DNA of 64,000 nucleotides from Candidatus Nitrospira nitrosa (GTDB lineage Bacteria > Nitrospirota > Nitrospiria > Nitrospirales > Nitrospiraceae): positions 434,001 to 498,000 of the forward strand of contig NZ_CZQA01000001.1 in assembly GCF_001458735.1 (NCBI RefSeq), read 5' to 3'. Under the pieces are notes generated by a model that was not told the origin of the DNA, did not search any database, and saw nothing but the letters and a program-made list of their open reading frames with translations. Both the position numbers and the translations under genes were made by a program. Within the stretch, counting starts at the first letter, position 1. Each line of letters opens with the position of its first letter. Below, piece by piece: positions 1 to 64,000 of the stretch.

Positions 1-686
1 CCGTTCATCGCAAGCGTTTCAAAAACGGCGTGGAATTGTAGCAGAGTCCACTTGGGTATGACATTCCTGCTTGCGCCAGTCTCCAAGAATTTCACCTTCC
101 CTCAAGCGATTCGGTTTGGGTAGTGTGGTTTCTGACTTGCTACCGACGGTCACTTCTCTAAAGATCATTTCTCAGCACCATGGGATACCCCTGACAGCCA
201 GAAAGAAATCCGAAGAACTAGTAAGTCGGACTGTCGAGGCAAGGCAATTGTCGCATATGAGAGCTGATGGTATTCTGCCGCTTATTCTGACCCCTAGCCT
301 TAGGCTGGACTTTGTCACGCTCCAGAGCCCGTCCTTCCTTCTCGGAGGTTCCGCTATGACGCTTCGCTCCATTCTTCTTACCCACATACTCCTCGGTGCG
401 CTGGCTTCAGCAGCGCGTGAATCCGCCTGAAGCCGCAGACAACCCGCAACAATTAAAAGCCGAGTCTAAGAACGGGGATGCGACAACATGCGTATCCTTA
501 GTGGCAGGGAACGGAACAAAGCAAGATTACTTACAAGAGGCAGACTTTACAGGAAAGCCTGTGATGGCTGGCCAGCAATATTGGACGAGCGTTTGGTTTT
601 CAAGTAGAGTTGCTTCTCCTGTGACCACAGAGACACCTGCGCTGCCCCCCTATGACAGATTTACAGTTAGGCTGTTTATCTTTCCC
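1..686. other. A/T-richer stretch without a well-supported gene
   Basis: No reading frame here has a recognisable domain. Open frames run through parts of the stretch, but their translations are low-complexity or read like chance frames. The only signal is a short signal-peptide-like frame at 356-430 with a good ribosome binding site. The frame of the acyltransferase stays open upstream to 396, but that extension resembles no acyltransferase. The stretch may hold the decayed remains of an exported-protein gene. Confidence 0.4.
356..430 (+). CDS. Possible 24-residue signal-peptide-like remnant
   Basis: A GGAGG at 344-348 lies seven bases before an ATG that opens a 24-codon frame. The peptide has an Arg in the n-region, a hydrophobic core rich in Leu and Ile, and an Ala-Ser-Ala-type cleavage site, then stops. 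This looks like the 5' end of an exported-protein gene whose body has been lost or shifted out of frame. It could also be a chance frame. No function can be given. Confidence 0.2.
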   Translation: MTLRSILLTHILLGALASAARESA

Positions 687-1784
687 ATGAACAAATTGCC
701 ATCACTTCAGGCGCTCAGAGGCATTGCCGTTCTAGGCGTCGTAGCGTTTCACTCTTTATCCATCGAACAAAAATACTCCGGTGGAGACATACTACTTCCC
801 GATTTGTTACGTGTCGGGCAATCAGGCGTTGATCTGTTTTTTGTGATTAGCGGTTTTGTTATGGTTACCGTAACGGAAGGTCGCTTCGAACGCAGCAGCG
901 AAATAATGCGGTTTCTTTGGGGACGGATTACCCGCATTTATCCAACTTACTGGTTCTACTTCTTTTTGACGGCTGCCGTGTTCTTAGTCAAACCCAATTG
1001 GGTCAATTCCTCGCAAGGGCATCAAGCCCAGCTTATTTCCTCTTTTCTTTTATTACCTAGCAACCACCTACCGCTTGTCATGGTTGCTTGGTCACTCATT
1101 CACGAATTATGGTTCTATCTCGCATTCACCATTCTTTTAAGATTTCATGAACGCTTCCTATTCCCATCATTGCTCGTATGGGGAGCAATCGTCACGATAC
1201 TCAATCTACTCGTAACAGTTGCTGACTTGTCAGCAACTGCCCGTATCGCTCTTCATCCATATTCGCTTGAGTTCATCATCGGCGCATTGACTGGCATCTC
1301 TCTTTCCAAAGAGCATGCTCCAAAACTGTCTGCGCGTAACGCCGTCTTGACAATTGTCTTTGTTCTATCGATTGGACTTCCTATCATTTATGGTTTCGAT
1401 ATTCTAAAACAAGAAGGCATATTGCGAGCGGGCATCATTGGTACTCTGTACGGATTTCTCGTATTCTCCGTTGTAACACTGGAACAATTTCATAAATTAG
1501 CCGCTCCAAAATCACTGCAATTCATCGGTGACATTTCATATACGGTTTACCTGTCTCATGTTCTCGTTCTTTCTGCAATTGGCCGATTATGGCTGATAGC
1601 ATCTCCGGCGCCAAACAGCTTGTTAGACAATGTGCTTGCCTGCATCATGATGCTGGCGGTCGTTGTGGGTTATGGGTGGATAGGTTATCGGATGGTTGAG
1701 CAACCAATACTGCAAGTCTCACATCGTTTGCGTGCGCGCTGGTTTGAAAATGGTTTATGCCCGAGAAGTTGTCACAACCAATGA
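687..1784 (+). CDS. Membrane acyltransferase, acyltransferase-3 family (OafA/NodX-like)
   Basis: This is an integral-membrane O-acyltransferase of about 365 residues, of the family that acetylates or acylates cell-surface sugars. The N-terminus carries the family signature: LRGIAVLGVVAFH, where the His is the expected catalytic residue, then DLFFVISGFVM. It continues with about ten hydrophobic segments and ends with a short basic tail. I chose the ATG at 687 because family members begin almost directly at this motif and the 97 in-frame residues upstream look non-homologous. No clear Shine-Dalgarno sequence precedes it. The gene is more A/T-rich than the housekeeping genes of the window, which suits an acquired surface-modification gene. 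The acceptor (O-antigen, exopolysaccharide or lipid) cannot be told. The next gene is convergent. Confidence 0.85.
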   Translation: MNKLPSLQALRGIAVLGVVAFHSLSIEQKYSGGDILLPDLLRVGQSGVDLFFVISGFVMVTVTEGRFERSSEIMRFLWGRITRIYPTYWFYFFLTAAVFLVKPNWVNSSQGHQAQLISSFLLLPSNHLPLVMVAWSLIHELWFYLAFTILLRFHERFLFPSLLVWGAIVTILNLLVTVADLSATARIALHPYSLEFIIGALTGISLSKEHAPKLSARNAVLTIVFVLSIGLPIIYGFDILKQEGILRAGIIGTLYGFLVFSVVTLEQFHKLAAPKSLQFIGDISYTVYLSHVLVLSAIGRLWLIASPAPNSLLDNVLACIMMLAVVVGYGWIGYRMVEQPILQVSHRLRARWFENGLCPRSCHNQ

Positions 1785-2021
1785 GATTTCTAAAATCAGC
1801 GGCATTTGTGACTATGGCGAATCTTGTTTTGTTATTCACGCTTGAAGCGTGCCGTCAGAATATATATGTGTATGCCTACGGAACATCCAACACAAGAATC
1901 GTAGGGGGAGTCTAGAAATTCGAACTACCGGCAAATGAGTTTACAGCGGGTACCGCACAAATGATTCGCATATGATTCATTTTATTGGGGAGTCCACTGC
2001 CGAAGCATTCTATTCGAAAAC

Positions 2022-3278
2022 TCATAAGTTCAGAACGGGGAATTTTGGCAGCGACGACTCCACAACACCCGTCAGTCGAAGCACAACCTCATACAGCTGC
2101 TGGACCCGCTCAGACTTGATGGGCTCGAAGCCGTGCCCCAGGACAGCGTGATTGGCGGCATCAAGCAACGGCTTCATCTTCGGCCATTCCCTGAGAAAGG
2201 CTTGCCCGAGCTGATCGCCCAAGCCGGCTAAGACACGAAACTGCGCCTGGAGTGGCAACTTGTACTTGCCGTCGATATCTTCGAGGTAGCAGGTCTGACA
2301 GACTTCCTGAAGCGCAGCTGGCAGTTGTGCAGGCAGCGCATCCCAACTCTTGATCTTGTGTGATTTATACAGACGGACTTGAGCACAGACCTCCAGCGCC
2401 CGGACGAGCGCCGTCATAGCTGTTTCAGGATCATGGCGAGCATGCAGTCGTCTCCCGGCAGAGGCCAACAAGTCCAGGATCAGCGACTCCTTGACTTCTG
2501 CCGGATCGAGCACGAGTTTCTCAAGAAAACCGGCATTGGCCTTAATCGGAGGGATGATGGCCTTTAAGCCGGGCGGCCCACCCCAGAGTGACGCCATCTC
2601 CAGAGCTTTGGTGGCGGTCTTCAGTTTCTCCCACGCTTGACGATAGTGAAACCGCTCCCACAAGTCATACCCCTCAGCCAAATCCGCAAATGCCCGATAC
2701 AGCGGCTTCTGCCCACCGCTGACCCGCACCTCCACATCGCGAAAAGTCTTGGCGGCAGCGGGGAAGAGACCGCGGTTGAACAGCTCACATCCGTCACGAC
2801 GTGACACGGCCGCCTGTTCATCCCAGGGATTGCTGTGGGTCCAGATAAAGGACTTCCCGTTCACGTCAACGCGGTCATCCTCCTGCCCCTCTTGAGCTGG
2901 GACCAACGCCACCACACGAGAGGTCCAGGGCACGGCCACCAACGTGAGCGCGGCCGCCATCGCGGGTTTGGCTCCACTCATATCCACAACCAGTTCACCT
3001 GGCTGGATGGCCCAGGTCCGAAACAATTCCGGGAGTGAGGAGGCGAGCGTCTTGAAGGTTGATGAAAACTCCGTCACATCTTCCAGCACGATCCAATCCC
3101 ACCGCTTGGGCATCTGATCGATATTCGGCTGGACGGCTGACTCAACCAGCGACTTGCTGCCTTCCGGCAGGACAAAACACAAGGCCTCAGGTTTGAGCCG
3201 GTTGATCGAATACGCCGCGGCCGCAGCATCATCGACTAATGCCACCACGAGTGCCTTGATGGGTTGATCTTGCGCCAT
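2022..3278 (-). CDS. CARF-domain protein, TIGR02710/Cas02710-like, CRISPR-associated family
   Basis: This 418-residue protein looks like the TIGR02710 (Cas02710) family, an N-terminal Rossmann-like CARF domain joined to a C-terminal helical domain. CARF domains sense cyclic oligoadenylates made by type III CRISPR complexes. Support: the start reads KALVVALVDDAAA; a VDMSGAKPAMAAAL segment near residues 98-111 matches the family's D-x-T/S-G-x-K-x-M ligand-site motif; and a helical stretch near 270-300 has the family's A-x-x-ALVRALEVCAQ pattern. An R-x4-H motif occurs at Arg277-His282, but family members vary there, so ribonuclease activity is not assured. No cas gene or CRISPR array lies in the window. 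The neighbour is a type I restriction island, which fits an orphan or trans-acting defence effector. Family assignment is from memory of the consensus. Confidence 0.72.
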   Translation of the reverse strand: MAQDQPIKALVVALVDDAAAAAYSINRLKPEALCFVLPEGSKSLVESAVQPNIDQMPKRWDWIVLEDVTEFSSTFKTLASSLPELFRTWAIQPGELVVDMSGAKPAMAAALTLVAVPWTSRVVALVPAQEGQEDDRVDVNGKSFIWTHSNPWDEQAAVSRRDGCELFNRGLFPAAAKTFRDVEVRVSGGQKPLYRAFADLAEGYDLWERFHYRQAWEKLKTATKALEMASLWGGPPGLKAIIPPIKANAGFLEKLVLDPAEVKESLILDLLASAGRRLHARHDPETAMTALVRALEVCAQVRLYKSHKIKSWDALPAQLPAALQEVCQTCYLEDIDGKYKLPLQAQFRVLAGLGDQLGQAFLREWPKMKPLLDAANHAVLGHGFEPIKSERVQQLYEVVLRLTGVVESSLPKFPVLNL

Positions 3279-3287
3279 AGCGCGACG

Positions 3288-3316
3288 ACTATACCACTGG
3301 CTCTATTCCCATTCAA
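3288..3316 (-). promoter_or_regulatory. Promoter of the CARF gene
   Basis: Read on the minus strand, TTGAAT (3316-3311) and TATAGT (3293-3288) are separated by 17 bases, a good sigma-70 layout. The ATG at 3278 lies nine bases beyond the -10 box, so the transcript would have almost no leader. No Shine-Dalgarno sequence is present. Confidence 0.5.
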
Positions 3317-3517
3317 TTCGGTTGACAGGTGTACAACGGCAATCAACGCAAGTATCTGTCACAAATTGCATGCCCTATCCTCCAAAGACACGCTCTCTGA
3401 AACATCAGAAATGGAAGATTCGCTCCGTCCGATTTCCCCTCGTTTTACGGTCAACTAAGAATTTGCACTCTCCTTCTGTTAGGCAACCCACAACTATCTA
3501 GAACGGGAAGGTGAACG

Positions 3518-4654
3518 ATGTTCGATACGCGCCGCAACGGGATAGAAGTAACTCGGCAAGCCTTATACGATCAGGTGTGGTCGACACCCATGACCAGACT
3601 CGCCAAAGAGTACGGCATTTCAGATGTTGCTTTGGCCAAGATCTGCAAGAAGTTGAATGTGCCCTACCCTCGGCGTGGGTATTGGCGACGAAAGGAGACC
3701 GGAAAAACCGTCAAACAACTGCCGCTCCCACCAAACACTGACCCAGCCAAGCAGGGGGTCACCATTCACCGCACCATCAGACCCCAATCTGTGGCGCCAC
3801 TCTCAGAAGATGCCACGCAACGGATCATCGCGGAGCAGGCTCCTGAACAGAAGATTGTTGTGCCAGACCGACTGACCAACCCGCATCAATTACTAAAAGA
3901 ACATTTGGCCGAGTGGCGATCACCGAAAGTGGATGCCTACGGTGCTATTTGGTCAGGCAACATCAAACAGCGCAACATACGCGTGAGCCCCACAAGTTTA
4001 GGCCGAGCGCTGCGGATCATGGACACCCTCTTTAAAGCGCTTGAATCGCGTGGGTATCCGGTCGGAATTCAGCAGGGCTATCACAAGACACTGGGTGTCC
4101 GCATCAATGGAGAGCCGATCACGTTTGGGCTCGAAGAACGATTTCAGCGGATAAACCATCCCGATCAGAAGGATCTAACGCAACAGTGGTGGCAACGACA
4201 GCGCTACCAATATACACCGACCGGCACCCTTTCCCTGAAGATCACAGAAGTGTGGGCTGATGGGCTTCAAAAAAACTGGAGCGATGGCAAGACGGCAAAA
4301 ATCGAAGGTTACCTGAATGAGTTTATCGTCGGACTACTCAGGGCGGCAGAAGCAGTGAAAGCAGCCCGGCTCAAACGTGAACTGGAACATCAAGCACAAC
4401 GTGAAGCTCAGCAAAAGCGTGAGGAAGAAGCGCGAAAGCGGCAAGAGGAATCGGCCCGACGACAAGCGTTGGAACAGGAAGCGGTCAATTGGGCCAAGGC
4501 ACAGCAGCTTCGAGGGTATCTGGCCGCTCTCAAAGAAATGCTGATTGCCAAGCATGGGGAGATCCAGCCGGGAAGCCCGGCAGAGCACTGGCTTTCGTGG
4601 GCCCATCAGCATGCCGATCGGCTTGATCCACTAATCCGCGAACCGTCCCAATAA
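3518..4654 (+). CDS. Helix-turn-helix protein with C-terminal coiled coil, unknown function
   Basis: I do not recognise a named family for this 378-residue protein. Residues 10-50 form a convincing helix-turn-helix: LYDQVW, then LAKEYGISDVALAKICKKL and a PYPRRGYW turn, a pattern shared with other HTH proteins of defence islands. The middle is a mixed, charged domain. Residues about 275-325 are a highly charged Glu/Arg/Gln coiled coil, and the end is a short globular helix pair. A GGAAGGTG lies about seven bases before the ATG at 3518. The gene sits between the CARF gene (divergent) and hsdM (same strand, about 100 bases on). It could be a regulator or a DNA-sensing defence component; nothing in the sequence decides. 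Confidence 0.7.
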   Translation: MFDTRRNGIEVTRQALYDQVWSTPMTRLAKEYGISDVALAKICKKLNVPYPRRGYWRRKETGKTVKQLPLPPNTDPAKQGVTIHRTIRPQSVAPLSEDATQRIIAEQAPEQKIVVPDRLTNPHQLLKEHLAEWRSPKVDAYGAIWSGNIKQRNIRVSPTSLGRALRIMDTLFKALESRGYPVGIQQGYHKTLGVRINGEPITFGLEERFQRINHPDQKDLTQQWWQRQRYQYTPTGTLSLKITEVWADGLQKNWSDGKTAKIEGYLNEFIVGLLRAAEAVKAARLKRELEHQAQREAQQKREEEARKRQEESARRQALEQEAVNWAKAQQLRGYLAALKEMLIAKHGEIQPGSPAEHWLSWAHQHADRLDPLIREPSQ

Positions 4655-4753
4655 TGACGCCTACTTTGAGTCTCCCGGCCTTTGAGCTGTGGTGATTTCC
4701 TGCTTGGAAAGGGGTATTCTTCGGAACATTTTCTTCGTTCAGAAGCTTGATCC

Positions 4754-7153
4754 ATGGCCATCAAGAAATCCGAACTCTATTCCTCTCTCTGGTCTAGCTG
4801 CGACCTGTTGCGTGGCGGTATGGACGCAAGCCAGTACAAGGACTATGTCCTCGTTCTCCTGTTCATCAAATACATCAGCGATAAGTATGCCGACGTCCCG
4901 TACGCCCCGATCACCATTCCCAAGGGCGCGAGCTTCAAGGACATGGTGGCGCTCAAGGGCAAGCCGGATATCGGCGATCAGATCAACAAGAAGATCATCG
5001 CCCCGCTGGCGAACGGCAACAAGCTCTCCGACATGCCGGACTTCAACGATGCGAACAAGCTCGGCAGTGGCCCTGAAATGGTCAAGCGGCTGACCGACCT
5101 CATCGCCATTTTTGAGGACAAGCGCCTCGACTTCTCAAAAAACCGCGCCGAAGGCGACGACATTCTGGGCGATGCCTATGAATACCTCATGCGGCACTTC
5201 GCGACGGAGAGCGGCAAGAGCAAGGGCCAGTTCTATACGCCCGCTGAAGTGAGCCGAATCATCGCGCAGGTCATCGGCATCCGCGAAGCGAAGACCAGCG
5301 CCTCGAGTACCGTCTACGATCCTACCTGCGGATCAGGCTCGCTACTACTGAAGGTCGCCGATGAGGCCAAGACAAAGCTTACACTCAACGGCCAGGAAAA
5401 GGACGCCACCACAGCCGGCCTCGCACGGATGAACATGATCCTGCACAACAATGCTGAAGCGCTGATTGTCCAGGGCAACACACTGGCTGACCCCAAGTTC
5501 AAGGACAGTGATACCCTCAAGACCTTCGACTACGTCGTGGCCAATCCGCCTTTCAGCGACAAACGGTGGAGCACCGGCCTCGATCCGCTGCACGACCCGT
5601 ACGAGCGCTTCCAGCCCTTCGGCACGCCGCCGGCCAAGCAGGGCGACTACGCCTACCTGCTCCACATCGTCCGCTCGCTGAAGAGCACCGGCAAAGGCGC
5701 CTGCATCCTGCCCCATGGTGTCTTGTTCCGGGGCAATGCCGAGGCCGACATCCGCCGCAATCTGATTCGCAAGGGCTACATCAAGGGCATCATCGGTCTG
5801 CCTGCTAATCTGTTCTATGGCACCGGTATTCCGGCCTGCATCGTGGTCGTGGACAAACAGGACGCCCACACCCGCAAAGGCATCTTCATGATCGACGCCA
5901 GCGCCGGCTTCATGAAAGACGGTCCGAAGAACCGCCTCCGCGCACAGGATATTCATCAGATCGTGGATGTCTTCAACAAGCGCCTCGACATGCCGAAGTA
6001 CTCCCGCATGGTGAGTGTGGACGAGATCGAGAAGAACGAGTTCAACCTCAATCTGCCTCGCTACATCGACAGCCAGCAGACGGAAGACCTGCAAGACATC
6101 GAAAGCCACCTGAAAGGCGGCATTCCACAAGCGGATGTGGAGGCACTTCAGCGCTACTGGGATGTGTGTCCCAAGCTCCGGCAGACCCTCTTCAAGGCCA
6201 ACCGGTCCGGCTACCTCGACCTAGCCGTGGAGAAGTCGGCGATCAAGACCACGATCTACGAGCATCCTGAATTCGCCGCCTTCATCGGCAGGATGAACGC
6301 CCACTTTGCGACGTGGAAGGACAAGACCGCCCAGTCACTCCGGCAGTTGAAGGCCGGATTCCATCCGAAGGAACTCATCGGCAAGCTATCCGAAGACCTG
6401 CTCGCCCACTACGTCGGTCAGCCGCTCATCGATAGGTACGATGTCTATCAGCACCTCATGGACTACTGGGCCGGGACCATGCAGGACGACTGCTACCTCA
6501 TCACCGCAGACGGCTGGAAGGCCGAGACCACTCGCATCATTGAGAAGGACAAGAAGGGCAAGAAGAAAGATAAGGGCTGGACCTGCGACCTTGTGCCTAA
6601 GTCGCTCATCGTCGCTCGCTACTTTGCCAAGGAGCAGGAGGCTATCGATCAGCTCACGGCGGAGTTGGAGGGTGTCAGCGCTCGCCTCACGGAATTAGAG
6701 GAAGAGCACGGAGGCGAAGAAGGGGCGTTCTCCGAACTCGACAAGGTGAACAAGGCGGAGGTCACCAAACGCCTGAAGGAAATCAAAGGCGATAAGGACG
6801 CCAAGGACGAAGCAGCCGTGCTGAACGAATGGCTGAAACTCAGCGACGAAGAGGCCGATTTCAAGAAGCGCCTCAAGGAGGCCGAGGCATCGCTCGACGC
6901 CAAGGCCTACGCCAAGTATCCGACGCTCACGGAGACTGAGATCAAGACCCTGGTGGTGGACGACAAGTGGCTCGCGGCGCTCGACAGAGATATCCACAGC
7001 GAGATGGACCGTGTGAGCCAGCAGCTCACCCAGCGCGTGAAAGAACTGGCCGAATGCTACGAGACCCCAATGCCTCAGATGGTCAACCGCGTGGCCGATC
7101 TGGAAGCCAAGGTGAACCGCCACCTGAAGAAGATGGGGTTCTCGTGGAAGTAA
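4754..7153 (+). CDS. hsdM: Type I restriction-modification system, DNA methyltransferase subunit HsdM
   Basis: This is the N6-adenine methyltransferase subunit of a type I system. It methylates the site chosen by HsdS and is part of both the modification and the restriction complexes. An HsdM N-terminal helical domain is followed by the SAM-binding motif DPTCGSGSLL (about residues 189-198) and the catalytic NPPF (about 263-266). At 799 residues it is much longer than EcoKI HsdM. The extra C-terminal part (about 600-799) is a long Glu/Lys-rich coiled-coil region, as in a known long subfamily. The stop overlaps the hsdS start by ten bases, so the two are translationally coupled. Confidence 0.95.
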   Translation: MAIKKSELYSSLWSSCDLLRGGMDASQYKDYVLVLLFIKYISDKYADVPYAPITIPKGASFKDMVALKGKPDIGDQINKKIIAPLANGNKLSDMPDFNDANKLGSGPEMVKRLTDLIAIFEDKRLDFSKNRAEGDDILGDAYEYLMRHFATESGKSKGQFYTPAEVSRIIAQVIGIREAKTSASSTVYDPTCGSGSLLLKVADEAKTKLTLNGQEKDATTAGLARMNMILHNNAEALIVQGNTLADPKFKDSDTLKTFDYVVANPPFSDKRWSTGLDPLHDPYERFQPFGTPPAKQGDYAYLLHIVRSLKSTGKGACILPHGVLFRGNAEADIRRNLIRKGYIKGIIGLPANLFYGTGIPACIVVVDKQDAHTRKGIFMIDASAGFMKDGPKNRLRAQDIHQIVDVFNKRLDMPKYSRMVSVDEIEKNEFNLNLPRYIDSQQTEDLQDIESHLKGGIPQADVEALQRYWDVCPKLRQTLFKANRSGYLDLAVEKSAIKTTIYEHPEFAAFIGRMNAHFATWKDKTAQSLRQLKAGFHPKELIGKLSEDLLAHYVGQPLIDRYDVYQHLMDYWAGTMQDDCYLITADGWKAETTRIIEKDKKGKKKDKGWTCDLVPKSLIVARYFAKEQEAIDQLTAELEGVSARLTELEEEHGGEEGAFSELDKVNKAEVTKRLKEIKGDKDAKDEAAVLNEWLKLSDEEADFKKRLKEAEASLDAKAYAKYPTLTETEIKTLVVDDKWLAALDRDIHSEMDRVSQQLTQRVKELAECYETPMPQMVNRVADLEAKVNRHLKKMGFSWK

Positions 7154-8370
7154 GATCCGGCTACAAGCAGACCGAGCTAGGGGTAATCCCGGAGGATTGG
7201 ACTATTTCGTCGGTGGGTGCCGAGTTTTCTATTCAGCTTGGCAAGATGCTCGATGCAGAAAAGAACGTTGGCGTGCCAAAGCCGTTCTTGGGTAATCGGG
7301 CTGTTCAGTGGGGGAAAATTGACCTAACTGATATCGGTGAGATCAAGCTGACTCCTTCTGACCTCCAACGCTTCCGTCTCCGAAAGGGCGATCTACTTGT
7401 GTGCGAAGGAGGAGAGATTGGTCGGGCGACGGTTTGGCAGCAGCCTATCGAGGAGTGCTACTATCAGAAGGCATTGCATCGGTTGCGGCCACTTCGCGGT
7501 TACAACGTGCAACTGATGTTGAACATACTTCAACGGTTGGCCTCAACTGGTTTCTTGCTGAACTTTGTCACGCAAACTAGCATCGCTCATCTGCCAAAGG
7601 ACAAGTTTGAAACTATCCCAATCCCCCTCCCACCCACCAAAGCCGAACAAGAAGCTATTGCCGAGGCGCTGAGCGATGCGGATGTCCTCATCGAATCGCT
7701 GGAGCAACTCCTCACCAAAAAGCGCCAGCTCAAACAAGGCGCCATGCAGGAACTCCTCACCGGCAAGAAGCGTCTGCCAGGATTCAGCGGGAAGTGGGAG
7801 GCTTACACCATAGAACAACTTGAAAAAGCCAAGTTGGTGAAACTTTCAAGAGGAAAGGTTATCTCGAAAAATGATATTGAGCGAGTGCCAGGTGATTACC
7901 CCATCTATTCTTCGTCGGTGAATAACAACGGGTTATTTGGCTGCTACGGCGAGTTCATGTTTAATGAAGAATTGATTACTTGGTCTGTCGATGGTGGAGG
8001 AAATTTCTTTTATCGTCCCAGACACAAGTTTTCAGTAACCAATGTTTGTGGTTTCATGCGCGTGGACCCCGTGAAGCTTAATAGCCAGTTTCTCGCCGCA
8101 CAGCTGCAACTATTGCATAGCCGAAAGAGCTTCGATTATCTCATTAAGGCTCATCCCAGCGTTATCCGGAAGGCCTATCAGGTTCGTCTCCCAGGTTTGG
8201 GCGAACAAGCCGTGATCGCCGCCATCCTCTCCGACATGGACGCCGAGATTGTCGCGCTGAAAGCCAAGCTCGCCAAAGCCCGCCAAAGCCCGCCAGCTCA
8301 AGCAGGGCATGATGCAGGAGTTATTAACCGGACGTATCCGGCTAATAAATTGAGAATGGATAATGAATAA
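7144..8370 (+). CDS. hsdS: Type I restriction-modification system, specificity subunit HsdS
   Basis: This subunit recognises DNA for the type I complex. It has two target-recognition domains: the first begins GVIPEDW, the second GFSGKWE. Each is followed by a spacer helix; the first ends with a KQGAMQELLTGKKRL-type motif near residue 210. The GTG at 7144, overlapping the hsdM stop, is the best start because homology begins just after it. The C-terminus is abnormal. A 10-bp tandem duplication (8271-8290) shifts the frame, so the expected second KQGMMQELLTGRIRL motif is missing and about 27 unrelated residues follow. With one copy removed, that motif reappears and the frame ends at 8351-8353. 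The target-recognition domains are A/T-richer than hsdM, as is usual for exchanged domains. Confidence 0.9.
   Translation: MEVRSGYKQTELGVIPEDWTISSVGAEFSIQLGKMLDAEKNVGVPKPFLGNRAVQWGKIDLTDIGEIKLTPSDLQRFRLRKGDLLVCEGGEIGRATVWQQPIEECYYQKALHRLRPLRGYNVQLMLNILQRLASTGFLLNFVTQTSIAHLPKDKFETIPIPLPPTKAEQEAIAEALSDADVLIESLEQLLTKKRQLKQGAMQELLTGKKRLPGFSGKWEAYTIEQLEKAKLVKLSRGKVISKNDIERVPGDYPIYSSSVNNNGLFGCYGEFMFNEELITWSVDGGGNFFYRPRHKFSVTNVCGFMRVDPVKLNSQFLAAQLQLLHSRKSFDYLIKAHPSVIRKAYQVRLPGLGEQAVIAAILSDMDAEIVALKAKLAKARQSPPAQAGHDAGVINRTYPANKLRMDNE
8271..8290 (+). repeat. 10-bp perfect tandem duplication inside hsdS
   Basis: CGCCAAAGCC occurs twice back to back (8271-8280 and 8281-8290), followed by CGCCAGCTCA. 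Ten is not a multiple of three, so the second copy shifts the reading frame of the hsdS C-terminus. The upstream sequence GCTCGCCAAAGCC is itself repetitive, which favours slippage. Confidence 0.9.
8347..8366. repeat. A/T-rich repeat flanking the four-helix-bundle gene, left copy
   Basis: The sequence AATTGAGAATGGATAATGA lies just upstream of the small gene at 8377. Related sequence returns in inverted orientation just after that gene (8757-8782), and a direct degenerate copy lies near 8729-8744. Such repeats suggest the small gene came in as a module. Confidence 0.4.
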
Positions 8371-8376
8371 TCGAGA

Positions 8377-8733
8377 ATGAAAGAGAATGTCGTCAAAGCG
8401 AAATCGTTTGCGTTCGCGCTCCGAGTGGTGACGTTGACGAAACACTTGCAAGGCGAGAAAAAGGAGTATGTCTTATCAAAGCAAGTATTACGCAGCGGCA
8501 CAGCCATTGGCGCGTTGGTGCGCGAAGCGGAACATGCGGAAAGTAAAGCCGACTTCACGCACAAAATGAATATTGCGCTCAAGGAAGCCAACGAAACCCT
8601 TTACTGGCTGGAGTTGCTCTATCAGTCCGAATACATCGCTGCGCAGGGCTTTGAGTCCATCCGAATGGATAGCGAAGAACTCGTCAAACTTCTGGTCTCG
8701 ATAGTAAAAACATCCAGAACAGTTAAGAATTGA
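8377..8733 (+). CDS. Four-helix-bundle protein (S23/IVS family)
   Basis: This 118-residue protein belongs to the four-helix-bundle family first noted in intervening sequences of 23S rRNA genes, and is related in fold to Avd, the accessory protein of diversity-generating retroelements. Its hallmarks are SKQVLRSGTAIGALVREAEHA and DFTHKMNIALKEANETLYWL. These proteins form positively charged pentamers that can bind nucleic acid; their cellular role is unsettled. It is inserted between hsdS and the AlbA-type gene and bordered by A/T-rich repeats, a common arrangement for the family in type I operons. The ATG at 8377 has an imperfect upstream GAGAA. Confidence 0.85.
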   Translation: MKENVVKAKSFAFALRVVTLTKHLQGEKKEYVLSKQVLRSGTAIGALVREAEHAESKADFTHKMNIALKEANETLYWLELLYQSEYIAAQGFESIRMDSEELVKLLVSIVKTSRTVKN

Positions 8734-8756
8734 AAATGAATGACGAGCATTTTCAT

Positions 8757-8782
8757 CTCTCCATTATCAATTCTCCATTAAT
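8757..8782. repeat. A/T-rich repeat flanking the four-helix-bundle gene, right copy (inverted)
   Basis: TCTCCATTATCAATTCTCC is, on the opposite strand, close to the AATTGAGAATGGATAATG of the left copy at 8347-8366. The two copies enclose the four-helix-bundle gene like the arms of a small module. Confidence 0.4.
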
Positions 8783-10123
8783 GTGCCTCGCATGAAAGAG
8801 ACCCAGCACATCGAATGGAAGGAGTCCTGGCGGGACGAATACCTGAAATGGATTTCGGGTTTCGCCAACGCCGAGGGCGGGGTGCTCGTCATCGGCAAGA
8901 ACGACCTCGGCAAGGTTTCGGGCGTTGCTGATGCAAAGAAATTGTTGGTTGATCTGCCCAACAAGGTACGCGACATCCTTGGCATCATGGTGGATGTGAA
9001 CCTGCGTGGGAAGGCCCCGCGAGAATATCTTGAGATCGTGGTGCCGCCCTATCCGAACGCGATCAGTTACCGAGGCGAATATTTTTATCGCAGCGGCAGC
9101 ACCAATCAGATGCTCAAGGGTGCGGGGCTGGAGCGATTGCTGCTGCGCAAGCACGGCCGCACCTGGGACGGGGTGCCGCTTCCCGGCGTCGCACTGAAAG
9201 ACCTCGATAAGAAGGCGCTCGCGTTCTTCCGCGCGCAGGCGGCGCGAAGCGGGCGCCTGTCCGCAACGATTATCAAGGAGCCGGATGGTGTGCTGCTGGA
9301 CAAGCTGCACCTGCGAGAAGGCACGTATTTGACGCGCGCCGCCGTCATGCTGTTTCACCCTTTGCCCGAGCGGTTTTTCGGTGGCGCCTACGTGAAGATC
9401 GGGTTCTTCGAGAGCAATACCGATCTGCGCTATCAGGACGTTATCAGCGGTGACCTATTTTCCCAGGTGAATCATGCGGTCGAACTGATTCGGCTCAAAT
9501 ACATGAAGGCGCTGATTTCCTACGAGGGATTACAGCGCATCGAGACCTATCCGGTACCCGAGGCCGCGCTGCGCGAGGCGATACTCAATGCCCTGGTTCA
9601 CAAGGATTACGCCAGCGCGATCCCGGTCCAAGTCAGCGTGTACGCCGATAAATTGATGATCTGGAACCCTGGCCAATTACCGGCGTCCTGGACTCTTGCG
9701 CGCCTGCTCGGCAAGCATTCGTCGGAGCCTTTCAATCCGAATGTTGCCAATGCGTTCTTCCGCGCCGGGATGATCGAGGCCTGGGGCCGTGGCATCGAGC
9801 GAATCTTGGAGGCCTGCAGCATTGCCCGCACGCCGGCGCCGGAGTTCCGCGCGGAGGCCGCCGGACTGTGGGCCGTGTTTCCCTATGCCGAAGGGGCTCA
9901 GCGGACTACCCAAGAAACTACCCAAGAAACTACCCAAGAAACGACGAGGGACAAGATCTTGGCGGCGCTACACGGCGACCCTACATTAACTCGCAATGCG
10001 CTCGCCGAACGCTTCGGCCTGAGCACGGACGGCGTGAAATACCACTTGGGCAAATTAAGGGCCGAGGGGCGCATCAGGCACGTGGGTCCAACCAAAGCTG
10101 GAAGATGGGAGGTGCTGAAGTGA
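8783..10123 (+). CDS. ATP-binding AlbA_2/Schlafen-type protein with C-terminal winged helix
   Basis: A putative regulator of 446 residues. Residues about 1-120 are an AlbA_2 (Schlafen AAA-4-like) domain: the ETQHIEWKESW start, then FANAEGGVLVIG, then YFYRSGSTNQML. Residues about 250-370 are the partner ATP-binding domain (EAILNALVHKDY, WNPGQLP, EAWGRGIERI). A linker of TTQE repeats follows, and the C-terminus is a winged helix (LAERFGLSTDGVKYHLGKL). GTG 8783 or ATG 8792 could be the start; there is no clear Shine-Dalgarno sequence. Genes of this type are frequent passengers in type I restriction operons, where a regulatory or anti-phage role is suspected but not settled. Its stop overlaps the next frame by four bases. 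Confidence 0.85.
   Translation: MPRMKETQHIEWKESWRDEYLKWISGFANAEGGVLVIGKNDLGKVSGVADAKKLLVDLPNKVRDILGIMVDVNLRGKAPREYLEIVVPPYPNAISYRGEYFYRSGSTNQMLKGAGLERLLLRKHGRTWDGVPLPGVALKDLDKKALAFFRAQAARSGRLSATIIKEPDGVLLDKLHLREGTYLTRAAVMLFHPLPERFFGGAYVKIGFFESNTDLRYQDVISGDLFSQVNHAVELIRLKYMKALISYEGLQRIETYPVPEAALREAILNALVHKDYASAIPVQVSVYADKLMIWNPGQLPASWTLARLLGKHSSEPFNPNVANAFFRAGMIEAWGRGIERILEACSIARTPAPEFRAEAAGLWAVFPYAEGAQRTTQETTQETTQETTRDKILAALHGDPTLTRNALAERFGLSTDGVKYHLGKLRAEGRIRHVGPTKAGRWEVLK
9905..9940 (+). repeat. Three 12-bp tandem repeats in the AlbA-type gene
   Basis: ACTACCCAAGAA is repeated three times exactly and encodes a Thr-Thr-Gln-Glu linker between the ATP-binding and winged-helix domains. A 12-bp unit keeps the frame, so copy number can vary harmlessly. 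Confidence 0.85.
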
Positions 10124-10365
10124 GTGCCTTCGGGACGGTTGGCGAGCCTGAACGCGCCACGCAGAACCGCGTCATCGCGCTGTTCCGGGAGGAATTGGGC
10201 TACCGTTACCTGGGCGACTGGACCGGCCAAAACCGGTTGGGTGAAAAGTTGGATGAAAGGTTGGATGAAACCCGTGCTGCTATTGTTCAGACCCATGCAT
10301 GTTTTCACGAAAACATGCTCATTTTCCTGAAAAATATCTCCCACTATAGACATGCAACCAATTGA
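10120..10365 (+). pseudogene. Truncated hsdR 5' copy fused to an AlbA-type linker
   Basis: From the GTG at 10120 (four-base overlap with the AlbA-type stop) the frame encodes a start nearly the same as the real HsdR 424 bases downstream: ERATQNRVIALFREELGYRY against QATQNRVIALFRDELGYRY. Similarity runs through LGDWT and then ends. The frame continues with LGEKLDERLDE, which resembles the repeat linkers of AlbA_2/Fic-type regulators, and a tail of no known family, and stops after 81 residues. All of the nuclease and helicase parts are missing. It looks like a recombination scar from another type I operon. The copies differ at many silent sites, so it is not a fresh duplication. Confidence 0.7.
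10236..10271 (+). repeat. Three imperfect 12-bp tandem repeats
   Basis: GTTGGGTGAAAA, GTTGGATGAAAG and GTTGGATGAAAC follow each other and encode the Gly/Asp-Glu-Lys/Arg-Leu linker of the hsdR fragment. Linkers of this style are typical of the C-terminal part of AlbA_2-type regulators. Confidence 0.75.
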
Positions 10366-10543
10366 ACAAATGTACTTTTCATGGTGTATGGCCGTGGTGA
10401 GGGGTTGGGCATTCACCAAAGTTGATTTCATGGCTGAGTTCTGCGAGGTCGACATCCATCAATTGCTACTTAAACCATCCCGAAATTCGACGACATCATG
10501 ACTACTCTGACAACGCTGCAGGACGAGATCAACCGGTGAACGC

Positions 10544-13500
10544 ATGACTCACATCGGTCAACCTGAGCAAGCCACGCAGAATCGCGTCATTGCTCTGTTC
10601 CGCGACGAGCTAGGCTACCGCTATCTCGGTGACTGGACCGACCGTGAGGGCAACAGCAACATTGAAGAAAGGCTGTTCACCGACTCCCTCACTAAGAGCG
10701 GCTATACCTCAGCCCAGATCAGCCGGGCACTGTATCTACTGAAGACCGAGGCAGACAATCACAGCCGCAATCTCTACGGAAACAATCAGGCTGTCTACAA
10801 GCTTCTCCGCTACGGGGTGCCGGTCAAGATCGAGGCAGGCAAGGTCACGGAGACCGTTCATCTCATCAATTGGCATGAGCCGGAGAAGAACGACTTCGCG
10901 ATAGCCGAAGAAATCACGCTCAAGGGAACCCACGAGCGGCGGCCCGATCTCGTGATGTATGTCAACGGCATTGCGGTCGGCGTGATCGAACTCAAGAACA
11001 GCCGCGTGTCCATTGGCGACGGTATCCGCCAAAGCCTTTCCAATCAACAGCCTGAGTTCAACGCCTGGTTCTTCAGCACCATGCAATTCATCTTCGCCGG
11101 GAACGACTCGGAAGGTCTGCAATACGGGACCATCGGCACGCAGGAGAAGTATTTCCTGAAGTGGAAAGAGGACGAGCAGGACAACTCCCGCTTCAAGCTG
11201 GACAAGTATCTGCTCAAGCTGTGTGCGAAGGACCGGCTGATCGAGCTAATCCATGACTTCGTGCTCTTCGACGGCGGAATCAAAAAGCTGCCACGGGTGC
11301 ACCAGTATTTTGGCATCAAGGCCGCGCAGAACGCTGTACGCCAACGCAAGGGCGGCATCATCTGGCATACGCAAGGAAGCGGCAAGAGCATCGTCATGGT
11401 GCTGCTGGCCAAGTGGATTCTGGAGAACTCCCCCCATGCCCGCGTGGCCATCGTCACCGACCGCGACGAACTGGACAAGCAGATCGAACGGGTCTTTACC
11501 GATGTCGGCGAGCCGATCACACGCACCAGCAGCGGTCGCGACTTGATGAGCCAGCTTGGCCGTGCGACACCTCGTCTCATGTGCTCACTCGTCCACAAGT
11601 TCGGCCGCAAGGACGTGGATGATTTCGACGCCTTTATCAAAGACCTGGAGGCCCAGCCCAGCCGGACCGTGGGCGAGGTGTTCGTGTTCGTGGACGAGTG
11701 CCACCGCACGCAGAGCGGCAAGCTGCATCGGGTGATGAAGGCACTCATGCCGAATGCCGTCTTCATCGGCTTCACCGGGACGCCGCTGCTCGCCAAGGAT
11801 CGGGCTACCAGCCACGAAGTATTCGGCCGATACATCCACACCTACAAGTTCAGCGAGGGTGTAGAGGACGGGGTGGTGCTCGATTTGGTCTATGAGGCGC
11901 GGGATATCGATCAGCACCTGGGTTCTCAAGAGAAGATCGACGCCTGGTTCGAGGCCAAGACCAAGGGGCTGAATGATTGGCAGAAGGATGAACTCAAGAA
12001 AAAGTGGGGGACGATGCAGCAGGTGCTCAGCTCCAAGTCCCGCATGGATCGGGTGGTGAGTGATGTCGTCTTCGATTTCGGGGTGAAGCCGCGCTTATCC
12101 AGTGAACGGGGGAACGCTATCCTCGTGGCCTCAAGCATCTATGAAGCCTGCAAGTATTTCACGCTCTTTCAGAAAACCCCCTTCAAGGGCAGGTGCGCGG
12201 TGGTGACCTCCTACAATCCCCATGCTCAGGACGTGACCAAGGAAGAAGTCGGCGCGAACACGGAAACCGACAAGCAGTTCATCTTCAACATCTATACCGA
12301 GCTACTGAAAGATATTGACGCGAAGCCGGGTATGACCAAAACCGAAACGTACGAGGAGTGGGCCAAAGCCCTCTTCGTCAAGGAACCGGCGAACATGAAA
12401 TTACTGGTGGTCGTGGACAAGCTGCTCACCGGATTCGACGCGCCTCCTTGCACCTATCTCTACATCGATAAATCGATGCAGGACCATGGATTGTTCCAAG
12501 CAATCTGCCGCACCAATCGTCTTGACGGTGAGGACAAAGACTACGGCTACATCGTGGACTACAAGGATCTATTCAAGAAACTGGTCAACGAGAAGGGCAC
12601 TGGGGCTCTACAAGTCTATAGCTCCGAGCTAGATCACAGTGCCGGGGGAGCTGCCCCTGAGATTCTGCTGCAAGACCGGCTGAAGAAAGGCAAGGAGCGG
12701 CTCGACCAAGCGTTGGAGACTCTGGATCTCCTGTGCGAACCGGTGGCTCCTCCGAAAGGGGAGCTGGAGCATATCCATTATTTCTGTGGGAACACGGAGA
12801 TTCCGGCTGACCTCCAAGAACGGGAACCGCAACGGGCCGCACTCTATAAGGCAACCGTCGCCCTAGTGCGCGCCTACGCGAACATCGCTGATGAACTCGA
12901 TCTTGCCGGCTACAGTGCAGCCGACATCAGCCGTATCAAGCAGCAGATGGATCAGTATCTGAATGTCCGCGAGATTGTACGAAAGGCTAGCGGGGAGAGT
13001 CTCGACCTCAAGGCCTACGAAGCCGATATGCGCCATCTCATCGATACCTATATCGAGGCGGATGAGCCGAGAAAGATTTCCCCCTTCGATGAGATGCCTT
13101 TGCTTGACCTGATCGTGAAGACCGGAATCGGAAATGCCATCGCCACGCAGCTCGGCGGCCTGAGAGGCAACAAGGATGCGATTGCCGAGACCATCGAGAA
13201 CAACGTGCGTCGCAAAATCATCAAGGAGCATCTGAACGATCCCGCCTACTACGAGACCATGTCGGCGTTGCTGGACGAGATCATTGCTGCGCGCAAGGCG
13301 AAGGCTATCGAGTATGAGCAGTATCTGAAACGCATTGCCGACCTCGCCAAACAAGTGGAGGCCGGGCAGGCAGAGGATACGCCGGAGCCGCTCAAGAAGA
13401 GCCCGGCTCTACGGGCGCTCTATAACAACCTCAAGGCTACCCACGGAAGACATCCGGATGCCGATCGCGCTGCGGAAACGCAGACCGAATACAGGATTGC

Positions 13501-13684
13501 CGGTGATCCGACATTGAAACTGGCGTTGAAGATCGACGAGGCTGTGAAAAAGGTGCGTCACGATGGCTGGCGCGGAGTTCAGACACGCGAGCAAGTGATC
13601 AAGCAGGCGCTGTATGACCTGCTGCGGGATGAGACTGAGGTGGAGCGCATCTTTCTCATCGTCAAAGCGCAGAGAGAATACTGA
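10544..13684 (+). CDS. hsdR: Type I restriction-modification system, endonuclease/translocase subunit HsdR
   Basis: This is the motor and nuclease subunit of the type I complex; it translocates unmethylated DNA and cuts it. The N-terminal PD-(D/E)xK nuclease has RRPDLVMYVNG near residue 133 and IELKN near 148. The SF2 motor follows: Walker A QGSGKS (about 276-281), FVDECHR (about 382), GFTGTP, and QAICRTNRLDGEDKDYGYIVD in motif VI. The C-terminal helical region is of the kind that docks HsdR on HsdM. The length of 1046 residues is normal. The start at 10544 matches family N-termini. The stop overlaps the next start by one base (TGATG). Confidence 0.95.
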   Translation: MTHIGQPEQATQNRVIALFRDELGYRYLGDWTDREGNSNIEERLFTDSLTKSGYTSAQISRALYLLKTEADNHSRNLYGNNQAVYKLLRYGVPVKIEAGKVTETVHLINWHEPEKNDFAIAEEITLKGTHERRPDLVMYVNGIAVGVIELKNSRVSIGDGIRQSLSNQQPEFNAWFFSTMQFIFAGNDSEGLQYGTIGTQEKYFLKWKEDEQDNSRFKLDKYLLKLCAKDRLIELIHDFVLFDGGIKKLPRVHQYFGIKAAQNAVRQRKGGIIWHTQGSGKSIVMVLLAKWILENSPHARVAIVTDRDELDKQIERVFTDVGEPITRTSSGRDLMSQLGRATPRLMCSLVHKFGRKDVDDFDAFIKDLEAQPSRTVGEVFVFVDECHRTQSGKLHRVMKALMPNAVFIGFTGTPLLAKDRATSHEVFGRYIHTYKFSEGVEDGVVLDLVYEARDIDQHLGSQEKIDAWFEAKTKGLNDWQKDELKKKWGTMQQVLSSKSRMDRVVSDVVFDFGVKPRLSSERGNAILVASSIYEACKYFTLFQKTPFKGRCAVVTSYNPHAQDVTKEEVGANTETDKQFIFNIYTELLKDIDAKPGMTKTETYEEWAKALFVKEPANMKLLVVVDKLLTGFDAPPCTYLYIDKSMQDHGLFQAICRTNRLDGEDKDYGYIVDYKDLFKKLVNEKGTGALQVYSSELDHSAGGAAPEILLQDRLKKGKERLDQALETLDLLCEPVAPPKGELEHIHYFCGNTEIPADLQEREPQRAALYKATVALVRAYANIADELDLAGYSAADISRIKQQMDQYLNVREIVRKASGESLDLKAYEADMRHLIDTYIEADEPRKISPFDEMPLLDLIVKTGIGNAIATQLGGLRGNKDAIAETIENNVRRKIIKEHLNDPAYYETMSALLDEIIAARKAKAIEYEQYLKRIADLAKQVEAGQAEDTPEPLKKSPALRALYNNLKATHGRHPDADRAAETQTEYRIAGDPTLKLALKIDEAVKKVRHDGWRGVQTREQVIKQALYDLLRDETEVERIFLIVKAQREY

Positions 13685-14400
13685 TGATGGCGCAGGTGCA
13701 GCTTGGCAACATCACGGCGGATGTCGTGCTGAAGGACATTAAGAACGTTCATCTCAGTGTCTATCCCCCGAACGGACACGTGCGCATTGCTGCCCCGGCG
13801 CGCATGAGTCTCGATACCATCCGTGTCTTTGCCGTTTCAAAGTTGGGCTGGATCAAGCAGCAACAAAAGAAATTGCGGGAGCAGGAACGAGAAACTCCTC
13901 GGGAATATCTCAATCGCGAAAGCCATTATCTCTGGGGACGGCGCTACTTGCTCACGGTGCGGGAAGACGACGAGGCACCGTCTATTGAACTGAAGCATAG
14001 CCGCATTCTCCTGCATGTGCGCCCTGGAACGAGCGAGGAAAGGAAGCAGGCGCTGTTCGAGGAATGGTATCGCGAGCAACTCAAGCAAGCCGTGCCTCTT
14101 CTGATTACCAAGTGGCAACCACTGATAGGAGTGACGGTCAACCGCTTCTTTGTACAACGGATGAAAACGAAATGGGGAAGCTGCAACCCCACGGCAAGGC
14201 ATATTCGCCTGAACACAGAGTTGACGAAGAAGCCACCGGAATGTCTTGAATACATCGTCGTGCACGAGATGGCGCATCTCATTGAGCCGACTCACACGCA
14301 ACGATTCATTGCCTTGATGAATCGCTTTATGCCGAAGTGGCAGTTCTACCGTGGGGTACTCAACCGCTTGCCGGTTCGACATGAGACATGGAGCTATTAA
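13684..14400 (+). CDS. YgjP-like (DUF45) zinc metallopeptidase
   Basis: A 238-residue protein of the M48/YgjP-like (DUF45, WLM-related) family. It has the zinc-binding motif HEMAH near residue 194, a third ligand in the following PTHTQRF, and the typical KTKWGSCN segment before them. The first 60 residues read as a small beta-rich domain ending in WIKQQQKKL. Genes of this family very often close type I restriction operons, where they may process or turn over a restriction subunit; that role is inference. Translation is coupled to hsdR by the TGATG overlap. A second ATG follows directly. Confidence 0.85.
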   Translation: MMAQVQLGNITADVVLKDIKNVHLSVYPPNGHVRIAAPARMSLDTIRVFAVSKLGWIKQQQKKLREQERETPREYLNRESHYLWGRRYLLTVREDDEAPSIELKHSRILLHVRPGTSEERKQALFEEWYREQLKQAVPLLITKWQPLIGVTVNRFFVQRMKTKWGSCNPTARHIRLNTELTKKPPECLEYIVVHEMAHLIEPTHTQRFIALMNRFMPKWQFYRGVLNRLPVRHETWSY

Positions 14401-14462
14401 CGTAAAGATCCCAAGATCTGCGTATCTTTTTTCTGTGCGCACTTCTCAGATCTGACCTTAGT

Positions 14463-14491
14463 TTGACAGGCTGAGCCGCCTCGCCTAGAAT
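14463..14491 (+). promoter_or_regulatory. Sigma-70 promoter of gmhA, leaderless
   Basis: A perfect -35 TTGACA (14463-14468), a 17-base spacer and TAGAAT (14486-14491). The ATG of gmhA begins eight bases after the -10 box, just where transcription should start, and there is no Shine-Dalgarno sequence. The mRNA is therefore probably leaderless. Confidence 0.75.
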
Positions 14492-14498
14492 CGCGCCC

Positions 14499-15077
14499 AT
14501 GCAAACAGTGGTATTGAAGGCTTTTACAGAAAGTGCCGACGTCAAACAGCAATTTGCACGAGCGCATGTCGATCGTATCGTGCAAGTCGCCACACTCATC
14601 GCCAAGGCCTTCGACAACGGCAACAAAGTTCTGCTCTTCGGCAACGGGGGAAGCTCCACGGATGCCGCACACATCGCCGCCGAATTCGTCGGACGCTATC
14701 GGCGCGACCGGGTGCCTCTCCCCGCGATCGCCCTCGCGACGGACATCGCCGCGATCACGTGCATTGCCAATGATTATGGGTATGAAGAGCTCTTTGCCCG
14801 CCAAGTTCGAGCGCATGGTCGAACGGGCGATATTGCCATCGGCATCAGTACGAGCGGGAACTCTCCCAATGTCCTGAAAGGCGTCACGGCGGCGCGTGAA
14901 TGCGGACTCATCACCGTGGCTTGGACCGGCGGATCTGGAGGCAAGCTAGCCGGACTTGTCGACTACCCGTTTATCGTGCCGTCCACCCTGACATCCCGGA
15001 TCCAAGAAAGTCATATTACGCTCGGTCATGTCCTATGTGAGCTGATAGAGGATCATCTCCTTGGGAACACGCCCTGA
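14499..15077 (+). CDS. gmhA: D-sedoheptulose-7-phosphate isomerase GmhA
   Basis: A cytoplasmic enzyme that turns sedoheptulose 7-phosphate into D-glycero-D-manno-heptose 7-phosphate, the first step towards the ADP-heptose of the lipopolysaccharide core. The 192-residue SIS-domain protein has LLFGNGGSSTDAAHIAAEFVGRY (residues about 48-70), the ISTSGNSPNVLKG phosphate-binding loop and a C-terminal ESHITLGHVLCELIE helix with the expected active-site residues. A later pathway enzyme, rfaE2, lies at 20.2 kb rather than beside it. The gene starts a three-gene overlapping operon with the DHS-like and SprT-like genes. Confidence 0.93.
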   Translation: MQTVVLKAFTESADVKQQFARAHVDRIVQVATLIAKAFDNGNKVLLFGNGGSSTDAAHIAAEFVGRYRRDRVPLPAIALATDIAAITCIANDYGYEELFARQVRAHGRTGDIAIGISTSGNSPNVLKGVTAARECGLITVAWTGGSGGKLAGLVDYPFIVPSTLTSRIQESHITLGHVLCELIEDHLLGNTP

Positions 15078-16050
15078 CCGGACAACTCCAGCACGCCGTC
15101 CTGCCTTGATTGCCCCGATCAATGTATCGGATCTCAAGACCTATCCATTGAAGAAACGGTACAGCAAGGTCCGGGTCTCCGACTTTGCGATGCCGTGGAA
15201 ACGTGGCGATTCTTTTAAAACGTTCTGCGACGGCTTGCCCGATATCCTCGGAGTCAAGTCATTGCGGGCCGTCACGCGAGCCATCGTCAAGGCTCATCGC
15301 AAGCGCCGTCCCGTGATCATCGGAATCGGCGCCCATGTCATCAAAGTAGGGCTCGCCCCAATCATCACGGATTTGATGGAACGGGGGATCGTCACAGCAG
15401 TGGCCATGAACGGGGCGGGGATTATTCATGACTTCGAACTGGCCCTCATGGGGCATACCTCCGAGGAAGTCGATGCGGAAATCGATGAAGGTCGGTTTGG
15501 TATGGCGGAGGAGACGGGACGGATCTTGAACGACGCCATCAGCCGTGGCGCCTCGGCAGGCCATGGATTAGGGGAAGCCATTGGGAACTACATGAACCAC
15601 GCGGCCCATCAGTTCCCGAATCGCAAGACCAGCATTCTCGCCACCGGCGTTCGGCTTGGCATACCGGTCACCGTCCATGTCGCGGTCGGAACCGATATTA
15701 TCCACATGCACCCCTCGGCCGATGGAGCCGCCATCGGGGCCACGTCGCTGCTCGACTTTCGGCGCCTGACGGCCGTGGTTGCCAAGATGGAAGGCGGGGT
15801 GTACGTCAATATCGGATCCTCCGTCATTCTTCCGGAGGTCTTTCTCAAAACGCTGTCGTTAGGGCGAAACCTTGGTCATCCGATTTCGAACATTACCACC
15901 GCCAATATGGATTTCTTGGTTCATTACCGCCCTCAGACCAACGTCGTGCGACGTCCGACACAAAAAGGCGGCCATGGCTATTCATTGACCGGGCACCATG
16001 AGATTATGTTGCCGTTGCTCGCGGCAGCAGTGTTGGAGGAACTGGGATGA
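15061..16050 (+). CDS. Deoxyhypusine synthase-like protein
   Basis: A protein of the deoxyhypusine synthase superfamily, NAD-dependent enzymes that move the aminobutyl group of spermidine. Bacteria lack eIF5A, so such homologues act on other acceptors or make polyamines, and the real substrate here is unknown. NAD-fold segments are VIIGIGAHVIKVGLAP (about 95-110) and AMNGAGIIHDFELAL. The end contains GGVYVNIGSSVILPEVFLK, whose Lys is a candidate catalytic residue. Translation probably starts at the TTG at 15061, overlapping the end of gmhA by 17 bases; the TTG at 15106 is an alternative, and no in-frame ATG precedes the conserved part. The stop overlaps the next ATG by four bases. Confidence 0.82.
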   Translation: MGTRPDRTTPARRPALIAPINVSDLKTYPLKKRYSKVRVSDFAMPWKRGDSFKTFCDGLPDILGVKSLRAVTRAIVKAHRKRRPVIIGIGAHVIKVGLAPIITDLMERGIVTAVAMNGAGIIHDFELALMGHTSEEVDAEIDEGRFGMAEETGRILNDAISRGASAGHGLGEAIGNYMNHAAHQFPNRKTSILATGVRLGIPVTVHVAVGTDIIHMHPSADGAAIGATSLLDFRRLTAVVAKMEGGVYVNIGSSVILPEVFLKTLSLGRNLGHPISNITTANMDFLVHYRPQTNVVRRPTQKGGHGYSLTGHHEIMLPLLAAAVLEELG

Positions 16051-16733
16051 AACCGGCCTCAACTGCTTCACCCACCTCAGGCCTCCCGTCTTCGGATGCA
16101 TTACAAGCCTATTGGCAGCAGTTGAATGCGCAATATTTTTCCAGCTCGCTCCCGCCGATTGCGATCCTCTGGAGTCGTCGCCTGACCTCCTCGGTCGGGA
16201 TGTTCAGTAGTCGCGGAGGCCCACGAGCCGCCTTCACGCATCGGAATTGCCGCCAGATTCGCCTCTCACTTCTGCTGTTCGAACAACTCGCTCACCGGAC
16301 ACTGTCTATCGAGCAGGAACTACGCAACACCCTCGCGCATGAAATGATCCATCAATGGCAGTTTGATATTCTCAAACGGCGGCCTGACCACGGACTGGTA
16401 TTCCTAAAAAAAATGACCCAGATCAATCGTTCAGGAGAGGTTGCGGTTACGACGTACCACTCACTGGAGAAGGAAGTCATCGCCTTGTCGAGATTCTCCT
16501 GGCAATGCCTCGACTGCGGGCAGCTCTATCGGCGGCAACGGAAAACGATCCAGCCTCAACGACATCACTGCGGAGCCTGCCGAGGAACCTTGCAAGAGCT
16601 CACCTCAGAACCGGTGCAGCACAAAAAGGATCACCACCCATCCGCTGATCAGGCTTCTGAAGCGCGCGCGCAACCGCGACCACCACAAAACCCCACCAGA
16701 TCACCGGAGCAGTTGACGCTCAAACTGGCGTGA
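16047..16733 (+). CDS. SprT-like zinc metalloprotease-domain protein
   Basis: A 228-residue protein with a SprT-like fold. It has the zinc motif HEMIHQWQ near residues 98-105, a downstream His in the GLVFLKKM region, and a C-terminal zinc ribbon (CLDCGQLY, then CGACRGT). The family includes SPRTN/Wss1-type proteases for DNA-protein crosslinks, but bacterial SprT proteins are poorly characterised. The last 45 residues are a Pro/Arg/His-rich tail and probably disordered. It is coupled to the DHS-like gene by ATGA. The next gene is convergent, 30 bases on. Confidence 0.8.
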   Translation: MKPASTASPTSGLPSSDALQAYWQQLNAQYFSSSLPPIAILWSRRLTSSVGMFSSRGGPRAAFTHRNCRQIRLSLLLFEQLAHRTLSIEQELRNTLAHEMIHQWQFDILKRRPDHGLVFLKKMTQINRSGEVAVTTYHSLEKEVIALSRFSWQCLDCGQLYRRQRKTIQPQRHHCGACRGTLQELTSEPVQHKKDHHPSADQASEARAQPRPPQNPTRSPEQLTLKLA

Positions 16734-16763
16734 CAGGAGCGAAGCATACGGAAGGCACCCTTG

Positions 16764-19700
16764 CTACGCGGCTTCCCGGTTCTTCTCTGATCGGGACGAC
16801 TCACGTACATTCTTTATGCGTTCAAGGACAGTCGCCAAGTCCTCGACCGAAATCGGCTTGGAAAGATAGTCATCCATCCCTGCAGCCAGGCATTGCTCAC
16901 GGTCTCCCTGCATGGCGTTCGCAGTCAAGGCCACAATCGGCACACGATGGGGAGTCTCGGGTTTCGAGTTTCGAATTTCAGGTTGGAGGCTCGAATGAAC
17001 CGGTCTTTGGCTTGAAACCTGGAACTCGGAACTAGAAACAGCTCCTGACGCTTCACGCTCTCGAATTACTCGTGTCGCTTCAAAGCCGTCCATCTCCGGC
17101 ATTTGACAGTCCATGAAGATGACATCGTAACGTATCCGAGACAGCGCTTCGACCACTTCCCGCCCGTTGGCCACCACGTCGATACGATACCCCAATCGTT
17201 GGAAGAGGCGGACCGCCACTTTCTGATTCACGACGTTATCCTCAGCCAGCAGTATGCGAAGGTCCACGTTGGCTTTCGTCTCGGCAAGGGTATGACGAGT
17301 AATGAGGGGAGCCGGTTGATTCACCGCCGACACGCCGGCTCTCGCAGCGTACTGCGTCATGACTGCAACGAGACAATCGTGCAATTGCCGCTCACGAATT
17401 GGCTTCGTCAGGTATGCGGAGATCCCGGCTGTTTTAGCGGTTTTCGCATCTCCCCGCCGACCGAACGAGGTCAGCAGCACCAATTGAACTTCGGTCCCTC
17501 CCGTTTGGGTCCGTATGGTGCGCGCCAATTCGAGTCCGTCCGTTGGTCCCATATCCACATCCAACAGGACAAGATCAAATGCCGGTTGACGGTGTGCCTG
17601 ACTTAGGGCCATGAGCGCTTCGGGTCCACTCGTGACGAGCGTCGGCTGCATGCCCCATTTTTTCGTCATCAGCTCCAAGATCTTTCGGTTGATGGCTTTG
17701 CTGTCCACGATGAGGATGTGGAGACCGGCCAACAAGACGGAATCCTTCTCGATCACATGCGACCCGCTGATCTGCTTGCGCAAATTCACTGTAAACCAGA
17801 AGCAGCTCCCGACTCCTACTTGACTCGTCACTCCGATCGCTCCCCCCATCAACTCGACCAAACGTTTGCAAATCGCAAGACCGAGACCGGTTCCGCCGTA
17901 CTTCCTTGTCGTAGATCCGTCGGCCTGACTGAACGACTGAAACAGCCGTTCACGGGCCGCTTCAGAAATACCAATCCCCGTATCCGTGACCGCCACACGA
18001 ATCGTGGTCTCTTCATTCGACTCAGCTTCAACGGTCACCTCCACCACGACATCTCCCTGGTCGGTAAACTTGATCGCGTTCGAAGCCAAGTTCATGACGA
18101 TCTGACGGAGACGGCCTGGGTCACCCAGCAAATGTCTCGGCACATCGGCATGGAACAGACAAGCCAGATTGAGTCCTTTTGAGGACGCTCGCTCCGTCAC
18201 AAGATCCAGCGATTCGTCAATCGCGAGACGAAGGTCGAATGCAATCGTCTCCAAATCGAGTTTCCCAGCCTCAATCTTGGAAAAATCAAGGACATCGTTG
18301 ATAATCGTCAACAGATGGTCGCCACAGGTCCGCACCGTTTCAGCATATTCACGTTGCTCCTCCGTGAGTTGGGTGTCCAACAGGAGCCCGGTCATCCCGA
18401 TCACCCCATTCATCGGCGTTCGAATTTCGTGGCTCATGCTGGCAAGAAACAGAGACTTGGCCTCGGTTGCAGCTTTGGCTTCCCTCAACGCTCCGTCTAA
18501 TTGATGATTGATCTGCTCCATTTGCTGCGCATAAATTTTCAGCGCCTGCTCCGCTTCTTTTCGTCCGGTGATATCTCGAATGAATGCGCTGAAAATGGTG
18601 GTCCCCTCGATCGTCAACGGAGTCATGGCGAGTTCCATGGGGAATTCCCGGCCGTCTCGTCGAAGCCCGATCATTTCTACCAGTCGCTGAGCGGTGGGCA
18701 CATCCCGAGACTGGAGCAGGCACTGAACGTACGCTCGATAGCTGGAGCGATGGGACAGCGGACAGAGCGTGTCGGCGGCATCTCTCCCGATGGCCTCCAG
18801 CGCAGACCACCCAAAGATCTGTTCCGCCTGGGCATTCCACTCCGTAATACAACCGCTTTCATCCATGGTCATCACTGCATCGAGGGCCGTGTCGATTATC
18901 AAGCTGGTGCGGGCCTCGTTCTGATGCAACGCCGTTTCCACTTCGGTCCGCTCGACGAAGAGGCCTATCTGGCTTCCGGTCGTGCCCAACGCGCGTAACA
19001 GATCCCGATCTTCCGCCTGAACCTCTCGGCTGAGGAATTCCATCACGCCATAGACGTTGGCTCTGAGCCAAATCGGAAAGGCACAGGCTCCACGGAGCAC
19101 CCCTGGTGTCTCAAGAGACTCACGCGTAAAGAAGGGAGCTCCTGTCATATCCTCAATCCACAAGGGCTCACCACGCGCCCAACAGCACCCCGGCAGATCG
19201 GAGCCTGGACCGTGATCCTGTTGCCGGCTGTTGCGTACAAACTCCTGGACCACCGTCGAATCAACGGACCACCCATGCGCGCAGGTAAGCGATCGTCGAT
19301 CGTCCTGTACTCTCCAGAACAACCCGACCTGCCAATCCAGACTGACCACAATCGCCTGCAAGAGGTCCGGGATGGCTTGCTCAACCGTAGAGGACCCCGC
19401 CAGTACTTTCGCCACTGCATGCTGGAGAGCTTGGCGACGATCGGCACGCTTTTGCTCTGTCACATCTTGAAGCACGCTCAGGACAGATCCGATTGACCCA
19501 TTTTCAGCTGGAAGCGGAACGGTGGTCATTTCGACCCATCGAATTTGACGAGACAATCCAACCAGTCTGCACCGTCCACGGGCTTCACGTCCCTCGCGGG
19601 CAGCCTTATGCAGGTCGTCGAGTTGCTGATGATCACCCGTATGGACAAAATCCCGGAGATCGCGGCCAATGATTTCTTCTGAAAACCCGGCGTCGAAAAG

Positions 19701-19952
19701 CAAACATCCGGCGGGGTTAATCTGGACGACCCGATGGTCGAGTCCCGCCACCAGGATCCCCTGCGGCTCAGCCTCCAGGATACTCCTGAGTCTTTGTTCA
19801 TTTTCTTGGAGCCGAGCATTCTCGTTTTCTGCTTGAAGTCGACGAGTCCGGTCCCGGTGCAATAGCTGTACGAGATAGACAATCAGGGGAACGACCAGTA
19901 GGAGATTGACAAGGCCAATAGCCCAAAACAGGTTTATGTCCCCATCACTCAT
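16764..19952 (-). CDS. Hybrid sensor histidine kinase (PAS-GAF-PAS-HisKA-HATPase-REC-REC)
   Basis: A membrane-bound hybrid kinase of 1062 residues. One N-terminal membrane helix with the motif [14 protein letters not shown] is followed by a PAS domain, a GAF-like domain ([14 protein letters not shown]), a second PAS ([19 protein letters not shown]), HisKA with the phosphorylated His in [12 protein letters not shown] (about residue 508), an HATPase ([12 protein letters not shown]) and two receivers. In the first receiver the usual Asp-Asp pair reads VDSKA, but the acceptor Asp in LLDVDMG is present. The second receiver has [10 protein letters not shown] and an in-frame insertion made by a palindromic repeat (16961-17039). 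I prefer the ATG at 19952, with GGAG eight bases upstream, to the one at 19976. No partner regulator is adjacent. Confidence 0.9.
16961..17039. repeat. REP-like inverted repeat inserted in a coding region
   Basis: Two arms face each other: 16961-16985 (GTTTCGAGTTTCGAATTTCA...) and 17012-17039, whose reverse complement begins GTTTCTAGTTCCGAGTTCCA. They are related over about 25 bases with a few mismatches. The element lies inside the second receiver of the hybrid kinase and reads through in frame as a Ser/Gln/Pro-rich insert. Confidence 0.7.
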
Positions 19953-20131
19953 CGGCAAGACTCCGGATACACCCATACCCTACGGCCAGACTGGTACCAG
20001 CCCCTACACTCCGTTATGTGCCGTATCGGCTCGTTAGGTGAGAACTTGAGCCGATGATCACCGTCTGAACAGGCTCTCCGTCATCCGGAGCCTCCCCGGA
20101 CGATACCCTGCTCAAACGGCAGGAATCGCTC

Positions 20132-20160
20132 TTTCACTCGCACCGGCAGCCAGGTATGAT
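20132..20160 (+). promoter_or_regulatory. Probable promoter of rfaE2, leaderless
   Basis: TTTCAC (20132-20137), a 17-base spacer and TATGAT (20155-20160), followed after six bases by the ATG of rfaE2. There is no Shine-Dalgarno sequence. The -35 match is weak, but the -10 box and its distance from the ATG match the gmhA and murJ promoters. Confidence 0.45.
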
Positions 20161-20166
20161 GGGGCC

Positions 20167-20649
20167 ATGAGCTCGAAGATCCTGCCACGAGAGCAACTTC
20201 TCCACCTTCTGGCCATGGATCGGACGAAGGGGAAGCGCATCGTGTTCACCAACGGGTGTTTCGACCTGATGCACATCGGGCATACTCGATACCTCCAAGC
20301 GGCAAGGGCACTGGGCGATGTCCTCGTGGTCGGGGTGAATAGTGATACATCTGTTCGGGCGTTAGAAAAAGCGCCGGACCGGCCGATCGTTCCAGAAGCG
20401 CAGCGAGCCGAAGTGCTGGCGGCCTTGGCCTGTGTCGACTATGTCGGGATCTTCAACGAACCGGACCCCCTTGAGCTCATCACGGCTATCCAGCCGGACA
20501 TCCTGGTAAAAGGTGGGGATTGGCCCCTCGACCGGATCGTCGGTCGCAATGTGGTCGAAGCCCGCGGCGGCATCGTCAGGACGATCCCGCTGGTTCCCGG
20601 CCTATCAACCACTGAACTCCTTCAACGTATCCGCTCAACCGCGACGTAA
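20167..20649 (+). CDS. rfaE2: D-glycero-beta-D-manno-heptose 1-phosphate adenylyltransferase
   Basis: A cytoplasmic nucleotidyltransferase that joins heptose 1-phosphate to AMP, giving ADP-heptose for the lipopolysaccharide core. The 160-residue protein corresponds to the C-terminal half of E. coli HldE. It has the FTNGCFDLMHIGH signature (residues 23-35), VGVNSD, and LVKGGDW; the ISTTELLQR-type end appears as LSTTELLQRI. The kinase half is absent, so the kinase must be a separate gene elsewhere. mfd starts three bases after its stop, which implies co-transcription. Confidence 0.93.
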   Translation: MSSKILPREQLLHLLAMDRTKGKRIVFTNGCFDLMHIGHTRYLQAARALGDVLVVGVNSDTSVRALEKAPDRPIVPEAQRAEVLAALACVDYVGIFNEPDPLELITAIQPDILVKGGDWPLDRIVGRNVVEARGGIVRTIPLVPGLSTTELLQRIRSTAT

Positions 20650-20652
20650 TTC

Positions 20653-24123
<3,471 letters not shown>

Positions 24124-24148
24124 TCGAGACCCTCAGGTACCACCACGT

Positions 24149-25045
24149 ATGAGACACTTCCTGTTCCTGACCTTCTGTCGGACCTATCTCCTGCCTGGAC
24201 TGCTTGCCGGCATGGTAGCCGGGTTCGGGCCTGTGGTCTCCGGGTGTGCCGATCGACAGGAGGAACCGGTCGTCGCGCTGGTGAATGGCCGAAGTATCAC
24301 TCAAACTGAATTTGATCTTCGATGGGGAGAGCTCTCACCTGCCACGCGTTCTCGCTATGAGAAGGACGGCGGCAAGCGGAAATTCTTGGATGAACTGATT
24401 ACCCGAGAGCTCCTCATGCAGGAAGGGCGCCGACGAGGCTTAGACCATAGTGAGATCATCCGGGACAAGACGCAACGGTATAAGGAACAGCTCATCCTCG
24501 ACGAACTTCTGAAAGACAAGCTCCAATCCAAGGTCGAACTGACACAAGTCGAACTTGATGCCTACTACGAGAAGCACGCCGCCGAACTGCTGGACCCGTT
24601 GAAAGCCAGCATTTCTGTCATGCTTCTGCCCAATGTCTATGCCGCAAAAGACCTGGAATCGCAGGTGAATCGGGGCGGGAACTTTGCCAAGTTCGCCCAG
24701 AGGTATTCGATGGACGACAAGACAAAGTCCAAAGGCGGCGATCTGGGCCCCTATCGAAAAGGGCTGCTGCTTCCTGAGCTGGATACGGCCATTCATACCC
24801 TCAAGCCTGGGATGGTCAGCGGTCCCATCAAGACCGAGCATGGATACTATCTTGTCATGCTGTCCCCTCTGGATGAAGCGATTATCCAAACCGACCTGGC
24901 GACAAAAGAACGCCTTCGGCAAGAGCTCCTGGCCGATAAGCGGCGCAAACGATTCGACGAAGTGATTGCCGATATTCGAACCAATGCGGCAGTTCGGTTT
25001 GCTGAAGCCGCTCGATATATCAACGAGGACACCGGCAAGCGTTAG
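24149..25045 (+). CDS. PpiC/SurA-type peptidyl-prolyl isomerase lipoprotein
   Basis: A periplasmic foldase, probably lipid-anchored, that should help outer-membrane or secreted proteins to fold. It has an N-terminal signal sequence with a lipobox-like VVSGC, then a SurA_N-type helical region (VALVNGRSITQTEFD, then FLDELITRELLMQEG) and one parvulin domain (FAKFAQRYSMDD, GGDLGPYRKG, GPIKTEHGYYLVML). The ATG at 24149 gives 298 residues and a proper signal peptide; the longer frame would start inside mfd. It lies 25 bases after mfd and 85 before a second SurA-like gene. Confidence 0.88.
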   Translation: MRHFLFLTFCRTYLLPGLLAGMVAGFGPVVSGCADRQEEPVVALVNGRSITQTEFDLRWGELSPATRSRYEKDGGKRKFLDELITRELLMQEGRRRGLDHSEIIRDKTQRYKEQLILDELLKDKLQSKVELTQVELDAYYEKHAAELLDPLKASISVMLLPNVYAAKDLESQVNRGGNFAKFAQRYSMDDKTKSKGGDLGPYRKGLLLPELDTAIHTLKPGMVSGPIKTEHGYYLVMLSPLDEAIIQTDLATKERLRQELLADKRRKRFDEVIADIRTNAAVRFAEAARYINEDTGKR

Positions 25046-25130
25046 TCCCTGCTGATTTCCACGAACCCACCGCTTCGTGTAGAATTATCGAACGAGTGAC
25101 GAACGCTTTCCACCCCAGGGTGCAGGAACC

Positions 25131-26087
25131 ATGACCACCGCTGCTCAAAAATCCTCTTGGGAAACGAAACTCCTATCGGCCTTGACCCTCTTCGTATTCG
25201 CCTGCTGGTCCCCTCATCTGGCTTCAGCTCACCTGCAGGATCGTATCGTCGCCATCGTCAATTCCGAGCTGATCATGCTCTCCGATGTTCAGCGCGAGTT
25301 TGGAGCCGAGCAAGAGCGTCTCTCCCGCACACACCGTGGAACTGATCTCCCCCAACGGCTGAAGACCGCGGAATACATGGCCTTGACGAAGCTGATTGAA
25401 CGGAAATTGCAACTCCAGGAAGCCAAGGCAAAGAAGGTGGAGGTGTCCGACAGCGAGGTCAAACAAGCCATGGAGCAAATGGCGCGGCAGGGCACGTCCC
25501 TCAACCCTGCGAGCCCCAGCGACCTCCAGACCGTGCGCGATCAACTCGTACTCATGCGAGTGGCCGATCAGCATATTCGCGGCAATATCATGGTCGGCGA
25601 CTCTGAGATGAAGCGGTACTACCAAGAACATCGCGACCGGTTTGCTCTCCCCGAAGAGTACGACTTGAGTCAAATTCTGATCCGCCCACGCTCCTCGGAT
25701 GGGCTGGCCGATGCGCTGACCAAAGCGCGCCGCGCCATGAATGATCTGAAGCGAGGTGACAAGTTCGAAGATGTCGCCAAGGAGTACTCCGACGGCGACA
25801 ATGCTTTGCAAGGCGGACGGCTCGGCGTGGTTCGGCAGGGTGAGCTCATCCCCATCATCGATCAGGCCATCGCGCGCTTGGTACCCGGTGGGATCTCCGA
25901 CATTATCGAGAGCCCCGAAGGAATTCAGATTCTCCGGATGGACGATCGCAAACCCAAACGGTTTCGGAAGTACGAGGAAGTCCGGCGAGAACTTCAAGAC
26001 CTGGTCTATCAGCAAAAAAGCGAAGACATGTATCAAGCCTGGCTCGTCCAGCTAAAGAATAAGTCCTATATCGAGATTAAATTCTAG
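25131..26087 (+). CDS. surA: SurA-like periplasmic chaperone/peptidyl-prolyl isomerase
   Basis: A secreted 318-residue foldase for outer-membrane proteins. It has a cleavable signal peptide (hydrophobic core ALTLFVFACW, site ASA before HLQD), a SurA_N domain (IVAIVNSELIMLSDVQREF; LTKLIERKLQLQEAK) and one parvulin domain (YDLSQILIRP; FEDVAKEYSDGDNALQGGRLG). E. coli SurA has two parvulin domains, so this is the shorter form. The ATG at 25131 has GCAGGA upstream. A TAGAAT near 25081 may be a -10 box. It forms a pair with the preceding lipoprotein foldase. Confidence 0.88.
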   Translation: MTTAAQKSSWETKLLSALTLFVFACWSPHLASAHLQDRIVAIVNSELIMLSDVQREFGAEQERLSRTHRGTDLPQRLKTAEYMALTKLIERKLQLQEAKAKKVEVSDSEVKQAMEQMARQGTSLNPASPSDLQTVRDQLVLMRVADQHIRGNIMVGDSEMKRYYQEHRDRFALPEEYDLSQILIRPRSSDGLADALTKARRAMNDLKRGDKFEDVAKEYSDGDNALQGGRLGVVRQGELIPIIDQAIARLVPGGISDIIESPEGIQILRMDDRKPKRFRKYEEVRRELQDLVYQQKSEDMYQAWLVQLKNKSYIEIKF

Positions 26088-26141
26088 CGCAGCGGTCACG
26101 CGCCCCTCCCCCCGCTCCTCTCCGACAATGAACAGAGATCA

Positions 26142-26753
26142 CTAAAGATCGCAGCGGCCGGCCGCCTCACGCAGCGATCCCCACAGCCGGTCTCTTCCCT
26201 CCCCCGTCATGGACGAATAGGGAATCACGGCGTCTCCTTCGGCCAGTCCTAAACTCTGATGGATCTGGCGCATGGTTCGCACCCGCTCATGTGCCTTTAG
26301 CTTGTCGACTTTAGTCACGACGACGACCGGATCGTGCCCGATCGAGTGGAGCCAGGCCATGGTCTGCCGATCTTGGTCTGTCACGACGCGACTGTCCACC
26401 AACAGTACAACTCGGAGCAACGCCTCGCGACCAAGCAAGTAGCTTTCCAGCAAGGGGCCCCACTGACTGCGAACGGTTTTCGGCACGTTTGCAAATCCAT
26501 AGCCTGGCAAATCGATGAGATAAAATTGCGAGAGATGAGGATCTGATGTCGAGATCTGAAACACATTCACAGCTTGTGTTTTTCCAGGTGTTCGGCTGAC
26601 CTTGGCAAGATCCCGACGATTCAATAACGAGTTGAGTAAGGACGATTTGCCTACGTTGGAGCGCCCGACGAAGGCAATCTCATGGAGATCACCGGACGGA
26701 AACTGTTCTGAAGAGACACAACTTTTGATAAACTCGGCGGCAAAGATTTTCAT
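26142..26753 (-). CDS. engB: Ribosome biogenesis GTPase EngB (YihA/YsxC)
   Basis: An essential small GTPase for assembly of the large ribosomal subunit. It has the G1 motif GRSNVGKSS, the G3 motif DLPGYG, the G4 motif TKVDK and a PYSSMTGEG G5 region; the length of 203 residues is normal. The ATG at 26753 gives the usual MKIFAAEFIKS-type start; a longer frame to 26792 would run into mtgA. The start lies only 16 bases from that of the divergent mtgA, so the two promoters must lie inside each other's genes or overlap. It is convergent with surA. Confidence 0.93.
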   Translation of the reverse strand: MKIFAAEFIKSCVSSEQFPSGDLHEIAFVGRSNVGKSSLLNSLLNRRDLAKVSRTPGKTQAVNVFQISTSDPHLSQFYLIDLPGYGFANVPKTVRSQWGPLLESYLLGREALLRVVLLVDSRVVTDQDRQTMAWLHSIGHDPVVVVTKVDKLKAHERVRTMRQIHQSLGLAEGDAVIPYSSMTGEGRDRLWGSLREAAGRCDL

Positions 26754-26769
26754 GTCGTCAGGCTGATCA

Positions 26770-27579
26770 ATGGATACGAGCCGGAAACCCAATCAGAGTC
26801 CCGTCTTTCTGCGTCACTACACATACGACCCTCCCCCGCTCAAGTCAACCGGTGGCAGCAAAATCCGGCGCGTCTTGCTCTGGGGCACCCTCTTCATTGG
26901 ACTTCTACTGGGTATTCTGGTGCTGAGCTGGTTCATAAGCTTGCCCGATGTGGAGCGACTCACGCGGACCAACCCGACATCCACCGCCCTGATGGAAACC
27001 CGGCAGACTCAGGCACAGGAGCAGGGGCGTGCCAGCAAACAGCAATGGACGTGGGTCCCGCTTTCTCGTATCTCTCCCCACCTTCGTCATGCCGTGGTGG
27101 CCGCAGAAGATGCGTTGTTCTTTACTCACGAAGGATTCGACTGGGAAGGCATCAAAGACGCGGCTATGCACAACCTTGAAGCCGGCGAATTCAAGCGTGG
27201 CGGCAGCACCATTACGCAGCAACTGGCAAAAAATCTCTACCTATCGTCCGAACGGTCCCTCTTTCGGAAAGCCAAGGAAGCCCTGATTACTCGGGAACTG
27301 GAACAACGCCTCTCCAAAAAGCGCATTCTTGAACTGTACCTCAATGTGGCTGAGTGGGGACATGGCGTCTATGGCGCGGAAGCCGCTGCCCATCACCATT
27401 TCGGCAAGCCCTCTCACGAACTGACGGCCGACGAAGCCGCCTGGCTCGCGGCGATGCTGCCCTCCCCCCGCCGATACGATCCCCTCAGGAAAACGACCTT
27501 CTTAACGCGACGTCACGAGCGTATTCTCCGATTGATTGATCGGCAATCCGGAACCTCTACGCCAGTGGCGGAAGAATAG
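26770..27579 (+). CDS. mtgA: Monofunctional peptidoglycan glycosyltransferase MtgA
   Basis: An inner-membrane GT51 enzyme that polymerises lipid II into glycan strands. The 269-residue protein has one membrane helix (about 38-58), then the GT51 motifs: AAEDALFFTHEGFDW (first catalytic Glu), RGGSTITQQLAKNLYL, KRILELYLNVAEWG and the EAAWLAAMLPSP end motif. There is no transpeptidase domain. It is divergent from engB. A decayed VOC gene fragment and the RTX operon follow on the other strand. Confidence 0.93.
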   Translation: MDTSRKPNQSPVFLRHYTYDPPPLKSTGGSKIRRVLLWGTLFIGLLLGILVLSWFISLPDVERLTRTNPTSTALMETRQTQAQEQGRASKQQWTWVPLSRISPHLRHAVVAAEDALFFTHEGFDWEGIKDAAMHNLEAGEFKRGGSTITQQLAKNLYLSSERSLFRKAKEALITRELEQRLSKKRILELYLNVAEWGHGVYGAEAAAHHHFGKPSHELTADEAAWLAAMLPSPRRYDPLRKTTFLTRRHERILRLIDRQSGTSTPVAEE

Positions 27580-27594
27580 AATTCCAAACAGCCA

Positions 27595-27726
27595 TTACTC
27601 TGAGTACTCAGAAGAATCGCCGACCTGACTGTGATCCTGTTCTCCAAAAATGGCCGTTTCGTGGGTGTAGTGTTTGAACTCCAGTATCTTGTGAGAGGGG
27701 TCCACAAGAAAGATTCTGCGATGCTC
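27595..27726 (-). pseudogene. 3' fragment of a VOC (glyoxalase-fold) gene
   Basis: The minus strand encodes about 43 residues closely related to the end of the intact VOC protein at 41852-42286: EHRRIFLVDPS...EFKHYTHETAIFGEQDH against EHRTFFLEDPS...EFKHYTHETAIFGEQDH. A 44-base core is identical (27641-27684 and 41889-41932). Nothing upstream codes for the rest of the domain, so this is a gene remnant. It lies in the same orientation as the intact gene, just beyond the far end of the RTX operon. Confidence 0.8.
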
Positions 27727-27881
27727 AAGAGATACCACAGCAGCACATACACCAAGAGTCATGCCTGCCACCACAATCAGGTCATAGAATATTCCAGCGA
27801 CTGCACACCGGTGCTGGAATTGACACCACGTCGAACCGATTCGATCTGACTGGCCCGTTCGATAGTCGCCCTGCTCGAGAG

Positions 27882-30800
27882 TTAGAGGAGGAAATCCCCG
27901 GCGGCGACGCTGCCGACCCCAGTCAGCTGGATTTCAAGATCAGCCACACCATTGCCGTCGGTGTCGCCTTGCAGCGTTGCGGTCGCCGCATGAAAGCGCA
28001 ATTGACCCGCGACTGAGGTAAACGCCCCCGTGTTGATAAACGTGAAGGCGTTGTCGCTCCCACCCAGCACGGCATCGATGCCGGCTAGATCGATCTTGTC
28101 GCTGCCGCTGACAAAGTCGGTGATGACGTCCTTGTTCGCACCAGCGGGGCTTTCAGTGATCAGATTGAAGTCAACGATGTCGTTCCCCGCTCCGCCCGTC
28201 AAAGTATCCTTCCCGGCCCCGCCGGTGAGAATGTTCGCGGCACTGTTGCCCGCCAACACATTGTCCAGCGTATTCCCCGTCCCATTGATGGCCGTCGTCC
28301 CGGTCAAGGTGAGGGTTTCGAGATTCGCACCCAGGGTCCAGGTCACCGCACTCTGCACGGTATCCGTTCCGGCACTCGCCGCTTCCGTCACCGTATCACC
28401 CGTCCCGACGACATAGGTGTCGTTCCCCGTCCCACCAGTCAGCACATTCACCGCACTGTTCCCGGTGAGCACATTGTTCAGGGTATTCCCCGTCCCGTTA
28501 ATCGCCGTCGTCCCGGTCAACGTGAGCTGCTCGAAGTTGGCCCCCAACGTTCGAGTCACGGCGCTGAGCACGGTGTCGGTTCCTTCATTGGCATTCTCCG
28601 TCGTGACATCGCCCGTCGCATTGACGACGTAGGTGTCATCCCCGGCCCCACCCACCATCGTATCGTTCCCGGCCCCGCCGTCGAGCGTGTCGTTGCCGGC
28701 GGCGCCGGTCAGCGTATTCACGGCACCATTGCCGATCAGCATATTGTTCAGGGTATTCCCCGTCCCATTGATGGCCGTGGTGCCGGTCAACGTGAGCTGC
28801 TCGAAATTCGCCCCCAACGTTCGAGTCACGGCGCTGAGCACGGTATCGGTTCCTTCATTGGCATTCTCCGTCGTGACATCGCCCGTCGCATTGACGACGT
28901 AGGTGTCGTCTCCCGCACCGCCTACCATCGTATCGTTCCCTGTGCCGCCGTCGAGCACATTGTTTCCCACGTTGCCGGTCAGACTATTGTTCAGCGTGTT
29001 GCCCGTCCCATTGATGGCCGTGGTGCCGGTCAAGGTGAGGTTCTCCAGATTGGCGCCCAGAGTCCAGGTCACGACACTCTGCACAGTATCAGTCCCTGCA
29101 CTCGAGGCTTCGGTCACCGTATCGCCGGTCCCCACGACATAGGTATCGTTCCCGCTTCCACCGGTCAGGATGTTCGCCGCACTATTGCCGGTCAGGATGT
29201 TTGCCAAGGAGTTGCCGGTACCATTGATGGCCGTCGTGCCGGTCAGCGTGAGATGCTCGACGTTCGCACCGAGTGTATAGGTAACGGAGCTTTGGACCGT
29301 ATCAGTGCCTTGATTCGTTTGCTCGGTCACCACATCGCCGGCGTTGTCCGCCAGATAGAGATCGTTGCCCGTTCCCCCGGCCATACTGTCAGCCCCACTG
29401 CCGCCATCAAGCGTATCGTTCCCCCCGCCGCCACTGAGCGTGTCGTCGCCGCCTAGACCAGAGAGCGTATCGTTGGTTGCGGCACCGGTGAGGAAATCAG
29501 AATCGTCGGTACCGACGAGTGTCACTCCTTCTGTCCGGCTTGCAATGGCGGCGGCATCCCAGATCGTCCCGTCCGCAAACTTGATCTGCTCAACCTGATA
29601 GAGCGGCCCAACGAAGTAGCTTTCGATCGTCAGCTGATCGGTGGTGCCGTTGATCGTCAAGAGAAGACTGTTCTCGATCGTCGCTTGGAGTCGGACATCC
29701 GCCGGTGCCACCGTGTTATCGAGAAGCACCGTGTCCACGCCCCCGTCAGGCCCCGGGTCCGGAAAATCATTCACCCGATCCTGCCCACCTCCCCGGCCGA
29801 AGAGATAGATGTCGTTCCCATCGCTACCGATGAGGCTATCGTTGCCGGCCCCGCCGTCCAGTCGATCGTTTCCGGTGAAGCCGGTCAACGTATCGTTTCC
29901 ATCCAGCCCGAACATGTCGTTGTCATTGCCGAACCCGCTGAGGACGTCGTTCCCATTCGTGCCCATGATCAGCTGTACGCGACTCGCAATCTCGGTCTCC
30001 CCCCAGATTGTCCCGTCGGCAAAGTGAATCTCGCCGACCGTGGGTGTCCGAAGACCTGGCTCGATCAGATAGTTCTCGACGGTGATTTGATCAGACGTGC
30101 CCACGATCTTGAGGACCAAATGGTTGCCCTGCCCCTCGAACGTCACATCTGTCGGGGTCACTCCGGCAAGGAATTGGATGTAGTCAATAAAATTCGGCGT
30201 GTCATAGAACTGCGTTCCGGTCTGGATCACATCCTGTCCATAGCCATGTCCGAACACATAGCTATTGTCTCCCTGTCCGATCAACGTATCGTTGCCTTGC
30301 TTCCCATCCAGCAAGTCCGACCCGGTCATCTGGTTGTTCAGCGTGTTCCCGACGAGATCAACGGTGGCACTGGGGAAAAACGTATCTTCGCGCAATTCGA
30401 TATTCTCCACTTCGTCGGGCAACACAAACAACCCGGGTATCGCCACGCTGACCGTATCAAATCCTCCACCAGCGGACTCGACGATTACATGGCCTGACCC
30501 ATAGAGCTCATACAGATCATTCCCCGCTCCGCCCACTAAACGATCGGTTCCCAGGTCGGCCCTCACCTGGTCATCACCGGCTCCTCCATAGAGCACATCA
30601 TTGCCCTCATCTCCTCTCAGCTGATCATTCCCGTCGCCACCGTCCAACGTGTCGTCGCCGGCGCCGCCTTGCAATTGGTCAAGCCCGGCTTCCCCTAGAA
30701 GCGTATCCGCCTCGCCCAGTCCGGAGACCGTGTCATCGCCGGCACCTGCCGCAATCCGATCAGTGAACTCCGTGCCGACGAGCGACTCGCCGGCGCTGGT

Positions 30801-33800
30801 TCCGACCTGCTGGAAACCACGCGCGCTCAGCAACTGACTGTAGGTGAGCACCGTTCCATCGGCAAATTGAAAACTGTCGATCGGGTGCGGATCGGCTGGA
30901 ACCGATGCGTTGAAGTTGCTGATCTGCACCGTATCACCGACCGTCCCTACGCGAAGGAGCAACGTACTACCCACTTGCTCCAGCGCCACCGATCCTGCAT
31001 CGACCCCGAAAACCAGCCGATTGCCTTCTCCCGCTGTGTCCTCAATCGTATCGACGCCGTCGCCGACGTTGAACACATAGGTGTCCTGCCCAGATCCTCC
31101 GATGAGTAGATCTTGACCGGTCCCGCCAACGAGTGTGTCGTTTCCGGAATCACCATCGAGCTCGTCGTCGCCCGCGCCACCGTTGAGCTGGTCGTTTCCC
31201 CCATTGGTTGGATTCGTCTCGAGCGCCATCCGATCGCCGCGCAGCGCGTCGTTCCCCTCTCCCCCGACGAGCGTATCGTTCCCGAGACCACCCTGCAGCT
31301 CGTCATCGCCTTCCCCGCCGTCGAGCAGGTCATCGCCGATCAGCGTCACGCGCAGAGGATCATCCCCAAAGAGCGCATCATTGCCGGCCCCACCGAAGAG
31401 CTGATCGGCGCCTTCGTCCCCTTTCATCTGATCGATCCCGTCGCCGCCGCTCAAGAGATCCGTACCGGCACCGCCCTGCAGGACATCGTCTCCCTCTTCG
31501 CCGAAGAGCGAATCGTTTCCTGCAATCTGTGGATCGAGGTTCGTATCGCCCAGGATCACATCATTTCCAATTCCACCGAACAACTGATCATCCCCGCCAT
31601 CACCGAGCAATTGGTCGTTGCCGTCCCCGCCGTTGAGCACATCGTTGGCGCCGACACCAACAATGGGTCCGTCGCTGTCGCCATAGAGCAGATCATCGCC
31701 GGCGTCGCCGAACAGCGTATCCTCCCCGGCATGCCCGAACAGCGTGTCGATGTCCGCGCCGCCGTTGAGCACATCCTTTCCTTGCCCACCGGCCAGCGTA
31801 TCGTTCCCGGCGCCGCCATCCAACAGATCGTCGCCCCCCACCGGATCATTCACAAAATCCCCGAATAGCGTATCCGCTCCGTCCCCGCCGATCAGCCGAT
31901 CTCCCCCACCACCGCCATACAGCCGATCGCTGCCAGCCCCGCCGTCCAGCAGGTCGTTACCAGGTGTCACCCCATTCAGTGTCTCATCGTCGCCGTAGAG
32001 CCGATCGTCCTCAGTGCCACCAAGCAACACATCGTCGCCGCCGTCACCTCGGAGGTAGTCGATGCCGGCCCCGCCGTCGAGGATGTCTGCCGCGCCCGTC
32101 ACGCTGACAAAGGCCGTCTGTGCCACATTCACAAAAGCGCCCTGCCCATCGGCGACTTGCGCAATCCACCCGTCCGGTCGATTCTCTCCCCACAGCTGAT
32201 CATCCCCCGCCCCACCGTTGAGGACATCGACTCCAAGCGCCCCCATCAAGATATCGTTGCCCGCCCCGCCGTCGGCATAGTGCTCGCCCGACTCGATCGT
32301 ATACTGGGTGAAATTGACGACGCGCGTGCTCCCGGCCATGATGTCCGCATCGTCTCCGCCCTGAAATACATCGCCGTCGCCGACATAGGCGAAATCGTTC
32401 CCGGCGCCGCCGATGAGATAGTCCTGGCTGTTTCCCCCAACCAACGAGTCGTTGCCCGCCCCCCCGTCGAGCACATCGCCAAACTGATCGTTGAGGCTGA
32501 TGCTGCTATCCAAGATATTGTTCAGAGCATTGCCATAGACAGCCCCAGGGCCGCTGAGATTCTCCGGGAGCGAGCCATTGATATCGGTTGGCCCCAGGGT
32601 CACAGTGAGGTCAAACGGGCCGGTGGGCACGCCCGTATCTTGTGGAGCACTGGTGGCATCGATCAACTTGATCCCGAACTGGCCGCTCTGAAAGTTCTCG
32701 TTAATCGTCAGGGTGTTCCCATTCAGCGTCAGCTTGAGATGGCCACCTTCAAGCCGATACTCAAATTGCCCATCTGGACTCTTCCAGGTCGTATCGCCAG
32801 CCTTCTTAATCCCGCCAACCAGTAAGTGTCCATCCACCTTGATCATGCCGGTGGCATCCGAATCTTCGATCGTATCGTTGCCGTCGGTGAGACTGGTAAA
32901 GTAGTACGTATCGTTCCCCTCGCCACCTTCTAAGCGATCGTCCCCGGCCCCACCCGTCAAGGTGTCGCTATTCTCCCCGCCTCGCAGCACATCCGCACCA
33001 TCTCCACCCTCCAACACATCGAACCCCGCCTCGCCAAGCAAGAGATCCGCCTCAGAATCACCCAGTAACGTGTCGCTCCCGGTGCCACCGTAGAGCACAT
33101 CGGTCCCACTCCCGCCCTCAAGTTGATCCATCCCGCCTTCGCCGAAGAGGAGATCTCCCTTGCTCGTCCCTTTCAGGGTTTCAAACAGAGCCAACGCCGG
33201 AGCCGCATCCTTTCCCACCAGCACCTCACCATCGATCGTGCGGCCTTCGGCATAGTTACCGACAAGACGAGTTTTTGCATTACCGCTTTCATATGCAAAG
33301 GTATCTGTGGCAGAAGGGGCGGTATGTATATCACTCTCATAGGTCTGAATGGTGTCCCGATGTGCTGCGTACATGCGAAAGATTGACTTGGCTTCCGCAT
33401 CGTTCAGCGCTGCGTTCTCGTACAGGCTGAACTTGTCGGACTCCGCATAGCGACGATTGGCAATGCCTTCCGCCAAATTCGGATCGGTGATGCGCTCACG
33501 GTTGGATTGATATCGAATCTCATACCAAGCCTCGGCTCGATCGCCGGTTTGCAACGCATGGACCAAGTTGGGGCCGATGAGGCTGGGAGCATTAAACATC
33601 AGCGACAGCAACGCCACCATTTCTTGTGACCCGGCTAGGGCGCCGAACGTCGGCTGCCCGATTTTAGTGATCAGCGCTGCCGTGGCGTCATCGACGAGCA
33701 AATTGAACAACGGCTGAAACTGCGTTTCCGTAATCGTGCCGAAACTGAACGGGGTATTGGTCGGATCAGGACTTCCCGCATTCCAATGGGCGATGGTGGG

Positions 33801-34118
33801 GATATTTGATGCGACCGGGATACCATTCAATCTATCTACGGCAGCTTGAAGAATATCCATGTCATCGTCAGTACGCTGAGGATCGTTCGTCAACGTGACA
33901 CCCAACGCCTGCATTTTATCAGCCACGTCAGATCTCAACTCATACAGCCCAGATGACCTCTGAATTGCCAACGCGAAGCCGACTCCTAATGTGGGGATAT
34001 TCTTCCCGTCCAGATAGATCCGCGGCACAAACCCTTCTTGAGCCTTGAGGAAGGCAAAGACCGCCGCATTGAAATCACCCGCAATGGTATGAGGAAAGTT
34101 GAGCGTTGACATAGACAA
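27882..34118 (-). CDS. Giant secreted lysozyme-like RTX protein
   Basis: A 2078-residue protein, probably exported by a type I system without a cleaved signal peptide. Residues about 15-230 are lysozyme-like, with Glu28, Asp37 and Thr43 in the E-x8-D-x5-T spacing of T4 lysozyme, then AWYEIRYQSN and NRRYAESDKF. A first RTX block ends in the ENFQSGQFGI module (to about 480) shared with the two other RTX proteins of the operon. About 1500 further residues hold many GGxGxDxLx calcium-binding repeats, three FADGT-type haemolysin-related segments (about 1090, 1380, 1520) and five TLGAN-x-E-x-LTLTGT repeats (about 1605-1950). The end is a serralysin-type C-terminal domain (DVITDFVSGSDKIDL, LQGDTDGNGVADLEI). 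AAAGGAG lies seven bases before the ATG. It is the last gene of the operon. Confidence 0.88.
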   Translation of the reverse strand: MSMSTLNFPHTIAGDFNAAVFAFLKAQEGFVPRIYLDGKNIPTLGVGFALAIQRSSGLYELRSDVADKMQALGVTLTNDPQRTDDDMDILQAAVDRLNGIPVASNIPTIAHWNAGSPDPTNTPFSFGTITETQFQPLFNLLVDDATAALITKIGQPTFGALAGSQEMVALLSLMFNAPSLIGPNLVHALQTGDRAEAWYEIRYQSNRERITDPNLAEGIANRRYAESDKFSLYENAALNDAEAKSIFRMYAAHRDTIQTYESDIHTAPSATDTFAYESGNAKTRLVGNYAEGRTIDGEVLVGKDAAPALALFETLKGTSKGDLLFGEGGMDQLEGGSGTDVLYGGTGSDTLLGDSEADLLLGEAGFDVLEGGDGADVLRGGENSDTLTGGAGDDRLEGGEGNDTYYFTSLTDGNDTIEDSDATGMIKVDGHLLVGGIKKAGDTTWKSPDGQFEYRLEGGHLKLTLNGNTLTINENFQSGQFGIKLIDATSAPQDTGVPTGPFDLTVTLGPTDINGSLPENLSGPGAVYGNALNNILDSSISLNDQFGDVLDGGAGNDSLVGGNSQDYLIGGAGNDFAYVGDGDVFQGGDDADIMAGSTRVVNFTQYTIESGEHYADGGAGNDILMGALGVDVLNGGAGDDQLWGENRPDGWIAQVADGQGAFVNVAQTAFVSVTGAADILDGGAGIDYLRGDGGDDVLLGGTEDDRLYGDDETLNGVTPGNDLLDGGAGSDRLYGGGGGDRLIGGDGADTLFGDFVNDPVGGDDLLDGGAGNDTLAGGQGKDVLNGGADIDTLFGHAGEDTLFGDAGDDLLYGDSDGPIVGVGANDVLNGGDGNDQLLGDGGDDQLFGGIGNDVILGDTNLDPQIAGNDSLFGEEGDDVLQGGAGTDLLSGGDGIDQMKGDEGADQLFGGAGNDALFGDDPLRVTLIGDDLLDGGEGDDELQGGLGNDTLVGGEGNDALRGDRMALETNPTNGGNDQLNGGAGDDELDGDSGNDTLVGGTGQDLLIGGSGQDTYVFNVGDGVDTIEDTAGEGNRLVFGVDAGSVALEQVGSTLLLRVGTVGDTVQISNFNASVPADPHPIDSFQFADGTVLTYSQLLSARGFQQVGTSAGESLVGTEFTDRIAAGAGDDTVSGLGEADTLLGEAGLDQLQGGAGDDTLDGGDGNDQLRGDEGNDVLYGGAGDDQVRADLGTDRLVGGAGNDLYELYGSGHVIVESAGGGFDTVSVAIPGLFVLPDEVENIELREDTFFPSATVDLVGNTLNNQMTGSDLLDGKQGNDTLIGQGDNSYVFGHGYGQDVIQTGTQFYDTPNFIDYIQFLAGVTPTDVTFEGQGNHLVLKIVGTSDQITVENYLIEPGLRTPTVGEIHFADGTIWGETEIASRVQLIMGTNGNDVLSGFGNDNDMFGLDGNDTLTGFTGNDRLDGGAGNDSLIGSDGNDIYLFGRGGGQDRVNDFPDPGPDGGVDTVLLDNTVAPADVRLQATIENSLLLTINGTTDQLTIESYFVGPLYQVEQIKFADGTIWDAAAIASRTEGVTLVGTDDSDFLTGAATNDTLSGLGGDDTLSGGGGNDTLDGGSGADSMAGGTGNDLYLADNAGDVVTEQTNQGTDTVQSSVTYTLGANVEHLTLTGTTAINGTGNSLANILTGNSAANILTGGSGNDTYVVGTGDTVTEASSAGTDTVQSVVTWTLGANLENLTLTGTTAINGTGNTLNNSLTGNVGNNVLDGGTGNDTMVGGAGDDTYVVNATGDVTTENANEGTDTVLSAVTRTLGANFEQLTLTGTTAINGTGNTLNNMLIGNGAVNTLTGAAGNDTLDGGAGNDTMVGGAGDDTYVVNATGDVTTENANEGTDTVLSAVTRTLGANFEQLTLTGTTAINGTGNTLNNVLTGNSAVNVLTGGTGNDTYVVGTGDTVTEAASAGTDTVQSAVTWTLGANLETLTLTGTTAINGTGNTLDNVLAGNSAANILTGGAGKDTLTGGAGNDIVDFNLITESPAGANKDVITDFVSGSDKIDLAGIDAVLGGSDNAFTFINTGAFTSVAGQLRFHAATATLQGDTDGNGVADLEIQLTGVGSVAAGDFLL
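28270..29310 (-). repeat. Five large tandem repeats in the giant RTX gene
   Basis: Five units of about 210-270 bases each encode a TLGAN-x-E-x-LTLTGTTAINGTGN segment plus calcium-binding nonapeptides. The third and fourth units are nearly identical in DNA over more than 150 bases (around 28500-28690 and 28770-28940), which points to recent duplication or gene conversion. Confidence 0.8.
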
Positions 34119-34124
34119 ACTCCT

Positions 34125-34862
34125 TTACTGCCAGTAGCGGCAGATAATTTTAAACCTGTCCTGGCGTGCGGTTAACTCATTGAGGTACAGCTTGTATCCG
34201 CCTGCTGCCATCAAATCGTAGAGGTACAGACGTCCACGGTACCTGATCACCCCGTTGTATATTGGAAACTCTGGTGTCCCGCCATCCCCCACCGTGACTC
34301 CACCAAGCACCGCGCAGTCTTCAAAATCAACAGCCACATATTCTCCCCTGGTGTTATCGCCCTCATGAACTGGCGGCAATTCTTCGCCTGGCGGAGGCTC
34401 TCGCACAAATTTGTCACTGTAAAACACATGCTCTTTGCCATTGGCCTTATTGTTATCGATGTCCACCTTGTACAAGCGGAAATGGGCGGTGCCCACCAAC
34501 GTGGGGGCTAGCTGATGACGAAACTCTTTGGTGTTCAGGCGATAGCCTGGCTCATCCGTTTCGTCCCCAATCCATTTCACCGTGGGACACTTGGCAAAAA
34601 AAGGCGCCAATTTTGGATCGTCAACGCGGTCAGCTTGGATGATTGGCTGAACGTACTCAATCTTGTGCTGCTTCTTGAAATCCTCAAAAAACTGCCGACA
34701 GAACTTTTCATCAATCGAAAAGTTCATCTTCATACTTATGCTCGCCAGTAGCTTGACGATCTGTTCTTTCACCGAAGGCGGTGCCCCCACTTCCCCGGCC
34801 CATACCGGCACCACAAGCATGACGATCAGCCCAAGCACCACCTGACAGATTGCTCTGTTCAT
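34125..34862 (-). CDS. Exported protein 2, candidate immunity protein of the lysozyme-RTX cassette
   Basis: I recognise no named family. The 245-residue protein has a signal peptide (VVLGLIVMLVVPVWAG, cleavage near AGEVGA) and should be periplasmic. It shares a loose layout with exported protein 1 (36291-37031): an early Cys-containing helix (KFCRQFFEDF), a central VDIDNN segment and a late RYRGRLYLYDLM...IICRY end. The start overlaps the stop of the lysozyme-RTX gene upstream (ATGA), and the giant gene starts six bases after it. I infer protection against the giant's lysozyme domain by position and by the matching pair upstream. Protection against the preceding effector is the alternative. 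Confidence 0.75.
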   Translation of the reverse strand: MNRAICQVVLGLIVMLVVPVWAGEVGAPPSVKEQIVKLLASISMKMNFSIDEKFCRQFFEDFKKQHKIEYVQPIIQADRVDDPKLAPFFAKCPTVKWIGDETDEPGYRLNTKEFRHQLAPTLVGTAHFRLYKVDIDNNKANGKEHVFYSDKFVREPPPGEELPPVHEGDNTRGEYVAVDFEDCAVLGGVTVGDGGTPEFPIYNGVIRYRGRLYLYDLMAAGGYKLYLNELTARQDRFKIICRYWQ

Positions 34863-34876
34863 GCCGCCATCCTTTC
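34859..34876 (-). promoter_or_regulatory. Ribosome binding site embedded in an effector tail, site 1
   Basis: GAAAGGATGGCGGCATGA encodes the last residues of the lysozyme-RTX protein (ERMAA, stop) and also supplies AGGA and the ATG for exported protein 2. The same element recurs at 37028-37045 and, slightly changed, at 39571-39588. Confidence 0.75.
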
Positions 34877-36262
34877 CATCGCCGAATCAGTCAGATCAAT
34901 CCCAAACTGCCCGCTCTGGAAATTCTCCACAGTCCAAATCTGCGTACCACCCTGCGTCACAATGAGATTGGTGCCCGACATCTCGTACCTAATTGTCCCA
35001 TCGGCATTTTCCCAATAGGGTTGATTGGCCTCCTTCACCCCGCCGACCAGCATTTGACCGTTCACGAAGATCGCGTCGTCGGCACCTGAGTCTTCGATCC
35101 GGTCGTTCCCGTCGCCGATGCTCCAGACATACGTGTCAAATCCCGCCCCGCCTTCGAGACGGTCATCACCTGCGCCACCCTGCAGTGAGTCATAGTTGGC
35201 CCCGCCTCGGAGCAAATCAGCATCCGCGCCTCCGGAAAGCGTATCGATGCCGTCACCCCCATAGAGCACATCCGTCCCCGCCGCACCACGCAGCACATCA
35301 TTGCCTTTTTCCCCGAACAACAGGTCCCCATTCGCCGTGCCATCGAGCGTGTCGCCAGGAAAGACGTCATCCTTCCCTACCCACACCTCACCATCGATCG
35401 TGCGGCCTTCGGCGAAATCGGTGATCAGCCGGTCCCGTGAAAACGAGAGGTTAAAATCGATCCCGTGGCTGATGGGCGGTGACCCCGCCAGCGGTGAAAA
35501 CAGTGCCTCGTAAGCACGAATCTCTTCGTGATGCATCGTATACATCCGCATCACCTCCCGCGCTTCGTCTTGATTCGGCGCGGCATTGTTCTGGTCAGGC
35601 CCATCATAGAGGCCAAACTTATCGGATTCCGCGTAGCGGCGGTTGGCATGGGTACCATCACCATTCGACTGATACCGAATTTCGTACCAGGCTTCAGGAC
35701 GGTTGTCTGAATCTAATGCTGCGCGTAGCTTAGGTCCGATAATCCCAGAGCCTCCGTTATAGACCAGCGAGACCAATGCCGCCCGCTCCTGCGATTCAGT
35801 CAGATGGTACCCAAGGGCAGCATCAAGCTGGACCTCCGCTTTTTGCTCCAAATAGAGCCCCATGAGATTTGAGGCGGTGATTTCGTTGCCGAGAGTGAAT
35901 GAAAGACTCGCTTTCAACTGACTTGGTGTCAGCGTGTTTCGATTGTTGAGCGCATTGATATCTGATTGGGTGAGGGTGACACCCACTTGAGCGAGAAACG
36001 CCTGGATGTCACTCACTGAATTCTTGTAGAGATCAAATCCGTATCCCACCGCCACTGAAAACTTCCCGCCACCAAGATCATCAAGATAAGGCTGAAGCTT
36101 TAGCCGTATAGAGTCAGGGCTATTAAACGCGAACGTCTGTCCTTGCTGACCATTCGTGACTTGTTCGTACAAAGGCCTATTTTCTTCCCGCTTCACAAGA
36201 TCGTTTCGATCGGCAAAATACGACCCCAGCGACCAGTTGGTATGCAAGCTAGAAAGTGCCAT
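34859..36262 (-). CDS. Secreted lysozyme-like RTX protein
   Basis: A 467-residue effector-like protein. Residues about 45-240 are lysozyme-like and parallel the giant's N-terminus: VAVGYGFDLYK, a GVTLTQSDINALN helix, RPEAWYEIRYQSN and NRRYAESDKFGLYD. A run of RTX calcium-binding repeats (about 300-380) follows, then the shared end module (NDRIEDSGADD ... ENFQSGQFGIDL) and ERMAA. The catalytic Glu expected nine residues before the Asp of PYLDD is absent (Ile there), so activity may be lost or use another residue. There is no signal peptide, as expected for type I export. It lies 28 bases after exported protein 1. Confidence 0.8.
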   Translation of the reverse strand: MALSSLHTNWSLGSYFADRNDLVKREENRPLYEQVTNGQQGQTFAFNSPDSIRLKLQPYLDDLGGGKFSVAVGYGFDLYKNSVSDIQAFLAQVGVTLTQSDINALNNRNTLTPSQLKASLSFTLGNEITASNLMGLYLEQKAEVQLDAALGYHLTESQERAALVSLVYNGGSGIIGPKLRAALDSDNRPEAWYEIRYQSNGDGTHANRRYAESDKFGLYDGPDQNNAAPNQDEAREVMRMYTMHHEEIRAYEALFSPLAGSPPISHGIDFNLSFSRDRLITDFAEGRTIDGEVWVGKDDVFPGDTLDGTANGDLLFGEKGNDVLRGAAGTDVLYGGDGIDTLSGGADADLLRGGANYDSLQGGAGDDRLEGGAGFDTYVWSIGDGNDRIEDSGADDAIFVNGQMLVGGVKEANQPYWENADGTIRYEMSGTNLIVTQGGTQIWTVENFQSGQFGIDLTDSAMERMAA

Positions 36263-36290
36263 GTCTTGTTTCCCTTCTTACGGTGGAGAG

Positions 36291-37031
36291 CTACAGTTTC
36301 CGTCGATCCACGTAACAGATATCTTCAAGCTGAGGAGAGAGCTTCTCTGACCGTTTATAGCGCGCGATGACGTGCATCCCGCTCAGACCGTGCAAATTTA
36401 AGTACGTTTGCCCGCCAAACTTAAACGGATGCATCCATACCTTGCCACCTATCCCATGTAGTTCCTTACGTCCAAACTTATTCTTGAATGGCGGAAGTTT
36501 CTTGAGCTCGTACCATTGGCCTGTATAGCTGATCTGCCCAAGCAGCCGCTCTTGGTTGGCTTTTGCCTGAGGGCTATCTGCGAGCGGCGACTTATTCATG
36601 AGTGATTCATAGATCCCTGTTGGCGGCTCTTGATTCCGAAAGATATACAAATGGTCGCTGCGAATCCCCCCAAGACAGGCACTCCATTTAACAACCAACT
36701 CGGCTTGCCCATCATTGTCGATATCAAACTGCGCCCAGAGATAGAGGCTACAATGGTCATCATTAAACTCCGGACCATCCCGAAACTTTTCGTCAAGGCT
36801 GCGTATCGACTCCCACTTCACAAACCATTCATGGACTGGAGGATCTTGAATCCAATGGTCGTTATATTCATCCGACAACACCTGTGTAATAGCTGGACAT
36901 AATTTCTTGTCTTGGCTCCACTTCAAGATAAATTTGAACTGCTCCGGAGCAACCGCCTCTGTTGCAACACTCGTCCCCAGCACCAACAGCAGGCCCAACA
37001 GAAACCCTGCCGTTTTCCGTTTCCTCATCAT
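36291..37031 (-). CDS. Exported protein 1, candidate immunity protein of the lysozyme cassette
   Basis: An unrecognised 246-residue protein with a clear signal peptide (KRKTAGFLLGLLLVLGTSVATEA). The mature part has KKLCPAITQVL, a central FDIDNDGQAELVVKWSACLGG strand pair like those of calcium-binding VCBS-type segments, and an end GGQTYLNLHGLSG...ICYVDRR. It resembles exported protein 2 in layout. It overlaps the lipase-RTX stop by ATGA; two ATG codons (37031, 37028) compete. The next gene, 28 bases on, is the lysozyme-like effector, for which it is the likely partner. The cellular role is inferred from context only. Confidence 0.75.
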   Translation of the reverse strand: MMRKRKTAGFLLGLLLVLGTSVATEAVAPEQFKFILKWSQDKKLCPAITQVLSDEYNDHWIQDPPVHEWFVKWESIRSLDEKFRDGPEFNDDHCSLYLWAQFDIDNDGQAELVVKWSACLGGIRSDHLYIFRNQEPPTGIYESLMNKSPLADSPQAKANQERLLGQISYTGQWYELKKLPPFKNKFGRKELHGIGGKVWMHPFKFGGQTYLNLHGLSGMHVIARYKRSEKLSPQLEDICYVDRRKL

Positions 37032-37045
37032 GCCGCCATCCTTTC
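37028..37045 (-). promoter_or_regulatory. Ribosome binding site embedded in an effector tail, site 2
   Basis: GAAAGGATGGCGGCATGA at the end of the lipase-RTX gene is identical to site 1. It encodes the ERMAA tail and serves as the Shine-Dalgarno sequence and start of exported protein 1. Confidence 0.75.
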
Positions 37046-38764
37046 TTCCTTCTCCACACGCCGCTGAATTCTGAACTGACCGTTCTGAAAATTCTCGTTG
37101 ACGGTCATGATGGTCTGGTTACCCAGCTTCACCACCAAATCCGTGCCCGACATGACGTACTTGATCGTCCCATCAGGGCTGGTCCAATCCTGATCCTCGT
37201 CCTTCTTCACGCCACCGATCAGCAGCTGGCCATTGACAAAGATCACGCCGTCGGCGTCCGAGTCCTCAATCCGATCATTCCCGTTGCCGGTGGTGTAATA
37301 GTACCGGTCGAACCCGGCCCCACCGATCAACGTATCGGTGCCACCTCCGCCCGTCAGGCTATCGAACCCCGTATTCCCCACCAACAGATCGTCGCCCGTA
37401 CCCCCGGTCAACGAATCAGCCCCGCGACCGCCCAGCATGAACGCCCCACGATTCTGCGCATCCGTCGCATCCATACCACTGGTTCCCGCCTGCACATACC
37501 AATCGCGCAATCCCGGTAGCGCGTTTTCAATCCGCTGACGATCGGCGAGAGAAAAGTTGTTCGCCAGATACAAGTGAAAATCGTTGTAGCCCTTCACCGT
37601 ATTGTCGTACGTCGTGGCAACATCCGCCCGATCGAAGCGCACGCCGCCTGACACGTTGGTAAAGATCTCCTGATTGTACCCGGCGCTGGCCTGAGTCTCG
37701 GTGTAATACTTCTGCATCGCAAATGCGATCATCGCTTTACTGACCAGTTTGGCCGACGCGAAGGCATCATCGGCCATCGTCAACCCGCCATCTTGCGCCA
37801 GCTTCCAGAGGTCGCTGGTGAAACGGGTCACCATCGCATCAGCAGCAAATGAGCCTTGCACACCTACTTGATGGCGAACGAGATGGTCGAGGAAATTCCT
37901 CTGATTTGTGTCGGTCTCATTCGCAAACAAGTTCTGATCAAATACCATTTTCAGCAAGTCGGTGAGTTCGCCCGTCACCTGGTTCAACGTCTTGCCTGTC
38001 ACAGCTGTCTCTTTACTTTGCAGAAACGCGGTGAGCACGGACTGCGCATGCAGGTCGTCGCCCGAAACGCCAGGCGCACTGTTATTGATGTCGAAGAGGG
38101 TGGTGCCGATGCGGTCGGGGATGTTCCAGGGTACACCAGACAGAAATTCACCCTGCACGTTGATATTGGCCACCAAATTGGAATTGGGAATGCCGCCATT
38201 AGTGGCACGCAGTTGCAAGAAGTTGGTCAGGCCGACGAGGTCAGCTTCGGTGCGGCCGCTGGCCAGCAGATCGGCTTTGAGAGTGGCTGCGACATCGGGA
38301 GTGAGCACATTTAGTTGTGCTGACCTGGCAAACGGGGCTTGGTCAAAGGTCATCGCCTGTTGACCAAAGAACACGCCCATCAAGGCGGCGAGCCCGCCGC
38401 CTAAACTATGTCCAGTGAACGTAATGCTCGTCGCAGTGGGATTTTCAGCCTTGACCTGCAGATAGTATTGGGCCGCTTGCAGGAGTTGCGCTGACCCGAG
38501 GCCGGTGGCGAGGTTAAAGTCCGCAACCATATCCCCCGTGAGGTCTTTGGCATAGGTACCAGCATAGGAGATAACGATGTCGGTACCTTTTTTGAAGGCA
38601 ACAGCTTCAAAGCCAGCGGCCCCAGTGATCTGAGGAAATGCTGGGTTGTTTGGAACATGTGCAACCGCAGCCCATTCCTGTGGAACTGACAGTCGATTGA
38701 TTGGATTACGAGTGTCAATATACGAAGCGCCCGCCATTAACGCGTAATCGAGTGTTGAAGGCAT
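37028..38764 (-). CDS. Secreted class-3-type lipase with RTX repeats
   Basis: A 578-residue alpha/beta-hydrolase. The nucleophile Ser120 lies in TFTGHSLGGGLAALMG, preceded by the class-3-lipase strand DIVISYAGTYAKDLTGD. The Asp and His partners should lie in the long region before residue 430 but cannot be fixed by eye. RTX repeats (about 448-490, GGRGADSLTGGTGDDLL) are followed by the shared module NDRIEDSDADG ... ENFQNGQFRIQ and the ERMAA tail. There is no signal peptide. TAGGAGA precedes the ATG. As a secreted (phospho)lipase it could act on target-cell membranes. It follows lipoprotein B by 45 bases. Confidence 0.83.
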   Translation of the reverse strand: MPSTLDYALMAGASYIDTRNPINRLSVPQEWAAVAHVPNNPAFPQITGAAGFEAVAFKKGTDIVISYAGTYAKDLTGDMVADFNLATGLGSAQLLQAAQYYLQVKAENPTATSITFTGHSLGGGLAALMGVFFGQQAMTFDQAPFARSAQLNVLTPDVAATLKADLLASGRTEADLVGLTNFLQLRATNGGIPNSNLVANINVQGEFLSGVPWNIPDRIGTTLFDINNSAPGVSGDDLHAQSVLTAFLQSKETAVTGKTLNQVTGELTDLLKMVFDQNLFANETDTNQRNFLDHLVRHQVGVQGSFAADAMVTRFTSDLWKLAQDGGLTMADDAFASAKLVSKAMIAFAMQKYYTETQASAGYNQEIFTNVSGGVRFDRADVATTYDNTVKGYNDFHLYLANNFSLADRQRIENALPGLRDWYVQAGTSGMDATDAQNRGAFMLGGRGADSLTGGTGDDLLVGNTGFDSLTGGGGTDTLIGGAGFDRYYYTTGNGNDRIEDSDADGVIFVNGQLLIGGVKKDEDQDWTSPDGTIKYVMSGTDLVVKLGNQTIMTVNENFQNGQFRIQRRVEKEERMAA

Positions 38765-38809
38765 GATTTATTCTCCTAAACTTTCGAGATTATTATTCGC
38801 TGATAGGCG

Positions 38810-39574
38810 TTACTTGCCCTTACCATAGGTGCGTTGAAACCATTCCTGTGCTAGAGGCCACCAGTTATAATAAAGAAGTTTCCCGTCTACTTCTGGCGCG
38901 ATGAGCTTTCCAGTCGCTCCTGAGGGGATTGGGCAACTAGTCATGCCGATCCCGTTGTCCAATATAGGCATCCGCAGGATGGTCTTGAATTCAGGTTGTT
39001 CCAGCTCACCATTCAGTTTCTTGACAAGCTCTGCGGTGACGACGGATTGCGCCGTGAGGATTTTCTCCTTACCTTTGGAATTGACAACCAAATTGATGTC
39101 TTTGAACTCCGAAGGGAGTTCTTCCAACGGGATGCGCTGCCATGCCGTGCTGTCATATCGGAAAAGCACGTACGGCGGGTTTGGCCGCCCCCATTTGATA
39201 TAAGACGGGCATAGGTTGGGCACGGTCACGATGTACGGGATGCCGTGGAAAATATGCAGCGATATTAGCTGGAAGTTTGCACGCCCGATGGCTTCGCCAT
39301 ATTCGCTCTTAAATTCAAGGGTTGTGCTCGTATTGGGCAGGGTAAACGTCACCGTTTGTTCTTTGATCGGCGATGATTGTCCGGGTTCATGCCGTCCCCC
39401 ATAACTTTGCGACCGCTCCACAACTATCTTGCTCCCGTTGTGCAACAGTACTTCTTCTTTCCAACTGGGATCGCCGAACGGTAGAGCCCCTACTCCTGCA
39501 CATCCACCCATATCGAGACTGACGACCAGGCTGAGTAGCAGCAACAGTCGTCGCCATTCGTATGCGTTTCTCAT
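38810..39574 (-). CDS. Lipoprotein B, candidate lipase immunity protein
   Basis: A 254-residue lipoprotein: signal sequence LLLLSLVVSLDMGGC with the lipobox Cys near residue 25, then a mature domain clearly paralogous to lipoprotein A. Shared motifs are WKEEVLLHNG, GGRHEPGQ, KWGRPNPPYVLFRY, RIPLEELPSE and QPEFKTI (here EQPEFKTILR). The family has no name I can give with certainty. Membrane-anchored periplasmic partners of lipases are a known theme in type VI systems (Tle/Tli), so protection against the lipase encoded next (37028-38764) is a reasonable inference. Its start overlaps the stop of the short lipase gene by ATGA. Confidence 0.78.
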   Translation of the reverse strand: MRNAYEWRRLLLLLSLVVSLDMGGCAGVGALPFGDPSWKEEVLLHNGSKIVVERSQSYGGRHEPGQSSPIKEQTVTFTLPNTSTTLEFKSEYGEAIGRANFQLISLHIFHGIPYIVTVPNLCPSYIKWGRPNPPYVLFRYDSTAWQRIPLEELPSEFKDINLVVNSKGKEKILTAQSVVTAELVKKLNGELEQPEFKTILRMPILDNGIGMTSCPIPSGATGKLIAPEVDGKLLYYNWWPLAQEWFQRTYGKGK

Positions 39575-39588
39575 GCGACGATCCTTTC
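39571..39588 (-). promoter_or_regulatory. Ribosome binding site embedded in an effector tail, site 3
   Basis: GAAAGGATCGTCGCATGA at the end of the short lipase gene is a variant of sites 1 and 2. It encodes ERIVA and the stop, and provides AGGA plus the ATG for lipoprotein B. Confidence 0.65.
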
Positions 39589-40044
39589 GAGAGAATTTCT
39601 GAGCACATTCAGCGTTGCTGACCTGGCAAACAGGGCCTGGTCAAAGGTCACCACCTGCTTACCAAAGAACACCCCCATGAGCGCCGCCAAGCCGCCACCC
39701 AGACTATGCCCGGTAAACGCAATGTTGGCAGTAGGGTTGGCGGCCTTCACTTGTAAGTAGTATTCAGCGGCCTGCACGAGCTGAATAGATCCAATGCCAG
39801 TGGCCAATCCGATATCAGCCGAGATGTCGCCTGTAAGATCGCTGGGATCAGTACCCGCATACGAAATGATGATCTCATTCGTCAGTGAGTTTCTATAGGC
39901 AGATGTCTCAAAACCGGTCGAATTATCCTCCGGTACAATCGAGACAACACTCCAACCGTTCGGGATTGGGAAGCGGTTCAGGTCAGCCCTCGTATCATGG
40001 TAAGAATCACTGGCGAGCAATGCGTACTCAATTGTTGTTGCCAT
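39571..40044 (-). CDS. Truncated class-3-type lipase without RTX part
   Basis: A 157-residue protein paralogous to residues 1-146 of the lipase-RTX protein, including the strand EIIISYAGTDPSDLTGD and the nucleophile Ser114 in AFTGHSLGGGLAALMG. Similarity ends after RSATLNVL. It then jumps to a short tail SLERIVA that matches the very end of the RTX effectors, so the middle and RTX repeats look deleted in frame. It lacks the catalytic His region and is probably inactive as a lipase. It keeps its place between lipoproteins A and B and the coupled start of the latter, so it may be a decayed cassette. Confidence 0.72.
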   Translation of the reverse strand: MATTIEYALLASDSYHDTRADLNRFPIPNGWSVVSIVPEDNSTGFETSAYRNSLTNEIIISYAGTDPSDLTGDISADIGLATGIGSIQLVQAAEYYLQVKAANPTANIAFTGHSLGGGLAALMGVFFGKQVVTFDQALFARSATLNVLRNSLERIVA

Positions 40045-40072
40045 GACTTTCGCTTCTAGTTGAGGTGAGATT

Positions 40073-40813
40073 CTATTTCATCTGTTTGTCAATGAACTTC
40101 TTCGCAATCGGGTCATTCGGAAGAATCCAATGACCCTTGTACAGTACCCGTTCCTCGCAATTCGTGGATCCTTCTGATCCCGGCTTCACCGGCTCCCGCT
40201 GAATGGTTTTGAATTCGGGCTGTGGATAGCCAGCGATCACTCCCTTGATCATGTCCGCCGTGATAACCAGCTTGTCGAATTTCTCGACGACAACATCGGG
40301 CATGGAAAAGATCATGTTGGGAGTGTTGATTTCACTTGGTAACTCCTGCAAGGGAATCCGCTTCCACTCGTTCCCTTGGTACTGGAAAATCACATAGGGC
40401 GGATTGGGTCGCCCCCATTTGTTGTACGACAGGCAACCCATTGGATAGACCACGAGGTATGGTGTACCACCAGAAATATCGACTGCCATAGGCAGAAAAT
40501 TCGCCTGGCCCAGATCCTGGCTAGCGTGATCCTCCCAGGTGATAGTCTGGTTGCTACCAGGGATAGGAAAACTCAGCCACTGTTCTGTGAAAGATGGCTT
40601 TTGTCCGACCTCATGCCGCCCACCCCGTTTCACCATGCGGTCGACCATGATCTTGCGCCCATCATGCAAGAGCACTTCTTCTTTCCATCTATCGCCGATC
40701 AATCCTGAGATCCCCGCGCAGGAACTTGTGCTGATCCCCACCGTTAAGATTAGGCACATCATCAGAGCCCGCTGCCACATCACCTGCCGAATCCGCATGT
40801 CGCGTTCTTTCAT
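40073..40813 (-). CDS. Lipoprotein A, candidate lipase immunity protein
   Basis: A 246-residue lipoprotein with signal LILTVGISTSSC (lipobox Cys near residue 32) and the same mature motifs as lipoprotein B: WKEEVLLHDG, GGRHEVGQ, KWGRPNPPYVIFQY, RIPLQELPSE, YPQPEFKTI. It lies 28 bases before the short lipase gene, repeating the lipoprotein-lipase order seen with B and the full lipase. Its start overlaps the preceding gene (ATGA), with AGGGGAAG upstream; Met6 is an alternative start. Function is inferred from context only. Confidence 0.77.
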   Translation of the reverse strand: MKERDMRIRQVMWQRALMMCLILTVGISTSSCAGISGLIGDRWKEEVLLHDGRKIMVDRMVKRGGRHEVGQKPSFTEQWLSFPIPGSNQTITWEDHASQDLGQANFLPMAVDISGGTPYLVVYPMGCLSYNKWGRPNPPYVIFQYQGNEWKRIPLQELPSEINTPNMIFSMPDVVVEKFDKLVITADMIKGVIAGYPQPEFKTIQREPVKPGSEGSTNCEERVLYKGHWILPNDPIAKKFIDKQMK

Positions 40814-41133
40814 GATTTGGTCTTCCCCTGCCGCGCGTCTCGCAGACTGACCAAGACCTGTTGGATCTGCTGATGCAGCCGCGCCAGGGAACCGACATCC
40901 ATCGCCACCCGGGTGACGAGATGGCGCTCTAACCCTTTGGGGGCCGCCTGACCATCCTTTGCCGTCTTCGCGATCGCGGCTAGCAGCGTCGGCTCAATGA
41001 AGCCGAAGTCGAGATAGGCCGTGCCCTGCGCCACGCCGACGTTGGTGTAATTCACCGCACGCGGGTGCGCTGACGAGTCGGACGGTTTCAGCTGAACGTT
41101 CAAGGGAATCGTGGTCGGTTTGAACTCACTCAT
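40810..41133 (-). CDS. Small DUF3467-like protein at the head of the RTX operon
   Basis: A 107-residue cytoplasmic protein. The pattern NYTNVGVAQGTAYLDFGFIEP, then RHLVTRVAMDVGSLARLHQQIQQVL recalls DUF3467, a small domain of unknown role (ANYV...LDFG... with a C-terminal helix). The match is from memory and needs a profile search. GAGGAG lies nine bases before the ATG at 41133, which settles the start; the frame is open further upstream but without homology. As first gene of the operon it could regulate, escort or prime the effectors. Confidence 0.65.
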   Translation of the reverse strand: MSEFKPTTIPLNVQLKPSDSSAHPRAVNYTNVGVAQGTAYLDFGFIEPTLLAAIAKTAKDGQAAPKGLERHLVTRVAMDVGSLARLHQQIQQVLVSLRDARQGKTKS

Positions 41134-41473
41134 AATCTGACACTCCTCACGCACGGGTGACAGCACCAGATGGAAGTTGTATTGGGAGAATCCCAACGCA
41201 TGAACCTTCCTCACCGGATGGAAAAAGTGGCAGACTGTACGATGACTCTTCACTGCGTGTCAATACAGATACCAAGGCTAAATGGCCCTATCCATCTTGT
41301 AGATGACCTGTTCCCCGGTAACGGCACCCACCCCTTACGAACAGCGCCTGAGAGGATGTTGACCTTGCCTCTCGCTGCGTTCTCGCGTTGCTCCAAGACT
41401 TACCGTACCGAAAATGGTATGCCCCGTTGCTCGCTACGGCCTTGCAAAATCATCACGGATCACAACACGCTAG

Positions 41474-41544
41474 CAGTCTGCTGAAAAACCTCCCGTTCGT
41501 GCTGAGCTGGGCGAAGCACACAAACCGAATTTTTCAGCAAACTG
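41474..41544. repeat. Inverted repeat, REP- or MITE-like
   Basis: CAGTCTGCTGAAAAA (41474-41488) and TTTTTCAGCAAACTG (41530-41544) pair at 14 of 15 positions around a 41-base centre. This could be a small mobile palindrome or an old insertion-sequence end. Confidence 0.6.
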
Positions 41545-41693
41545 TAGGGCGGGCATGGCAAAAAGCGCCGTGCCGCGTAATCCAGTGTCGGTGCCGCTGT
41601 TGTTAATCAACACCTATGGGATCAGCTCGTGGTTCGCTGCTGCGCTGATCAAACAGGAGTATCACGTCAAGGACCGACCCTGATAGGCCACCT

Positions 41694-41813
41694 CTAGAAA
41701 AACAACTCGACGCTCGCGCGGATGTTGGACTTCTGATTTGAACTCACAGCGAGGACTGGTTTGATATAGGTATCCGATACCTTAGAATCGGAAACCCGCG
41801 GCGCCCGGACCGG
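41694..41813 (-). pseudogene. Remnant of the 3' end of an outer-membrane-protein-like gene
   Basis: The minus strand reads YIKPVLAVSSNQKSNIRASV and then ELFF followed by a stop. The alternating strand pattern and the terminal Phe are typical of beta-barrel outer-membrane proteins. A stop codon lies in frame at 41814-41816 and nothing coding precedes it. Short and therefore uncertain. Confidence 0.3.
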
Positions 41814-41851
41814 TCACCGAGGAGTAGATCAGCCAAGCTGCGGTATTCTGC

Positions 41852-42286
41852 CTACTCCGAGGCATCGCCAACCTGGCCATGATCCTGCTCTCCAAAAATG
41901 GCCGTTTCGTGGGTGTAGTGTTTGAACTCCAGGAGATTGCGGGAAGGATCTTCTAGGAAGAACGTGCGGTGCTCGATACGTGTGCCAGGGAAACGCACGC
42001 GAGGTTGTTGGTAGAAAGAGAGGCCGTTGGCTCTCGCACGATCCGCCAGTGCCTGCCACTCTTCCTGTGAGAGAAAGACCAACCCAAAATGGCGCGGATA
42101 AATACCCTTCTGTTGAGGAGGTTGCTCCGGCACGACATGCGCGACGAGTTGATGACCGGCTAGGCCCAGCGTCATCGCATGTTTCGTCCGCCGCCCGACC
42201 GTGCAGCCGAGACCATCCACATAGAATGTGACTGCTGTTTCCATATCGTGGATTGGGAAGGCAAGATGGAAGAGCGTGCGGTTCAT
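41852..42286 (-). CDS. VOC-family (glyoxalase/dioxygenase-fold) protein
   Basis: A 144-residue single VOC protein: LFHLAFPIHDMETAVTFY at the start, a middle HFGLVF strand, and RTFFLEDPSRNLLEFKHY at the end, with His/Glu residues where a metal is usually bound. Family members include glyoxalases, fosfomycin-resistance enzymes and dioxygenases; the substrate cannot be told. The ATG at 42286 overlaps the stop of the isoaspartyl peptidase gene by four bases, so the two are coupled. A diverged 3' copy of this gene lies 14.2 kb away at 27595-27726. Confidence 0.88.
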   Translation of the reverse strand: MNRTLFHLAFPIHDMETAVTFYVDGLGCTVGRRTKHAMTLGLAGHQLVAHVVPEQPPQQKGIYPRHFGLVFLSQEEWQALADRARANGLSFYQQPRVRFPGTRIEHRTFFLEDPSRNLLEFKHYTHETAIFGEQDHGQVGDASE

Positions 42287-43167
42287 CGAAACCGATCTTT
42301 CACGATGGGCTCTCCTGTCCCATCCCACCACCCAGCCGCCATGTGGGGTGTCACATGTGCAATGGCAAATCGGCCCTCCGGAGTCAGCACCAGCGTACCA
42401 GCCGATCCTTTGACCCTCGTGACCAGCTTCTGCAACACCCATCGCGCTGCTCTTCTCGCTGTCTCTCCCTGCCCTAACCGATCACAGATTGTTTTCGCAA
42501 CGGCCACACGCATGATACTCTCACCCCATCCCGTCATCGATACGGCACCGGCTTCATTATCCGCGTACACTCCACAGCCGATAATCGGCGTATCTCCAAC
42601 TCGTCCTGGCAGCATGAGGTCGATCCCCCCCGTCGAGGCACCGGCAGCGACTGTCCCAGACCGGTCCAGCGCAACCGCCCCGACTGTTCCATGCCGATCC
42701 CCCTTCGTGACCATCCGCTTGAGCATAGAATCGTACGAGAGCCTGTCTCTCGGAGCCTGACGCTTCTGAAGCTCTATCTTGTGATGCTTGGCAAACTTGG
42801 TCGCCAGAGGGCCGACGAGCAAGACATGCGCCGTCTCTTCCATAATGAGGCGGGCGGCTGTAATCGGATGAACAATACCTTCAATAGAGGCGACCGCACC
42901 AGCGCGCAAGCATTCCCCTTCCATGATGGATGCGTCCATTCTCCGCACTCCATCCAGCTGTCGATGAGCCCCGTTTCCGGCATTGAAGAGCCCGCTGCGC
43001 TCAAGAACTCGAATAGTCTGCTCCACCGCGACAAGTGCAGAACTACCACGATCCAGCAAGTGATAGCCGACTTGCAATGCGCCACGCAGACATGCGGCTT
43101 GTAGGGAGGTCATGGTACGGGAGCCGGCACCCCCGTGCGCGAGAATGATCGGTCTGATGGGTTTCAA
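42283..43167 (-). CDS. Isoaspartyl peptidase/L-asparaginase family (Ntn hydrolase)
   Basis: A 294-residue protein of the type 2 asparaginase/isoaspartyl peptidase family, which cleaves beta-aspartyl bonds after self-processing. The N-terminus has HGGAG, then LFNAGNGAHRQLDG with MDASIMEG. The cleavage site precedes Thr161 (RHGTVGAVALD), the expected nucleophile. ASTGGIDLMLPGRVGDTPIIG is the substrate-binding loop. All key residues are present. Its start overlaps the upstream hypothetical gene by four bases. Confidence 0.92.
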   Translation of the reverse strand: MKPIRPIILAHGGAGSRTMTSLQAACLRGALQVGYHLLDRGSSALVAVEQTIRVLERSGLFNAGNGAHRQLDGVRRMDASIMEGECLRAGAVASIEGIVHPITAARLIMEETAHVLLVGPLATKFAKHHKIELQKRQAPRDRLSYDSMLKRMVTKGDRHGTVGAVALDRSGTVAAGASTGGIDLMLPGRVGDTPIIGCGVYADNEAGAVSMTGWGESIMRVAVAKTICDRLGQGETARRAARWVLQKLVTRVKGSAGTLVLTPEGRFAIAHVTPHMAAGWWDGTGEPIVKDRFR

Positions 43168-43730
43168 TTTAGGAGCAGATCCCGGGTCCTTTGGTAGGCA
43201 GGATTCTGCATACGATCGAGGTCAGATCGCACAAAGCCCAGGCCGGTGACACAGAGCTCAAAGTTCTCCGATAATTTCTTGAACAACAGCAAGCTGGTTT
43301 CCCCATCCTCACGACCGATCTGCGCGACAATTCCGTACGATCGTTTGCCGGTCTTCACATAGTCCACGAGGAAGTCCTTGTGATAGATGCGCCCAGCCGA
43401 TTTGAGCCGTCTCAAGTACTCGGGAAACAATCCCGCCATAAACAGCGTGAAATCCCCGATATGGCGATGGACGTCCCGCTCACGATCCAGCGATTGCGCT
43501 TCCAGCATCACCTCAGACTCGAACAGCAAATCGACAACCGAATCGACCGGCTGATCCTCCCGGTTTCTAATCTTATAGAGCTGATCTGTACGGGTAAAAT
43601 CTACTAAAAGATTTGAGACGTAGGATGTAACCTTGGTATCGGGCCAACCGAGATGTTCCGTGAAACTCTTCTCGGTAAGGGCGCCAAAGAGTTCTCTAAG
43701 CGGGTGCCGAAGAGGAACTTGAGCTCCCAT
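43164..43730 (-). CDS. Conserved-looking hypothetical protein
   Basis: I do not recognise this 188-residue cytoplasmic protein. It is mostly helical and charged, with no membrane segment, no cysteine cluster and no nucleotide-binding motif. Notable segments are FTEHLGWPDTKVTSYVSNLL, HRHIGDFTLFMAGLFPEYL and GRIYHKDFLVDYVKTG. AGGAGG lies five bases before the ATG at 43730, which I chose over the GTG at 43736. TATACT (43766-43771 on the minus strand) may be its -10 box. It heads a coupled three-gene run with the peptidase and VOC genes. The IS30 element lies just upstream. Confidence 0.75.
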   Translation of the reverse strand: MGAQVPLRHPLRELFGALTEKSFTEHLGWPDTKVTSYVSNLLVDFTRTDQLYKIRNREDQPVDSVVDLLFESEVMLEAQSLDRERDVHRHIGDFTLFMAGLFPEYLRRLKSAGRIYHKDFLVDYVKTGKRSYGIVAQIGREDGETSLLLFKKLSENFELCVTGLGFVRSDLDRMQNPAYQRTRDLLLN

Positions 43731-43812
43731 CTCCACCTCCTGTGACGTCGGTGTGGCTTACGCTCAGTATACCAAATCCGGACCGGGAACGGATTGTCAC
43801 TCTTGTCGATCT

Positions 43813-44906
43813 TGAATTCAAGGTTGAAGAGCAACACCTGCGGCCCGCGCAAAGACTTCGGCTGGGGTCCGATAGGCGAGGCATTTCCGGGGTCGATTAT
43901 TCAATTCCTCCACGACCGACGCAAGTCGGTGTGCCGTGATCGTCGAGAAATCTGTCTGTTTCGGGAAATAATCGCGTAATAAGCCGTTGGTGTTCTCATT
44001 CGTCCCACGTTCCCATGCCGCATAGGGAGCGGCAAAGTACACCTGGAGCCCCAGGGTCCGTTGAAGACAGCGAAACGACGCCCATTCACTCCCGTTATCC
44101 ACGGTGAGGGTCCGCCGTACATGCGCTGGAAGCGGGTGCAGAAGTTTCCGCGTGGCCACCGTGACCTCTGTAGCAGTCCGGCGTGACACCTTGGCCGCCA
44201 GAAGAAAGCGACTGCGCCGGTCCACGTGCGTAGCCACGAAGCCGCGCTGGCCTCGACCGACCACGAGATCCCCTTCCCAATCTCCCAGGCGTCCTCGGCG
44301 TTGTGCAATGGCCGGTCGCTCGGCGAGAGACACGCGTCCTTTGAGGCGTGGAGCACGCGGCCCACTCCCGTAGCGTTTCCGACGCCGACAATGGTGGCGG
44401 AGGTACCGCGACCAAGATCCTCCCGTGCGGTGATCAGCTGCCAACCATGTATAGATCGTTTGATGGCTGATCCGCATCTGAGTGGCGTGGGGATAGTCAA
44501 CCCGCACACGGTGAGCAATCTGTTCGGGCGACCAGCGGCACTGCAGCTTCTCTTGGACATAAGTTGCCAGCATACCACTCGTCAGATGTGACCGCCGAAT
44601 GTTACGGCGACGGCGCTGCGCATCGCAATGGGCCCAGTACCCAGCATAGGCTCCACTTCCATCACCGTTCCGTCGCAGTTCCCGGCTGATGGTACTCGGC
44701 GCTCGCCCGAGCTGGGCTGCAATGGACCGAATAGACCAGCCAAGCATTCGCATCGGGGCCATCATTGACCGTTCTTCCAAGGTGAGGTGCTGATAGGGCA
44801 TGGCAGACTCCTCGTTGCTGGAGGTGAAATGTCTGCCCCACTCTATCGAACCGCACCACCCAAATCTCTTCGTCGCGACCTGCGTTGCACTTCAAATTAG
44901 AATTCA
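43813..44906 (-). mobile_element. IS30-family insertion sequence, intact
   Basis: A 1094-bp element bounded by imperfect inverted repeats of about 23 bp. The left begins TGAATTCAAGGTTGAAG; the right, read inward from the other strand, begins TGAATTCTAATTTGAAG. It is flanked by a perfect 7-bp direct repeat TCGATCT (43806-43812 and 44907-44913). It encodes one complete transposase. It inserted between dtd and the hypothetical gene, leaving both intact. Confidence 0.88.
43818..44801 (-). CDS. IS30-family transposase
   Basis: A 327-residue DDE transposase. The N-terminal IS30-type helix-turn-helix reads YQHLTLEERSMM, then IAAQLGRAPSTISRELRRN. The catalytic core has WEGDLVVG (first Asp, about 176), TLTVDNGSEWA (second Asp) and GTNENTNGLLRDYFP (Glu). 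The end reads LNNRPRKCLAYRTPAEVF. The stop lies within the left inverted repeat. Nothing is broken, so the element may still be mobile. Confidence 0.95.
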   Translation of the reverse strand: MPYQHLTLEERSMMAPMRMLGWSIRSIAAQLGRAPSTISRELRRNGDGSGAYAGYWAHCDAQRRRRNIRRSHLTSGMLATYVQEKLQCRWSPEQIAHRVRVDYPHATQMRISHQTIYTWLAADHRTGGSWSRYLRHHCRRRKRYGSGPRAPRLKGRVSLAERPAIAQRRGRLGDWEGDLVVGRGQRGFVATHVDRRSRFLLAAKVSRRTATEVTVATRKLLHPLPAHVRRTLTVDNGSEWASFRCLQRTLGLQVYFAAPYAAWERGTNENTNGLLRDYFPKQTDFSTITAHRLASVVEELNNRPRKCLAYRTPAEVFARAAGVALQP

Positions 44907-44928
44907 TCGATCTATCGGAACTCCTCCG

Positions 44929-45396
44929 TCAGATCTTGAGGCGCGAGAAGCCTCCTTCCCGACTATCCAGCACAAATGTCACCGGCCCATCGTTGACCAA
45001 AGTCACCTGCATATGCGCCGCAAAGATCCCTGTTTCAACCATCGTTCCGCTCTCTCGCAGTCTAGTTACGACCTGTTCATAGAGTCCCTTTGCCAGATCA
45101 GAAGGGGCCGCGTCATCAAAACTCGGGCGGCGGCCATTGCTCGTCCGGCCCAAGAGGGTGAATTGAGAGACCAACAACACCGCGCCGCCCACGTCGGCCA
45201 GCGATCGATTCATCTTCCCCTGTTCGTCGGAGAAAATGCGGAGGGTCCTGATCTTGTCAACCACGTAGCGTACGTCGGACTCGGCATCACCTTTCGCGAC
45301 ACCCAGCAACACCATCAAGCCTTGCTGGATTCGACCGACGACCAGTCCATCGACCTCAACCGAGGCACTGGTGACACGCTGCAGAACCGCCTTCAT
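44929..45396 (-). CDS. dtd: D-aminoacyl-tRNA deacylase Dtd
   Basis: A homodimeric proofreading enzyme that frees tRNA from D-amino acids and glycine. The 155-residue protein has the family start [27 protein letters not shown] with the SQFTL signature, and [11 protein letters not shown] near the C-terminus (family NxGPVT motif). The last residues GGFSRLKI differ from the common ending. It is three bases from ogt and follows murJ and ogt in one direction. The IS30 element sits just downstream. Confidence 0.94.
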
Positions 45397-45399
45397 CGA

Positions 45400-45924
45400 T
45401 CAGGCCCGGCCTCGCTGGAGTTGAACCAGGGTTCCTTCAAGAGAGAGTAGCTTGCGTTTCATCGAGAGTCCTCCCGAGAACCCTCCAAGCGTGGCATCCT
45501 GGGAGACAATCCGATGACAAGGAATCACAATTGGAATCGGGTTCGCACCAACCGCGTTACCGACCGCACGGGCATACTGTGGTCCACCCACACGCGCGGC
45601 GACCCATTGATACGAACGCAGCTTGCCGTGCGGCACACGGAGAAGCACCCGCCAGACCTGCCGCTGGAACACCGTCCCTTGCGACAGATCGAGCGGCACG
45701 TCAAAGGTGTGTCGCGTGCCTGCAAGATAGTCGAGTAGCTGACGACGAGCCATATCCAGTCGTGCAGACTCGCCTCGCTGTAGTGGACCGTTTGACTGGG
45801 CTCTGAGGTCAGCCTCCACCGCCCGTTCTGACCGTTTCGGCAAGACGATGGCTTGAATTCCTTTTGAAGACTCCGCGACCCCCATCCACCCCCAGGGTGA
45901 TCTAAACATCATCACCTTCTGCAT
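45400..45924 (-). CDS. ogt: Methylated-DNA-protein-cysteine S-methyltransferase (Ogt/Ada-C type)
   Basis: A single-turnover repair protein that removes methyl groups from O6-methylguanine onto its own Cys. The 174-residue protein has the FQRQVWRVLLRVPHGKLRSY DNA-binding helix region and the acceptor motif PIVIPCHRIVSQDATLGGFSGGL. The ATG at 45924 lies 13 bases after the murJ stop; the frame is open upstream into murJ but without homology. Met35 is an alternative start. Confidence 0.92.
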   Translation of the reverse strand: MQKVMMFRSPWGWMGVAESSKGIQAIVLPKRSERAVEADLRAQSNGPLQRGESARLDMARRQLLDYLAGTRHTFDVPLDLSQGTVFQRQVWRVLLRVPHGKLRSYQWVAARVGGPQYARAVGNAVGANPIPIVIPCHRIVSQDATLGGFSGGLSMKRKLLSLEGTLVQLQRGRA

Positions 45925-45937
45925 AGACCACTTCTCG

Positions 45938-47551
45938 CTATTTCGCGAAACGCCCGAGCTTTCTGCGCACCATCCCCCAGAGGATCCCCAGTTCCTCAGA
46001 CCGAAATAAGGCATGGACGCCCAGATATCCGCCTACACTCAGTCCAATGCCGACGAACAGCATCGCGGATTTCGCGACCCAATCGTCGGGTTGGGCCCAA
46101 ATCTGCGCGTTGGCGACCCACCAGCAAGCCGCTATGATCGGCACACAGCCAATCCCTACCCGACCAGCCGAACGGAGCACTGAAAACCAGTCGACACCGC
46201 CGAGTCTCCGATTCAGCACGGCCACAAGGATTCCGCCATTGACCATCGCCGCCAGGGCCGTGGCGAGTGCAAGCCCGGCCGCCCCCAAGCGCGACATCAA
46301 GACCAATGAGAACAGAATATTGGCCACGACCGCAATAGTCGCTGAGATCACCGGCGTCGTCGTGTCCTTCAGCGAATAGAAGGCTGAGACGATGATGCGC
46401 ACTCCCCCGAACGCCCATAACCCGACAGAATAGCAGAGCACCGCAAGGGCTGTTTCAGCGGTATCGTGTGCCGTAAAGGTGCCATGTTCAAACACCAGGT
46501 GCACGATTGGAGTCCGTAACACAATCAACCCCACCATGGCCGGCAACATGATGAAGATGATCATGCGGAGTCCAAACCCAAGCGTCGTGCGCAGTTCATC
46601 CAGTGCACCTCGCGCTGCTTGCGCCGACAAGGTCGGCAGGATGGCGGTGACCAACGCCACGCCAAAGATGCCCAGAGGGAATTGGATCAACCTCATACCG
46701 TAAAACAAATAGGTCGGCCCACCAGCAAAGAACGACCCCAGTATCGTGCTCACCGTGATATTGATCTGCGTCACCGACAGTCCGAGCAATGATGGAATCA
46801 TCAGTCGGCCGATCTTTCGCACACCGGGGTGGCCGGGGTTAAACTTGAACCCGAACAACATCCCACGCGACTTGAGTCCCGGCAGTTGCATGGCAAATTG
46901 CGCGGCACCACCGGCCACCACACCAATCGCAACACCGATGATGGGCTCCGGCATGGTGGGCGCAAGAAACACCGCGCACCCGATAATGAACAGATTAAAA
47001 AAGACGGGAGAAAACGCCGGAGCTGCAAAGGCCCGTAATGAGTTGAGCACGCCCATGGCCAGAGCCGCCAAGCTGATAAAAATGAGATAGGGGAACATGA
47101 TGCGGGTGAGCATCGTCGTCATTTCCAGCCGGGTTGGATCATCATGAAATCCCGGCGCCAAAAGCCACACAATGCCCGCCGATCCCAGAATCCCGATGAG
47201 CGTAATGCCCGTGACGATAGTCAGCAGTGTCGTGAACGCGGCGCTCGCCAACTCCCACGCGTCCTGCTTCGACTTGAGGGTGTGATATTCGGTGAACACA
47301 GGAATAAACGCGGCGGACATGGAGCCCTCCGCAAAGAGCTCACGGAGCAGATTCGGGATACGATAGGCGACAAAAAACGCATCCGCAGCGGGAGTCGCAC
47401 CAAAGAGTCGTGCGATAACCATGTCTCGGATAAACCCAAGGATGCGGCTGGAAAAAGTGGCGACCCCGATGATGCCGGCCGATTTGATGACTGATTGATT
47501 CTCGTCCTGCTGTTGGGGTGAAGGAGTGGGGAAGGCGGTCGGCTCTGACAT
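45938..47551 (-). CDS. murJ: Lipid II flippase MurJ
   Basis: A 537-residue inner-membrane protein with about 14 helices that flips lipid II for cell-wall synthesis. Family marks are ISRILGFIRDMVIARLFG near the start (MurJ Arg in helix 1), AFFVAYRIPNLLRELFAEGSMSAAFIPVF, and RIMFPYLIFISLAALAMGVLN. It is complete. The ATG has no Shine-Dalgarno sequence and lies eight bases after a TAGAAT -10 box, so the mRNA is probably leaderless. ogt and dtd follow in the same direction. Confidence 0.95.
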   Translation of the reverse strand: MSEPTAFPTPSPQQQDENQSVIKSAGIIGVATFSSRILGFIRDMVIARLFGATPAADAFFVAYRIPNLLRELFAEGSMSAAFIPVFTEYHTLKSKQDAWELASAAFTTLLTIVTGITLIGILGSAGIVWLLAPGFHDDPTRLEMTTMLTRIMFPYLIFISLAALAMGVLNSLRAFAAPAFSPVFFNLFIIGCAVFLAPTMPEPIIGVAIGVVAGGAAQFAMQLPGLKSRGMLFGFKFNPGHPGVRKIGRLMIPSLLGLSVTQINITVSTILGSFFAGGPTYLFYGMRLIQFPLGIFGVALVTAILPTLSAQAARGALDELRTTLGFGLRMIIFIMLPAMVGLIVLRTPIVHLVFEHGTFTAHDTAETALAVLCYSVGLWAFGGVRIIVSAFYSLKDTTTPVISATIAVVANILFSLVLMSRLGAAGLALATALAAMVNGGILVAVLNRRLGGVDWFSVLRSAGRVGIGCVPIIAACWWVANAQIWAQPDDWVAKSAMLFVGIGLSVGGYLGVHALFRSEELGILWGMVRRKLGRFAK

Positions 47552-47558
47552 GGGTCGG

Positions 47559-47587
47559 ATTCTAGCCGAACAATCGCGGGGCGTCTA
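47559..47587 (-). promoter_or_regulatory. Promoter of murJ, leaderless
   Basis: Read on the minus strand: TAGACG (47587-47582), a 17-base spacer, TAGAAT (47564-47559), seven bases, then the murJ ATG. The -10 box and the seven-base gap are the same as for gmhA. Confidence 0.65.
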
Positions 47588-47718
47588 TGGAAGGTGAACG
47601 TCGTCTGATCCGCCAGTCGCTTGGAGCCTGGCACCTTGCCGCCATGACCGTCCACACAAGCGAACGATAAACTCCTGACGCGTGCCGGACATCACGCCAG
47701 GAGTCTTCGAGCCCTCGT

Positions 47719-48234
47719 TTACGCAGCCAATCGAATAGGGGGGCGACTGCTCATACTCGTGGAAGGCGCGTCTGTATCACGCAACACTTCGACTTTGGCC
47801 TGGGGCTTCATTTCCAACGTCCCATTGAATACCACTCCCTCCTCCATCGAGAGCACCGGCGTGGTCAGGCTGCCGTCAACAACCGCTGGAGCGCATAATA
47901 CGATCTGGCTGGTCGCCTCAATGTCTCCCGTGATACGCCCGTGGCAGACAACCGCTCCCGCCGTCACCTTGGCCTTAATCACTGCCTCAGGACCAACGAG
48001 CAATCCGCCGTCGGTATGGATTTCTCCTTCCAAGGCCCCATCGATTCGTACCGTCCCTGAGTAGGTGATGACACCCTTGAACGCGACATCTTTGCCGACA
48101 AACGCGACCTCATCCGGTAATATCGGACCGTTGTGTTTTGGTAAAGCGCTCCGCCGATCCTCTACCCACCGTTCTTGCTCGCGCTCCTGTCCCCGCTCCA
48201 TATCGCCCCCTACCGCCTCCTCATGTTTCCACAT
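47719..48234 (-). CDS. Bactofilin-family polymer-forming protein
   Basis: A 171-residue cytoskeletal protein. Residues about 45-150 form the bactofilin right-handed beta-helix with its regular hydrophobic/Gly rungs: FKGVITYSGTVRIDGALEGEI, GGLLVGPEAVIKAKVTAG, VVCHGRITGDIEATSQIVL and AVVDGSLTTPVLSMEEGVVFNG. N- and C-terminal tails are charged or Ser/Pro-rich and probably disordered. Bactofilins polymerise without nucleotide and organise cell-wall or surface machinery; a specific role here is unknown. Confidence 0.9.
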   Translation of the reverse strand: MWKHEEAVGGDMERGQEREQERWVEDRRSALPKHNGPILPDEVAFVGKDVAFKGVITYSGTVRIDGALEGEIHTDGGLLVGPEAVIKAKVTAGAVVCHGRITGDIEATSQIVLCAPAVVDGSLTTPVLSMEEGVVFNGTLEMKPQAKVEVLRDTDAPSTSMSSRPPIRLAA

Positions 48235-48347
48235 CGTACGCCTCCTCCTTGTCGAGATTGGTCTGGCCAGACGAGCAGCCCGCCGAGTCTCTCCTCTATC
48301 GGCTGGTCGTGATGTTTTATTGAGTGGCGGGAATAGGGATGAGCAGC

Positions 48348-49010
48348 TTACGACTCTATGACCAGTTCATTCGACAATTCATCAGGATTGTCGCCGGAAC
48401 GGCCTGGGGATACCTCAGCAAGCAACGTGCCACAGACCTGAATCCCTTGGCATAACCCGCCGACCAGATCTCCCCTTGTCAACCGGCTGACAGCCGCCTC
48501 CACAACCGAGGACCAACCTTCCGATGGAACTCGCTGTGCAATAGACTGATCCGCCAACACATAGATCTGACGTTCCAACAACGAGACCAGGATCAACACT
48601 CCGGTACGCTCACGTGTCTGCGAAACCGCATGTTTCGTGAACGCTCGTTCGGCCCGAAGTCGTACTTTGTGCTGCAATCGATCCGTCGGCGTCAGAAAGC
48701 GAATACACGGGGCCAGAGTCCCCAGCCAGGCACCGGCGCCGTACGCCAAAATTGTTGCCGAGACGAGCCACACCGCGTTGGAACCGTGCCATCCCCAAGG
48801 AAGCCAGAATCGTTCCGTGGTAAGCATGAGCGCCAGGACCGCGAGGGAAAGCAACAACCCGGAACGATGTTGAGCATCACGGTAGAGCCCGGACCGACTG
48901 ACGATCATAGGAACGATTTCTGCATTGGTATGCTGCTCCGCCGCATACACCGCCAATCTGATCCGCTCACGCTCCTCCGCTGTCAGCTCCAGTCGCTCAC
49001 CAGTTTCCAC
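48348..49010 (-). CDS. TPM-domain membrane protein (second of pair)
   Basis: A protein of about 220 residues with a TPM (TLP18.3/Psb32/MOLO-1-type) domain split by two membrane helices. ELTAEERERIRLAVYAAEQHTNAEIVPMIV begins the domain, the helices lie at about 55-110, and RERTGVLILVSLLERQIYVLADQSIAQRVP continues it. The start is probably the GTG at 49010, eight bases after GGAGG; that Shine-Dalgarno sequence is encoded within the Gly-rich tail of the upstream TPM gene, which it overlaps out of frame. It is the third gene of the lemA-TPM-TPM operon. Confidence 0.82.
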   Translation of the reverse strand: METGERLELTAEERERIRLAVYAAEQHTNAEIVPMIVSRSGLYRDAQHRSGLLLSLAVLALMLTTERFWLPWGWHGSNAVWLVSATILAYGAGAWLGTLAPCIRFLTPTDRLQHKVRLRAERAFTKHAVSQTRERTGVLILVSLLERQIYVLADQSIAQRVPSEGWSSVVEAAVSRLTRGDLVGGLCQGIQVCGTLLAEVSPGRSGDNPDELSNELVIES

Positions 49011-49890
49011 TGGCACCCCCTCCCCCAAAGTCGCCTCCGCCGCCACTGAATCCTCCCCCGCCACCGAACGATCCTCCTCCCCATCCACCATTACGGCTGC
49101 TGTACCAAATCCAATCATCCAACCCACGGGACCGAGTGGCCCGCCCTCCCGTCCCCGCTGCACCAAAAAGCAGCAGCAGGACCACCGTCACACCACCCGC
49201 AAGCAGTGCCGGCCCCACCCAAGGCGCAAGGAGCGTTGCGATTCCTGCACCGGCAACAGGTCCGACGACACGATGAACATTTGTGAACAGGAGTCCGACG
49301 AACAGCCCGGCGATGACCGCCACCACAACCTGCTCGACAACAGCACCCTCTTGCCGAGGGGGAGCGTTCTCGGTGGCCTGATAGGTTCCGTCAATGGTCT
49401 TCAAAATTGCATAGGTTCCTTCTAGGATCCCACCAGGCATATCTCCGGCTCGAAATCGAGGAACGATCTCATGTCTGATGATCTGTGCCGACCGAATGTC
49501 GGTCAGGATACCTTCCAACCCATACCCGACTTCGATTCGTACCTTGCGTTCTTTGATCGCCACCAGCAAGAGCACTCCGTTGTCCGTCCCCTTTCGACCA
49601 AGTTTCCAGGTGGTGGCCACGCGATGCGTGAACTCCTCGAGAGGCTCGCTTTCGAGGGAAGGAATGGTTAGAACGGCAACTTGATTGCTGGACTGCCCTT
49701 CATGCGCAGTGAGGCGAGCGGTAAGCGCCTCCACGGTGGACTGTGGCAAGACATGAGCGAGATCGACAACCCGCCCGGTCAACGGAGGGACATCGAGTGC
49801 GGAGACTGGAGAGGCTGAGATAACGGTAAAGACAACGGCGATTCCAACCAGGACCGCCTGCAGCAATCGAGTCGCATACCTCTGCTCCAC
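48997..49890 (-). CDS. TPM-domain (YgcG-type) exported membrane protein
   Basis: A 297-residue protein: signal peptide (LVGIAVVFTVISASPVSALDVPP), TPM domain (GRVVDLAHVLPQSTVEALTARL; VAVLTIPSLESEPLEEFTHRV; KGTDNGVLLLVAIKERKVRIEVGYGLEG), two membrane helices (about 190-250) and a Gly-rich tail ending GGGGASGNW. Partnership with LemA is common across bacteria; the function is not settled (membrane stress or protein quality control has been proposed). It lies 25 bases after lemA. Confidence 0.9.
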   Translation of the reverse strand: MEQRYATRLLQAVLVGIAVVFTVISASPVSALDVPPLTGRVVDLAHVLPQSTVEALTARLTAHEGQSSNQVAVLTIPSLESEPLEEFTHRVATTWKLGRKGTDNGVLLLVAIKERKVRIEVGYGLEGILTDIRSAQIIRHEIVPRFRAGDMPGGILEGTYAILKTIDGTYQATENAPPRQEGAVVEQVVVAVIAGLFVGLLFTNVHRVVGPVAGAGIATLLAPWVGPALLAGGVTVVLLLLFGAAGTGGRATRSRGLDDWIWYSSRNGGWGGGSFGGGGGFSGGGGDFGGGGASGNW

Positions 49891-49915
49891 GACTGTCCCC
49901 TAGGCATGAACCGCG

Positions 49916-50518
49916 TTAGAATTTCACTTCCGGTGGTTTCGCCACGGCTTTTTCGTCGGCCACCGTAAAGTTGGGCTTCTCTTCCAAATGCAAGAGGAAC
50001 TTCGCGGTCAGATTCGTTGGGAAATACCGAACCATCTTGTTGTAATCCGCGACTCGATCGATATACCGCTTGCGGGCCACGGTAATTCGATTTTCCGTCC
50101 CCTCCAGCTGACTCTGAAGGTCTCTGAAGTTTTGATCGGCCTTGAGGTTGGGGTAGTTTTCGGCGATCGCGATCAGTCGTCCCAACGCTGAGGCCAACCC
50201 CGCTTGCGCCTTTTGAAACGCCTCGAATGCAGCCGGATCTTTCAGCACCTCCGGCGTCACTTGCATTCCGGTTGCCTTGGCCCTGGCGTTGACAACGCCT
50301 TCCAGCGTCTCCTTCTCATGGGCGGCGTACCCTTTGACTGTTGCCACGAGATTGGGAATGAGGTCGGCACGGCGCTGGTATTGATTGATCACCTCGCTCC
50401 ACGCGGCCTTCGTATCTTCATCCAAGCCTTGCAGATCATTGTACCCACACCCAGACACGGACAATGCCGTGACCATCATTATTGTAATCGCCATCGTTTG
50501 CCACCAACGACGTCCCAT
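49916..50518 (-). CDS. lemA: LemA-family lipoprotein
   Basis: A 200-residue LemA protein: signal sequence ending LSVSGCGYNDLQ (lipobox Cys), then the coiled-coil LemA core with VINQYQRRADLIPNLVATVKGYAAHEKETL, LGRLIAIAENYPNLKA, NFRDLQSQLEGTENRI and YNKMVRYFPTNL. AGGAGG lies five to eight bases before the ATG at 50518, fixing the start. It heads the operon with two TPM genes. Confidence 0.92.
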   Translation of the reverse strand: MGRRWWQTMAITIMMVTALSVSGCGYNDLQGLDEDTKAAWSEVINQYQRRADLIPNLVATVKGYAAHEKETLEGVVNARAKATGMQVTPEVLKDPAAFEAFQKAQAGLASALGRLIAIAENYPNLKADQNFRDLQSQLEGTENRITVARKRYIDRVADYNKMVRYFPTNLTAKFLLHLEEKPNFTVADEKAVAKPPEVKF

Positions 50519-50685
50519 TGTCTCCTCCTTCAGCGATACCCTAAGGACGCTGCCCCCGAAGCTGGCTAGCATGCTACCATGAGGAATAATCATGAAGATA
50601 TGTCGGTCAAGGGCCCTACGCTGAGCTGAGCGGTAGTGGATAGAACAGATGGATCACACGAAAATGCAGGTAGCGGATCGAGCAG

Positions 50686-51225
50686 CTACTCGGCAAGTAC
50701 CGACTGAGGAATTTTAGATGGGCTCAATGCGGCGGATCCCGAACGGGTTTGGATAAAGGCGGTCAACCGCTTATCCTCTTGCGCTCTGCGCAAGAACTTG
50801 AACGCGATCCCGCGGGTGCTGACGGAACGAACAATGGCTGCCGCCTCGACCGGGGGCTCATCCTTGGCCAGGATGATCTCGAGGTAAAAAATATCATCAA
50901 CCCGCACATGAGTCTCACTCTGGATAATGCAGCCCCCTAATGACATATCCAGTACGGTCCCTTCTCCGCGTACTCGTCCTCCGGAAAAAGAGAGCGAGAG
51001 CTTGACCGGAATACGCATGTATTCCCGGCGATCAGTGAGCTGCGAGTCGCTCGGGAGACTCACGCGACGAGCGAGAAACCGGTGGTCACACTGTTGACAC
51101 TGGAAGGGCACCCTCCACAGCAGCGAGGCAACAAATTCACGTGGCGACTGAGCCTGCACACGAACTGCGCTGTCCTGTCGACATTGAGGACACACGATCT
51201 GTCGCCCCATGATACTCTCTGGCAT
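50686..51225 (-). CDS. PilZ-domain protein with N-terminal zinc-finger-like motif
   Basis: A 179-residue protein. An N-terminal pair CPQCRQ and CQQCDHRF (residues about 12-47) looks like a zinc ribbon. The PilZ domain follows with RREYMRIPVKLSL (about 76) and DMSLGGCII (DxSxxG, about 103), the two parts that bind cyclic di-GMP. It could adjust motility or surface traits; the target is unknown. It stands alone on the minus strand. The GGDEF protein at 55.0 kb is a possible source of its ligand. Confidence 0.88.
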   Translation of the reverse strand: MPESIMGRQIVCPQCRQDSAVRVQAQSPREFVASLLWRVPFQCQQCDHRFLARRVSLPSDSQLTDRREYMRIPVKLSLSFSGGRVRGEGTVLDMSLGGCIIQSETHVRVDDIFYLEIILAKDEPPVEAAAIVRSVSTRGIAFKFLRRAQEDKRLTAFIQTRSGSAALSPSKIPQSVLAE

Positions 51226-51372
51226 ACACCATCCTGATCACAGCCCTTGATCGCACTATAACGGCCTTTCCTTCACAGTCAAGCTCATTGCCTTCTATCG
51301 CAAACAGCTTCCGTCTGCGTGTTCTGCCCGTAGGGATTCGCCATGTACCGTCTCGAGTCCGCGAGGGTTCAG

Positions 51373-52161
51373 CTATGAAGATTCTGCATGGGGAGACTCC
51401 GGCTCACTGGGACGGCCGGATTCGACGATGCCGGCACGGAGATATTCATGATTGAGATTGGCAATGAAACGGGCACTGATGTTTTTGGGGCACACAGCCT
51501 CGCATTCATATTGATTTCCGCAGGACCCGAACCCTTCTCTGTCCATCGCCTCCAGCATGGCGCTCACACGGCGTTCTCGCTCCGGGCTTCCTTGTGGAAG
51601 GGTTGCCAGGTGGGAGACCTTGGCCGCGACAAACAACATCGCAGAAGCATTCTTACAGGCTGCGACACACGCTCCACACCCGATACAGGAAGCGGCATCC
51701 ATCGCGGTTTCAGCTTGGTCCTTCCCGATCAATAAGACGTTCCCGTCCACGGCTCCACCGGTATTGACTGAAATATACCCGCCCGCTTGTATGATACGGT
51801 CCAGCCCACTGCGATCTACCACCAAGTCTTTCAAGATCGGGAAGGCTTTGGCTCGCCAGGGCTCAATCGTAATGTGGGCCCCATCACAAAACCGCCTCAT
51901 GTACAGCTGACAGGTCGTGATGCCCTGGTCCGGGCCGTGTGGCAAACCATTGATGACCAGCGAGCAACTCCCACAAATTCCTTCCCGACAGTCCTGTTCG
52001 AACGCCACCGGCTCTTCACCATTGCCGAGCAGGCTCTGGTTGACGCCATCGAGCATTTCAAGGAACGACATGCCGGGGCTCACATCGTGCGCCTCATACA
52101 TGACAAACCGACCCCGTTCGTGCGGGCCATTCTGGCGCCAAATCTTCAAGGTGAATTTCAT
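51373..52161 (-). CDS. sdhB: Succinate dehydrogenase/fumarate reductase iron-sulfur subunit
   Basis: The iron-sulfur subunit, of 262 residues, that carries electrons from the flavoprotein to the membrane quinone. The [2Fe-2S] ligands lie in CREGICGSC, with a Cys in GITTCQLY. The [4Fe-4S] and [3Fe-4S] ligands lie in [13 protein letters not shown] and [13 protein letters not shown]. The ATG at 52161 gives the usual KFTLKIWRQ start; a longer frame would overlap sdhA. It is the last gene of the C-A-B operon, 45 bases after sdhA. Confidence 0.95.
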
Positions 52162-52206
52162 AACGTGTGCAGCAATCCGATTCCTCTTCCTCTCACCTTT
52201 TACCAC

Positions 52207-54120
52207 CTATTGATAGCTTCTCATGGTCGGCGGCACGAATTCGAACGCCAGCGGTTCCTTATGCAAGACCGGCACGGCTCGATCCCGATACTCCCATGCC
52301 GCCACGTAGGCAAAGCGCGCATCATCGCGCCGTGGCTCACCATCCTCTGTTTGATATTCCTCGCGAAAATGCGCGCCGCATGACTCCTGACGATGGAGGG
52401 CGTCGTGACAGAGCAATTCAGCGAATTCGAGATAGTCCGCCACCCTTCCCGCATACTCCAACTCCTGGTTGAAGGAATCTCCTGACCCTGGGACCATCAC
52501 ATCCCGCCAAAATTCCTCACGAAGCTTGGGAATCGATTGCAACGCTGAGGTGAGCCCCCCTTCGGTGCGTGACATCCCGCAATGATTCCACAAGAGCGTC
52601 CCCAACTCCCGATGAAACATCGCCGCGGTCCGACGTCCCTTTACCGCCAGCAGACGGTTGATCCGAGTCTCAACCAGCTGAATCGCCCCACGAGCCTCCG
52701 CATGATCCTCCGGAATAGGGAGGAGGTTTGCCGTCGCCAGGTAATGACCAATGGTATAGGGAAGGATGAAATAGCCGTCGGCCAATCCTTGCATTAATGA
52801 GCTGGCACCCAACCGGTTGGCGCCATGGTCCGCAAAGTTTGCCTCGCCGATGACGAAGAGTCCCGGGACCGTGCTCATCAAATTGTAATCCACCCAGAGC
52901 CCCCCCATCGTATAGTGCGGCGCCGGGTAAATCCGCATGGGAGCGTGGTAGGCATCCTCTCCTGTGATGCGATGGTACATGTCGAAGAGATTGCCATAAC
53001 GCTCACGGACCACTTCCAGCCCTTGTTGCTCGATGACGTCCGAAAAATCCAGGTACACACCCTGGCCGCCTGTCCCGACACCGCGCCCTTCATCGCACAC
53101 AACTTTGACTGCCCGTGAGGCAATATCTCGCGGAGCGAGATTCCCGAACCGGGGGTATCGCCGCTCGAGAAAATAATCTCGATCTATTGAAGGAATATCG
53201 CCCGGCAAACGATGGTCCGATGACACCTTGGGCACCCATAATCGGCCATCGTTCCTGAGCGACTCGGACATCAGGGTCAACTTGGCCTGATGAGCCCCGC
53301 CCGGTGGGATGGCCGTCGGGTGAATCTGGGTAAAACATGGATTGGCGAATACGGCACCATGCTTCCATGCTCGATATGTGGCCGTCACATTGCATCCGCT
53401 CGCATTGGTGGAGAGATAGTACACGTTACTGTACCCACCCGTGGCCAAGACCACGGCGTGGGCCGTGTGCGCGCTGATCCGTCCGGTGACCAAATCTCGA
53501 GCCACAATGCCCCGAGCCTGACCATCGACCAGGATGAGATCGAGCAGTTCCGTGCGCGGATGCATCGTGACCTGGCCACGTTCGATCTGCCAACAGAGCG
53601 CTGAATAGGCACCTAATAGGAGTTGTTGCCCCGTCTGTCCTCGACAGTAGAACGTCCGGGAGACTTGCACGCCCCCAAACGAGCGGTTCGCCAATTGACC
53701 GCCATACTCCCGGGCAAAGGGAATACCAAGCGCCACGCATTGGTCGATGATCTGTGTACTGACCTGGGCGAGCCGGTAGACATTGGCTTCTCGCGAGCGG
53801 AAATCACCGCCTTTGATCGTGTCATAAAACAAACGCCCGACACTATCTCCGTCGTCCTGGTAGTTCTTCGCCGCATTGATTCCCCCCTGCGCGGCAATGC
53901 TGTGAGCCCGGCGTGGACTATCGTGAAAACAGAAGCACTCCACGTGATACCCGAGCTGCCCCAAGGTCGAGGCCGCACTTGCGCCGGCCAGGCCGGTCCC
54001 GACGACGATCACGGTGAGCTTCCGCTTGTTGTTGGGGCTGACCAACTTTTCGCCGAACCGGTGCCGATCCCATTTACTTTCCAAAGGTCCTGACGGAATT
54101 TTTGAATCCAGCCTCGTCAT
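52207..54120 (-). CDS. sdhA: Succinate dehydrogenase/fumarate reductase flavoprotein subunit
   Basis: The 637-residue FAD-binding subunit that oxidises succinate (or reduces fumarate) in the citric acid cycle. [22 protein letters not shown] is the dinucleotide fold; [17 protein letters not shown] carries the His that binds FAD covalently; EFTQIHPT appears as [11 protein letters not shown]; and [10 protein letters not shown] with DHGANRLG is near the active site. The length and start fit the Bacillus/epsilonproteobacterial type. The start overlaps the sdhC stop (ATGA). Confidence 0.96.
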
Positions 54121-54797
54121 CAGTGCACGATCCTCAAAAAGACGGCAAGGATGATCGCACCATTCCCGAGGATCACGATCAGCCCAATCACGGGTCCGAG
54201 CGCTTTCAACAACCGACTCAGCCCCGCGTGCTCAAACCCCATCGTCTGTACGCTGCTAGAAATCGCGTGGCTCAGATGGAGACCGAGCCCCACCTGTCCC
54301 GCAAGATAGATGATGACCATGAAAGGATTTTGGAAGGCATGCACCACCTTGCCATAGACATCCCGATGGCCTTCCGCATCCACGCGATCAGAGAATACAG
54401 GATCGATGACTCCGGCCGTGAGATGAAGGAGATGGAAGCCGAGAAATACCAACAGAGTCATTCCAGAGATCATCATTGTGCGGGACGCGATCGATGCCTG
54501 TCGATAGCGATGGATCGTATACTCAACGGGACGAGCCCGACGATTTTGTATACTCAGCTGGACTGCGAGCCCAATGTGAAACACCGCTATACTCAATAAT
54601 CCGATGCGGACCATCCAGAGCACGATTGGCATATCACGGAGAAAGGCGGCATACCTGTTCAGTGCGTGAGGCCCTTCAAATAGCTGAAGATTTCCCAGCA
54701 TATGGACCACGACGAACACGACAAGGCATAGCCCGGTCAGAGCTATGACCATCTTCTTTCCGACTGAAGACTGGAAATGGCTGAAGAGGCGTACCAT
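54120..54797 (-). CDS. sdhC: Succinate dehydrogenase cytochrome b558-type membrane anchor
   Basis: A 225-residue five-helix membrane subunit that binds haem b and quinone, the single-anchor type found with this kind of SdhA/SdhB. It has [24 protein letters not shown] (helix 1 with a His ligand), further His residues in [22 protein letters not shown] and [10 protein letters not shown]. The ATG at 54797 or the TTG at 54800 could start it; a TATAAT lies only eight bases before the ATG, so the mRNA seems leaderless. It is the first gene of the sdh operon. Confidence 0.92.
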
Positions 54798-54805
54798 CAA
54801 GGGCC

Positions 54806-54811
54806 ATTATA
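54806..54811 (-). promoter_or_regulatory. -10 box of the sdh operon, leaderless
   Basis: A perfect TATAAT on the minus strand eight bases before the ATG of sdhC. No convincing -35 box and no Shine-Dalgarno sequence were seen. The position implies transcription starting at or next to the start codon. Confidence 0.5.
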
Positions 54812-55017
54812 CAATGAACGACGCGTGAACGATCGCTTTGTCTGCCTACCTCACACACCCATGGCTCAAACGGCTCTCTACGCTTGACCATCCTTCGACG
54901 ACTGCACTCCAAACCATATAAGGCATCTTCCTGCTCTACTGGACTGGATAAGGCTATGACGGAGAGCACGAGCATTGATGCCGATGTCATCGGCACCATT
55001 CGTCATACATTCACCGC

Positions 55018-56268
55018 TTATCTAATATGGGCAGACGTCGACGCGCGGGGGGTGACTCGGCGGACCTGAAGTTCAAGCTGTTCAGAAGGATTGAGCCCTG
55101 GGACCAGCACATCCATCGCCATGACACAGTTGCGGCCACCCTCCTTCGCAGCATACAGCGCTTTATCTGCTTGATCGATCAACTCCAGTGGAGCGCGGGA
55201 GCCAAATACACTGGATGACGCACCAATACTTACCGTCAGTGTCATGCCGGATGCCATTCGCACACGGTTGCCAGCTTCCGCGGCCACACGGGCTCGAAGG
55301 CGTTCCGCCAACACCGTCGCCTCGCCCAAGGTCGTTCGCGGGAACATCAAACAGAATTCTTCACCTCCATACCGTCCGACCATATCCGTCAGCCGCAATC
55401 CAGACTGAAGACAATCCGCGACAGCTTGGATCGCTTGATCCCCGACGGCATGCCCAAACTCATCGTTCACGCGCTTAAAATCATCAATGTCGACCATGAG
55501 ACAGCAGAGCTCACTTCCTTGTCCACGGCCCTCGGCAAACGCCTCCTCAAACAAGGCATAAAATGCACGGCGATTGAGACATCCTGTCAGTGCATCACGT
55601 GAGGCCAGACGCTCCAGTTCATCATTTTGCCGTAGGATTTCTGTCTGTGCGGCCTCAAGGTTCGCAACGGTCTGTACCAGTGCTTCATTGAATTCCCTAA
55701 GCTGTCGGTTCGCGTGTTGGAGCTCCGTGGTCCGTTCATCGACAAGATGGCTCAATTCGGTCATCTGTCCGGAAACCTTTCTCGCAAGGTCCCATTTCCG
55801 ACACAGCGCAGTCGCGAGCTGCAACACCTCGATGCTATTGAATGGCTTCTGGAGGATCAACAACTTATCAGTTCGCCCAATTCGGTCTCTGATCTCATCC
55901 CACGGTTGGTCGGAATAGGCGGTACAGATCACGACTTGCAACGCAACATCTGCTTCCCAGAGACGCTCGATGGTCTCCAACCCGTCCCAACCGGGTGGCA
56001 TCCGCATATCCACAAAGGCCGCCGCATAGGGCTTCCCCTCTTTAACCGCCGTTTCAACTAAGGCCAGCGCGGTGGCCCCTTGATCTGCGCAATTGACCGT
56101 GAACTCATCATTGGTCCGAACCGGATTGGAGTCGCCGAATAAGGACGCCCGTGCCTGTTCCAGAGCCTCCGATCCCATATCGGGCCGTAGAATTTTCAGG
56201 AAGTCATGATGAATCGACACGTTGTCGTCCACGACCAGGATACGCCGATTGATCTCGTCGCTTGTCAC
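55018..56268 (-). CDS. Response regulator with GGDEF diguanylate cyclase domain
   Basis: A 416-residue cytoplasmic protein: receiver (about 8-165) with the acceptor Asp in [12 protein letters not shown] and KPF near its end, a coiled coil (about 170-235), then GGDEF (about 240-395). The active site reads GRYGGEEF and is preceded at the right distance by RLTD, the inhibitory site. It should make cyclic di-GMP when the receiver is phosphorylated. The receiver is of the same unusual subtype as in the next three genes. It is last in the minus-strand signalling cluster. Confidence 0.93.
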   Translation of the reverse strand: MTSDEINRRILVVDDNVSIHHDFLKILRPDMGSEALEQARASLFGDSNPVRTNDEFTVNCADQGATALALVETAVKEGKPYAAAFVDMRMPPGWDGLETIERLWEADVALQVVICTAYSDQPWDEIRDRIGRTDKLLILQKPFNSIEVLQLATALCRKWDLARKVSGQMTELSHLVDERTTELQHANRQLREFNEALVQTVANLEAAQTEILRQNDELERLASRDALTGCLNRRAFYALFEEAFAEGRGQGSELCCLMVDIDDFKRVNDEFGHAVGDQAIQAVADCLQSGLRLTDMVGRYGGEEFCLMFPRTTLGEATVLAERLRARVAAEAGNRVRMASGMTLTVSIGASSSVFGSRAPLELIDQADKALYAAKEGGRNCVMAMDVLVPGLNPSEQLELQVRRVTPRASTSAHIR

Positions 56269-56303
56269 TCCGCACTCCTCCGACTACTCTCGATCATGAT
56301 GGC

Positions 56304-57575
56304 TTAACTCGCTTTGGCACAAATCGACTGAGCGGTCGATTTTCCAAGCCTCATCGTGCACCAAAATGTCGAGCCTCGTCCGGGAACACTCTCAACCCCC
56401 ACTGTTCCGCCCATCATCTCAGCTAACTGCTTCACAATCGCCAAGCCAAGTCCGGTCCCGCCGAACTTGCGTGTGGTGCTGCCATCGGCTTGTGTAAAGG
56501 GTGTAAAGAGATTGGCTTGGATCGCCGGTTCCACACCAATCCCTGTATCCTGCACTTTCAGACACACGTTCGTCTGCCCAACGGCATCATCGACCACCGT
56601 CATGGAAACAGTTACCTGGCCTTGCGCGGTAAATTTAATTGCGTTCCCAATGAGATTCGCGAGGATCTGACGAATGCGTACCGGATCCCCCACATACTCG
56701 TGAGCGACGGCTTCGGATAGGATGGTCGTTAATCGAAGCCCTTTGCTTCCCGCCTGCCCCGAGAAGAGTTCCTGCGCCTCCGTCACAAGTTGACGAAGAT
56801 CGAAGGCGATCTGTTCAAGCTTCAGCTTTCCGGCTTCAATTTTTGAAATATCCAGAATGTCATTGATGATTTGGATGAGTGTCTGGCCGGACTTCTGCAA
56901 GGTTTGCACATACCGCCGCTGCTTGTCATTCAGTGGTGTTTGCATCAAGAGTTCGCTCATTCCCAGAATCCCATTCATCGGGGTACGAACTTCATGACTC
57001 ATGTTGGCCAAGAACCGTGACTTGGCGACATTGGCAACCTCGGCAGCCTGCAGACGTTGGTGCGCCTGACGAGCCAAGTTCCATTTTGTCGTGAGCGACA
57101 TCGCCAGTTGAGAGACTTCAACGCCGGAAAAAGGCTTTTGCAGGATCAGCAGACGATCGTCGGAACCTAATCGCTCGATGATCTCTTCCCAAGAATGATC
57201 CGTGTACGCCGTGCAGATCACCGCCTGAATCTCTGGATCGACCGCCCAGAAATGCTCGATCGTTTCCAACCCATCCCAGCCGGGAGGCATGCGCATATCC
57301 ACAAACACCACGGCATAGGGTCGATCTTCCTGACGCGCCTTCTGAACCAGAGCCAATGCAGCTTGCCCCTGATCCACGCAATCCAACTCGAACCGGATCA
57401 GCGGCCTCAGACGTGGAGTACCGCCAAAGACGGCTGCACGGACTTCCTCCAGACGGTGAGCCTCGTCCCCCGGTTGAAGGATTTTTCGAAAGTCATCGTG
57501 GATGAGCACATTGTCATCGATGATCAAGATCCGTCGATTTTCCGAAGATTCCATCAGCTCCGTCGTCATCGTCAT
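56304..57575 (-). CDS. Receiver-histidine kinase (REC-HisKA-HATPase)
   Basis: A soluble 423-residue kinase with an N-terminal receiver of the cluster's subtype ([30 protein letters not shown]). HisKA has His in [21 protein letters not shown] (about 195), and the HATPase has [11 protein letters not shown] and [13 protein letters not shown]. There is no membrane segment or sensory domain, so the receiver is probably the input, phosphorylated by another kinase such as the membrane kinase that heads the cluster. Confidence 0.92.
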
Positions 57576-57604
57576 TCGAGCAAATTGGATGAACGGTCCT
57601 GTTG

Positions 57605-59479
57605 TTAGGCAGCCCGTGACTCACTGGTTGGTAACCACTGTTGCAGCACATTGCGAATCTCTTTTATGCCTGCCGGCTTCGAGAGGAAGCCGTCCATGCC
57701 GCCAGCAAAGCAGGCATCTTGATGGCTGCTGAGCGCGTACCCTGATAGGGCGATGATCGGGACTCGTTGACCATCTGCTCGTCTCACTCCCCGTCGGCGA
57801 ATTTCTGCGGTGGCGGCGAGTCCATCCATCTCCGGCATTTCACAGTCCATAAGAATGAGGTCGTACCTGAACCGTTCCAGCGCATCAATAGCCCCTCTAC
57901 CCGTACTGACCACGTCGACTGATTCGCCGCAGAGCTCCAGCAGGCCACGGAACACCTCCTGATTCGTCGAATTGTCCTCGGCCAAGAGGATACGCGCATG
58001 CGACCGTGGCTTTGAGAATGTGCGAGCGGACCCCTTGTTGATGAATACGTCAAGATTCGTGCACGAATCCACACGCTTACTCTCTCCCCCCATGCCTTCA
58101 CTCATTCTCTGTTTCTCAAGACAGACGGTAAACCAAAACGTGGAACCCCTTCCCGGGGTACTGGTTAAGCCAATGTCTCCCCCCATTAATGCGACAAGCC
58201 GTTTGACGATCGCGAGCCCCAACCCTGTTCCCCCATATCGCCTTGTCATCGACCCATCCGCCTGGGCAAAGGGATCGAAGATCTTCTGCTGCGCATCGAG
58301 GGGGATACCGATCCCGGTATCGCACACCGTGACTTTGAATAAGGCGTTGTCATGGCTATCCTGAATCCGCGCAATGTGAATTAAGACGCCACCTTGTTCC
58401 GTAAACTTCACGGCGTTCCCCACCAAATTGGTCAGAATCTGCCGGAATCGTGCGGCATCCCCTCGCCACATGGCGGACAACTTGGGGTCGATCTGACATT
58501 CTAAACTGAGCTTTTTTTTCTGGGCCGGCGCGAAGAACCCATCAATGACAGCTTGCACGGTCGCCACCAGGTCGAACCCTGCGATATGGAGATCCATCTG
58601 GCCGGCTTCGATCTTCGATAAATCGAGAATATCGTTGACGATCTGAACCAGCTGCTTGCCTGAATTATCGATGGTTTCAACAAAATAACGCTGCTGGTCG
58701 GTCAAGGAGGTCGAGAGAAGCAGCTCATTCATACCGAGCATGCCGTTCATGGGCGTCCGAATCTCGTGGCTCATACGAGCCAAGAACTGCGACTTCGCCT
58801 GGTTGGCATCATCGGCCTCCGCCTTGGCCTCTTTCAGCGCCTCCACCGCTCGCTCTAACTCCTCGTTACGCCGTTTGAGCTCTGCAGTCCGCTCGGCTAC
58901 CTGCTGCTCAAGAAGTTGGTTCGTGACCCGGAGTTCCCGGTTGCGGGCATTGACCTGTGCAACGAGGTCTTCAATCTGTAACCGGACATCACGCCCCAAC
59001 TCCCACTTGCGTGTCAGTGCGGCGGCAATCTGCTGAACCTCGATCGCATCGAAGGGTTTGCGCAGGATCAGCAACCGATCGCTCATACCCAACCGTGCCG
59101 CAATTTCGGCCCACGAATGGTCCGAATAGGCTGTGCAGATTACGACCTGAATGCGACCATCAACCTCCCACAGTCGCTGAATCGTTTCCAGGCCGTCCCA
59201 GCCCGGAGGCATCCGCATATCGACGAATGCCACGGCATAGGGGCGCCCCTCCTCCCTTGCCATCTGGACCAATGCGAGAGCAGCCTGCCCCTGAACCGCG
59301 TAATCCAACTCGAAGCAATCCAGCGCTTCCACAAGCGGCGCCCCACCAAACAAATCCGTACGCGCTCGATTCAGATCTTTGTCTTCCGGTTGAGATTGAA
59401 GGATCCGCCGAAAATCTTCATGGATCGACTGATTATCGTCGACGATCAAGACTCGAGGATTCTTGCTGTGGTTATCCAT
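57605..59479 (-). CDS. Hybrid histidine kinase (REC-HisKA-HATPase-REC)
   Basis: A 624-residue soluble kinase. The N-terminal receiver ([30 protein letters not shown]) is followed by a coiled coil with HisKA ([21 protein letters not shown], His about 235), an HATPase ([12 protein letters not shown]) and a C-terminal receiver of ordinary type ([31 protein letters not shown]). It lies 29 bases upstream of the 423-residue kinase and shares its N-terminal receiver subtype. Confidence 0.92.
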
Positions 59480-59518
59480 CTGAATGAATACCGGCTCCCC
59501 GTCGGGAACGTCCTACCA

Positions 59519-60394
59519 TCAAGACTGATCGCGGACTTCGGTCTCTTGTCTTCGACTGGTCAAGAATTCATGCATATCTTTGATCAAGGAGAGCAGGTCC
59601 TGTGCGCAGTGCTCAAGAGTCGACGCATGCTGACGCTGGACTGGATTCAGCGGGCTATCGAGCAAGAGAGTCACTTTCGCGATCAACTCATTCATCGGTG
59701 TGAGGATTTCGTGGCTCATGATTGCGAGAAACTCTTCCTTCTGGCGAAGCATCACCCCAACTGGTTCCTGTGAATCGTCAGTACGGGATCCGGTTATTCG
59801 GCTGGCAATTTGCTCCTGAAGCTGTTGATTCACGGCGCGTACGTCAGTCGTCCGTTGCCTGACATTCTGGGCCAGCCCCTCAATCTGTAGCTTCACCGCA
59901 CGAGCCAGGTTCCATTTCTTGGTCAAGGCGTTGGCCATCTGAACGACCTCGATGCTGTTGAATGGTTTCATCAGAATGAGCAACTTGTCGGTATCGCCAA
60001 TGCGGCGACTGACGTCTTCCCATGGATGGTCGGAATAGGCCGAACAGACGACGATTTGGATTTCAGGATCGACATACCACAGATGCTCGATGGTCTCGAG
60101 CCCATCCCAGCCCGGGGGCATACGCATATCCACAAAGGCCGCCGCATAGGGCACCCCACTCTGACGAGCCGTCTGAGCAAGCCCGAATCCCTCGCGACCT
60201 TGGGTTGCAAACTCCAGTTCATACGACACATGCGTGGGAAGGGTCGGGGTCTCTCCAAACAGAGCCGCCCGTGCGTGGTCCAGTGCTCCCGAATCTATCG
60301 GTGGAGACAATATTTTCCTGAAGTCCTCGTGAATATTGACATTGTCGTCAATAATGAGAATCCGACGGTTAATGATGTCTCGGTCAATGGTCAT
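59519..60394 (-). CDS. Receiver protein with lone HisKA-like helix, no ATPase domain
   Basis: A 291-residue protein. The N-terminal receiver is of the cluster subtype ([41 protein letters not shown]). A helical linker and a HisKA-like segment FLAIMSHEILTPMNELI (His about 225) follow. It ends about 60 residues later, with no N, G1 or G2 box, so it cannot bind ATP as a kinase. It may be a phosphotransfer protein or a kinase that lost its catalytic domain. Its start overlaps the membrane kinase stop by ATGA, which implies a partnership. Confidence 0.85.
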   Translation of the reverse strand: MTIDRDIINRRILIIDDNVNIHEDFRKILSPPIDSGALDHARAALFGETPTLPTHVSYELEFATQGREGFGLAQTARQSGVPYAAAFVDMRMPPGWDGLETIEHLWYVDPEIQIVVCSAYSDHPWEDVSRRIGDTDKLLILMKPFNSIEVVQMANALTKKWNLARAVKLQIEGLAQNVRQRTTDVRAVNQQLQEQIASRITGSRTDDSQEPVGVMLRQKEEFLAIMSHEILTPMNELIAKVTLLLDSPLNPVQRQHASTLEHCAQDLLSLIKDMHEFLTSRRQETEVRDQS

Positions 60395-62310
60395 GCCGCT
60401 GCCTCGACAAGAACCAGCGGCAGGTCCAACGTGAACGTCGCCCCCTGTCCTTCACCGGCACTTTGAGCCTGCAAGGCGCCGCCAAGATTCTTCGCCACAA
60501 TGGCGGAACTGTGCAGTCCAAGCCCATGACCAGCCTTTCGCGTGGTAAAACCCTGTGCAAACAGCTTGTGGAGGTTTTCCGCCTTGACCCCCCCACCCGT
60601 GTCGATCACTTCCAATCGTGCGAAGGCGCTGCCAGCCGGCACGCCAAGCCGCAAGGTGAGACAACGCGTGCTGCCCGAGTGCTCGATCATCGCGTTCTTG
60701 GCATTCGTGATGAGATTCACCAATACCTGTAGCACCTGGTGCCGATCCGTCATAATGGCAGGGATGGGGCGATATTCCCGCACCACTTGGATATGATACT
60801 TCTCCGGCTCAGGCATCGCCATGATCAACGCCTGTTCCATCATGTCTTCAACCGAGACCGGTTCTCGAATACTCCCCGCACGTGCGATGTCTTGCTGCGA
60901 CATGATCACTTGCTTGATGTGATCGACCTTCTTCACCAGCGAGTCGAGTTCCTGTTGGATGGTCTGATGGCTTCCACTGAGAGATTCGGCGACCAACCCC
61001 AGATAAGAAGGAATCTGCTTCCCCTTTGGATCAGCCGTCAAAAATGACTGCAGATTATCCTGATGCTCGCTGAACAGTGCCGCAATGCGGCAGACATCGC
61101 CCACCATCGGCTTCTTGAGCGTCTTGAGCAAGGTATCCGTCGAGACGTTAATACTGTTGAGCACATTACCGACATTATGAAGAACACTCGACGCCACATC
61201 CGCCATACCTGCTTGGCGTGAGGCATTCATGAGCTGCTGATACAACTTCTCCTTTTCGGCTTCGGCTTTTTTTCGGTGATCCATCTCGATGTGCAAATTC
61301 GTATTCGTCACCTCGAGTTCCTGGTTCTTTTGGAGAATTTGAACGCGGGAGACCTCCAATTCATTGTTTGCTTCCTTGAGTTGTGAATTTGCCCGATCCA
61401 GCTCCGTGACATCGTGAAACGAAACGAGCGCACCTCGCACCGTCGATCCATCATCCATGATCGGGACTGTCGTCACGATAAACTTTTTTGACTCTCCCTC
61501 TTCGCCTGGCAAGAAGAGTGAAATATTGTCTTGCGGCTGCTTGTCCATAATCGCCCTGGTCCAGGGATACACCGTCAAGGCCCCAGTTGAATTCGACGAC
61601 TTCCAGGCAATGGCCCCAAGGTCGGTGCCGATCAGAGCGGTCACGGACTTCCCCACCGCTCGACTGAAGGTTTCATTCGTCAATACGATGAGGTCCCGTG
61701 TGTCGATCATCACCACACCCTGCGTAAGTGCATCGAGCGCGGCTTTGACTCGTGTCGGAACTATGCCGGATGGGTCTAATTGTCGAAGAGTGCGTTTCAT
61801 GAAGACAAGATAGCCGATAAATCCCATCACGCCGACGAAGGTGAGGAACCGCACCCATGGATCGTTCAAAAACCGCTCCGTCTCCGACATGTCGGCTTTA
61901 CGGAATGCGACTTGGAGCACTCCCCACGACTCATCCCCGGCAAAGATTGGGACTTGGAGAAATTCCAGTGATGATGCGCCACCGGATGGCTGCACCCAGA
62001 TGCGAGTATGGTCCCCAATCTGAGCAAGAACCTCTCCGCTTTGAAGGACCAACGCCAACGAACGGATCTCAGGATTCCGCTGAGCAAACCGCGCCATCGA
62101 TAGTTTGATGGTCGCAATCTGCTGATGCTCCGCCAACGCAGAGTATTGAACTGCCAAGGCCTCGGCCACATCGCGACGATATTCAAAGTCTTGGCGATCG
62201 TGGTTAGGCACTAGACCAACCAAGGCGTCACCCGCCAGCATGACGCTGAGCGTCAGACTCGTGAGACCAAAGCTGATCCAGACCAAGGGACTCACATTCA
62301 TGATAGACAT
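60391..62310 (-). CDS. Membrane sensor histidine kinase with PAS domain
   Basis: A 639-residue kinase. The membrane helix at residues about 8-28 and another near 168-185 enclose a periplasmic sensor. A PAS domain (IDTRDLIVLTNETFSRAVG) and coiled coil follow. The dimerisation region has the less common VASSVLHNVGNVLNSINVS, whose His (about 375) replaces the usual SHEIRTP type. The HATPase has NLITNAKNAMIE and GHGLGLHSSAIVAKNLGG. It heads the cluster and is coupled by ATGA to the receiver/HisKA protein, so it probably phosphorylates one or more of the receivers downstream. Confidence 0.92.
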   Translation of the reverse strand: MSIMNVSPLVWISFGLTSLTLSVMLAGDALVGLVPNHDRQDFEYRRDVAEALAVQYSALAEHQQIATIKLSMARFAQRNPEIRSLALVLQSGEVLAQIGDHTRIWVQPSGGASSLEFLQVPIFAGDESWGVLQVAFRKADMSETERFLNDPWVRFLTFVGVMGFIGYLVFMKRTLRQLDPSGIVPTRVKAALDALTQGVVMIDTRDLIVLTNETFSRAVGKSVTALIGTDLGAIAWKSSNSTGALTVYPWTRAIMDKQPQDNISLFLPGEEGESKKFIVTTVPIMDDGSTVRGALVSFHDVTELDRANSQLKEANNELEVSRVQILQKNQELEVTNTNLHIEMDHRKKAEAEKEKLYQQLMNASRQAGMADVASSVLHNVGNVLNSINVSTDTLLKTLKKPMVGDVCRIAALFSEHQDNLQSFLTADPKGKQIPSYLGLVAESLSGSHQTIQQELDSLVKKVDHIKQVIMSQQDIARAGSIREPVSVEDMMEQALIMAMPEPEKYHIQVVREYRPIPAIMTDRHQVLQVLVNLITNAKNAMIEHSGSTRCLTLRLGVPAGSAFARLEVIDTGGGVKAENLHKLFAQGFTTRKAGHGLGLHSSAIVAKNLGGALQAQSAGEGQGATFTLDLPLVLVEAAA

Positions 62311-62870
62311 ACCCTTATATGAGCGTTTCCGCTTCTTACTCGGTTTCTAGCCTGAAGAAGTTAAGCCCCGTCCCTATCTGCGGAATGGCTGTTGCCTCGG
62401 TCTCTCGATGACCGGATCTCCTCTAGATCTCCCATCTGTCTTTGAGTTTCGGTGGTGCTAGAACCAATTAGCTTGGCATGAACCACGAACGCTTCGATGA
62501 GGCAACACCAACGTCGATCTCGCGATAGGCGTAGCCACGCGAGCTACTCGTGGGATTATCGGGACATGAAAGCGGCCTCTGTTCCCCTCCAGAACCCCTT
62601 CAGCTCAAGCAATACGCGCCTTGGCCGCTTGATCCCTTGGCAAAGTCTTGATAACCCTTTGTTCATCATGACAAAATTACTTTTTATCTACACTTCACGG
62701 ATTGCGAAATACACAGTTGTGCCTTTTTTGATACAGAGTGACATTTTATTGATTTAATATTTTACATTTAAAATCATGCTGTTATATTAAATAAACCATG
62801 GCACTTTAATTGCTTGTGTCTTTTTGGGAGAATGGTGCCTTCGGAACGAAGCTCTAACGAGGGAGGACTT
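62311..62870. other. Intergenic region upstream of lpxC, A/T-rich in its second half
   Basis: No gene is seen between the divergent membrane kinase and lpxC. From about 62650 to 62815 the sequence is strikingly A/T-rich compared with the rest of the window and holds a promoter-like pair (62762-62789). The remainder shows no recognisable RNA gene or repeat. Confidence 0.5.
62762..62789 (+). promoter_or_regulatory. Probable promoter of lpxC
   Basis: TTTACA (62762-62767), a 16-base spacer and TATATT (62784-62789) in an A/T-rich tract. It would give a leader of about 75 bases before the lpxC GTG, unlike the leaderless genes elsewhere in the window. Confidence 0.45.
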
Positions 62871-63800
62871 GTGCGGAATCAACAAACCTTAGCATCAACG
62901 GTCACCTGTTCCGGCGTCGGGCTACACTCAGGACAATCCGCGTCCATCACGCTGCGCCCCGCTCCTCCAAACACCGGCATCGTTTTCGTTAACCGTAGTT
63001 CAGACGTTGATGCGTATCTACCTGTCTCCATTGAGCATAAAATCCCAACCGAACTATGCACCGCTATCAAGGGAAATGGGTTTCAGGTCCAAACCATTGA
63101 GCATTTACTGGCGGCTCTGTCGGGCATGGATATCGATAACGCCTTTATTGAAGTGACGGCCACCGAAGTGCCGGTCATGGATGGAAGCGCTGCACCCTTT
63201 GTCAGACTCATTCAGTCTGCCGGCATAGTGCCCCAGGAGCGAAAACGGTCGTTTCTCAAAATCATGGCGCCGATTGAAATCACAGATGGATCAAAGCGGG
63301 TGCGGATCGAGCCATCTCCTACCCCCCGGATTACCTATTCGATTCACTATGATCACCCGCTGATCAAGACACAGACGTATGACTACGATTGCTCAGTCGG
63401 TACATTTGAGAATGAGATTGCAGAAGCCCGCACATTCGGCTTTCTCCAAGAAGTTCAAGCCTTGTGGGCTCGTGGGCTCGGAAAGGGGGGGACACTCGAC
63501 AATACGGTCGTCCTCTCCGGCGACGGTATCGTGAATCAATCCGGCCTTCGATTTGACGATGAATTTGTTCGTCACAAGATCCTGGATCTGATCGGTGATT
63601 TTTCGCTCTTAGGGATGCCCTTCATCGGACATATCGTCGCAGATCGTTCAGGGCATGCGCTCCACACCCGGCTTGTCCAGCAAATCCTGTCCCAGCCAGA
63701 CAAGTGGGTGCTCCTGAACGTTGAGACTTCAGAAGTGGCAGTGCATGCAAGTCCCTACAGCACCCCACGTCAACCAGCCGTGGCTCTTCAGGCTTCGTAG
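62871..63800 (+). CDS. lpxC: UDP-3-O-acyl-N-acetylglucosamine deacetylase LpxC
   Basis: The committed step of lipid A synthesis, a cytoplasmic zinc deacetylase. VRNQQTLASTVTCSGVGLHSG is the usual start; VQTIEHLLAALSGMDIDNA carries a zinc His, and RHKILDLIGDFSLLG carries the second His and Asp of the site, with the catalytic Glu in EHLLAAL. The last His lies in DRSGHALHTRLVQ. The GTG at 62871, with GGAGG four to five bases upstream, gives 309 residues and matches family N-termini better than the ATG at 62832. Confidence 0.94.
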   Translation: MRNQQTLASTVTCSGVGLHSGQSASITLRPAPPNTGIVFVNRSSDVDAYLPVSIEHKIPTELCTAIKGNGFQVQTIEHLLAALSGMDIDNAFIEVTATEVPVMDGSAAPFVRLIQSAGIVPQERKRSFLKIMAPIEITDGSKRVRIEPSPTPRITYSIHYDHPLIKTQTYDYDCSVGTFENEIAEARTFGFLQEVQALWARGLGKGGTLDNTVVLSGDGIVNQSGLRFDDEFVRHKILDLIGDFSLLGMPFIGHIVADRSGHALHTRLVQQILSQPDKWVLLNVETSEVAVHASPYSTPRQPAVALQAS

Positions 63801-63882
63801 CTCATAGGCACTTTTCTTACTGTCTAGTGAGTTGCGGTCTTTCGGTAGGACGTACGACACAATTCAGAACATCGTAGGATGG

Positions 63883-63916
63883 TACGCCGGGGGTGAGGAA
63901 CCTCACCCCCGGCGTA
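63883..63916. terminator. Perfect hairpin between convergent reading frames
   Basis: A 16-bp perfect stem (63883-63898 with 63901-63916) with a two-base loop, G/C-rich, 80 bases after lpxC. There is no T-run on either side, so it may be a factor-dependent or bidirectional terminator, or only an mRNA-end stabiliser. Confidence 0.5.
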
Positions 63917-63932
63917 TCGCATCACATTGGGG

Positions 63933-64000
63933 TTACTTCTTCTTCTTCTTCGCTGCTGCCTTCTTCGTTGCCAAGAGTCTCACCCCCCTTCGCATTATCA
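63933..64000 (-). CDS. Lys/Ala-rich C-terminus, partial
   Basis: The minus strand reads ATKKAAAKKKKK and stops at 63933-63935. Lys/Ala tails of this type end histone-like and other DNA- or RNA-binding proteins. The frame reaches the window edge, but an in-frame ATG near 63996 and a TTG near 63971 mean it could also be a very short frame. Identity cannot be given. Confidence 0.3.
   Translation of the reverse strand, partial: IMRRGVRLLATKKAAAKKKKK

Follow-up and report, generated by a model that had tools for sequence, protein, structure and literature searches.

The hsdS gene of the type I restriction-modification system EcoR124I carries TAEL repeats in its spacer, where, as in EcoDXXI, their number changes the protein, and a study of tandem-repeat number in a Mycoplasma pneumoniae S subunit reportedly exists as well. 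The available text of a review describes how, in EcoDXXI with its third TAEL repeat, the number of repeats within the spacer helix changes the protein (PMC3874165). In the excerpted accounts of NgoAV from Neisseria gonorrhoeae, a frameshift at a repeat in hsdS1/hsdS2 yields a shortened S product; the repeat is a poly-G tract after the first half, known to vary, and the product is a one-domain protein of 208 aa. A survey of simple sequence repeats (SSRs), so far as its accessible portion goes, reports them in 7.9% of hsdS genes and describes phasevarion hsdS and hsdM genes that shift frame by gaining a repeat unit (PMC7394358). In solved S subunits the conserved helices are packed together as an antiparallel coiled coil, with proposed HsdM sites at the CR/TRD junctions, according to the available parts of two sources (PMC3047542, PMC3874165).

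Here we analyse hsdS in a window of 64,000 nt (the whole stretch of DNA examined) from Candidatus Nitrospira nitrosa. The locus resembles other type I systems (Methylase_S; solved structures 1yf2, 3okg and 1ydx) in its operon order hsdM-hsdS-(accessory)-hsdR and in the two recognition domains and spacer helices of HsdS, and its intact relatives end in LLTGRIRL, as 1yf2 ends in LLTGKVRV. Unlike the solved and intact proteins, the window HsdS has its second spacer helix cut at residue 381, the conserved end being lost by a frameshift at a 10-bp tandem duplication. Unlike the NgoAV repeat, this unit lies near the end of the gene and was seen at one length, and both recognition domains are kept in frame in a protein of 408 aa that does not end after the first of them. 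It differs from the TAEL units of EcoR124I and EcoDXXI, which are in frame and alter spacing, in being out of frame and destroying the end, and from SSR phasevarions in lacking a multi-copy tract and, again, in showing a single length. Our search of the literature treating Nitrospira, hsdS and type I restriction together found no account of hsdS in Nitrospira, and in the hsdS literature surveyed we recognised no comparable 10-bp duplication. We consider it probable that a recent slippage frameshift, private among the genomes examined, has damaged HsdS and probably disabled the type I system.

Organization of the type I locus

The genes follow one another in the order hsdM, hsdS, a four-helix-bundle gene, an AlbA/Schlafen-type gene (8783-10123) and hsdR. 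HsdM (799 aa; 4754-7153, forward strand) is full length, scoring 269.5 bits against TIGR00497 (cut-off 242.75) and matching the PADLOC profile PDLC03027 over positions 1-810 of 810. HsdR (1046 aa; 10544-13684, forward strand) is likewise full length, with 505.9 bits against TIGR00348 (cut-off 284.55) and a match to positions 1-1030 of 1034 in PDLC03044. The locus combines full-length HsdM and HsdR with an HsdS that has two recognition domains. As encoded, hsdS occupies 7144-8370 on the forward strand (PF01420, E 3.7e-25) and starts at a GTG overlapping the end of hsdM. This start was picked in the light of related sequences; the open frame begins further upstream. Pfam's Methylase_S matches the protein in two stretches, above Pfam's cut-off. 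The NCBIfam model PRK09737 gives 75.6 bits for the window protein and 87.1 for the intact HsdS of its closest relative, both far below the cut-off of 662. The four-helix-bundle gene (8377-8733, forward strand; 23S rRNA intervening-sequence protein family) has its ATG 6 bases past the new hsdS stop.

The closest relative at the locus is a Nitrospira MAG of the same genus as the window (contig CABVSA010000104.1, contig 104 of genome G076; hereafter L024). Against L024, dN/dS is 0.109 for hsdM and 0.095 for hsdR, values indicative of purifying selection that reflect the whole divergence from L024 and not the time since the mutation. Across hsdM, hsdR, the SLFN/AlbA gene and a neighbouring CARF gene the ratio is 0.07-0.11 and lengths are comparably full; general decay of the locus was rejected on these grounds. 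Therefore, among the genes compared, only hsdS is visibly broken. Over 117 codons, the four-helix-bundle gene and its L024 counterpart differ silently at 8 and by amino acid replacement at 10.

The CARF protein (TIGR02710/CARF-HEPN type; 2022-3278, reverse strand) adjoins the type I locus here and in L024, with 383 of 418 residues identical. The interval between hsdS and hsdR (8377-10540 in the window) is an accessory-gene slot across the window, L024 and the loci of genomes G017 (L063) and G050 (L064). It holds the four-helix-bundle and AlbA/Schlafen-type genes in the window and L024, a 669-aa stop-to-stop ORF matching the PADLOC Orf5/SspE/HEC-06 profiles in G050, and a short gap without a comparable gene in G017. 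About 90 bp at 10138-10228 resemble the 5′ start of hsdR (80-85% to the hsdR starts of L024, G017 and G050), the genuine hsdR lying some 400 bp further on; L024 has its own upstream copy at its positions 8592-8681. The partial copy looks like a scar of the accessory-gene insertion.

DNA identity to L024, computed in 200-base bins, is 0.39-0.45 across both recognition domains (7201-8200), with similar flanks, and 0.82 in the central-spacer bin. From 8400 to 10000 it is 0.97-0.995, except for 0.82 in 8601-8800, and across the hsdR bins it ranges from 0.845 to 0.99. The AlbA/Schlafen gene is far less diverged at synonymous sites (dS 0.081) than hsdM (0.650) and hsdR (0.402). These binned identities and unequal dS values suggest that the locus is a mosaic built by recombination, in which the recognition domains were exchanged.

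A 10-bp tandem duplication shifts the frame of hsdS

Direct reading of the forward strand shows an exact tandem pair of CGCCAAAGCC, with copies at 8271-8280 and 8281-8290, followed by CGCCA at 8291-8295; the exact period-10 stretch is 25 bp in all (8271-8295). A previous reading of the letters alone (the sequence-only reading) had noted a unit doubled at 8271-8290, just as we see it. Tandem Repeats Finder reports the whole tract (8266-8295, forward strand) as 3.0 copies of period 10 with 95% match, a count that arises because an imperfect copy, AAGCTCGCCA, stands before the exact pair.

Under a criterion of unit length 4-40 and a matching run of at least 13 bases and at least one unit, the 64 kb contain two exact tandem duplications. 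Of these, the hsdS repeat alone shifts a frame; the other is a 12-bp repeat at 9905-9942, in frame. None of 60 dinucleotide shuffles contained any exact tandem duplication under the same criterion. The hsdS duplication is beyond chance.

Several further repeats occur in the window. The in-frame 12-bp repeat of the AlbA/Schlafen-type gene (TTQE, 3.2 copies) lies just before its winged-helix end, and its QRTTQETTQETTQETTRD stretch is also present in L024. A 270-bp tandem repeat spans 28438-28956 (1.9 copies, 89%), and period-27 arrays are found at 28633-28715, 29161-29219, 31692-31745 and 31883-31963.

Ten extra bases do not divide evenly into codons, and HsdS runs out of frame after Q381. The encoded C-terminus reads KLAKARQ-SPPAQAGHDAGVINRTYPANKLRMDNE, the last 27 residues (beginning S-P-P) being foreign; on the forward strand this tail occupies 8287-8370, including the stop at 8368-8370. 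The conserved end survives as an out-of-frame remnant at 8291-8353 (forward strand), where the frame from 8291 spells RQLKQGMMQELLTGRIRLIN followed by a stop at 8351-8353, and 20 of 20 residues agree with those of L024, the syntenic Nitrospira locus. The earlier proposals that the duplication causes the odd C-terminus and that one copy fewer would restore the standard end, with its stop at 8351-8353, thus agree with the remnant and with relatives, which lack the duplication and keep the frame. The sequence-only reading quoted that end as ...GRIRL, correct as far as it goes; in the closest relative the intact end is ...GRIRLIN, two residues longer.

The remnant differs from L024 at two bases; neither changes a residue in the lost frame, whereas each does so in the present one. 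These differences, together with the identical copies of the unit, are consistent with a young mutation. Dating the lesion from the remnant was rejected, two differences being too few. Programmed +1 frameshifting back into the old frame was also considered: by-eye reading of the junction codons revealed no familiar shift motif, which weakly argues against it.

Relatives carry a single copy of the unit

L024 aligns with the window over 8203-8716 at 92% identity and has a single copy of the 10-bp unit. Among 79 genomes of the genus, eight match the queried stretch: the window's own, G015, G017, G046, G050, G076, G036 and G051. Matches in the last two are confined to the four-helix-bundle gene. 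The hsdS end is matched in G015, G017, G046, G050 and G076, every time 10 bases shorter than the query. Full-length HsdM orthologues (88-91% identity) are encoded by G017, G050 and G076, whose hsdS genes are without the duplication and have the normal end; a fourth HsdM orthologue, in G034 (94% over residues 1-382), is truncated by the contig boundary.

We extended the comparison by a motif search for the tail, which reads any frame (it recovered the window's own remnant) and covers HsdS families with this ending. The conserved tail stands in frame at the end of 23 of 42 distinct HsdS-like ORFs. The 19 ORFs lacking the motif are the window's own, that of L019, genes that are partial or lie at contig edges, and ORFs from other S families or frames. 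With L019 (broken elsewhere), L031 (starting at a contig end) and L059 added to the 23, 26 other hsdS tails are available at the loci examined, and none has the duplication: the unit occurs twice in the window and once in each of these tails, in a sample of one genome per species with one derived state. Exact runs at offset 10 reach 15 bases in the window and at most 6 in the others. CGCCA already occurs twice, 10 bp apart, in the single-copy L019, L024 and L029. The near-repeat of the relatives is a product of their KLAKAR codons; most tails that encode other residues at this place show it less strongly, L011 with its 6-base offset-10 run being an exception.

The hsdS of L019 (1-1700, a Thiodictyon MAG) is broken twice, by an in-frame stop beyond the central spacer and by a frameshift ahead of the second one; damaged S genes thus occur elsewhere among these hsdS relatives.

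Absence from all 26 comparison tails is also what an assembly or consensus error in a truly single-copy genome would produce. We regard such an error as very unlikely. The errors typical of long reads fall in homopolymers and are unlike an exact 10-bp duplication, and a duplication this short fits within any read. Moreover, the CARF gene, hsdM, the four-helix-bundle gene, the SLFN/AlbA gene and hsdR are all comparably full length relative to L024, and the 1.80-Mb contig belongs to a 15-contig assembly scored as 99.99% complete.

The sequence-only reading further suggested that the site switches back and forth, the copy number of the tract flipping in the population to turn the type I system on and off. 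The tract is repetitive and has evidently been extended once, an exact offset-10 match of 15 bp makes it easier for a unit to be lost, and SSR-driven hsdS variation is known from the poly-G tract of NgoAV and from the available text of the survey (PMC7394358). Against a contingency switch, the tract consists of two exact copies and one imperfect one rather than a multi-copy simple sequence repeat, none of the 26 other tails has two copies, and the near-repeat in relatives is explained by the KLAKAR codons. A search of the whole genome with HsdS (E ≤ 0.001) returned one match, although an unrelated S family could be missed in this way; no second hsdS copy of the kind found at inverting or multi-hsdS loci was detected, and inverted repeats in 7100-8800 measure 10-21 nt. 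Having sought a multi-copy tract, a second hsdS and variant relatives and found none, we rejected a phase switch; the proposed switching lacks support, and we hold it highly unlikely. The lesion has the appearance of a single mutation, an ordinary frameshift of a familiar type.

Loss of the conserved end of the second spacer helix

Conservation was assessed in an alignment (A4) of L024 and 16 other proteins, 17 of the 22 HsdS references, without the window protein. L015-L018 were left out of A3 and A4 because their domains align at shifted positions in A1, and L021, a partial match, was left out of all alignments. In A4, K399, M402, M403, L406, L407, G409, R412 and L413 (L024 numbering) are invariant.

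AlphaFold2 models of HsdS were each built from an alignment of 17-18 rows. The L024 model has two 40-residue spacer helices (167-206 and 368-407), with block mean pLDDT of 92-95 over residues 361-410 and 79 for the last five. In the window model the first spacer helix is complete (residues 166-205, encoded by 7639-7758 on the forward strand), while the second stops at residue 381 and its conserved end is absent. After a two-residue break a further helix (384-396) is modelled in the foreign tail at pLDDT mostly below 50, and residues 385-408 stay below 50; in part this low confidence is unavoidable, the foreign tail having no homologue to be aligned with. Compared with the solved S subunit 1yf2 (M. 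jannaschii), the window model reaches Z 22.1 with rmsd 4.8 over 352 residues (model residues 3-394) and the L024 model Z 31.3 with rmsd 2.9 over 396 residues (1-415). The lower Z does not come from the tail alone, because parts of 249-299 are also weakly modelled.

Profile matches agree with this. In the window protein the match to PADLOC PDLC03101 runs to residue 381, position 390 of the 411 in the profile, versus 405 in L024, L036 and L002, and that to PDLC03178 runs to residue 380, position 399 of 411, versus 409-410 in those three, among the best 25 of the 86-126 families matched by these HsdS proteins. The comparison with L024, the models and the 26 tails all bear out the previous suggestion that the second spacer helix has lost its conserved end.

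Possible residual activity of the altered subunit

The altered HsdS might nevertheless be active, either because the stub of the second helix suffices or because the intact first helices bring two S chains together, in the manner of truncated type IC subunits, keeping the site or forming a symmetric one from the first recognition domain. The first spacer helix and first recognition domain of the window protein are intact, and by model and sequence comparison the first helix is similar to the part missing from the second, with 29 of 44 residues identical between the window first helix and the L024 second helix. Such similarity may explain the interchangeable helices of type IC, as the available text of a review suggests (PMC3874165). 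S subunits also tolerate drastic change: in the accessible parts of the sources, S proteins of half length, having a single recognition domain, are still able to methylate (PMC3874165, PMC6158711), among them a staphylococcal half-S (PMC6158711), and TTE-HsdS has a loop and bend inside its own CR2 helix (PMC3047542). The known active truncations, however, miss most or all of the second domain, whereas the window HsdS retains it with a damaged helix and a foreign tail. Furthermore, the conserved end is retained in 17 of 17 A4 sequences, eight of its residues being invariant, and in the available text of the review S homodimers are reported for type IC only (PMC3874165). We therefore consider retained activity unlikely. 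That the frameshift has remodelled the enzyme, pairing of two HsdS chains by their first helices giving a methyltransferase with a new symmetric site, seems to us highly improbable. If true, slippage in KLAKAR codons would offer this Nitrospira lineage a way of changing specificity without a swap of recognition domains.

Probable origin and consequences of the lesion

In type I systems HsdR cannot locate its site without the M2S core. Returning to the damaging frameshift that we favour, its precursor would have been a single-copy hsdS end with CGCCA twice, 10 bp apart, in the imperfect 10-bp repeat produced by KLAKAR codons. Replication slippage on the CGCCA microhomology probably added one exact 10-bp unit; the copies and the single-copy relatives are observed, the slippage step is what we infer from them. 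One such step in an AAAGCC precursor, as found in L019 and L029, would yield the window's repeat. The duplication lies near the edge of the block recently shared with L024, and it was possibly born of misaligned recombination rather than slippage.

With the extra unit the frame is lost after Q381, and 27 unrelated residues take the place of the LLTGRIRL tail and of the last part of the second helix. Judging from the models and the literature, the missing part would normally close the circular subunit; it is the distal end of the partner helix of the first spacer helix. By S-subunit architecture it would also belong to the junction with the first recognition domain, a proposed HsdM contact site. 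An M2S complex built on the altered subunit would most likely be unstable or fail to assemble, with methyltransferase and restriction activities off or badly impaired. Joint loss of methylation and restriction would be survivable because HsdR depends on the M2S core. Silencing of the type I system by the frameshift is thus predicted as likely, and reversion by loss of one repeat unit is possible.

The window HsdS keeps its normal length and strong PADLOC matches to specificity subunits (among the best 25 families). With the Pfam domain retained as well, counts of 'complete' type I systems would include a very likely damaged S subunit, and the locus is a caution that a cryptic hsdS lesion can pass for a complete system. 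Should the repeat be shown to vary within a culture, this would be a Nitrospira lineage with a repeat-driven methylation switch. As it stands, the gene offers a natural test of the need for the end of the second spacer helix in M2S assembly.
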